A stretch of DNA of 42,245 nt from contig CALDVP010000142.1 of assembly GCA_937924195.1 (NCBI GenBank), positions 1 through 42,245 on the forward strand, in the 5' to 3' direction. The notes beneath the pieces were generated by a model that saw only the letters and a list, made by a program, of their open reading frames with translations, had not been told where the DNA came from and did no database searches. The DNA is from an uncultured Lysobacterales bacterium (GTDB lineage: Bacteria > Pseudomonadota > Gammaproteobacteria > Xanthomonadales > Ahniellaceae). Both the position numbers and the translations under genes were made by a program. This document shows, one piece after another, positions 1 through 42,245 of this stretch (the first letter of the stretch is position 1; every line of letters starts with the position of its first letter).

Positions 1-726
1 GGCGCGACGCCGGCCGCCCTCCCCGACCACGATCGGTTCGAGGAAGTGCAGCTCTGCCGTGGTCCGCGGCGCGCCGAGCAGGCGGAAGAAGTTCTGAAGG
101 AAGTTCTCGCCGGGGCGGAACGCGGGCTCGGTGATCGCCTGGCCATCTCGGACGAAGCGCAGGCCGACCGGTTGCGCCGGCACGCCGGCCGCCTCGCAGA
201 CCGCGAAGATGCGTGCGTGGAAGGTGCGGACCTGGTCGCCCGGGCCGGTCGTGCCTTCCGGGAACACCGCGACCGCATGGCCGTCGCGGAGCCGCTCGAT
301 CATGGTCCGCTGCACGGCCTCGAGCGAACGCGGATCGCCGCGACGATGGAAGATCGTGCCGGCATGGGTCGTGAGCCAGCCGACCACGGGCCAGCCGGCG
401 ATCTCGCTCTTGGCGACGAAGTGCGCCATACGCCGCGCGTGGATGATCTCGATGTCCATCCAAGTGATGTGGTTCGCGACCAGCAGTACGGCGCCCGGCA
501 GCGGTTCGCCGCGCGCATCGACGCGAAAGCCGAAGACGCGAACGAGGCCGGCCGACCAAGCCCGGATCAGGCGGTGGTCGAGTCGCTCGCCGCGTAGCCG
601 TAGGTGCGGGCCGATGGTGGTGACGAGGAGCAGCGTCAGCGGGAGACTCACGAACAGGTGGGCCGCGAGCCAGGGCAGGCGCCACAGGTAGCGCAGCGGG
701 CGAAGGGGGTCGCGGACGGCCGTCAT
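1..726 (-). CDS. lysophospholipid/1-acylglycerol-3-phosphate acyltransferase (PlsC family), 3' end truncated by window edge
   Basis: Reverse-strand frame opens at ATG 726 (MTAVRDPLRPLRYLWRLP...) and contains VANHITWMD (NHx4D) and FPEGTTGPG, hallmark acyltransferase motifs; no stop seen before window start. Confidence 0.85.
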   Translation of the reverse strand, partial: MTAVRDPLRPLRYLWRLPWLAAHLFVSLPLTLLLVTTIGPHLRLRGERLDHRLIRAWSAGLVRVFGFRVDARGEPLPGAVLLVANHITWMDIEIIHARRMAHFVAKSEIAGWPVVGWLTTHAGTIFHRRGDPRSLEAVQRTMIERLRDGHAVAVFPEGTTGPGDQVRTFHARIFAVCEAAGVPAQPVGLRFVRDGQAITEPAFRPGENFLQNFFRLLGAPRTTAELHFLEPIVVGEGGRRRA

Positions 727-810
727 CGGGCTCCGATTGTGGCGCAGCGCGGTCGAGTCGGGGCGCCAGTCGACAACAGATATGCTCGACCCGTAGCTCG
801 CGGGCGGGAC

Positions 811-1758
811 TCAGCCGTCCCCGTCGAGCGCTTGCGCGAGGTCGTCCAGGTGCTCCTCCCACCAGCGCGCCTCGCCGGCCCAAGGGAAGGCGCGCGGAAA
901 GGCCGGGTCGTCCCAGCGCGCGGCCAGCCAGCCGGCGTAGTGGACCTGCCGCATCAGTCGCAATGGCCCTACCAGCGACCATTCGCCGGGATCGAGTGCG
1001 CGGAAGGTCTCATAGCCTTCGACCAGCGCCTCCCGCTGCGCATCATCCCCGGTCAACAGCATGAACAGGTCGGCGACCGCGGGGCCGATCGCGCAGTCGT
1101 CGAAGTCGACCAGCAGTGGACCTGCTTCCCGCCACAGCAGGTTGCCGGGGTGGAGATCGCCGTGCAGGCGCAGCATGGCTGGCTGGACGGCGTCGAAGGC
1201 CGCGGCCACCGTTCTCGCGATCTCCCCGGTCAGCACGGCGTGGCGGTCGGCGAGGTGGCGCGGCAGCAGGGCGCTCGCGCGCACCGCGCGCGCGGGGCCC
1301 TCGACGAAGCTCACGACGTCGAGCGTGGCGCGGTGCCGGAAGCGCGCGCGGGCGCCGACCTGGTGGACGCGGGCGACCACGCGCCCGATCCACGTAGCGG
1401 TGTCGCGCCGGTCGAGCTCCGGGTCGCGGCCGCCGATGCGCGGGAACAGCGCGAAACGGAATCCGGCATACCGATGCAACGTCTCGCCGTCGTGGGCGAT
1501 CGGCGTGGCGACCGGCACCTCGGCCTCGGCGAGTTCCCAGGCGAAGGCGTGCTCCTCGAGGATCGCAGCATCGCTCCAGCGGCCCGGGCGGTAGAACTTT
1601 GCGACCACAGGCGCTTCGCCATCGATTCCGATCCGCCAGACGCGGTTCTCGTAGCTCGGCAGCGCCAGCAGCCGGCCGTCGGTGCGCCAGCCGAGTGATT
1701 CGGCGGCCGCGAGGATGACCTCCGGCGTCAACGCGTCGTAGGGGTGCCGGTGGTTCAT
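811..1758 (-). CDS. srkA: stress response serine/threonine protein kinase (SrkA/RdoA/YihE family, APH fold)
   Basis: 315 aa; RLHGDLHPGNLLW and LVDFDDCAIGP catalytic/metal motifs, N-terminal LPSYENRVWRIG typical of YihE. Confidence 0.88.
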   Translation of the reverse strand: MNHRHPYDALTPEVILAAAESLGWRTDGRLLALPSYENRVWRIGIDGEAPVVAKFYRPGRWSDAAILEEHAFAWELAEAEVPVATPIAHDGETLHRYAGFRFALFPRIGGRDPELDRRDTATWIGRVVARVHQVGARARFRHRATLDVVSFVEGPARAVRASALLPRHLADRHAVLTGEIARTVAAAFDAVQPAMLRLHGDLHPGNLLWREAGPLLVDFDDCAIGPAVADLFMLLTGDDAQREALVEGYETFRALDPGEWSLVGPLRLMRQVHYAGWLAARWDDPAFPRAFPWAGEARWWEEHLDDLAQALDGDG

Positions 1759-2192
1759 CCCGCTGAGGTGCTGCCCGCAACGATCGCCATCGTCAGGCGT
1801 GAGACGCAGGTCAAGCGCCCGTCGCCATTGCTGATCCGGATCTCCCAGACCTGGGTCGAGCGGCCGAGGTGGAGCGGCCGCGCGGTGCCGGTGACGAGCC
1901 CCTCGCGCACCGCACGCAGGTGGTTGGCGTTGATCTCGAGCCCGACGCCGTGGCTGCCGTCGGCCGGCAGCGTCAGGTAGCAGCCGAGGGAGCCGAGCGA
2001 CTCGGCCAGCGCGACCGAGGCTCCGCCATGCAGCAGGCCGAAGGGCTGCTTCGTGCGCGCGTCCACCGGCAGGGTGCCGGTGATCGAATCCGCGGTGAAG
2101 CCGGTGATCTCGATGCCGAGGTGCTCATCGAGCGTGCCGCGCGCGGCGCGGCGGATCGCGGCGAGGTCGGTCGGCTTTTTCCAGATCGTCAT
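1755..2192 (-). CDS. hotdog-fold thioesterase (PaaI/MenI/EntH-like)
   Basis: MTIWKKPTDLAAIRR... with PFGLLHGGASVALAESLGS and GLEINANHLRAV; 4-nt overlap with srkA start. Confidence 0.85.
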   Translation of the reverse strand: MTIWKKPTDLAAIRRAARGTLDEHLGIEITGFTADSITGTLPVDARTKQPFGLLHGGASVALAESLGSLGCYLTLPADGSHGVGLEINANHLRAVREGLVTGTARPLHLGRSTQVWEIRISNGDGRLTCVSRLTMAIVAGSTSAG

Positions 2193-2291
2193 CGCAAGGC
2201 GCTCGTCGGCCGGGCTGCCGATTGTGGCGCGGGCCGGACGCGGCGGTGCGTGCACGAGGGCTCGGCATGGCCGCCCGATACACTGCGACGC

Positions 2292-2918
2292 ATGTCGACT
2301 CCATCCCCGAATCCCCTGTTCGCGCTGGCCGGCGAAGCGCTGGAGCTCGCGCTCGATCGCGTCGTCGCGCTGGATCCGGCGATGGCCTCGGACTTGGGCG
2401 CGCTCGAGGGGCGAAGGATCGAGTTCGGCTGGCGTGAGGCGGGCCTCGCGCTCGCGATCAGCGTGCGCGAGGGGCGACTGCGCGTGGGTCCTGCCGGCGG
2501 CGAGGCGCGGCCAGACCTGGCGCTGCGCGGTTCGCTGGCCGGCTTGGTCGGGATGCTGTTGCCGCGTCGCGAGGGCGCGCTGCCGGCGGGCAAGGTCGAG
2601 ATCGAGGGCGATGCCGAGCTCGCGCGGCGGCTCGAGCGCCTCGCGCGCGAGTTCGCGCCGGACTGGGACGCGGCCTTCGAGGCCGCCTTCGGTCCCGCGA
2701 TCGGCCTGCCGCTGGCGAAGGCCGCACAGGCCACGTTCGCGGCCGCGCGCGCCCGTGCCGGTCGGCTCGTCGAGGACACCGCCGAGTACCTCAAGACCGA
2801 GTCGCGCACCACGATCGCGCGCGAAGAGCTCGACGACTTCCTCGACGCGGTCGACGCGCTGCGCGACGACGTCGAGCGCGCAGCGGCGCGGATCGAGCGG
2901 CTGAGGGCGCGATCGTGA
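2292..2918 (+). CDS. ubiJ: ubiquinone biosynthesis accessory factor UbiJ (SCP2 domain)
   Basis: 208 aa SCP2-like protein ([29 protein letters not shown]...) directly upstream of and overlapping ubiB. Confidence 0.82.
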
Positions 2919-4591
2919 GACGGCTCGGCACCGGCCTGCGCGGCTTCGCGCGGCTGTTCCACATTGCTCGGACCCTTCTGCGCTGGCGGCTCGACGAGCT
3001 GATCGAGGCGACCCGTTTGTTTGGCTGGTTGCGTCCGCTGCGCGGGCTGATCGCGCCCTCGCCGGCCGGCATCGAATCGGCGACGCGCGGCGAGCGCCTG
3101 CGCCGCGCGCTCGAGGAACTCGGCCCGATCTTCGTCAAGTTCGGCCAGATCCTCTCGACCCGGCGCGACCTGCTGCCGCCAGACGTCGCCGAGCAGCTCG
3201 CGCTGCTGCAGGACCGTGTCTCGCCGTTCCCGGGCGAGCTGGCGCGCGATGCGGTGGAGCAGGCGCTCGGCAAGCCGGTCGCGGAGCTCTACGCGCGCTT
3301 CGACCTCGAGCCGCTTGCGTCGGCCTCGATCGCCCAGGTCCACGCCGCTGCGCTCCCGGATGGCCGCGAGGTCGTGGTCAAGGTGCTGCGGCCCGGCATC
3401 GCCGAGCGCATCGAGACCGACCTCGCGCTGCTGCGCGGCCTCGGCGAGCTCGCCGCCCGCTACTCGCCGAACGCCGAGCACGTCCGCCCGCTCGACGTCG
3501 TCGCCGAGATCGAGCGCACGCTGCGCGACGAGCTCGACTTCCAGCGCGAAGGCGCCAACGCCAGCACGCTGCGCCGCTTCTGGCTGGACTCGCCGGACCT
3601 CTACGTGCCCGAGGTGCACTGGCCGTGGAGCGCCGAGACCGTGCTGACGCTCGAGCGCGTGCACGGCATCCCGTCTGACAACATCGCCGCGATCGAGGCC
3701 GCCGGCATCAGCCGCGAGAAGCTCGCGGCCAAGGCGGTGACGCTGTTCTACCAGCAGGTCTTCCGCGACAACTTCTTCCACGCCGACGCGCACCCGGGCA
3801 ACGTCTGGGTCGATCCGACGCGGGTCGACGAGCCGCGCTTCATCGCCCTCGATTTCGGGATCATGGGCGCGCTGCCGCCAGCCGACCAGTACTACCTCGC
3901 GGCCAACTTCGAGGGCATCTTCACCCGCGATTACCGCCGCATCGCCGAGCTCCACATCGAGGCCGGCTGGATGCCGGACACGATCCGCGTCGACGACCTC
4001 GAGTCGGCGGTGCGCGCCGTCTGCGAGCCGTACTTCACCCGACCGCTCGCGGAGATCTCGCTCGGCGAGGTGCTGGTCAAGCTGTTCAAGGTCGCGCACC
4101 GCTACCAGCTGACGATCCAGCCGCAGCTGCTGCTGCTGCAGAAGACGCTGCTCAACGTGGAGGGCCTGGGTCGCCTGCTCGACCCGAGGCTCGACATCTG
4201 GGCAGTCGCCCATCCGGTGCTCGACCGGATTTTGCGCGAGAAGTACTCGTTCGCGACCGTGCGCCGCGAGTTCGAGAAGCGCCTGCCCGACATCGCGCGC
4301 AATGCACCGGAGCTGCCGCGCCTCGTGCATCGCTGGCTGGAGCAGCAGGTCCACGGCGAGCAGGTCTCGCGGATCCGCGCCGAGGAGCTCGCCCAGCTCG
4401 CCGACGGCCAGCGCCGCGGCCAGCGCGCCAGCGTGCGCGCGATCCTCGGCGGCAGCCTCGTGATCGCCGGCACCGTGCTGGTCGCGCTCGGCGGGCCGGG
4501 GCCGACGCTGCTCGGCGTGCCGTGGCTTGCGATCACCGTGCTGGCCGCCGGCGGGCTCGCCTTCATGGCCGCTGCCCGCGCGGCACGGTGA
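2915..4591 (+). CDS. ubiB: ubiquinone biosynthesis regulatory protein kinase UbiB
   Basis: 558 aa, GTG start; [51 protein letters not shown] motifs; C-terminal TM region. Confidence 0.95.
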
Positions 4592-5352
4592 GCCCCCCGC
4601 GCGACATCGAGATCGTCCACGCCGACGAGGCGCTGGTCGCGGTCGACAAGCCGCCCGGCCTGCTGGTCCATCGCTCGGGCCTCGCCGATGGCGAGGACGA
4701 CGTGCTGGTCGATCGCGTGCGGCGGGCGACCGGACGCATGCTGTTCCCGATCCACCGGCTCGACCGCGCCACCAGCGGCATCGTGCTGTTCGCGGCCGAC
4801 CGCGCGCTGGCCGGCGCGCTCGGTGCCGAGTTCATGGCGCGCCGCGTCGACAAGCGCTACCTCGCGGTCTGCCGCGGCTGGCCGGAGGCCGAAGGCCTCA
4901 TCGACCATCCGCTCGACGCGCCGGGCATGCCCGAGAAGAAAGCGGCGCGCACGGCGTGGACGCGGCTGGCGACCGCCGAGCTGCCGATCCCGGTCGGTCG
5001 CTACGAGAGCGTGCGCCTGGCTCTGGTCGAGGCGCGGCCGGAGACCGGCCGCTACCGCCAGATCCGCCGCCACTTCAAGCACGCCTCGCATCACCTGATC
5101 GGCGATACCAGCCACGGCGACGGCCGCCACAACCGCTTCGCGCGGATGCACCTCGGCGTCCACCGCCTGCTGTTGCACGCCTGGGGCCTTCGTCTGGCCC
5201 ATCCGGCGACGGGCGAGCCGATCACGATCACCGCGCCGCCCGACGCCGAGTTCCGGCAGGCGATGGCGCGGCTCGGGTGGCAGGACTACGCCGACGCGGT
5301 GCCGGCCTTCGAGGGGGTGGCGCCGTTGCCGCCGCAGGCACCGGGAGCCTGA
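4588..5352 (+). CDS. truC: RluA-family pseudouridine synthase, TruC-like (tRNA Psi65)
   Basis: GTG start overlapping the ubiB stop; [17 protein letters not shown] catalytic HRLDRx[28 protein letters not shown]. Confidence 0.88.
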
Positions 5353-5413
5353 CCGACTGGCGGTGCGTTCCCTGAGGACGATCGGCCGGGCCGGCGCGGC
5401 GCGCCATGCAGGG

Positions 5414-5818
5414 TCAGCCTCGCAGCAGGTCGACGACGTCCGCATGCAGGGCCGCGAGTCCCCGGTCGAGGCTCAGCAGACGGCCCCGGTGTCGCCGGGC
5501 CAGCGCGGCGAGATAGGCGTCCGTGACCTGGCGATGGCCGCTGACGCCGCGCCATTCGACGCTCCGGTAATCGATGTCATCCGCCCAGAAGCGGTGGCGC
5601 GGATGGGCGCATAGCGCGGCCAGCACTTCGGCGGCTTCCCGCGGAGAACCGACCGCTTCATGGCGGACGAGCATCCGCAGCAGGGTGCCCTGCGTGTTCG
5701 GACAGGTCGCGAAGGGCTCGCCGCGGGCGTTGAACCAGCCCACGCAGGTGGCGTGGTGGACATGCGCCGAGTCGGTCAGCGCGACCAGCACGTTGCCGTC
5801 GAGCAGATAGGTGCTCAC
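5414..5818 (-). CDS. PIN-domain toxin (VapC-like)
   Basis: 134 aa MSTYLLDGNVLVALTDSAHVHH...; acidic PIN residues and ...VTDAYLAALARRHRGRLLSLDRGLAAL; overlaps antitoxin by 4 nt. Confidence 0.88.
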   Translation of the reverse strand: MSTYLLDGNVLVALTDSAHVHHATCVGWFNARGEPFATCPNTQGTLLRMLVRHEAVGSPREAAEVLAALCAHPRHRFWADDIDYRSVEWRGVSGHRQVTDAYLAALARRHRGRLLSLDRGLAALHADVVDLLRG

Positions 5819-6060
5819 CCCTCGTCGTCCAGGCTGCGCACGTCCTCGGCGGTGATGAGGCGCCGCGAGCGGACGCGCGGGAGGCCGGTTGCCGGGTCCA
5901 TCACATAGACGGGTGCCGCGTCCTCGCGGGTGCCGTAGGGCGCCGAGAGGCCGCGACGCAGCAACTCCGCGACGGTCTGGCTCAGGCTGCGACCGGTGTC
6001 GCGGGCGATGGCGGTCGCGATCCGGTGGAGGTCCTCGGGAAGGTCGATCGTCGTGCGCAT
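5815..6060 (-). CDS. ribbon-helix-helix antitoxin (VapB-like)
   Basis: 81 aa MRTTIDLPEDLHRIATAIARDTGRSLSQTVAELLRRGL; immediately upstream of the PIN toxin. Confidence 0.85.
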   Translation of the reverse strand: MRTTIDLPEDLHRIATAIARDTGRSLSQTVAELLRRGLSAPYGTREDAAPVYVMDPATGLPRVRSRRLITAEDVRSLDDEG

Positions 6061-6064
6061 GGCG

Positions 6065-6086
6065 GCATCATGATGCGATTGCATCA
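6065..6086. promoter_or_regulatory. candidate toxin-antitoxin operator: three GCATCA/TGATGC half-sites
   Basis: GCATCATGATGC (perfect 12-bp palindrome, 6065-6076) overlapping TGATGC-GATT-GCATCA (6071-6086), starting 5 bp upstream of the antitoxin ATG. Confidence 0.5.
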
Positions 6087-6230
6087 AGGTTTTCAGTCGA
6101 TGACGCCCCACGGGTCCTTGCCGTCCGAAAACCGGAGGCGCCCTCGCGGGTGAGGCGGGGTGCGAGGCGGCGACGGTCTTGCGCCGGTTCGTCGGGGCGG
6201 ACCTCGAAAGCCCGCAAGACGACCAGGGAC

Positions 6231-7757
6231 TCAGGCCGCCTGCTCCGCCATCGGCCGCCGGTCGAGACAGCGGTAGCCGAGCGCCTCGGCGAGGTGGGGC
6301 GTGGCGATGTCGCCGGCGCCGTCGAGATCGGCGATCGTGCGCGCGACCTTGAGCACGCGGTGGTAGGCGCGGGCCGAGAGTCCGAGGCGGTCGACCGCGC
6401 GCTCGAGCAGCGCCTGGTCGTCGGCGCCGAGGCGGCACTGGGCCTCGACCTCGCGGTTGCCGAGCCAGGCGTTGACCTTGCCGGCGCGCGCGTGCTGGCG
6501 CGCGCGCGCGGCGACGACGCGGGCGCGGACGGTGGCGGAATCCTCCCCGGGCGTGGCCGCGCGCAACGCGGCCTGGGGTACGCGCGGCACCTCGACGTGC
6601 AGGTCGATGCGGTCCAGCAGCGGGCCCGAGAGCCGCGCGGTGTAGCGAGCGATCGCATCCGGCGTGCAGCGACAGGCGCCCGAGGGATCGCCGGCGTGTC
6701 CGCAGGGGCATGGGTTCATCGCGGCGACGAGCTGGAATCGCGCCGGGAACTCGGCCTGCCGCGCGGCGCGCGAGATCAGGATGCGACCGGACTCGAGCGG
6801 CTCGCGCAGCGTTTCGAGCACGCGCCGGTCGAACTCGGGCAGTTCGTCGAGGAACAGGCAGCCCTGGTGCGCGAGCGAGATCTCGCCGGGCCGCGGGATC
6901 GGTCCGCCGCCGACCAGCGCGGCGGCGCTGGCGCTGTGGTGCGGCGCCCGGGTCGGACGTTCGAGGAAGCGCGTCGGGTCCACCGGCAGCCCGGCGATCG
7001 AGCGCACCGCGGCCGCTTCCAGCGCCTCGGCTTCACCGAGCGGCGGCAGGATCCCGGCCAGGCGCGTGGCCAGCATGGTCTTGCCGGTGCCGGGCGGACC
7101 GACCAGCAGCAGATTGTGGCCGCCGGCCGCGGCGATCTCGAGCGCCCGGCGCGCTCGCGGCTGGCCGCGCACGTCGGCGAGGTCCGGCACGTTCGCGCGA
7201 CTCGCGCCCGGGTCGATCGCGACCCGGGCCGGCGACGGCAAGGGTTCGACGCCGCGCAGGTGGGCGCAGACCGCGAGCAGGCTCGGCGCGATCGCGATGC
7301 GCGCGTTCCGCGCCAGCGCCGCTTCGCTCGCGTTCGCGGCCGGAACCACGAGTTCGCGATCGGCCGCGCCGGCGGTCAGCGCTGCGGGCAGCACGCCGAC
7401 CACCGAGCGCAGCTCGCCGGTCAGCGAGAGCTCGCCGATGAACTCGCGGCCGGCCAGCGACTCCGTCGGAATCTGCCCCGAAGCCGCCAGGATGCCGAGC
7501 GCGATCGGCAGGTCGTAGCGACCGCCGTCCTTGGGCAGGTCGGCCGGTGCCAGGCTGACCGTGACCCGGCGCTGCGGGTACTCGAAGCCGGCGGTCTGGA
7601 TCGCCGCGCGGACGCGATCGCGCGACTCGCGCACTGCGAGTTCCGGCAGGCCCACGATCGAGGTGCCGGGCAGCCCGCCGGCGAGGTGGACTTCGACGTG
7701 GACCTCGGGCGCCCGCACCCCGATCTGGGCGCGGCTCAGGGCGACCGCGAGTGCCAT
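6231..7757 (-). CDS. comM: ComM/YifB family Mg-chelatase-like AAA+ ATPase
   Basis: 508 aa; GLPGTSIVGLPELAVRESRDRVRAA, Walker A GPPGTGKTMLA, LFLDELPEF, AMNPCPCGHAGD, ...LSGPLLDRIDLHVEVP. Confidence 0.94.
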   Translation of the reverse strand: MALAVALSRAQIGVRAPEVHVEVHLAGGLPGTSIVGLPELAVRESRDRVRAAIQTAGFEYPQRRVTVSLAPADLPKDGGRYDLPIALGILAASGQIPTESLAGREFIGELSLTGELRSVVGVLPAALTAGAADRELVVPAANASEAALARNARIAIAPSLLAVCAHLRGVEPLPSPARVAIDPGASRANVPDLADVRGQPRARRALEIAAAGGHNLLLVGPPGTGKTMLATRLAGILPPLGEAEALEAAAVRSIAGLPVDPTRFLERPTRAPHHSASAAALVGGGPIPRPGEISLAHQGCLFLDELPEFDRRVLETLREPLESGRILISRAARQAEFPARFQLVAAMNPCPCGHAGDPSGACRCTPDAIARYTARLSGPLLDRIDLHVEVPRVPQAALRAATPGEDSATVRARVVAARARQHARAGKVNAWLGNREVEAQCRLGADDQALLERAVDRLGLSARAYHRVLKVARTIADLDGAGDIATPHLAEALGYRCLDRRPMAEQAA

Positions 7758-7776
7758 CGTCGTCGCCCGGGATGCT

Positions 7777-8037
7777 TCAGTTGGAAGGACGCGACGCGAG
7801 CCGCGCCTCGATCTCGGCGAGCTGGCGCTCGAGCGATTCCAGCTTTTCGCGAGTCTTGAGCAGCACCGCACGCTGCACGTCGAACTCCTCACGGGTGACG
7901 AGGTCGAGCCGCGCAATGCCGGCCTCGAGCGTGGCGCGAAAGGCCTTCCGCAGGTCTTCGGAGGCCGCCCCGGCGCCGGGCGGGAGCAGCGCGGTCAGGC
8001 GCTGGGCGAGATCATCGAGTCCGCGCAGGTCGAGCAT
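7777..8037 (-). CDS. ubiK: ubiquinone biosynthesis accessory factor UbiK (BMFP/YqiC family)
   Basis: 86 aa; LDDLAQRLTALLP...EDLRKAFRATLEAGIARLDLVTREEFDVQRAVLLKTREKLESLERQLAEIEARL. Confidence 0.88.
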   Translation of the reverse strand: MLDLRGLDDLAQRLTALLPPGAGAASEDLRKAFRATLEAGIARLDLVTREEFDVQRAVLLKTREKLESLERQLAEIEARLASRPSN

Positions 8038-8341
8038 GGCTTGCACTCCGGTTCGAGGGACGTCCGGAAGTGTAGGCGCGCCGATGCGGTGGCGCCGTCG
8101 GCGAGCGGCGCGGTGTCGTGTAGGAAAACGCAGACGGCCCACCGGGCGCGGCGTTCGGTTGCTGCAAAGCAGCAGCCAGCTTCAGACGAGGGGATCGAAC
8201 GAGCCGCCGACCTGCCGGCCAGCGTGACAGGCCGGGTTGGCCCGCGACAAACGCGCAATACACCCGAATCGCCGGGAGCCTTCAACCGTCGAGCCGCAAA
8301 CCCAATGATCGCTGGCCCGGGGAGGGGACCTGGAGCCTGCC

Positions 8342-10064
<1,723 letters not shown>

Positions 10065-10071
10065 CGATGCG

Positions 10072-10098
10072 GCCCGCGCGGCGCCGGGCCGCGCGGGC
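10072..10098. repeat. perfect inverted repeat downstream of glnK (10-bp stem, 7-nt loop)
   Basis: GCCCGCGCGG-cgccggg-CCGCGCGGGC. Confidence 0.55.
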
Positions 10099-10184
10099 GC
10101 GGCGCTTCAGGAAGGTCTGGACGAGTCCATAGGTGGACTTGCCAGCGCGCGCCGTGTCCGGCGCAGGTCCGATTGCTGCTTCGA

Positions 10185-10212
10185 CGAATCAAGCACTCGC
10201 TTGCTTGATTCG
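10185..10212. repeat. perfect inverted repeat in glnK/speE convergent intergenic region (11-bp stem, 6-nt loop); possible bidirectional terminator
   Basis: CGAATCAAGCA-ctcgct-TGCTTGATTCG. Confidence 0.6.
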
Positions 10213-10263
10213 CGGGTCGGCCATCCGTGGCCGGCGGAAGCTCCGAGTTGATCAGAGCTGCCT

Positions 10264-11118
10264 TCAGTCGCCGAGTGCCGAGCGCATGAACTCGGGAGTC
10301 GCCAGCGCGGCCCGATGGATCGCCGCGTTGTAGTAGCGCGTCGGGAATTGCTTGGTCTCGGCGCCGCGCTCGCGGAATTCGAAGCTGGTGACGCCCTTAC
10401 GCGCCAGCGTGCAGCTCCACCAGCCGGTCGGATAGCACGGCTGCGGGAAGGGCAGGGTGCGGGTCGCGGCGAAGCCGGCGCCGCGCATGTAGCTGCGCAT
10501 CGTGCGGATCAGATCGAGGTGCGCCAGCGGCGACTCACTCTGCTGCACCAGGATGCCGCCGGGCCGCAACGCGCGGATGCAGCTCTCGTAGAACTTCGCG
10601 CCGAAGAGGCCCTCGGCTGGTCCCACGGGGTCGGTCGAATCGACGATGACGAGGTCCACCGACTCGGGCGCCATCCCGGCCATCAGCGCGACGCCATCGT
10701 CGAACATCAAGGTGGCGCGTGGGTCGCCGTTCGATTCGCACAGTTCCGGGAAGTGGCGCTCGGCGAGCCGCGTGACCTGCTCGTCGATGTCGCACTGGAC
10801 CACGCCCTCGACCTCGCGGTGCTTCAGCACCTCGCGCAGCGTGCCGCAGTCGCCACCGCCGATGATCACGACCTTCTTCGGCGCCGTATGCGTGTACAGC
10901 GCCGGATGGCTCATCATCTCGTGGTAGAGGAAGTTGTCGCGGCTGGTCAGCATCACGCAGCCGTCGATCACCATCAGATTGCCCCAGTCGGTGGTCTCAT
11001 AGACCTCGATGTGCTGGAAGGGTGTGCGCACCTCGTCGAGCTTGCGGGTGACGCGGAAGCCGATCGACGAGCCCGATGGCAGGTGGGCTTCGGTGAACCA
11101 TGAGGCTTCCTCGGACAT
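10264..11118 (-). CDS. speE: polyamine aminopropyltransferase (spermidine synthase)
   Basis: 284 aa; MVIDGCVMLTSRDNFLYHEMMSHPAL, VVIIGGGDCGTLREVLKH, LVIVDSTDPVGPAEGLF. Confidence 0.94.
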   Translation of the reverse strand: MSEEASWFTEAHLPSGSSIGFRVTRKLDEVRTPFQHIEVYETTDWGNLMVIDGCVMLTSRDNFLYHEMMSHPALYTHTAPKKVVIIGGGDCGTLREVLKHREVEGVVQCDIDEQVTRLAERHFPELCESNGDPRATLMFDDGVALMAGMAPESVDLVIVDSTDPVGPAEGLFGAKFYESCIRALRPGGILVQQSESPLAHLDLIRTMRSYMRGAGFAATRTLPFPQPCYPTGWWSCTLARKGVTSFEFRERGAETKQFPTRYYNAAIHRAALATPEFMRSALGD

Positions 11119-11239
11119 CGGCGGGACCCTCGCTTCGATTGGGAGGCGCGAAGTGTAGCGGCCGGCGCTGGTGCACCCGCGCCGCGACACGGCGGTCGTT
11201 ACACTCCGCGCCCCTTCGACGTCGACCGGAGCCACGCCC

Positions 11240-13126
11240 GTGAGCCACTGGAACCTCGACCGCGCCCGGCATACCTGGTCGATCCCGCACTGGAGCGACG
11301 GCTACTTCGACGTCGACGACCGCGGCCGAATCGTCGCGCAGCCGCGCGGCCCGGGCGGCCCGCGGATCGCGCTGCCCGAGGTCGTGGCCGCGGCCGAGTC
11401 CCAGGGCCTGAAGCTGCCGCTGCTGGTGCGCTTCGCCGACGTTCTCGGTGACAAGCTCGCGCGGATGCAGCGCGCCTTCAATGGCGTGATGGCCGACCTC
11501 GAGTACCCGGGCGGCTACACCGCGATCTACCCGATCAAGGTCAACCAACACCAGAGCGTCGCAGGCGAACTCGTCGCGCGCGGGGGCGAGGGCTTCGGCC
11601 TGGAGGCCGGTTCGAAGCCCGAGCTGGTCGCGGTGCTCGCGTTGTCGCGCGGCGGGCTCGTGGTCCTGAACGGCTACAAGGATCGCGAGTGCCTGCGACT
11701 TGCGCTGATCGGGCGAATGCTCGGACTCGACGTGCACATCGTGATCGAGAAACCGAGCGAGCTCCGGATGGCGCTGGAGGAGGCCCGCGCGCTCGGCGTC
11801 GAGCCGCGATTCGGCGTGCGCATGCGGCTAGCCAGCATCGCCGCCGGGAAGTGGCAGAACACCGGCGGCGACAAAGCCAAGTTCGGCCTTTCGCCGCGTC
11901 AGGTCCTCGATCTCGTGGCCACGCTGCGCACCGAGGGCCAGCTCCACACCCTGCGCCTGCTGCATTTCCACATGGGCTCGCAGATCAGCAATATCCGTGA
12001 CATCGCGCAGGGTATGCGCGAGGCCGCGCGCTACTTCGTCGAACTCTCGCGGCTCGGCGTGACGATCGACCACGTCGACGTCGGTGGCGGGCTCGGGGTC
12101 GATTACGAGGGCACGCGCTCGCGCAGCGACTGCTCGATCAACTACGGACTCGAACAATACGCAGCCACGATCATCGCTCCGCTGGCCGAGGCCGTACGCG
12201 AGCACCGACTGCCGGCGCCGCGTGTGCTGACCGAGGCCGGACGCGCGATGACCGCGCATCACGCCGTCCTGGTCGCGAACGTCAGCGAGGTCGAGGGCGC
12301 CCCTCGCGGCGCGGTGCCGCCGGTCGCCGAGCAGGAGCCCGCCGTGATCCGCCACCTGCGCGAGATCCATGACGCGCTCGGCAAGCGCCCGGCGCTCGAG
12401 CTCTGGCACGAATCGCTGCATTATCTCGCCGAGGGTCACACGCTCTACGCGCACGGCGCGATCACGCTCGAGGACCGCGCGGTGCTGGACGACCTCTGGT
12501 ACGCGATCGCTCACGAGGTGCGCGCTCGGCTGCAGCCGGATGAGCGCGCACACCGCCCGGCGATCGACGAACTCGACGAACGCCTGGTCGACAAGTATTT
12601 CGTCAACTTCTCGGTGTTCCAGTCGACCCCTGACGTCTGGGCCATCGACCAGGTGTTCCCGATCGTGCCGATCGAGCGCCTCGACGAGGCGCCGACTCGT
12701 CGTGGCGTGATCGGCGACCTCACCTGCGACTCGGACGGCCGCATCGATCACTACGTCGATTCCGAAGGCGTCGACACCAGCCTGCCGCTCCATCCGCTGC
12801 GGCCCGGCGAGTCCTACCGGCTCGGCATCTTCATGGTCGGCGCCTATCAGGAGACGCTCGGCGACTACCACAACCTCTTCGGCGACACCGACTCGGTCGA
12901 CGTGCGCCTGACCGCCGATGGCTACGTGATCGAGCATCCGCGCCGCGGCGACACCGCCGACCGCGTGCTCGGCTACGTCGGCTACGACGCCAACAATCTG
13001 CGTCTTGCGTTCGCGCAGAAGATCGCGCGCGCCGGCCTGGAGCGCTCGGTGGCCGAACGCATACGCGCCGCGCTCGAGGCTGGGCTCACCGCCTACACCT
13101 ATCTCGAAGACACGCCTCACCACTGA
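11240..13126 (+). CDS. speA: biosynthetic arginine decarboxylase
   Basis: 628 aa, GTG start (VSHWNLDRARHTWSIPHWSDGYFDVDDRGRIV); YPIKVNQHQSV PLP-Lys motif, LLHFHMGSQISNIRDI, DVGGGLGVDYEG. Confidence 0.94.
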   Translation: MSHWNLDRARHTWSIPHWSDGYFDVDDRGRIVAQPRGPGGPRIALPEVVAAAESQGLKLPLLVRFADVLGDKLARMQRAFNGVMADLEYPGGYTAIYPIKVNQHQSVAGELVARGGEGFGLEAGSKPELVAVLALSRGGLVVLNGYKDRECLRLALIGRMLGLDVHIVIEKPSELRMALEEARALGVEPRFGVRMRLASIAAGKWQNTGGDKAKFGLSPRQVLDLVATLRTEGQLHTLRLLHFHMGSQISNIRDIAQGMREAARYFVELSRLGVTIDHVDVGGGLGVDYEGTRSRSDCSINYGLEQYAATIIAPLAEAVREHRLPAPRVLTEAGRAMTAHHAVLVANVSEVEGAPRGAVPPVAEQEPAVIRHLREIHDALGKRPALELWHESLHYLAEGHTLYAHGAITLEDRAVLDDLWYAIAHEVRARLQPDERAHRPAIDELDERLVDKYFVNFSVFQSTPDVWAIDQVFPIVPIERLDEAPTRRGVIGDLTCDSDGRIDHYVDSEGVDTSLPLHPLRPGESYRLGIFMVGAYQETLGDYHNLFGDTDSVDVRLTADGYVIEHPRRGDTADRVLGYVGYDANNLRLAFAQKIARAGLERSVAERIRAALEAGLTAYTYLEDTPHH

Positions 13127-13291
13127 TCATCGCGACCCGGTGAGTCATGGCGAGGCCCCGATGCCTCTCGCCACGTGCGCCGCTCGAGTCCAGCACCCGG
13201 GCTGCGCGGTCACAGTGCCTGGCCGCGATGGCGCAGCGGGCGCGGCGGTACGTGGGCGGTGTGCCGCGTCGGTTGTGCGAGGCGTCGACCT

Positions 13292-14842
13292 TCAGAACCC
13301 GAGCGGCAATCCGAGCCCGAAGAACGTGACCAGCAGGATCGTCCAGCCGATCAGGAAGGTGATCGAATAAGGCAGCATGGTCAGGATCAGGTCGCCGAAG
13401 CCGAACTCGGGCGCGTAGCGGCGCATGAAGGCGAGCACGATGCCGGCGTAGGACATCATCGGCGTGATGATGTTGGTCGACGAGTCGGCGACGCGATAGG
13501 CGGCGGCGACGACGTCCGGGGTCATCGCCGGGTTCACGAAGTACAGCATCGGGATGAAGATCGGCCCGAGCAGCATCCACTTCGACGTCAGGCCGCCGAT
13601 GAACAGGTTGATCGTCGCGGTCGTCAGCACGAAGCCGACCAGCAGCAGCACCGGCATCGACTGGAGTCCCGCGGCTTGGAGCACCGTGGCGCCGAGGTAG
13701 GTGATGTAGGCGCCGAGGCCGCTGTATGAGAGCAGCCCCAGGAAGTTGTAGCTGAAGAAGGTCAGCACCAGGATGTAGCCGATCGTGTTCATCTGGCGCA
13801 CCATCGCCTGCACCAGGTCGCCGATGCCCTGGAACCGGCCGCAGGCGAAGCCGAAAAAGGCGCCGGTCACGACGAACACGATCGAGATCAGCAGGATGAT
13901 GTTGTTGAGGAAGGGCACGACTTCGCGGCCGTCGGCGTCGACGAACGTCGCGAGCGGGCCGGTCGCGAGCGCGTAGACGATCGCGAGCGCGACCGCGAGG
14001 CCGACCACGGACCATCGAAGTCCATGCTTCTCGGCGTCGGTCAGCGCGAACTCACCGAAGTCGATGCCGGGCGGCAGCGTGAAGGGTTCGCCGGCGTAGC
14101 GCGGGATCACGAAGCGCTTCGTGACCCACGCGCCGAGCACGCACAGCAGCGCAGTCGAGGCGACCATGAAGAAGTAGTTCATCGTCGCCGCGTTGAGTGC
14201 CGTGCCGGTGGCGCTGGCGAAGGGAACGCCCTGCGACTCGGCGAAGACCTTCGCGTTCATGCCGACGATCACGTCGGGCGGCGTCGCCGGGATCAGGTTT
14301 GCGCTGAAGCCGGCCGAGACGCCGGCGAAGGCCGCGGCCATGCCGATGATCGGGTGTTGCCCGAGCGCGGCGTAGAGCAGGCCCGCGAGCGGGATCAGGA
14401 TCAGGTAACCGGCGTCGGTCGCAAGCGAGCTCATGATCCCGAGGAAGACCAGCAGCAGCGGCAGGAAGGCCTTCGGGATCCGGGCACCCGCTGCCTTGAT
14501 CAGCGCGCCGAGCAGGCCCGCGTGCTCCGCGACGCCGACCGCGAGCGTGACGATGAGGATCACGCCCAGAACGCCGTTGCCGAAGGCCAGCCAGTTGGTG
14601 ACCAGCGCGTTGTCGAAGATCCAGCGCACGTGCTGGGGGTCGGTCATCGGCTTGATCGCCTGCGCGACGAGCTGCCCGCCGGCGCCGATGGTCTCGAACG
14701 TATGCCCGCCCATCAGGATCGCGGTGATCAGCGTGACCGGGTAGAGGCTCATGAAGATCACGACCGGATCCGGGATCTTCCGGCCGACCCGCTCCACGAA
14801 GGCACCGAAGGCGCTGCCTCGGCCGACCGTATCGTCGCTCAT
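13292..14842 (-). CDS. AbgT family transporter
   Basis: 516 aa polytopic; KIPDPVVIFMSLYPVTLI, GFSANLIPATPPDVIVGMNAKVF, SSTNIITPMMSYAGIVLAF. Confidence 0.88.
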   Translation of the reverse strand: MSDDTVGRGSAFGAFVERVGRKIPDPVVIFMSLYPVTLITAILMGGHTFETIGAGGQLVAQAIKPMTDPQHVRWIFDNALVTNWLAFGNGVLGVILIVTLAVGVAEHAGLLGALIKAAGARIPKAFLPLLLVFLGIMSSLATDAGYLILIPLAGLLYAALGQHPIIGMAAAFAGVSAGFSANLIPATPPDVIVGMNAKVFAESQGVPFASATGTALNAATMNYFFMVASTALLCVLGAWVTKRFVIPRYAGEPFTLPPGIDFGEFALTDAEKHGLRWSVVGLAVALAIVYALATGPLATFVDADGREVVPFLNNIILLISIVFVVTGAFFGFACGRFQGIGDLVQAMVRQMNTIGYILVLTFFSYNFLGLLSYSGLGAYITYLGATVLQAAGLQSMPVLLLVGFVLTTATINLFIGGLTSKWMLLGPIFIPMLYFVNPAMTPDVVAAAYRVADSSTNIITPMMSYAGIVLAFMRRYAPEFGFGDLILTMLPYSITFLIGWTILLVTFFGLGLPLGF

Positions 14843-14921
14843 CGAAAGGCTCCGCGTCGCGAGAGCTTCCGAGGATACGCGAAGCCCGAGCGCGCACGGC
14901 CGGATCGGGGACAATCGGAGC

Positions 14922-16148
14922 ATGGACCCGATCGCGCCGCTGCTGCGACCGACGCCCGAGGATCCCGCACGCGCGCGGATCGCGGCGCTCGCGGATGCGT
15001 GCGTGCAGTGCGGCGCGTGCCTGCCGCATTGCCCGACCTATGCCGTGGCGCGACGCGAGGGCGAGTCGCCGCGCGGGCGTGTTCGCTTCGCGCGCGCGCT
15101 CGCTGACGGCCGGACGGCCGACGCCGCGCTCGTCGCGCAGCTCGATGATTGCCTTGCCTGCGGCGCCTGCGAACGTGTCTGCCCGGCCGGCGTGCGCTAT
15201 GGGGAGCTGCTCGATGGGGTGCGTGCATTGCCCGAGGTGCGCGCAGCCGACACCCGGTTCCGTCGCGCCCTGCGCGCGCTCGCGACGCGGCCACGCGTGA
15301 TGGCGGCCGCGCTGCGTATCGGTCGGATCATCGCGCGACTCGGACTCGCCGCGCGGCTTGAGCGACGCGATTCGCGTCTCGGCGCGCTGCTCGACGTCGC
15401 GTCGGCGCTGCCCGGTCCCGCGCTCGCGACCGATGGAACCGATTCATCCGCGGACGCCGCGGAGCTCGCGCTGCTGGCCGGCTGCGTCGGCAGCGCGGTC
15501 GAGCGCGACACGCTGCGCGATGCGCGCATCACGTTGGAACGGCTCGGCGCGCGGGTCGCGGTGGTCGCCGATGGCCATTGCTGTGGCGCGCTGGCGCGGC
15601 ATGCCGGCGACGCGGCCGAGGCCGATCGGCTTGCCGCAGCGGTGCGCCAGCGGATCGCCGCGACCGGCGCGGGACGCGCCGTGATCTTTGCGAGCGGCTG
15701 TCTCGCCGACTGGCGCCGCACTCTTGCGGAGGAAACGCCCGTCGACGACCTGCTCGACGAGGTCCTGCGGCGATTGGACGCAGCTTCACCGGCGCTGCGC
15801 GCACGCACCGGCAGAATCGCGCTGTGGGTGCCGTGTACGCAGCGCAACCGCGATGCTGGGCGCGCCGCGCGGCAGGTCCTCGCGGCGATCCCGGGTCTCG
15901 ACGTGGCGGTGATCCCGTCCGGCTTCGGTTGCTGTGGTGCGGCCGGCAGCCACTTCGCCGATCACCCGCATCTCGCGGGGCCGCTGCGCGAGGGGGTGGT
16001 GCGCGCGATCCTCGCGACTGGCGCGGACGCGGTCGCGACCACCAACACCGGCTGCCGGCTGTGGCTCGCGGCAGGACTCGTGGCTGCCGGCCGGCCGTTG
16101 CCGATACATCACCCGATCTCGTGGCTCAAGGAGGCCCTCGATCCATGA
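14922..16148 (+). CDS. GlcF-like (Fe-S)-binding oxidoreductase subunit
   Basis: 408 aa; [14 protein letters not shown] and [21 protein letters not shown] 2x[4Fe-4S] plus two CCG domains (GHCCGALA..., [12 protein letters not shown]). Confidence 0.85.
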
Positions 16149-16807
16149 CCGTCAAGTCCGTCGATGCCGCGCGCGCCCACTCCGCGCTCGACCGCCTGCT
16201 GATCGGCGCTCAGTCGGCACTCGCGACCACGCTCGGCCCGCCGCCGGTCCCGCAGACGCCCTATCCGGCCGAGGGGCACGCCGACGCGGCCTTCGATGAG
16301 GCCGCGCGCCGCCACGCCGCGGGGCTGATGCGAATCAACCACGCGGGTGAGGTCGCCGCCCAGGCGCTCTATCTCGGCCAGGCCGCGGTCGCGCGGCGCG
16401 CAGCGCTGCGCGAGCACCTGCTCGAGGCCGCGCGCGAGGAGGCCGACCATCTGGCGTGGTGCGCGGCAAGGCTCGAGGAGCTCGGCAGCCGGCCGAGCGT
16501 GCTGAATCCGCTGTGGTATGCGGGCGCCTTTGCGATCGGCGCCGGCGCAGGTCTGGTCTCGGACCGGGTCAGCCTCGGCTTCGTAGTCGAGACCGAGCGC
16601 CAGGTCGAGGCGCATCTCGGGGATCACCTCGAGCGCCTGCCCGAAGGCGACGCTCGCTCGCGCGCGATCATCGCGACGATGCAGGCCGACGAGGCCCGCC
16701 ACGGCCGCAACGCCGAGGACGCCGGCGCCGCGGCGCTGCCTGATCCGGTGCCGACCTTGATGCGGATCGCAGCCGATCTGATGCGGTTCGCGGCCTATCG
16801 CTTGTGA
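16145..16807 (+). CDS. coq7: 2-polyprenyl-3-methyl-6-methoxy-1,4-benzoquinone monooxygenase Coq7
   Basis: 220 aa; diiron motifs [46 protein letters not shown] overlap with upstream glcF-like gene. Confidence 0.93.
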
Positions 16808-16947
16808 TACCGAGCGGAAAGCGGCTGGAGCCTGGCCTCGGCGCCATTCCGGTGCCGTCGTCGGTCTCGCGCGTCGGGCGTGAGCTCCCTCAAAAAGACA
16901 TCTCGCGCGATTAATGTAAAAGGCCCTTTGATCGACGGACGATTGCG

Positions 16948-18291
16948 ATGCGGCACTCCGCGCTGTTGATGATCACACTGTGGTTCGCGCTGTCGGGTTG
17001 TGCGTCACCGCAGCTTCGGTCCGCGCAAGAGCCCGCTGGACGTCAGTCCGATCCGCCGCGCAGTGCGATCTTCATCCATCCCGATGGCATGGGCGCCAAT
17101 ACCTGGATGGCGACCCGGCTGATGCACGTCGGTCCGGATGGTCGCCTTGCCTGGGACGCGCTGCCGCGAGTCGCGCTGTACGTGGGGCCGACCGTCGATG
17201 CGGTCAACCAGAGTTCGAACGCCGGCGCCACGACCCATGCATATGGCGTCCGGGCAAAGCTGGACAGCTACGGCATGATCGACGGACAGATCCCGGTGGC
17301 GGCTTCGGGCAGGGCGATGAGCCTGATGCGCGAGGCCCAGCGCGCAGGCAAGAAGGTCGCGATCATCAACTCATCGACGTTGGCCGAACCTGGCACCGGA
17401 GCCTTCCTGGCCTCGGTACCCAACCGCAAGGATGCGGCCGAGATCGTTTCACAGATCCTCGCCGCCGGTCCGGACATGGCGCTCGGCGGCGGCGAGGCCC
17501 ATTTTCTGCCCAAGGGCGTGCTTGGTCGGCATGGAGAGGGTCTGCGCGATGACGGCCGCAATCTGGTCGACGAGGCAAGGGCGGCCGGATATACCGTGGT
17601 CTTTACCCGCGACGAGCTTCGCGCCTTGCCCCGGGAGACAGAGCGGGTGCTCGGGCTGTTTGCACATGAAGAGACGTTCAACGAGCTCGGGGAGGCCGAG
17701 ATGCGTGCGCGGGGCGTGCCGCCGTTCCAGCCACAGGCGCCGCGGGTCGACGAGATGCTCGAGTTCGTCCTCGAACGGTTCGTCGACGCGCCGAACGGCT
17801 ATTTCGTCGTCGTCAATGAAGAGGGCACCGACAACCTGTCCGGTGAGAACAACGCGCTGGCGACGCTCGAGGCCGCGCACGGCGCCGATCGTGCGATCGC
17901 CAAGGCCCTCGACGCGTACCGGCGTGATCCCGATCTGACCATCATCGTGGCCTCCGACTCGGATAACGGCGGCATGAACGCGACCAGTGACGATCTCGAC
18001 GATCCGGACGACTTGCCGCGCCCGCTGCCAGCGCGCACGTCCGTGGGCTCGCCGCTCTCGAGCGATCGTGGCGAGCCGTTCCTGACCCCCCCGGATCACG
18101 AAGGCCACCGGATTCCCTTCTACATCACCTGGGCCTCGGACTCCGACAGTGCCGGCGGCCTCGTTACGCGCGGCATTGGTCCCGGCGCGGCGCTGATCGA
18201 AGGCACCATCGACGCGACCTGCATCTATCGGTCGCTTTACCTCGGTCTATTCGGGGTCGAACTCGGAGATTCGGCGCCACGGACGAGATGA
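16948..18291 (+). CDS. alkaline phosphatase superfamily lipoprotein, divergent active site
   Basis: 447 aa; lipobox-like LSGC; FIHPDGMGANTWMATR, QSSNAGATTHAYGVRAKLDSYGMIDG (PhoA nucleophile region), VVNEEGTDNLSGENN, VASDSDNGG. Confidence 0.8.
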   Translation: MRHSALLMITLWFALSGCASPQLRSAQEPAGRQSDPPRSAIFIHPDGMGANTWMATRLMHVGPDGRLAWDALPRVALYVGPTVDAVNQSSNAGATTHAYGVRAKLDSYGMIDGQIPVAASGRAMSLMREAQRAGKKVAIINSSTLAEPGTGAFLASVPNRKDAAEIVSQILAAGPDMALGGGEAHFLPKGVLGRHGEGLRDDGRNLVDEARAAGYTVVFTRDELRALPRETERVLGLFAHEETFNELGEAEMRARGVPPFQPQAPRVDEMLEFVLERFVDAPNGYFVVVNEEGTDNLSGENNALATLEAAHGADRAIAKALDAYRRDPDLTIIVASDSDNGGMNATSDDLDDPDDLPRPLPARTSVGSPLSSDRGEPFLTPPDHEGHRIPFYITWASDSDSAGGLVTRGIGPGAALIEGTIDATCIYRSLYLGLFGVELGDSAPRTR

Positions 18292-18318
18292 CATAGGCCG
18301 GACACGGGGCCGTCACGC

Positions 18319-18344
18319 GTCGAGCCGACGATCGCGGCTCCGAC
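18319..18344 (+). repeat. intergenic hairpin between phosphatase and TonB-dependent receptor genes
   Basis: GTCGAGCCG-acgatcg-CGGCTCcGAC (one bulged C). Confidence 0.4.
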
Positions 18345-18361
18345 ATCCAGGGGGTTCCCGC

Positions 18362-21157
18362 ATGTCCTTCTCACGTCCAGCGCGGCTTGCGTTGTCGATC
18401 GCGCTTGCGCTCTCGAGCGTCACTGCAGCCTCCCGCGAGGCTGGTCCGTCCGCCGAGGTCGTCGTCACCCGCTCTGCCGGGACCTTGACGGGTACGGTCA
18501 GGGAGGCCGCCTCGGGGCGGTTCCTCGAGGGCGCGCGGATCACGGCAAGCGGCATCACCACGTCCTCGAGCCGCGAAGGCCGGTTCCGGGTCAGTGGACT
18601 GCCCGTCGGACGTCATCTGGTCGAGGTCGACTTCATTGGCTACGAGCCGCAGCGATTCGAGATCGAGGTGGGTGCCGATCGGGGCGCCCGGGCCGACGTC
18701 GTGCTGGTGGCGACGTCCCGGACCCTCGATCGGATCGAGGTGCGCGCCACCCGCGATGCGCAAGCGCTGGCACTGAATCAGCAGCGGGCGGCCGGCAACG
18801 TGACCAACGTCGTTTCCGCCGATCTTCTGGGGCGATTCCCGGATGCGAACGTGGCCGAGGCGACGCAGCGGATTCCCGGGGTCGCGATCGAACGCGATCA
18901 GGGCGAAGGCCGCTACGTGAGCGTGCGCGGCGCGCCGCTCGAGTTCACCAGCGTGTCGGTCGACGGCCTGCCGCTGTCGGCCCCGAATCCGGGGCGCCGC
19001 GCGGTGGAGCTCGATACGATCCCATCGAATGTCATCGCCGCGCTCGAGGTCACCAAGTCGCTGACGCCGGACATGGATGGCGACGCGATCGCCGGCAACA
19101 TCAATATCCGCACCCAGAGCGCCTTCGACCGCGAGGGACCGACGGTTCGCGCTTCGGTTGCCAGCGGCCGCTACCAGCTCGGACCGGGCGACAACGACGC
19201 CGCCAGCGTGACCCTCGGAGATCAGTTCGGTGCGGGCGGGAACGTGGGGTGGCTGTTCTCGGCGTCCGGTAGCCGGCAGGGTCGATTCACCGAGAACATC
19301 GAGACCACCTTCGTGCGGAATCCGGCCACCAACCAGTTTCTGCCATCACTCACCGAGATCAAGGACTACGACGGCACGCGGACCCGCAATGGCTTCACCG
19401 GCCGCCTCGATGCCCGGATCGACGAGGCTCATCTGCTCTATGCGATTGCCTCTGCGGCCAAATTCCGGGACAAGGAGTACCGCAATCTCTTCGCGATCAC
19501 GTTCGAGCAGCCCCGGGCCGGTGCCACGCAGGCCGGCGGCGAGTTCGGGCGGGCGACGTTCGACAAGGAGATCCGCGAACGCATCCAGGAACAGCGGATC
19601 CGCACGTTGAACTTCGGCGGTGAGCACCGCCTCGACGAGTGGCTACTGACCTGGCAGGCTGGGCGCAGTGAGGGCGAGTTCGATATTCCGAGCCGCCAGC
19701 AGGTCATCTATCGGTCGACACTGCGACCCCCGCTGCGCTTCGACTACAGCAATCCCGACTTCCCGACCTACACCATCCTGAATCCGGATGGCACGGTTCG
19801 TCAGGAAGGCATCGACCTGCCGGAGTCGGTCTGGGCATTTCGGCGCTACAACCGCCGCTTCGAGCAGTCCGATGAGAGCGAGAACAGCTTTCGGGCCGAT
19901 CTCGAGCGCGCGCAGGACTGGATCGGCGAGTACGGCACGATCAAGTTCGGTGTACGGGCGCGCTTGCGTGACAAGGAAAGCAACGACGACCGCTTCCGCA
20001 ACTCGGTGGCGGCGGGCACGCCGGCGTACACGAGTCTGCTCTGCAACACGGTGTCCAACAATTTCGGCCGCTACCTCTTTGGACGTGAGTATTGTCAGTC
20101 GATCTTCTCGGACGGCACGATCGAAACGTTCCGGAATGCCAATCTGCTGCCGCTGGTCGCCGACTCGGCGGTGAACGACTATCGGTCCTCCGAAGACATC
20201 AAGGCGGCCTACGTGCGCTTCGATGCGACCTGGGACCGACTGAGTCTGATCACCGGGATTCGCTACGAACGAACGGGCACCGAGGGGCGCGCCAACCGCT
20301 TCGACATCCGCACACAGCAGATCACGCCGCAGGCCGTGGAACGGGACTATGTGAAGCTGCTGCCGAGCGTGCATCTGCGATTCGAGGACGAGGATGACCT
20401 CCTCTATCGCGCCTCCTACTCGACCGCGCTGAACCGACCGAACTACCGCGACATCGTGCCGCGGCTGGCGATCGACGACAACGCACGGACTGCCGTAGCG
20501 GGTAACCCCGATCTCAAGGCCGTTTACTCACACAATTTCGACTTCTCCGTCGAACGGTACCTGCGCCCCCTCGGTCTGCTCTCGGCCGCGGTGTTCCACA
20601 AGGAACTGCGCGATCCGGTCTTCATCACCACGACCACGTTCGGGACCGGACCGTCATCGCTTCGGGTCACGCAGCCGCAAAATGGCGAGAAGGGTCGAAT
20701 CTCGGGACTCGAGTTGACCTGGCAGCAGACCTTCGACTGGCTCCCGGAACCGCTCGATGGCCTTGGCATCTACTCGAACTACACCTACGCCAAGTCCTCA
20801 GCCGAACTGCCGCTTGGCATCGGCCGCACCGAGCTTCCCGGAACTTCGCGGCACAACGTGAACGTCGCGCTGGCGTATGAAAAAGGCCCTTTCAATACGC
20901 GCCTCAGCTACACGCGCCGATCCAGGTTCATCCAGGAGTTCGACGTCGATGACGACGCGCTCAACGTCTACTGGGACGCGCGGCCAGTGCTCGACCTGAC
21001 CGCCAGCTACGGAATCGGCGCGAACTGGGAAGTCTTCGCCGAGGCCAACAATCTCACCGACAGCCGCCAGCGTCGCTTCCAGGGCGAACGCAGCCGCGTG
21101 TTCGAGCTCGAGGGCTTCGGTCGCTTCTGGAAGCTCGGCGTGCGCTACAACCTCTGA
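18362..21157 (+). CDS. TonB-dependent receptor with N-terminal carboxypeptidase-regulatory-like domain
   Basis: 931 aa; signal peptide, LTGTVREAASGRFLEGARITASG...GYEPQRFEIEV domain, plug (DLLGRFPDANVAEATQRIPGVAIERDQGEGRYVSVRG), C-terminal FWKLGVRYNL. Confidence 0.93.
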   Translation: MSFSRPARLALSIALALSSVTAASREAGPSAEVVVTRSAGTLTGTVREAASGRFLEGARITASGITTSSSREGRFRVSGLPVGRHLVEVDFIGYEPQRFEIEVGADRGARADVVLVATSRTLDRIEVRATRDAQALALNQQRAAGNVTNVVSADLLGRFPDANVAEATQRIPGVAIERDQGEGRYVSVRGAPLEFTSVSVDGLPLSAPNPGRRAVELDTIPSNVIAALEVTKSLTPDMDGDAIAGNINIRTQSAFDREGPTVRASVASGRYQLGPGDNDAASVTLGDQFGAGGNVGWLFSASGSRQGRFTENIETTFVRNPATNQFLPSLTEIKDYDGTRTRNGFTGRLDARIDEAHLLYAIASAAKFRDKEYRNLFAITFEQPRAGATQAGGEFGRATFDKEIRERIQEQRIRTLNFGGEHRLDEWLLTWQAGRSEGEFDIPSRQQVIYRSTLRPPLRFDYSNPDFPTYTILNPDGTVRQEGIDLPESVWAFRRYNRRFEQSDESENSFRADLERAQDWIGEYGTIKFGVRARLRDKESNDDRFRNSVAAGTPAYTSLLCNTVSNNFGRYLFGREYCQSIFSDGTIETFRNANLLPLVADSAVNDYRSSEDIKAAYVRFDATWDRLSLITGIRYERTGTEGRANRFDIRTQQITPQAVERDYVKLLPSVHLRFEDEDDLLYRASYSTALNRPNYRDIVPRLAIDDNARTAVAGNPDLKAVYSHNFDFSVERYLRPLGLLSAAVFHKELRDPVFITTTTFGTGPSSLRVTQPQNGEKGRISGLELTWQQTFDWLPEPLDGLGIYSNYTYAKSSAELPLGIGRTELPGTSRHNVNVALAYEKGPFNTRLSYTRRSRFIQEFDVDDDALNVYWDARPVLDLTASYGIGANWEVFAEANNLTDSRQRRFQGERSRVFELEGFGRFWKLGVRYNL

Positions 21158-21198
21158 ACTCCAGGCGCAAGTCCGGATCACGACATCTGCGGAGGTGA

Positions 21199-21231
21199 CG
21201 ACCAGCGCGCCGGTGCAGGGCGCGCTGGTCG
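21199..21231. repeat. perfect inverted repeat in convergent intergenic region (13-bp stem, 7-nt loop)
   Basis: CGACCAGCGCGCC-ggtgcag-GGCGCGCTGGTCG. Confidence 0.6.
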
Positions 21232-21320
21232 CCGGTATGCGGGGCACCTATCCCGCCAGGGCGATCGACCGTGTGCTGAGCCTCGAGGCCCGCCGTCTCC
21301 CATTCGGGGCGCCAGCGCCT

Positions 21321-22106
21321 TCAGACCAGGTTGCGGCCGTGGAAGAGTTCCTCGATCTCCCGCTTCAGCAGGTTCTCGATTCGTTGCCGCTCCCTGAAAC
21401 CGAGGTCCGCAGCCTGCGCTTCGAACAGGTAGGTGTCGAGGTCGAAGTCCTTCACGTGCATCTTCGTGTGAAAGATGTTTTCCTGATAGACGTTGACATC
21501 GAACATCTCGTACTTCTGGCGGATGTGCTTTGCGAGATAATCCTGGATCGAGTTGATCCGGTGGTCGATGTAGTGCTTCTTGCCCTTCACGTCGCGGGTG
21601 AAACCGCGGATGCGGTAGTCCATCGTGACGATGTCGGACTCGAAGCTGTCGATCAGGAAGTTCAGCGCCTTCAGCGGCGAGATGACGCCGCAGGTCGCGA
21701 CGTCGATGTCGGCGCGAAAGGTGCTGATGCCGTTGACCGGGTGACTTTCCGGGTAGGTATGGACCGTGATGTGGCTCTTGTCGAGATGCGCGAGCACGGT
21801 GTCCGAGATCATGTCGCGGCCGAGCTTCTCGACGATCGGCATCTCCGAGATCAGGATCGTGACCGAGGCGCCCTGTGGGTCGTAATCCTGGCGCGCGACG
21901 TTGAGGATGTTGGCGCCGATGATTTCGGCGACCTCGGTCAGGATCTGCACCAGGCGCTCGGCGTTGTAGGCCTCATCGATGTACTCGATGTAGCGATCGC
22001 GCTGTTCGGCGGTGACCGCATAGCAGATGTCGTAGATGTTGAACGACAGCGATTTGGTCAGGTTGTTGAAGCCCTGGAGCTTGAGACCAGGAATGGGCTT
22101 GACCAT
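21321..22106 (-). CDS. speD: adenosylmethionine decarboxylase proenzyme
   Basis: 261 aa; [42 protein letters not shown]; Lys-Ser pyruvoyl processing site. Confidence 0.94.
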
Positions 22107-22390
22107 GGCGCGGCTCCTTGGCAGCAGGTGGACCGGACGAGGGCGCGGATCATAGGTCATAGCGACCGGCAGGGTGCTGGCCGACGGACCCTCGGCTACC
22201 GGGGCTTCAGCATGGGCCGCGGGCGACCGCGCCTGCGGCGTCCTCGGCGCGCCGTGCGGCTGGTATGCGGCGCGAAGGGCCAGCCGCTAAAGTCCGCGGA
22301 GATCGGGAGCAGCGGCCGCCGGCCAGTGCGCGACGCGCAGCGCGGCCACGGGAGGTCGCGCCACCCGCATTCCACCGTGGAGCGAGCCGA

Positions 22391-23107
22391 ATGACCCGCG
22401 AGAGCGCCGAACGATTCGAACCCCGGCTCGAGGCGATGCCGCGTCCGATGGTGCCGGCGCCGCTCGCGCTGGACGCGGCGGCGCTCGGCCGTTTCCTCGA
22501 TCACTGTCACCGTCGCCGTTACCCGTCGCGCAGCGAGGTGTTCCGGCCCGGCGACGACGGCGGCACGCTCTATTACGTGATCTCGGGCTCGCTCGCGGTC
22601 GTGTCGGAGGACGAGAATGGCCGTGAGCTGATCCTCTCGTACATCAATCAGGGCGACTTCATCGGCGAGATGGGTCTGTTCGTCGAGCCGCAGCGGCGCG
22701 AGGTCGTGACGCGCTGCCGCGCCGCCTGCGAGCTGGCCGAGATCAGCTACGAGCGGCTGTGGCAGGTGCTCGAGGGTCCGTTGAAGGCCGACTGCGCGAA
22801 GATCCTGTTCGCGGTCGGCGCCCAGCTGACGCGTCGGCTGCTGCAGACCAACCGCAAGGTCTCGCGCCTCGCCTTCCTCGACGTGACCGGCCGTGTCGCG
22901 CGGCAGCTGCTCGACCTCACTCAGGAGCCCGAGGCCGTGGTCCATCCGAAGGGCATGCAGGTACGGATCTCGCGCCAGGAACTGAGCCGCCTGGTCGGCT
23001 GCTCGCGTGAGATGGTCGGGCGGGTGCTGAAGCAGCTGCATGAGGCCGGCAAGCTGATCGTGCGCGGCAAGACCATCGTCGTGATCGGCGCGACCCGGCG
23101 CGCATGA
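22391..23107 (+). CDS. CRP/FNR family transcriptional regulator, Clp/Vfr-like
   Basis: 238 aa; cNMP-binding fold (GGTLYYVISGSLAVVSEDENGRELILSYINQGDFIGEMGLF) and HTH (ISRQELSRLVGCSREMVGRVLKQL). Confidence 0.92.
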   Translation: MTRESAERFEPRLEAMPRPMVPAPLALDAAALGRFLDHCHRRRYPSRSEVFRPGDDGGTLYYVISGSLAVVSEDENGRELILSYINQGDFIGEMGLFVEPQRREVVTRCRAACELAEISYERLWQVLEGPLKADCAKILFAVGAQLTRRLLQTNRKVSRLAFLDVTGRVARQLLDLTQEPEAVVHPKGMQVRISRQELSRLVGCSREMVGRVLKQLHEAGKLIVRGKTIVVIGATRRA

Positions 23108-23562
23108 GCAGCGCCGGCTCGCCCCTGCGTCCGCTGCTGCGACGCGCGACCGAATCGGACGCCGCCGGCGTCGCGATCCTGCTGGTGGAGCTCGGTTACG
23201 AATGCAGCGCGGCGGATGCAGCCGAGCGAATCCGGGCGATGAACGGTGAAGGTCGCCAGGCGCTGATCGTCGCCGATCTGCACGGTGAGCTGTGCGGGCT
23301 GGTCGCGCTCGACGTCATGTACTACCTGCCGCTGGGACGGAACACCTGCCGCATCACCGCGCTGGTCGTCGGCGACGGCTTCCGCCAGTTCGGCGTCGGG
23401 CGCGCGTTGCTGCGCGAGGCCGAGCAGATCGCACGGCAGCACGGTGCCGCGCGGATCGAGGTCACGACTGCCGGTCACCGCCACGAGGCGCACGACTTCT
23501 ACCGGGCCTGCGGTTACGTCGAGAGCTCGCTGCGCTTCGTCAAGCGTCTCGGCGACGCCTGA
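23104..23562 (+). CDS. GNAT family N-acetyltransferase
   Basis: 152 aa; ALVVGDGFRQFGVGRALLREAEQIARQHGAARIEVTTAGHRHEAHDFYRACGYV; ATGA overlap with upstream regulator gene. Confidence 0.88.
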   Translation: MSSAGSPLRPLLRRATESDAAGVAILLVELGYECSAADAAERIRAMNGEGRQALIVADLHGELCGLVALDVMYYLPLGRNTCRITALVVGDGFRQFGVGRALLREAEQIARQHGAARIEVTTAGHRHEAHDFYRACGYVESSLRFVKRLGDA

Positions 23563-23592
23563 CCTCGGCGCACGTCGTCAGCCGCACCGAGC

Positions 23593-25098
23593 TCAGGCCG
23601 CGGCCGCGCCGGCGCCGCGCCGGAACTCGGCCTCGACCGCATCGAAGCGCGCAAGCACGGAAGCCGGCGGGGACCGGTCGAGCCGGCTTGCGACGACGAT
23701 CGCAAGCCAGGCCAGCGCGAAGGCGGGGACGAGTTCGTAGAGGCCGAACCAGCCGGTCTGCTTCCACGCCAGCACCGTCGCGGCGCCGGTGACCATGCCG
23801 GCGAGCGCGCCCCACGCGGTCATCCGCCGCCAGCGCAGCGCGAGGATCACCAGCGGCCCGAAGGCCGCACCGAAGCCGGCCCAGGCATAGGCGACGAGAT
23901 CCAGCACCCGGTTGCTGGGATCGGCGGCCAGCCACAGCGCCAGCACGGCGACCGCGAGCAGCGCGATCCGCCCGACCCAGACGATCTCACGGTCGGTGGC
24001 ATCCGGTCGCAGCCCTCCGCGCCAGAAATCCTCGGCGACCGCGCTGGCGCAGACCAGCAGCTGGCTCGACAGCGTGCTCATGATCGCGGCCAGCACCGCT
24101 GCGAGCAGCAGGCCGGCGAGGTACGGCGAGAACAGCGACTGCGCCAGCAGCAGGAACACACGTTCAGGGTTCGTCGCCAGCACCGCCGCGCCGTCCGGGT
24201 CGCCGGCGAACCAGGCGATTGCGAAGAAGCCGGTCGCGATCGCGCCACCGAGGCACAGCACCATCCACGCCATCGCGATTCGCCGCGCCGGCCGGATCGC
24301 CTGGCGCGACTCCGCGGCCATGAAGCGGTTCAGGATGTGCGGTTGTCCGAAGTAGCCGAGCCCCCAGCCGAGCAGCGACACGACGCCGACCACCGTGGCG
24401 CCCCCCAGCGGATCGAGCCGCGCTGGGTCGACCGCGGCGATCGCCGCCAGCGCATCCGCGGGACCGCCGGCAACATGGACCACGACCAGCGGCGTCAGCA
24501 GCAACGCGAACAGCATCAGCGCGGCCTGGATCGCCTCGGTCCAGGTCACTGCGAGAAAACCGCCGAGCGCGGTGTAGGCGATCGTGACCGCGGCGCCGGC
24601 GAGCATTGCGCTGCGGTAGTCGATGCCGGGCACCAGGCTCTCGAAGAGTCGCGCGCCTGCGACCATGCCCGAACTCGCGTAGATCGCGAAAAACACCAGA
24701 ATCACTGTGGCCGAGGCGCCGCGCAGCAGGCGCGCGCGGTCGGGAAAACGCACGGCGAACCAGTCCGGCAGCGTCAGGGCGTCGTCGCTGCGTTCGGTGA
24801 AGACCCGCAGGCGCTCGGCGACGAATCGCCAGTTGAGCCAGGCACCGGCGACGAGACCGACCGCGATCCAGGCTTCGCCGAGGCCGGCGGCGTAGAGCGC
24901 GCCCGGCAGCCCGAGCAGCAGCCAGCCGCTCATGTCCGAGGCCCCGGTCGCCAGCGCCGTGACCCAGGGGTTCAGCCGGCGCCCGCCGAGGATGAAATCC
25001 GACGCGGTGCGCACGCGTCGCGAGGCCCACCAGCCGACCAGCAGCATCGCGAGCAGGTAGACCGCGAAAGTCACCAGCATCGGCTGGTTCGTGGACAT
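23593..25098 (-). CDS. putP: sodium/proline symporter PutP
   Basis: 501 aa polytopic SSS family; DFILGGRRLNPWVTALATGASDMSGWLLLGLPGALYAAGL, GYFGQPHILNRFMA. Confidence 0.92.
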   Translation of the reverse strand: MSTNQPMLVTFAVYLLAMLLVGWWASRRVRTASDFILGGRRLNPWVTALATGASDMSGWLLLGLPGALYAAGLGEAWIAVGLVAGAWLNWRFVAERLRVFTERSDDALTLPDWFAVRFPDRARLLRGASATVILVFFAIYASSGMVAGARLFESLVPGIDYRSAMLAGAAVTIAYTALGGFLAVTWTEAIQAALMLFALLLTPLVVVHVAGGPADALAAIAAVDPARLDPLGGATVVGVVSLLGWGLGYFGQPHILNRFMAAESRQAIRPARRIAMAWMVLCLGGAIATGFFAIAWFAGDPDGAAVLATNPERVFLLLAQSLFSPYLAGLLLAAVLAAIMSTLSSQLLVCASAVAEDFWRGGLRPDATDREIVWVGRIALLAVAVLALWLAADPSNRVLDLVAYAWAGFGAAFGPLVILALRWRRMTAWGALAGMVTGAATVLAWKQTGWFGLYELVPAFALAWLAIVVASRLDRSPPASVLARFDAVEAEFRRGAGAAAA

Positions 25099-25176
25099 CG
25101 GAGCCTCCCCGGGGGCGTCGCAGGCACGAGCGCCGATCCTAGGGCCTTCGATGAATCACCCGCCGGGTGGAACCCG

Positions 25177-25992
25177 TCAGTGTGACGATGCGGCAGCTGG
25201 TTCCGGCGCGAACAGCGCGCGCAAAGCGGTGCCCGGATCGGGCGCCCGCATGAAGGCTTCGCCGACGAGAAAGGCATGGACGCCCGCCGCGCGCATCGCG
25301 GCGGCGTCGTCGCGGGTCAGGATCCCGCTCTCGGTCACCAGTCGGCGCGTGTGCGGCACCCGGTCCTTGAGCCGGAAGGTGGTGTCGAGCGTGGTCTCGA
25401 AGGTCCGCAGATTGCGGTTGTTGATGCCGATCAAATGCGCGGGCGTCGCCAGCGCGCGATCGAGTTCCGCCTCGTCGTGGACCTCGACCAGCACGTCCAT
25501 GCCGAGGTCGAGCGCGAGTGCGCAAAGCTCCTGTAGCCGCGCGTCGTCGAGCGCGGCCACGATCAGCAGGATCGCGTCGGCGCCGAGCATGCGCGCCTCG
25601 TGCACCTGCCACGCGTCGATCGTGAAGTCCTTCCGCAGCACCGGCAGTCCGGAGGCAGCACGCGCTGCCACGAGGTGCTCCTCGTGGCCTTGGAAGAAGT
25701 CCTGGTCGGTCAGCACCGACAGGCACGCGGCGCCGCCGCGGGCGTAGCTCTGGCCGATCGCGGCCGGGTCGAAGTCGGTGCGCAGCACGCCGCGGCTCGG
25801 CGAGGCCCGCTTGACCTCGGCGATCACGCCCGGCTCGCCCTTCGCGATCTTCGCCTCGATCGCGGCCGCGAAGCCGCGGGTCGGCGGCAGGTCGGCGCCG
25901 CGCGCGGTGAGCTCGGCGAGCGGCAGCCGTGCCGAGCGCTCGGCGACCTCTTCGCGCTTGCGGGCGAGGATCCTCGCGAGCACGTCGCTCAT
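25177..25992 (-). CDS. trpC: indole-3-glycerol phosphate synthase
   Basis: 271 aa; [57 protein letters not shown]. Confidence 0.95.
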
Positions 25993-27029
25993 GCCGCGGC
26001 CCCCGACAGGTCCCGTGTCCGCGCGACGTAGCGGTCGAGTCGCTCGCGTGCGGCGCCAGAGGCGACCGCGTGCCGCGCGCGGACCACGCCATCGCCGATG
26101 TCCCTCGCGACGCCTGCCGCGTAAAGCGCCGCCCCGGCGTTGAACAGCACGATGTCGAGCGCGGGGCCCCGGGTACCGGCGAGCGCTTCGAGCAGCAGTT
26201 GCTTCGAGCCTTCCGCGTCGTCGACGCGCAGCGCCTCGAGCGGCTGGCGCGCGAGGCCCACGTCCTCGGGCGCGATCGAGTATTCGCGCACCTGTCCGTC
26301 GCGCAGCTCGCCGACCATCGTCGCGGTCGACAGCGAGATCTCGTCGAGACCGTCACCGCCGTGGACGACCAGCGCGTGGTTCGCACCGAGCCGCTGCAGC
26401 ACACGAACCTGGATACCGACGAGGTCCGGGTGGAACACGCCCATCAGGATGTTCGGACAGCCGGCCGGGTTGGTCAGCGGACCCAGGATGTTGAAGATCG
26501 TGCGCACGCCCATCTCGCGGCGCACTGGCGCGACGTGGCGCATCGCCGAGTGGTGGGTCGGCGCGAACATGAAGCCGAGGCCCAGCTCGTCGATCGCCCG
26601 GCCGACCGCGTCGGGCGAGAGGTCGATCCGCGCGCCGAGCGCTTCCAGCACGTCGGCCGATCCGGACTTCGACGACACGCTGCGGTTGCCGTGTTTGGCG
26701 ACCTTGGCGCCGGCTGCCGCGGCGACGAACATCGACGCAGTCGAGATGTTGAAGGTGTGGCTGGCGTCGCCGCCGGTGCCGACGATGTCGACCAGGTGCG
26801 GGTGCGGTGCCACCTCGACCTTCGTCGCCAGCTCCCGCATCACGGTCGCGGCGCCGGCGATCTCGCCGATCGTCTCCTTCTTGACGCGCAGGCCGGCCAG
26901 GATCGCCGCGGTCATCACCGGGCTGACGTCGCCGGCCATGACCTGGCGCATCAGCGCGACCATCTCGTCATGGAAGATCTCGCGGTGCTCGATCACGCGC
27001 CGAAGCGCTTCCTGCGGGGTGATGCTCAT
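25989..27029 (-). CDS. trpD: anthranilate phosphoribosyltransferase
   Basis: 346 aa; [53 protein letters not shown]. Confidence 0.96.
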
Positions 27030-27041
27030 CGAGGGTTCCGG

Positions 27042-27632
27042 TCACTTGGGGCGCGCGGCGCCGATGAAGTTGGCGAGCAGATCCTTGCCCTCGCGGGTCA
27101 GGATCGACTCGGGGTGGAACTGCACGCCCTCGACCGGCAGCGTGCGGTGCTTCAAGCCCATGATCTCGTCGAAGCCACCGTCGGCGGTTTCGGTCCACGC
27201 GGTCACCTCGAGGCAGGCCGGCAGCGAGTCGCGTTCGACCACCAGCGAGTGGTAGCGGGTCGCCTCGAAGGGTTGCGGCAGACTGGCGAAGACGCCTGCG
27301 CCGCGATGGTGGATCGCCGAGGTCTTGCCGTGCATGATTTTCTTCGCGCGCACGACTCGGCCGCCGAAGGCCTGGCCGATCGACTGGTGGCCGAGGCAGA
27401 CGCCGAGGATCGGCACCGTGCCGGAGAGCCGCTCGATCACCGCGAGCGAGACCCCGGCCTCGTTCGGGGTGCATGGTCCCGGCGAGATCACGATGCGGTC
27501 TGGCCTCGCGGCGGCGATCTCGTCCACCGTCCACTCGTCGTTGCGGATCACCTTTACGTCCTCACCCATCTCGGCGAGGTACTGGACGAGGTTCCAGGTA
27601 AAACTGTCGTAGTTGTCGATCATCAGCAGCAC
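27042..27632 (-). CDS. trpG: anthranilate synthase component II (glutamine amidotransferase)
   Basis: Probable GTG start [47 protein letters not shown]. Confidence 0.94.
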
Positions 27633-27681
27633 GGGGCGGACTCCGGGTCGAGAGAGATCGCGGGCGATGAAGGCGTCGGCC

Positions 27682-29157
27682 TCACAAGCCACTCGCCGCC
27701 TGCGCGACGGCACGGAACAGCGCGCGGCCCTTGTTCATCGTCTCCTCCCATTCCTTCCCGGGGTCCGAGTCATGGACGATGCCGGCGCCGGCCTGGATAT
27801 GCAGCATGCCGTCCTGGATCACCGCGGTACGAATCGCGATCGCGGTGTCGGCATCGCCGTTCCACGCGAGATAGCCGACCGCGCCCGAGTAGATGTTGCG
27901 GCGGACCGGCTCGAGCTCACGGATCACCTCGAGTGCGCGGATTTTCGGGGCGCCCGAGACGGTGCCGGCCGGGAAGGTCGCCCGCAGCGCGTCGGCGAAC
28001 GAGAGACCGGGCTTCAAGATTCCCTCGACCTGACTGACGATATGCATCACGTGCGAGTAGCGCTCGATCGCGAACGTCTCGGTCACCGCGACGCTGCCGG
28101 GCACCGCCACGCGGCCGACGTCGTTGCGCCCGAGGTCGATCAGCATCAGGTGCTCGGCACGCTCCTTCGGATCGGCCAGCAGCTCGACCTCGAGCGCGCG
28201 GTCCTCCTCGGGAGTCGCGCCACGCGGACGAGTGCCGGCGATCGGCCGCACCGTGATCCGGCCGCCGCTGAGCCGCACCAGGATCTCGGGCGAGGCGCCG
28301 ACGACCTGGGTCGCGCCGAGGTCGAGGAAGTACATGTACGGCGAGGGGTTCAGCGCGCGCAGCGCGCGGTAGACATCGACCGGACGGGCCCGGAACGGGA
28401 TCGACAGCCGCTGCGAGAGCACCACCTGGAAGATGTCGCCGGCGCGGATGTAATCCTGGCTCCTCCGAACCGCGGCCTCGAAGCCTTCACGCGTGAAGCC
28501 CGACACGAAGTGCGACTCGTCGAGCGCCTGCGGGTCGAGCATGTCCGGGTAGCTCGAGCCGGCGTGGCGCAGGCGGTGCGCGAGCTGGTCGAGCCGACGC
28601 TGCGCTTGCGCGTAGGCGTGCGGCCGCGATGGATCGGCATGGACGATCAGGTACAGCCGCCCCTTCAAGTTGTCGAAGACCGCGATCTCCTCCGAGAGCA
28701 TCAGCAGTGCCTCGGGCGTGCCGAGCGTGTCGGGCGTGTCGCCGCCTTCGAGCCGCGGCTCGATCCAGCCGATGCACTCGAAGCCGAAGTAGCCGACCAG
28801 CCCGCCCGAGAATCCAGGGAGTCCGTCGACTGGCGCGACGCGATAGCGCTCGCGCAGCGCCTCGACTTCGGCCAGCGGATCGTCGACCTCGCGCCGCTCG
28901 ATCACCTCGCCGAGCTCGCGCACCACCAACGTGCGGCCCCAGAAGGCGTGCACCCGGCTCGCCGGCAGGCCGATGATCGAATAGCGGCCGAAGGCCTCGC
29001 CGCCCTGCACCGACTCGAACAGGTAGGTGTGCGGGCCGTCGGCCAGCTTCAGGTAGACCGACAGCGGCGTGTCGAGGTCGGACAGCACCTCGCGCACCAG
29101 CGGGATGCGGTTGTAACCGGCGGCGGCGAAGTCGTCGAACTCGGTCCTGGACAGCAT
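27682..29157 (-). CDS. trpE: anthranilate synthase component I
   Basis: 491 aa; [60 protein letters not shown]. Confidence 0.95.
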
Positions 29158-29217
29158 GACGGGGCTCCGGCGAGTCGGCGATTATGGCGGCAGGGTGAGG
29201 TGCCGGCCGTCGACGAG

Positions 29218-31215
29218 TCACGGCCGCCGCCGAGCCATCCCGAGGAGGCGCATCCGGAAGCCGACGCCGTGGCCATCGGCGAGGTTCTCGGCGCGGGCCT
29301 CGCCGCGGTGCAGCTCGGCGACCAGGCGCACCACGAAGAGCCCGAGGCCGAGGTGCGGGGTTTCGCCGCCCGGGCGCTCGCGCACGCTGACCAGTGAGTG
29401 GAACAGTCGCTCGCCCATCTTCTCCGGCAGTGGCGGGCCGGAGTTCTCGACCGAGAGCTCGGCGCCGTCCTCGAGCGCGCGCAGACGCAGGCGGATCCAG
29501 CCATCGGCCGGCGTGAACGAGCGCGCGTTGTCGACCAGCTTGTCGAGCGCCTGCGCGACCAGGTCGGGGGCGCCGTGGATCGACACGGTCGAGCCCGGCA
29601 CGTCGAGTTCGAGCACGCGCGGGGCGATCAGGTCGCGGTAGGCCTCGGCGCAGGTACGGACCAGCGCCGCAAGATCGAAGTCCTCGCCCTCGGCGTTCTG
29701 GATCGCATGCTCCATCCGTTGCGCCTCGCTCATCGCACGCAGGATGCCGGCAAGCCGATCGGCGCCCTCGCGCGCCCGCGCCGCGTACTTGCGTGCTGGG
29801 GGCGTCAGCATCTCGTGCTCGAGGTTGTCGAGCGAAGAGCGCACGATTGCGAGCGGCGTCGCGAGCTCGTGCGAGAGCTTGCTGGCCAGCGTCTTCAGAT
29901 ACTCGTTGTAGTCGCCGATCTCACGCAGCAGGCGCGAGAAACTGCGTGCGAGATCGCCGAGATCGTCGTCGGCCTCGAGATGCGGCAGGCCGATGCCGAG
30001 GCGATCGTCGGTCGGTAGCGCGCGCTCGGCGGCATTGCGCAGGCGCCGGATCCGCAGCGACAGGCGTCCGGCGTAAGCCACCAGCAGCAGCACTGCGATC
30101 AGCACCGCGGCGAGGCTCGCCGCCATCACCCCGAACACCGCGCGGTTCGCCAGCACCAGCAGCGCTTCGGACTGCTCCTCGAGCACGATCGCGCCGCCCG
30201 GCTGCGAACCGGCACCGACCGGCACCGCGGCGCTGACGATCACGCTGCCGGCCTCGCGCGTCGGTCGCACGGCGCTGGCGCCGATGCCGGTCAGCGCCTG
30301 CCAGACCAGGGGCGCGTCGAGCCGAGATCGTTCGGGCGCAAGGCCCGCCGGATCTTCGATCTCGGGTGCCAGCAACCATTCGTAGAACAGGGTCGGTAGG
30401 AGGCCCACCTGGCGCGGCGCGTCGGGCGGCGGCAGGTCACCGGCCCGGCCGAGCACCCAGCCTTCAGCCGAGACCAGCCGGACGCGGGCCCCGGGTGGGA
30501 CGAGCTGGGCCAAGACCGAATCGATCGCCGGGCTCGGGCGTACGATCGGCAGCAGATCACCGCCGGCCAGCGATAGGCGGCGGGTGCGCCCGGCGTCGTC
30601 GTGGTCCTCGACCACCACGGCCAGGGCATCGACCGGTGCCCCGGTGGCGATTGCCATCTCGATCCGGTACCCATCGGCCGTTTCCAGCCACTCCCCGCGC
30701 GGCCGCACGTCGCCGAGCGGGGACACGGTCAGCGTCTGGATCGATCCGGGCGCGGCATTGCCAATGCGCCAGCGCCCGCTGCCGGTCGTGCCGGTGAGTG
30801 CGAGCTCGACCCGATCCCCAGGTAGGGCCAGGGGGTCGTCGACGTCGACGCGTTGGCGACTGCCATCCCGGACCTCGACCAGCAGGTAGAGCACGCCGGC
30901 GTGCTCCCCGACGCGCAGCCGCCACGGCGCCGGCGATCCGCGCACCGCTTCGATCGACGCGGGCCAGTCGGCCGGGGACCCGTCCAGGACCGGCGCCACG
31001 GGGAGCGGCGCGGCATAGATCCCGGCGCCCGGTCGGGGCAAGGCGACGCCAGCGGCCGCGACTGCGCGCGAGATCGTGGCCGCGGTCGCGATCTGCGCCC
31101 GCTCTTGACCCTCGCGCAGCAGCGCCTCGATCTGGCGCACCAGCTGCCAACCACCGAACGGCAGGGCCAGCGCGGCAGCAAGGATCAACAGCAGGGTGCC
31201 ACGGAGGCGAAACAT
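29218..31215 (-). CDS. membrane sensor histidine kinase with large extracytoplasmic region (CBM9/DOMON-like segment), HAMP, HisKA, HATPase
   Basis: 665 aa; N-terminal TM, PVLDGSPADWP...LYLLVEVRD...GDRVELALTG...ADGYRIEMAI, second TM, SKLSHELATPLAIVRSSLDNLE H-box, DKLVDNARSFTP N-box, HLGLGLFVVRLVAELHRG G-box. Confidence 0.88.
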   Translation of the reverse strand: MFRLRGTLLLILAAALALPFGGWQLVRQIEALLREGQERAQIATAATISRAVAAAGVALPRPGAGIYAAPLPVAPVLDGSPADWPASIEAVRGSPAPWRLRVGEHAGVLYLLVEVRDGSRQRVDVDDPLALPGDRVELALTGTTGSGRWRIGNAAPGSIQTLTVSPLGDVRPRGEWLETADGYRIEMAIATGAPVDALAVVVEDHDDAGRTRRLSLAGGDLLPIVRPSPAIDSVLAQLVPPGARVRLVSAEGWVLGRAGDLPPPDAPRQVGLLPTLFYEWLLAPEIEDPAGLAPERSRLDAPLVWQALTGIGASAVRPTREAGSVIVSAAVPVGAGSQPGGAIVLEEQSEALLVLANRAVFGVMAASLAAVLIAVLLLVAYAGRLSLRIRRLRNAAERALPTDDRLGIGLPHLEADDDLGDLARSFSRLLREIGDYNEYLKTLASKLSHELATPLAIVRSSLDNLEHEMLTPPARKYAARAREGADRLAGILRAMSEAQRMEHAIQNAEGEDFDLAALVRTCAEAYRDLIAPRVLELDVPGSTVSIHGAPDLVAQALDKLVDNARSFTPADGWIRLRLRALEDGAELSVENSGPPLPEKMGERLFHSLVSVRERPGGETPHLGLGLFVVRLVAELHRGEARAENLADGHGVGFRMRLLGMARRRP

Positions 31216-31312
31216 CGATCGGCCACGATTTCGGGCTCCGAATCGTAGTGCCCCTGGGTGAGTCCGCCAGACCGACCCGCGAAGCCGAGCCGGCAATGCA
31301 GGCCCGGAGCTT

Positions 31313-31330
31313 CTGTCATATCGATGAAAC
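31313..31330 (+). promoter_or_regulatory. candidate Pho box upstream of the TonB-type operon
   Basis: CTGTCAT-atcg-ATGAAAC: first heptamer is exact Pho-box CTGTCAT, second weak; ~105 bp upstream of ATG 31420. Confidence 0.3.
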
Positions 31331-31419
31331 ATGAGAGCAACCGAAGTGAAAGCCGCGATTCATACGCTGCCGCGACGCGGTTGGCTTCCCGCCCGCGTCC
31401 GCACCTGAAGGAACTCCCG

Positions 31420-32193
31420 ATGAGTCCGATCCTGCGCCTCGCACCGGCCGCTGCCCTCGCGGCCCTGTTGCTGACTCCGCTGTCTGTCGCCGCCGACGAG
31501 GCCGACGAGCTTGCCCGGCGCCTGATTGCGCTGCGCGGCGAGGTCGAACAGCTGAATGCCGAGCTCGAACTCAAGCGGGAGGAGCAGCGCGCGACCCTGC
31601 TCGGCCTCACCCAGCAGCGCGCGCAACTCGAGGCAGACCTGAAGCGCCAGGAGTTGGCGGCGCGCGAGGCGCGCGACCGGCTGGCTCAGGCGACCGAGGC
31701 CGAGGCCGGCGCCGGCGTCGCCGGTGACGCGCTGAAACCCGTGTTGGCGACGGCGCTCGACGAGCTCGCCGCGGCCGTGCGGGCCGGGCTGCCGTTCAAG
31801 ACCGAGGAGCGGCTCGCCGCGATCGAGGCCATCCGCGTGGAGATCGACTCCGGCCGGCTGCCACCGCATCGCGCTGCGAATCGCGTCTGGGCCTTCATCG
31901 AGGACGAGTTCCGGCTCGCCCGCGAGACGGGTCTCCACCAGCAGACGCTGACGCTCGATGGCCGGCAGGTCTTCGCCGAGGTGGCGAAGATCGGTAACGT
32001 GATGTTGTTCTGGCGGACCAAGGATCGCCGTTACGGCCAGGCCCGCCGCGCCGGCCGCGGCTGGGAGTTCGTCGAGCTCACGGATGAACCGGCACGGGGC
32101 CAGGTCCGCGCCTTCTTCGACTCGCTCGACAAGCAGATTCGGCAGGGCTACTTCGAATTGCCGAACGCACTGGCGCAGGCCGGGAGCCGCTGA
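31420..32193 (+). CDS. periplasmic coiled-coil DUF3450-family protein
   Basis: 257 aa; signal peptide, long heptad region LRGEVEQLNAELELKREEQRATLLGLTQQRAQLEADLKRQE, first gene of a TonB2-type operon. Confidence 0.75.
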   Translation: MSPILRLAPAAALAALLLTPLSVAADEADELARRLIALRGEVEQLNAELELKREEQRATLLGLTQQRAQLEADLKRQELAAREARDRLAQATEAEAGAGVAGDALKPVLATALDELAAAVRAGLPFKTEERLAAIEAIRVEIDSGRLPPHRAANRVWAFIEDEFRLARETGLHQQTLTLDGRQVFAEVAKIGNVMLFWRTKDRRYGQARRAGRGWEFVELTDEPARGQVRAFFDSLDKQIRQGYFELPNALAQAGSR

Positions 32194-32194
32194 C

Positions 32195-33625
32195 ATGAAG
32201 TCCATCCGTGACCAACTGCCGCTGCTCGCGGTCGCCGTGTTCGCGCTGACCGGCGCCGTCCACGCCCAGACCACGCCTGCGCCGGCCGACCCGACGCCCG
32301 CTGCCACACCGACCCCGCAGGCTGCGCCGGCGCCGACCGTCTCGCTCGCCGACGCCTACCGCCGCGAGTTCGCATTCCTCGAGGCGCAGAAGCGCGAACT
32401 GACGGCGCGTATCGCCGAGTCGACCCGCAGTTTCGAGGCTGACCGCACGCGCCTCGAGCGCGAGGTCGCCTCGCTCGAGGGTCGCGTGCTCGCGGCGCGC
32501 AACGAGGCCGAGGCCTTTGCGCGCGAACTGGTCCTGTCCGACCAGCGCCAGGAAGCGATAGAAGCCCAAAGCCAGCTGCTTGCCGCGACCTTCGCACAGG
32601 CGGAGGCCAGTCTGTCGGGCCTCGGTAGCGACCTCCTCGCCGAATCCTCGTACCGCGACGCCGATGACGCGGTGCGCCTCGCCCGCGTATTCGAGGCGGC
32701 GCGCGATCGCATCGCCGAGTCGGCCCGGGTCCGCACCGAGCCCGGAAAGTTCTTCCTCGAGGACGGTACCGAGGTCTCGGGCACGCTGGTGCGGATCGGC
32801 AACGTCGCGACGCTCGGTGTCAGTCCGCAGGGGGCCGGCGCGCTGGCGCCTGCCGGCGGGGGCGGTTTCAAGCTGTGGGACCGTGGCGCGTCCGCGGATG
32901 TCGCGCGTGCCCTGGCCCAGGGCCAGACGGTGCCGACGCTCAGGCTTTTTCTGTATGAGAACCCCAACACTGCGGTCGAACGGCCGGTCGAGAAGACGCT
33001 CGGCAAATGGTTGGCCTCGGGTGGGGCGATCGGCTATGTGATCGTCGGGCTCGGCCTGCTTGGCGTGCTGCTCGCGATCCTGCGCGCGGTGTTCCTGAAG
33101 AACGCCGGCGCGCGCGTGCATCAGATCATCGACGGGGTCAGTGCGCCGCTCGCGCAGGGACGGATCGCAGACGCGATCGAGGCCTGCAAGCGACACAAAG
33201 GGTCCGCGGCGCGCGTCGTCACCGCGGCGCTGCGCAACATCGATCGTGATCGCGAGCATCTCGAGGACATCATCTCGGAATCGATCCTGCACGAGTCGGG
33301 CCACCTGAATCGCTTTGGGCCCTTCATCCTGCTGATCGCCGCGGTCGCACCGCTCCTCGGCCTGCTCGGCACCGTGACCGGCATGATCCAGACCTTCGAT
33401 GTGATCACCGAGTTCGGCACCTCCGATCCGAAGCTGCTCTCAGGCGGCATCTCGGTGGCGCTGGTCACGACCCAGCTCGGCTTGATCGTCGCGATCCCGA
33501 CCTTGCTGGTCGGCAACCTGCTGAACGGCTGGGCCGAGCGGATCAAGGACGACATGGAGAAGGCCGCGCTCAAGGTCGTGAACCTCTACAACGACGCGCG
33601 CGCCGCCGCGCCGCGCGCCGGCTGA
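32195..33625 (+). CDS. TtpC-like MotA/TolQ/ExbB proton channel family protein with periplasmic N-terminal extension
   Basis: 476 aa; signal peptide, coiled-coil domain, C-terminal ExbB module PFILLIAAVAPLLGLLGTVTGMIQTFDVITEFGTSDPKLLSGGISVALVTTQLGLIVAIPTLL. Confidence 0.88.
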   Translation: MKSIRDQLPLLAVAVFALTGAVHAQTTPAPADPTPAATPTPQAAPAPTVSLADAYRREFAFLEAQKRELTARIAESTRSFEADRTRLEREVASLEGRVLAARNEAEAFARELVLSDQRQEAIEAQSQLLAATFAQAEASLSGLGSDLLAESSYRDADDAVRLARVFEAARDRIAESARVRTEPGKFFLEDGTEVSGTLVRIGNVATLGVSPQGAGALAPAGGGGFKLWDRGASADVARALAQGQTVPTLRLFLYENPNTAVERPVEKTLGKWLASGGAIGYVIVGLGLLGVLLAILRAVFLKNAGARVHQIIDGVSAPLAQGRIADAIEACKRHKGSAARVVTAALRNIDRDREHLEDIISESILHESGHLNRFGPFILLIAAVAPLLGLLGTVTGMIQTFDVITEFGTSDPKLLSGGISVALVTTQLGLIVAIPTLLVGNLLNGWAERIKDDMEKAALKVVNLYNDARAAAPRAG

Positions 33626-33653
33626 TCTGGGACGGGCGCCCGGGGTCATCGCC

Positions 33654-34292
33654 ATGCTGCGCGAATTCACCGAGATCACCGACCTTTGGAGCGCGCTTCA
33701 CGCCTTCTATGTCTACCTGTCGCTCGGCGGCTGGGTGATGTGGGCGATCCTCGCGGTCGCGCTGGTACTCGGCTGGGCGCTGGGCCGGCGCTCTGCGGTG
33801 CTGCGCCGAGGCAGTGACAAGAACGTGCGCGTGCTGCTGCGGCGCGTCGAGGAAGGCCGGGCCAATCCGCCGAATGGCATCGTCGACGTCGCGATCCAGC
33901 GTGGCCTTGCGCTGAAGCAGGCGGGCAAGCCGAACCTTCGCCGCTACCTCGATGAGGCCTTCTTTGACCTCGAGTCCGACTTGAAGCGGCACTCGATCCT
34001 GGTCACGACGCTGGTTTTGATCGCACCGCTGCTGGGTCTGCTAGGGACGGTTTCCGGAATGATCGTGACCTTCGACTCGCTGGCCGAGATGGCCCTGTTC
34101 ACCCAAGACGGCGGCATCGCGGCGGGCATCTCGACCGCGCTCTTCACCACCCAGATGGGGCTGGTGGTTGCCGTCCCCGGAATGATCGCCAAGGGCATCC
34201 TCGATCGCCGGCAGCAGCAGATCGCGATCGACCTCGCCCAGATCAAGGACATCCTGACGAGTTCGCCCGGGCCGACGGAGGCCAGCCCATGA
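33654..34292 (+). CDS. ExbB/TolQ family proton channel protein
   Basis: 212 aa; LVTTLVLIAPLLGLLGTVSGMIVTFDSLAEMALFTQDGGIAAGISTALFTTQMGLVVAVPGMIA. Confidence 0.9.
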   Translation: MLREFTEITDLWSALHAFYVYLSLGGWVMWAILAVALVLGWALGRRSAVLRRGSDKNVRVLLRRVEEGRANPPNGIVDVAIQRGLALKQAGKPNLRRYLDEAFFDLESDLKRHSILVTTLVLIAPLLGLLGTVSGMIVTFDSLAEMALFTQDGGIAAGISTALFTTQMGLVVAVPGMIAKGILDRRQQQIAIDLAQIKDILTSSPGPTEASP

Positions 34293-34699
34293 TTCGCCGT
34301 GAGCGCAAGGTCCAGGAAGGCAGCGTCGACCTGACGCCGATGATCGACATGACCTTCATCCTGCTGATCTTCTTCATGGTCTCGACGACCTTCGTCAAAG
34401 ACTTGAAGATCGACATCAACCGCCCGGGCGCGAGCACCGCCCAGGTGGCATCGACCAAGGCCGTGCGCCTCTACATCGACAAGGCCGGCGAGGTCTACCT
34501 CGAGGGCGAGCCGGTGCGCGTTTGGGTGATCCAAAGCCGCGTGCGTGACCTCCTGCGCGCCTCGACCAACAAGAGCGTGCTGGTCGTGACCGACGAGATC
34601 GTCCCCTCGGGTCGCCTGGTCGAGGTCGTCGACCAGGCGCGCGCGGCTGGCGCCGAGGACATCGGCGTCGCGACCGTGGCCGAGGCCGGCGCCGGCTGA
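34289..34699 (+). CDS. ExbD/TolR family protein
   Basis: 136 aa; VDLTPMIDMTFILLIFFMVSTTFVKDLKIDI; ATGA overlap with upstream exbB. Confidence 0.92.
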   Translation: MIRRERKVQEGSVDLTPMIDMTFILLIFFMVSTTFVKDLKIDINRPGASTAQVASTKAVRLYIDKAGEVYLEGEPVRVWVIQSRVRDLLRASTNKSVLVVTDEIVPSGRLVEVVDQARAAGAEDIGVATVAEAGAG

Positions 34700-34701
34700 C
34701 G

Positions 34702-35346
34702 ATGACTGCGATCACGCTCGACGACGCGCTGCGCGCGCGACTGCTCGGGGCCGCCGGCGCGGCTGCCGCAATGCTGCTCGTGCTCGCCGCGGTGATCGTG
34801 ATGAACACCCAGGCGCTCAAGCGCAATCGTGACGACGGCATCGCTGGTACTGCGATCCAGGTGCAGCGCGTCGAGCAGCCGCCGCCGCAGCAGGTGATCG
34901 AGCGCAAGCCGCCGCCGCCGCGGCGTGCGGCTCCGCGCGCTGAACCGATCGTCGGCCTCGAGGGTGCGCTGGCCGGCATGGACTTCGGTCTGCCGCAGTT
35001 CGAGGAGGCCGGGATGCTGGACGCGGCGTCGATCCTCGGCGAGAGCAGCGGAACGATGACCGACGACACCGTCGACCAGCCGCCGCGCCCGGTGGTGCAG
35101 AACCCGATGCCGTATCCGGCCCGCGCCAAGGCGCAAGGGACGACTGGCTACGTGCTGTTGTCGGTGCTGATCGGGCCCACCGGCATGGTCGAGAAGGTGA
35201 GGGTCCTCGAGTCGAGTCCGCCCGGCGTCTTCGACGATGTCGCGGTCGCTGGCGTCCAGACCTGGCGCTTCGAGCCGGCGCAGTACCGCGGCGAGGCGGT
35301 GCGGGTGTGGGCGACGCAGCGCGTCCGCTTCGATCTGGGGCGCTGA
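34702..35346 (+). CDS. TonB family energy transducer
   Basis: 214 aa; N-terminal TM, PPPQQVIERKPPPPRRAAPR, C-terminal NPMPYPARAKAQGTTGYVLLSVLIGPTGMVEKVRVLESSPPGVFDDVAVAGVQTWRFEPA. Confidence 0.92.
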   Translation: MTAITLDDALRARLLGAAGAAAAMLLVLAAVIVMNTQALKRNRDDGIAGTAIQVQRVEQPPPQQVIERKPPPPRRAAPRAEPIVGLEGALAGMDFGLPQFEEAGMLDAASILGESSGTMTDDTVDQPPRPVVQNPMPYPARAKAQGTTGYVLLSVLIGPTGMVEKVRVLESSPPGVFDDVAVAGVQTWRFEPAQYRGEAVRVWATQRVRFDLGR

Positions 35347-35349
35347 ACG

Positions 35350-36504
35350 ATGGGTCGAGTCATCCTCCCGATCTTGCTCATCCTGCTCGTTGCGCTGGCG
35401 GCCCCGGTCGCGGACGCGCGCAAGCGCAACCCCGAGATCGATTACCTGTCGGTGGCCGAGGTGCTGTTGAGAGACGGCGCGGTCGATCGCGCCGAGGCTG
35501 CGCTGGCAGAAGTCGATCCGGCTGCCGAGGGTGTCGATCTCGCGCGCTACCACACGGTGAGCGGACTGATCGCCTCGCAGCGAAACGACCTCAAGGCCGC
35601 AGCCGCAGCTTTCGAGCAGGCGCTCGCGGCCGGGCAGACCGAGCCGATGGTCGTGCTCTATCTGGCTCAGGCCTACTTCGCCGAGGAGGCGTGGCGCAAG
35701 GTCGTCGATACGATTGCGCGCGGCGGCGAAGCGCTGCAGGACGTCACCGCGGCGTGGTCGATGAGGGCGCACGCAAACTGGATGCTTGGCGAGCGTCAGA
35801 GCGCCCTGGACCTGCTCTCGAACGCCGCCGACCGCTTCCCGGCGAATACCACCTTCACCCGTCGACAAGTCTTCTACCTGATCGAGGCCGGGCTCTACCA
35901 GGAAGCCGCGCGCGTCGCGCGGGCCTTCCTCGCGCGCGGCGACGTCGGCGCCGATGAGTACGCCACCGTCGGTAGTGCCCTGCGCCGCGCGCGCGCCTTC
36001 GACGAGGCGAAGGCGATCCTCGAGGCCGCGCGCCTGCGATTTCCGGCCGACCAGAATCTGGCCAAGGCGCTGGCGCAGGTCTACCTCGAATCGGGACAGA
36101 TGCTGGCCGCCGCCGAGCTGCTGAACCAGGCCGCGCTGATCGACCCTGCCTTGCTGCCAGAGACTGCGGAGCTCTACCGTCGCGCTGGATACCCCATGCA
36201 GGCGCTGGCGCTGAACTCGCGGGTTCCGGATTCGTCGCGGAAGCTCAAGCAGCGTATCGGCATTCTTGCCGAGCTTCGACGCTACGAACAGATCACGGGG
36301 ATGGCGCGCGCCCTCGAGCGGGCCGGCTTGCTTGCCGATGAAGATGTGCGCTACGCGCTTGCATTTGCCTATTTCCGCGGTGGTGACTTCGAGCGTGCCG
36401 AAAGTCACTTGTCGGCGCTGACGCGCCCCGAGCTGTTCCGCAAGGCCACCGAGCTGCGCCGAATCATGGCTGAGTGCAGCGATTCGCGCTGGAATTGCGG
36501 ATAA
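35350..36504 (+). CDS. secreted tetratricopeptide-repeat protein
   Basis: 384 aa; signal peptide MGRVILPILLILLVALAAPVADA, repeated TPR-like helices. Confidence 0.82.
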   Translation: MGRVILPILLILLVALAAPVADARKRNPEIDYLSVAEVLLRDGAVDRAEAALAEVDPAAEGVDLARYHTVSGLIASQRNDLKAAAAAFEQALAAGQTEPMVVLYLAQAYFAEEAWRKVVDTIARGGEALQDVTAAWSMRAHANWMLGERQSALDLLSNAADRFPANTTFTRRQVFYLIEAGLYQEAARVARAFLARGDVGADEYATVGSALRRARAFDEAKAILEAARLRFPADQNLAKALAQVYLESGQMLAAAELLNQAALIDPALLPETAELYRRAGYPMQALALNSRVPDSSRKLKQRIGILAELRRYEQITGMARALERAGLLADEDVRYALAFAYFRGGDFERAESHLSALTRPELFRKATELRRIMAECSDSRWNCG

Positions 36505-36517
36505 GGATCTACCAGTC

Positions 36518-39500
36518 ATGAACCCGAAGTCCCGACGCGCGCTCGGTACCCTGTGCGCACTCGCACTGTCGATTCGCGTCGCGCTCGCGGCTGCGCCGGC
36601 CGCGTTGAACGTGGTTGCGTTCGACCGCTCGACGCCTCTGGCACGGGCAGAAGTCGTCGTCGACGGTCGTGTCGTGGGCCGAACGAACGCCGACGGCGCG
36701 TTGTCACTCCAGCTCGAGCCGGGCTCGCGCGAATTGATCATCCGAGTGGACGGTCGTGACGTATTGCGGCGGCCACTCGAACTGGTGCCAGGCGAAGCCG
36801 CCGAGCTGATCGCAACGATCGATCCCGACGCCGAGCCGAGAGTTCTCTTCGAGAGTTCCCGTGGCTCCTTGGCGGGATCCACGGCGACGACCACGGCGGA
36901 GGTGGGTCCGCCCGGTCGCCTTGCCGGCCGAATCACGAGCGCCGAAGACGGCAAGCCGGTCGCCAACGCGCGGGTCTTCGTCAGTGGCACGCCGATCGAC
37001 GTACGCACCGACACCGACGGCCGCTTCGAAGCCAGCTTGCCGCCAGGCGACTATTCGATCTCGGTCGTCGCGCCAAACTTTGCCGCGCGTACGCTCGACG
37101 GAATCGCGATCGCATCGGAGGTCCGCACCGACCGAGATGTCGAGTTGACGCCGGCGGGTCTCGAGCTGCCCGAGTTCGTCGTTCTCGAGCCCTTCGTCGA
37201 AGGCTCGCTCGCCGCCTTCGTCGAGGAAAAGCGGCAGAGTTTCGCCGTTGCCGACGTGCTCAGCATCGAACAGATTTCGCGCGCCGGCGACTCCGACGTC
37301 GCTGGCGCATTGCGCCGCGTCACCGGCCTCACGCTGGTCGACGGCAAATATGTCTACGTCCGTGGGCTGGGCGAGCGCTATTCGAGCGTGCTGCTGAACG
37401 GTGCGTCGGTGCCGTCGCCCGACCCGAGCCGCAGAGTCGTCGCGCTCGACCTCTTTCCGGTCGAGATCCTCGACGGCGTGGTGATCCAGAAGAGCTTCTC
37501 GCCGGAAATGCCCGGGGAATTCGGCGGGGGCACGATCCAGCTCCGAACTCGCAGCATTCCAGCCGGGTTCTTCGTGCGTCTGGCCCTGAGCCAGGGCTGG
37601 GTCGAGGGCACCACCCTCAAGTCAGGTCTCCGCTATGACGGGGGAACGCAGGATTGGACCGGGTTCGATCAGGTGCGCGGTCTGCCGGATTCGGTGATCG
37701 AGGCCAACCGACGGTTCGGGACGCTCCGGGTCGAGACCCCGTTTAGCCCGGGCCTGACGCCCGCTGAACTGGAGACGGTGGGCCGAGACCTCGCGGCCGG
37801 TGGCTTCGACACGCGGCTTGCCAAGCTGCCGACGAACGGAAGCCTCACCTTCGCGATCGGCAATGCCCTCGACATCGGCGAGGACTGGCGCGTCGGATTC
37901 ACCCATTCGATTCGGTACGCCCAGAGCTGGGACAACCTCGAAGATGTGCGCCGCAAGTTCGCGTTCTCCGGCCCCGGAGAACCCCTCGTGCCGTTTCTCG
38001 ATCTCACGCGCGAACGAACCGAACGGCAGATCGATCTTTCGGCATTCCTGGCGCTCGGCGTCGAGTATGGGGAGCATCATCGAATCCAGGCGACGACGAC
38101 GCTGGTGCGGCAAACGATCGACACGACGCAGATCGACGAAGGTCTCGATATCTCGGAATCGTTGTCGCGTTTCTTTCTGCTCGAATGGGAAGAGAATGCG
38201 CTACTGGCTCAGCAGTTCAATGGCAGTCATCGGTTTCCGACGGTCTCGGATCTCTCGCTCGACTGGAACTACACTCGCGCCCAGGCCAAGCGCGATGCGC
38301 CAAATACGCGCAGTTATCGATACGACCTGATCGAAGGGACCGAGGACCGCTTTCAGCTTTCGCCGAGGTCCGACAGCAATGACATCACCTACGGCAACCT
38401 GGTCGACGACAGCGAGAGCGCGAACGTCGATCTCAAGCTGCCGTTCAGTCCGGCCGACGGACACACCATCAGCTACATGGCGGGGCTCGGCCGGATCGAC
38501 CGCGAGCGGCGGGCCGAGGTGCGCCGCTACAGCTACTTCGGGCGCCCGCCGCCGGGCAGCCCGGAGGATTTTCTGCAACGACCCCCGAGCCGGATTTTTT
38601 CGCCCGAGAACATTCGGCGCGATGGTTTCGTCATCCGTGACGTGACGCGGAACTCCGATGCCTATCTTGCGACCTTCGATCTCAAGTCGGCCTACTTCAA
38701 CTTCGATTGGGTCTGGGAGGACGTGCTCCGGTTCACCGCCGGGGCCCGCGATGAACGGTTGGATCAGTTGGTGCGGACGTTCAACCTCAGCAACACTTCG
38801 GTGATCGACAGTGAGTCGGTCCTCCGGAGCAAGGACGTGCTGCCTTCGGCGGCGGTGACCTGGTTCATCAATGAGGATGCGCAATTGCGCGCGATCTTCG
38901 CCGAGACGGTCTCCCGCCCGGACTTTCGGGAATTGACGACCAGCGCCTTCATCGATCCGGTCGTCGACACGATCTCGATCGGAAACCCAGAACTCGTGCC
39001 CGCGGCTATCAAGAACTACGATCTGCGTTACGAATATTATTTCTCGCCGACGGAAAGCGCCTCGATCGCGTTGTTCGGCAAGGAGTTTTCAAGTCCGATC
39101 GAACGTATCCAGTCGCCTGCAACCGGTGACGTCGTGACTTTCAACAATGTGCCGAGCGCGACCCTCTACGGGATCGAGTTCGATCTTTACAAATCGCTCG
39201 GCTTCGTCTCCGAATGGGACTGGACCGAGCGACTGGGGCTCGGTTGGTTGCCCTGGCAGGATATCTATGTCAACGCCAATTATGCGCGGATTCAGTCGAG
39301 GGTTTCATTGACCCGAGAAACAGCGGGGATTCTGACCAATCTCGAACGGCCTCTGCAGGGCCAGTCCCCCTACGTGACCAATGTGCAGCTCGGTTGGTAC
39401 CCGGAGGACGGCGAGCGGGAGCTCAGCATCCTCTACAATCTCTCCGGACGACGCATTTCGGAAGTCGGTGTGTTTGGCACGCCGGACGTGTTCGAAGAAC

Positions 39501-39673
39501 CGGCGGGGCAGCTCGACGTGGTCTATGCCACGCGTCTTCCGGCGGATTTCAAGCTCAAGCTGCGCGCGCGGAACCTGCTCGATCCGAAGATCGAGTTCAC
39601 GGTAGGCGACGAGATCCGCCGCGAATACCGGCGCGGTCGCTCGGTGACTGTCAGCATCGAGCGGTCGTTCTGA
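36518..39673 (+). CDS. TonB-dependent receptor with two N-terminal carboxypeptidase-regulatory/Ig-like domains
   Basis: 1051 aa; LNVVAFDRSTPLARAEVVVDGRVVGRTNADGALSLQLEPG and LAGRITSAEDGKPVANARVFVSGTPIDVRTDTDGRFEASLPPGDYSISVV; plug VYVRGLGERYSSVLLNGASVPSPDPSRRVVALDLFPVEI; C-terminal SVTVSIERSF. Confidence 0.93.
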   Translation: MNPKSRRALGTLCALALSIRVALAAAPAALNVVAFDRSTPLARAEVVVDGRVVGRTNADGALSLQLEPGSRELIIRVDGRDVLRRPLELVPGEAAELIATIDPDAEPRVLFESSRGSLAGSTATTTAEVGPPGRLAGRITSAEDGKPVANARVFVSGTPIDVRTDTDGRFEASLPPGDYSISVVAPNFAARTLDGIAIASEVRTDRDVELTPAGLELPEFVVLEPFVEGSLAAFVEEKRQSFAVADVLSIEQISRAGDSDVAGALRRVTGLTLVDGKYVYVRGLGERYSSVLLNGASVPSPDPSRRVVALDLFPVEILDGVVIQKSFSPEMPGEFGGGTIQLRTRSIPAGFFVRLALSQGWVEGTTLKSGLRYDGGTQDWTGFDQVRGLPDSVIEANRRFGTLRVETPFSPGLTPAELETVGRDLAAGGFDTRLAKLPTNGSLTFAIGNALDIGEDWRVGFTHSIRYAQSWDNLEDVRRKFAFSGPGEPLVPFLDLTRERTERQIDLSAFLALGVEYGEHHRIQATTTLVRQTIDTTQIDEGLDISESLSRFFLLEWEENALLAQQFNGSHRFPTVSDLSLDWNYTRAQAKRDAPNTRSYRYDLIEGTEDRFQLSPRSDSNDITYGNLVDDSESANVDLKLPFSPADGHTISYMAGLGRIDRERRAEVRRYSYFGRPPPGSPEDFLQRPPSRIFSPENIRRDGFVIRDVTRNSDAYLATFDLKSAYFNFDWVWEDVLRFTAGARDERLDQLVRTFNLSNTSVIDSESVLRSKDVLPSAAVTWFINEDAQLRAIFAETVSRPDFRELTTSAFIDPVVDTISIGNPELVPAAIKNYDLRYEYYFSPTESASIALFGKEFSSPIERIQSPATGDVVTFNNVPSATLYGIEFDLYKSLGFVSEWDWTERLGLGWLPWQDIYVNANYARIQSRVSLTRETAGILTNLERPLQGQSPYVTNVQLGWYPEDGERELSILYNLSGRRISEVGVFGTPDVFEEPAGQLDVVYATRLPADFKLKLRARNLLDPKIEFTVGDEIRREYRRGRSVTVSIERSF

Positions 39674-39839
39674 CGCCGCGGCGGGTGCGACCGATCTGCG
39701 ACGCGTGGGACGACCCGCGACGAAGTGCCGCAAGCCTGCACACGCGGATGATTACTCGTCATCGGCGGACGGAATCGCGAGCCGCGCGGCGAGTGACAGC
39801 CGCCGGACTGCTCCCGGCAGACCGGCGGCGTCCGTAGCG

Positions 39840-39857
39840 CTGTCATCTAGCTGACGT
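39840..39857 (+). promoter_or_regulatory. candidate Pho box upstream of the secreted beta-helix-like gene
   Basis: CTGTCAT-ctag-CTGACGT: exact first heptamer, second 5/7 to CTGTCAY, 4-nt spacer; ~120 bp upstream of ATG 39960. Confidence 0.4.
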
Positions 39858-39911
39858 AAAAGCGCCAAGTCCGCGTCACCCGTCCCGTCTAGTCTCCCGC
39901 GGCGTGTCCGT

Positions 39912-39929
39912 CCCGACCACCGGGTCGGG
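39912..39929 (+). repeat. 5'UTR hairpin upstream of beta-helix-like gene
   Basis: CCCGACC-accg-GGTCGGG. Confidence 0.45.
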
Positions 39930-39959
39930 GTCTCGTCATCGTCCACATCGAGGTATCCC

Positions 39960-41750
39960 ATGAAACCGAGTGTCCTCAAGCGGACTGCCGCTGTCGCCGC
40001 GTTTGCGGTGGCCGGTCTCTTCGCTGCGCCCTCTGAAGCCGCGTTCATCGTCAACGAAAATACGGTCGAAGGAAACTGGTTCTCCGATCCGTCCAACATC
40101 TCGATCGAGTTCGACTACATTCCTCTCGGCGGGGTCAATGGCGTCCTGTTCGCAGTCGTGTATACCTTCGACGGCTCGGGCAATCCGCTGTGGTTGTCTT
40201 CGACGATTCCGGTCACCGAAGGTCAGTTCAGCTTCACGAACCAGGATCTCTTCCGGTTCACGGGTGGCACGTGGAACAATCGAACCGCGAACACGCAAGT
40301 GTCGCCGGCCTTCGGGAAGATCTCGATCACGTTCAACACCTGCAGTGAGGCTACCGTCTCGGTGACGCCGGCTGCCGGTTCGAACCTGAACGCACTCAAC
40401 AACCTTCGCGTGATCAAGTCCGAAACTGGCATCGCCGGTTACCGCTCGCCTGGCTGCGTGTACACCGAGCCGTTCACCGCGTGTCCGGCTGGCACGACGG
40501 CGGTGTCGGGCCAGCCGCGCACCTGCCTGCTGACGGGGATCAACACACAGCCCATTCGTCTCACCAACTCGGCGACCTACCTGCTGCAGGGTAAAGTGCA
40601 GATCGGCGGTCCATTGCCGACCAACGGTCAGCCCCAGAATCCGACCACGATCACGATCGAACCGGGCACGCTGATTCGCGGTGCGACGGGCGGCCTCGAC
40701 TTCCTCCAGATCAATCCTGGGTCGAAGATTTTTGCAGAGGGTACGCCGGATGCGCCGATCATCTTTACGGGACCCACCGAGGAGTCCGGATCGTGGGGTG
40801 GTCTGGTCGTCGCGGGACTGGCGCGCAACAATGCGGCGTCCGTACCGGGCGGTACCGCTGCGTTCGAAGCGGATCCGAATACCATCTGGGGCGGAAACAA
40901 CGACGCCGATTCGTCGGGTGTGTTGCGGTTCATCCAGATCCGTAACGCGGGGCGCGTGATCTCGGGCAATGTCGAGCTCAACTCGCTGACGATGGGTTCG
41001 GTCGGCTCGGGCACGGTGGTGGAATACATCCAGAGTCACAATGGCCTCGACGACTGCATCGAACTGTTCGGTGGCACCGTGAACGTCAAGTATTTCGTGT
41101 GCACCCGTGGCAACGACGACGGGATCGACATCGATACCGGTGGCTATCGCGGATTCATCCAGTACGCGCTGATCACCGCCGGTGGCAACGCCGATCCCTC
41201 CGACGGCAGCTGCGTCGAGTCGGACAGCAACGCCCAGTCGTTCAATGCCCAGCCGCGAGCGAATCCGATCGTTGCAAATATGACCTGTATCGGACGGGCC
41301 GGTCAGAATTTCCGCCGGCAGATCCGCCTGCGGCGCGGCTCGGCCGGGCAGTACTGGAACTCGGTCATTGCCAACCAGCCGAGCGGCGAGTGCCTGACGA
41401 TCTTCGATCAGGCAACGTTCGATCAAATTCCCGCCGGGTTGCTGCAGATCCGAGGCACCTCTCTGCTCGGCTGCACCAACAACTTCGGGGCCGCGAGCGC
41501 GGATCTTACCGCGCAGGTGCAGACGTGGTTCAACACCGCGGGATGGAATAACAATACCGGCACGATCGCAGGCAATCTCGACGGCCTGTTCCCCGTCCGT
41601 GGGGGTGGTCTCGATGGCACCGCGGCACCGTTGCCCGCCGACAACCCGTTCTTCGACAAGGTCAACTTCCGTGGCGCCCTCGGCCCGTCGCCGGCGCGCA
41701 ACTGGACGATCGGCTGGACCTATCCGGGTTCGGTCGGCAGCTTCGACTGA
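39960..41750 (+). CDS. secreted protein of unknown function with parallel beta-helix-like character
   Basis: 596 aa; signal peptide MKPSVLKRTAAVAAFAVAGLFAAPSEAA; N-terminal EGNWFSDPSNISIEFDYI...FDGSGNPLWLSSTI segment; beta-helix-like TITIEPGTLIRGATGGLDFLQINPGSKIFAEGTPDAPIIFTGPTEESGSWGGLVVAG; C-terminal FRGALGPSPARNWTIGWTYPGSVGSFD. Confidence 0.8.
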   Translation: MKPSVLKRTAAVAAFAVAGLFAAPSEAAFIVNENTVEGNWFSDPSNISIEFDYIPLGGVNGVLFAVVYTFDGSGNPLWLSSTIPVTEGQFSFTNQDLFRFTGGTWNNRTANTQVSPAFGKISITFNTCSEATVSVTPAAGSNLNALNNLRVIKSETGIAGYRSPGCVYTEPFTACPAGTTAVSGQPRTCLLTGINTQPIRLTNSATYLLQGKVQIGGPLPTNGQPQNPTTITIEPGTLIRGATGGLDFLQINPGSKIFAEGTPDAPIIFTGPTEESGSWGGLVVAGLARNNAASVPGGTAAFEADPNTIWGGNNDADSSGVLRFIQIRNAGRVISGNVELNSLTMGSVGSGTVVEYIQSHNGLDDCIELFGGTVNVKYFVCTRGNDDGIDIDTGGYRGFIQYALITAGGNADPSDGSCVESDSNAQSFNAQPRANPIVANMTCIGRAGQNFRRQIRLRRGSAGQYWNSVIANQPSGECLTIFDQATFDQIPAGLLQIRGTSLLGCTNNFGAASADLTAQVQTWFNTAGWNNNTGTIAGNLDGLFPVRGGGLDGTAAPLPADNPFFDKVNFRGALGPSPARNWTIGWTYPGSVGSFD

Positions 41751-41813
41751 CACCGGGGGCAGCTGCATCCATCGGTGCAGCGGTTTCACACTGCTGAGTC
41801 GAATAGGTCGGGG

Positions 41814-41849
41814 ACGAGGCCACCGCGCAAGCGGTGGCCTCGTTCTTTT
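41814..41849 (+). terminator. intrinsic terminator after the beta-helix-like gene
   Basis: ACGAGGCCACCGC-gcaa-GCGGTGGCCTCGT followed by TCTTTT; 13-bp perfect stem, GNRA tetraloop, U-tract. Confidence 0.93.
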
Positions 41850-41885
41850 GCGAGACGTGCGAGCCGTGGCGGGGTTCGCGTTTGA

Positions 41886-42245
41886 TCAGAGCAGCCCACG
41901 CTCGGCCAGTGACACCGGCTCGCCATCGCCGACGATGAAGTGGTCGAGCAGGCGTGCATCGACGAGAGCCAGTGCTGCCCGCAGGCGCTCGGTGACCGTC
42001 AGATCGGCGGCGCTTGGCTCGGCGATTCCCGAAGGATGGTTGTGGGCGACGATCACGGCGGCAGCGTTGTGCGCCATCACGCGGCGCACGACCTCGCGCG
42101 GATGCACGCTGGTGGCGTTCAGCGTGCCACGGAACAGTTCTTCTCGCGCGACGACACGGTGGCGGTTGTCGAGGAACAGTGCCACGAAGACCTCGTGCGG
42201 TAGGGGGCCGATCCAGAGTTTCAGGTATTCGGCGGTGTCCCGTGG
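41886..42245 (-). CDS. radC: RadC-family JAB-domain DNA repair protein, 5' end truncated by window edge
   Basis: Frame open to window end ([81 protein letters not shown]); JAMM motif HNHPSGxxxPSxxD. Confidence 0.93.

Follow-up and report, generated by a model that had tools for sequence, protein, structure and literature searches.

What does a Ton motor do when it is encoded together with one receptor and one secreted protein? The question is raised by a 10-kb gene cluster in a 42,245-nucleotide stretch of DNA (the window) from an uncultured Lysobacterales bacterium (assembly GCA_937924195.1, contig CALDVP010000142.1). A previous sequence-only reading had described this cluster as a self-contained TonB2-type locus, dedicated either to uptake or to export, with the Oar-dependent secretion of PopC in Myxococcus xanthus as a precedent for the export direction. 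Our analysis suggests that the locus is probably a PhoB-controlled machine for the acquisition of a phosphorus-containing compound, in which an importer in the outer membrane works with a helper outside the cell and a motor of its own. Gene content, membership of the ElpS and CC0171 families, co-conservation, Pho-box-like sites and pho/pst neighbours were computed directly, and the domain families of the cluster proteins were called above Pfam cut-offs.

Results

Gene content of the locus

The eight plus-strand genes proposed for the cluster are all present as open reading frames at the positions claimed for them, and their products belong to the families originally named (Table 1). From ttpB through the receptor gene the intergenic gaps are +1, 28, -4, 2, 3 and 13 nt, and the receptor gene is separated from the secreted-protein gene by 286 nt. 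The ttpC-like product carries an N-terminal extension of about 300 aa ahead of its MotA_ExbB domain. The terminator noted after the last gene is real, with a stem-loop at 41816-41841 (GAGGCCACCGC-GCAA-GCGGTGGCCTC; -30 kcal/mol) that is followed by the T-rich GTTCTTTT.

Table 1. Features of the cluster, in coordinates of the window.
Feature	Position	Strand	Details
Whole cluster	31420-41750	+	8 genes: 6-gene Ton motor, receptor, secreted protein
Pho-box-like site	31313..31330	+	CTGTCATATCGATGAAAC; 89 nt before ttpB; second-best PWM score of the window
ttpB-like, DUF3450 periplasmic coiled coil, 257 aa	31420..32193	+	PF11932, 98 bits
ttpC-like, ExbB-family with periplasmic extension, 476 aa	32195..33625	+	PF01618, 102 bits, residues 339-456
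exbB, 212 aa	33654..34292	+	PF01618, 80 bits
exbD, 136 aa	34289..34699	+	PF02472, 92 bits
tonB, 214 aa	34702..35346	+	PF03544, 74 bits
ttpD-like, exported TPR protein, 384 aa	35350..36504	+	TPR_19 and other TPR matches
TonB-dependent receptor, CC0171 family (by homology), 1051 aa	36518..39673	+	PF13620, PF07715, PF00593
Pho-box-like site	39840..39857	+	CTGTCATCTAGCTGACGT; 102 nt before the secreted-protein gene; best PWM score of the window
Extracellular protein, ElpS family (by homology), 596 aa	39960..41750	+	Homology, AlphaFold2 model
Intrinsic terminator	41816..41850	+	11-bp GC-rich stem, GCAA loop, T-rich tail

The secreted protein and the adjacent receptor

The product of the last gene has a signal peptide without a lipobox (ending in ...AAPSEA ahead of AF), an N-terminal beta domain (residues ~40-150) and a beta-helix (166-590). 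The sequence-only reading had called it beta-helix-like, and the AlphaFold2 model of residues 166-590 agrees, with pLDDT values above 85 in most 10-residue blocks. Invariant acidic residues (D364, D365, E368, D386, D387, D390 and E420) are located in the beta-helix, and the C-terminus has the motif GAx..W...W. The protein matched no family in Pfam or NCBIfam and had no convincing relative in the PDB by sequence, and Foldseek gave nothing specific, returning weak beta-helix matches (best E 2e-3). Sequence comparison, on the other hand, aligned it with a Caulobacterales homologue (loci L160/L189; 36% identity over 331 aa, E 3e-42), a 512-aa protein with a lipobox LAGC at 17-20 and Asn38, whose gene is followed by a receptor gene and then by gspC-D-E-F-G. 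Because these features are those published for ElpS/CC0170 (PMC2996285), we take this homologue as ElpS-type, and it may be CC0170 itself. By homology, then, the window protein belongs to the ElpS family, named for Caulobacter CC0170, which is encoded beside the receptor CC0171. Both this membership and the known tie of the family to phosphate starvation had escaped the earlier reader.

Signals for export vary among the homologues. The window protein and its Lysobacterales relatives have a type I signal peptide lacking the cysteine, most lineages outside Lysobacterales have a lipobox, and in some Bacteroidota the homologues carry T9SS sorting domains (above cut-off in 5 of 5 tested). The lipoprotein signal is a trait of ElpS itself, absent from the window protein, and is not taken to define the family, the T9SS variants being likewise without a lipobox.

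The receptor combines CarboxypepD_reg, Plug and TonB-dependent barrel domains (Pfam) with two N-terminal beta-sandwich domains. Its AlphaFold2 model (pLDDT 88) matches TonB-dependent transporters in Foldseek (E 7e-34); iron or heme receptors make up many of the solved receptor folds nearest to it, HasR and TbpA types being among the closest. With the receptor encoded beside the ElpS-like gene in L189 it shares 30% identity over 827 aa (E 3e-81), a similarity that identifies it as a homologue of CC0171, likewise adjoining an ElpS-family gene. A signalling-type receptor was considered and dropped, as Pfam detected no STN domain in the protein.

Co-conservation was surveyed in 116 loci (36 in relatives and 80 named) from Gamma-, Alpha- and Deltaproteobacteria, Bacteroidota and Poribacteria. 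The receptor is adjacent to the secreted-protein gene, on the same strand, in 27 of the 36 loci in relatives, with a divergent full cluster in 5 more; among the 80 named loci, which span several phyla, it is adjacent in 66 and at the opposite end of a full cluster in another 5. Adjacency is kept in both gene orders, and most homologues with T9SS domains or lipoprotein signals still adjoin a receptor. The grouping of receptor and secreted protein is thus far beyond chance, and the proposed coupling of one receptor to one secreted protein is borne out by these counts. The six-gene motor is optional: in many loci, receptor and secreted protein are encoded with no motor nearby.

Probable phosphate control

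The whole 42-kb window was scanned on both strands with a PWM, and a Pho-box-like site was found ahead of each transcription unit. CTGTCAT occurs only twice in the 42 kb, at these two sites, and CTGTCATN4CTGTCAT has a single match with at most 3 mismatches, at 39840. Both sites are imperfect in the window (2 mismatches at 39840, a weak second half at 31313) and clearer in relatives. Of 77 proteobacterial loci, 26 have a site scoring at least 16 ahead of the secreted-protein gene, where permuted motifs give 1.0 on average; none of 37 loci from Bacteroidota or Poribacteria has one. Sites scoring at least 15 precede ttpB in 24 of the 44 loci that have this gene (1.2 for permuted motifs). Ahead of the receptor, an internal gene, they are not enriched (3 of 107 loci, against 2.8). 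The genome encodes PhoB (362 bits), and in 22 of 121 loci the cluster has a gene for PhoB, Pst or PhoU as a neighbour, as in an Alteromonas locus with the order phoB-phoR-pstS-oxygenase-elpS-receptor-ttpBC-exbBD-tonB-ttpD. Phosphate control of the window cluster is supported at the level of sequence, and PhoB would be the regulator that exerts it.

The ElpS family is phosphate-regulated in two phyla: ElpS is a surface-exposed protein induced by phosphate starvation (PMC2996285), and in Flavobacterium johnsoniae the FI, FII and FIII lipoproteins and adjacent TonB-dependent transporters are induced by phosphate depletion, FI making up 18.7% of the exoproteome (PMC8115612). A separate promoter for the secreted-protein gene had also been suggested in the 286-nt gap; the Pho-box-like site at 39840-39857 favours it, but a sigma-70 consensus scan of the gap found nothing above chance. 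The best Fur boxes reach at most 9/19 in either promoter, and Fur control was rejected as Fur boxes are not enriched among relatives. Pho boxes in their place agree with the view that this is a dedicated machine and not one for general iron transport.

The Ton motor

The TonB2/TtpC architecture recognized earlier proved correct, the gene order being identical to that of Vibrio vulnificus ttpB2-ttpC2-exbB2-exbD2-tonB2-ttpD2 (PMC6957404). The window motor works like a TonB2 motor, yet it is not classed as a TonB2 iron system, because there is no Fur box. The Ttp sets on record for Vibrio, Aeromonas and Salinivibrio were checked, and neither a receptor nor an ElpS partner was found beside any of them; Vibrio TonB3 could be the same system. 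TtpC proteins fall into two deeply split clades. The genome encodes 18 receptors and 5 TonB_C proteins, so that the motor may also serve other receptors.

Discussion

Upon phosphate starvation, PhoB would activate the operon ttpB-ttpC-exbB-exbD-tonB-ttpD-receptor together with the elpS-type gene, which forms a monocistronic unit of its own. Its product, the ElpS-type protein, would cross the inner membrane via Sec and then reach the outside, in the window organism probably via type II secretion. Outside the cell it could capture or process a polyanionic, phosphorus-bearing substrate and hand it to the TonB-dependent receptor at the cell surface, which would import it with energy from the dedicated Ttp-type Ton motor. 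In this scheme we infer the control by PhoB, the direction of import, the contact between protein and receptor, the type II route, what the substrate is and how the beta-helix acts on it. A bolder version, which we put forward tentatively as the less probable course of events, is that a full Ttp-type motor was recruited to the Pho regulon, perhaps repeatedly in view of the two TtpC clades, to power one phosphorus importer, and that the ElpS-type beta-helix is a surface protein that captures or cleaves a phosphorus polymer through the ladder of invariant acidic residues on its successive coils. If true, such a recruitment would explain what some orphan Ttp motors do, the receptor-linked TonB3-like sets among them.

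The pair could also be read as unrelated neighbours, the ElpS-type protein having its main role outside the cell as an enzyme or an activator of phosphatase and the receptor importing some other ligand. ElpS overproduction does increase alkaline phosphatase activity in the supernatant, ElpS itself having no phosphatase activity; cc0171 was reported to be expressed in rich as well as in poor media, was not co-regulated with elpS, and its deletion did not abolish elpS production, with no uptake phenotype shown (PMC2996285). The observations on cc0171, and the missing phosphatase activity of ElpS, weigh against phosphorus acquisition too. The beta-helix also has a weak likeness to polysaccharide-acting enzymes in Foldseek. 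Nevertheless, adjacency in both gene orders across several phyla is hard to explain otherwise than by joint action of the two proteins, and we regard incidental proximity as unlikely. Slightly less likely still is an export role in which the Ton motor drives the receptor to carry the ElpS-type protein out through the outer membrane, as Oar does for PopC. The CarboxypepD_reg-plug-barrel architecture of the receptor is that of Oar, but importers such as SusC have it too (PMC6434023); in Caulobacter, ElpS crosses the outer membrane without needing type II secretion (PMC2996285), and the signal peptide of the window homologue is a plain one, but the genome encodes two type II secretins. Furthermore, the receptor is retained where the partner carries T9SS domains, in some Bacteroidota, or a lipoprotein signal, in most other lineages, so that export is probably not its conserved role, and the export direction considered earlier is disfavoured.

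Very improbable is a Fur-type locus for siderophore or heme uptake resembling Vibrio TonB2. The six motor genes are those of TonB2, a system under iron control that V. vulnificus requires for siderophore uptake (PMC6957404), and iron and heme receptors are frequent among the nearest solved folds; against this stand the poor and unenriched Fur boxes, the Pho boxes found instead, and the phosphate regulation of the family in two phyla. Phosphorus acquisition is the reading that we prefer. In many waters and soils it is phosphorus that limits growth, and little is known about the passage of large phosphorus compounds through the outer membrane. The receptor-ElpS pair spans several phyla and its family has neither a Pfam model nor a solved structure, although one member, FI, is the most abundant exported protein of F. 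johnsoniae under phosphate depletion. The importer-helper pair is already known; its pairing with a phosphate-controlled motor of its own appears not to have been described before, and offers a function outside iron use for Ttp-type Ton systems. Because the window contains the whole set, from motor and receptor to the extracellular partner and two Pho-box promoters, substrate, energy source and partner can all be tested in one system.

In HasR-HasA and TbpA-TbpB, too, a receptor obtains its ligand from a partner protein outside the cell or on its surface; the ligand there, unlike in our reading of the window, is heme or iron, and to our knowledge the partner proteins are not beta-helices. Oar/PopC shares with the window the receptor architecture, associated Ton genes and an extracellular partner, in that case a protease whose secretion needs Oar (PMC6434023), but the relatives of the window partner take T9SS or lipoprotein routes. 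The exbB2-exbD2-tonB4 genes of Pseudomonas aeruginosa are also a Ton motor under phosphate-starvation control (PhoB/VreI regulon), although they have no ttp genes, no receptor/ElpS pair is named for them and, unlike the window motor, they adjoin the Hxc type II and PdtAB secretion genes (PMC7035377). Vibrio TonB2 and TonB3 have the same six genes, identically arranged, and TonB3 has a receptor of its own at the operon start (PMC6957404); TonB2 differs in its iron regulation, the window having no Fur box, and Vibrio TtpC is in a clade distant from that of the window TtpC. F. johnsoniae FI, FII and FIII, which are induced solely on phosphate depletion and abundant outside the cell, are related to ElpS (reported identities 31-36%), and two adjoin TonB-dependent transporters; they are lipoproteins with no adjacent motor reported (PMC8115612), and no E. 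coli-type Pho box was seen upstream in the Bacteroidota loci examined. ElpS/CC0171 offers a homologous extracellular protein with a homologous adjoining receptor and a link to phosphate, but ElpS is a lipoprotein encoded beside type II secretion genes, with no adjacent Ton motor reported (PMC2996285), whereas its counterpart in the window bears a plain signal peptide and an additional N-terminal domain, and shares its cluster with the six motor genes.

Results

The eight genes of the cluster (see table) are all present and complete by ORF reading and profile matches. The sequence-only reading had likened the first six to a TonB2/TtpC set, and they are indeed ttpB (DUF3450), ttpC (ExbB with an extension), exbB, exbD, tonB and ttpD (TPR), arranged as in the published tonB2 operon of Vibrio vulnificus (PMC6957404). 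The seventh product is a TonB-dependent receptor of 1051 residues, in which two beta-sandwich domains at the N-terminus precede the plug and the barrel. The exported 596-residue eighth protein has no Pfam or NCBIfam match and no convincing PDB relative by sequence. It had been described as beta-helix-like, and AlphaFold2 (overall pLDDT 83) models residues 166-590, mostly above 85, as a beta-helix, Foldseek returning beta-helix matches only, all weak. The strong terminator proposed after its gene was also found. Before ttpB lies a divergent sensor histidine kinase gene, followed by trpE. Its product resembles TIGR03785, the kinase of the 'proteobacterial dedicated sortase system', at 460 bits against a cut-off of 612. 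The gene probably begins at ~31215, which leaves free the intergenic region with the ttpB Pho box.

Features in and around the cluster
Feature	Position	Strand	Remark
PF00245 alkaline-phosphatase-family gene, then directly a second TonB-dependent receptor gene	16948-21154	+	lipoprotein-like start; receptor TIGR01782, above cut-off
Sensor histidine kinase	29218-31215/31332	-
Pho-box-like site	31313		89 nt upstream of ttpB start codon
Eight-gene cluster	31420-41750	+
Receptor	36518-39673	+
Pho-box-like site	39840		102 nt upstream of elpS-type start codon
elpS-type gene	39960-41750	+
N-terminal beta domain of its product	within 39960-41747	+	residues ~10-150
Terminator	41816
RadC family protein, C-terminal part	41886-42185	-	near window end

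The receptor and elpS-type genes belong to a pair that was already known. In Caulobacter, the gene of ElpS (CC0170), a surface lipoprotein produced under phosphate starvation, directly precedes receptor CC0171 and gspC-N genes; the authors of that work pointed out that Shewanella, Bacteroides and Xanthomonas have homologues too, which co-occur with CC0171 homologues (PMC2996285). We found ElpS-type proteins in 94 of 120 Caulobacterales genomes searched. One Caulobacterales genome (loci L160 and L189) encodes a protein with exactly the published ElpS landmarks (lipobox LAGC at 17-20, Asn38, 512 residues) and, downstream, a receptor and gspCDEFG; we infer that this protein is CC0170. The window's pair matches this one at E 3e-42 (secreted protein) and 3e-81 (receptor), and family membership is independent of that naming. 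Eight loci have genes for type II secretion, gspC to gspG, after the pair. In F. johnsoniae, phosphate depletion induces the lipoproteins FI, FII and FIII, for which 31-36% identity to the Caulobacter protein is reported; two of the three adjoin TBDTs that are likewise induced, and no other exoprotein is as abundant as FI (PMC8115612).

In the beta-helix, D364, D365 and E368 are repeated 22 residues on as D386, D387 and D390, followed by E420, and all are invariant in 50 homologues. An acidic ladder of this kind, running from one coil to the next, points to a possible metal or catalytic site acting on a polyanion; ElpS itself is reported to have shown no activity as a phosphatase (PMC2996285). 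On its own, the N-terminal beta domain has matches at E 1e-11 to 1e-4 in many further ORFs of relatives and looks like a mobile accessory domain, here without a Pfam match. In four loci (L104, L116, L139, L118) the ElpS domain is tandemly duplicated or triplicated within one protein, such homologues reaching ~930 aa in Alphaproteobacteria and ~900-1360 aa in Alteromonadales.

A search of 60 relatives gave matches to the eighth protein in 43 of 61 genomes, the window's own included, some covering the N-terminal domain only. The receptor is adjacent on the same strand in 27 of 36 fully read relative loci, and five more are divergent full clusters with the receptor at the far end. Among the best 80 loci from 84,980 species genomes (Gamma-, Alpha- and Deltaproteobacteria, Bacteroidota, Poribacteria), it is adjacent, in both gene orders, in 66 and closes a full cluster in five more; some of the other nine run into contig ends or escaped the strict rule (L103, L125, L138). 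As loci were selected by the secreted protein, these counts give the frequency of the receptor beside that protein and do not give the frequency of the protein beside the receptor. The proposed grouping of receptor, secreted protein and TonB set holds for the pair; the motor, present in 23/36 relative and 12/80 wider loci by the same script (some hidden by contig ends), is an optional third element. An Aquimarina contig (L136) has two receptor-ElpS pairs next to each other, which suggests specialised copies. Secondary replicons or plasmids can carry the cluster in Pseudoalteromonas and Alteromonas (L152, L153).

The Pho box consensus in E. coli is CTGTCAT N4 CTGTCAT. With a matrix built from it and permuted matrices as control, sites scoring at least 16 precede the elpS-type gene in 26 of 77 proteobacterial loci (1.0 expected, although one permuted matrix reached 21) and in 0/37 Bacteroidota/Poribacteria loci; before ttpB, 24 of 44 loci score at least 15 (1.2 expected, permuted maximum 11). 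The region before the receptor, usually an internal gene, is an inner negative control and shows no enrichment (3/107 against 2.8 expected). Fur boxes are not enriched either. Over all positions and both strands, the window's two best scores are those before the elpS-type gene and ttpB, the only sites with the exact heptamer in 42 kb; a count of two is not itself unusual, and it is their placing, rather than their number, that is telling. PhoB is encoded in the source genome, an 87%-complete assembly. Genes for phosphate functions rank with the most frequent neighbours, with PhoB, PstS/C/A/B or PhoU genes adjoining 22 of 121 loci; on Alteromonas macleodii plasmid pBGP9, phoB-phoR-pstS(-like) shortly precede the cluster. 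The alkaline-phosphatase-family gene and second receptor are possibly another phosphorus-scavenging unit; the window scan gave no good Pho box upstream of them.

Discussion

In the open-access literature subset, we found no report that brings together a full Ttp motor, a receptor and an ElpS-type protein in a single machine under Pho control. The motor shares its gene content with the TonB2/TtpC type but not the iron/Fur feature of TonB2. The sole precedent found for a phosphate-controlled Ton motor is P. aeruginosa exbB2-exbD2-tonB4 (PMC7035377), whose neighbours differ from those here. In the TtpC tree, the pair is linked to two widely separated clades, and the Alteromonadales sets fall together with sets of Vibrio, Aeromonas and Salinivibrio in which the pair is missing; the two clades hint that motor and pair became associated more than once, in a sampling not designed for that question.

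The receptor had been considered as a possible exporter of its partner. In five homologues (Bacteroidota and one Kryptonia genome) T9SS sorting domains score above cut-off, and most of the remaining homologues have a lipoprotein signal. The window's organism encodes two type II secretins, which could release a protein with a plain signal peptide such as this one. Because homologues take T9SS or lipoprotein routes and yet the receptor stays, export through the receptor is less likely. The nearest solved folds of the receptor include TbpA and HasR, a level at which all TBDTs are alike. With the surface route varying by lineage and the receptor constant, the conserved relation would therefore be that of an extracellular protein with its receptor, as in HasA-HasR or TbpB-TbpA.
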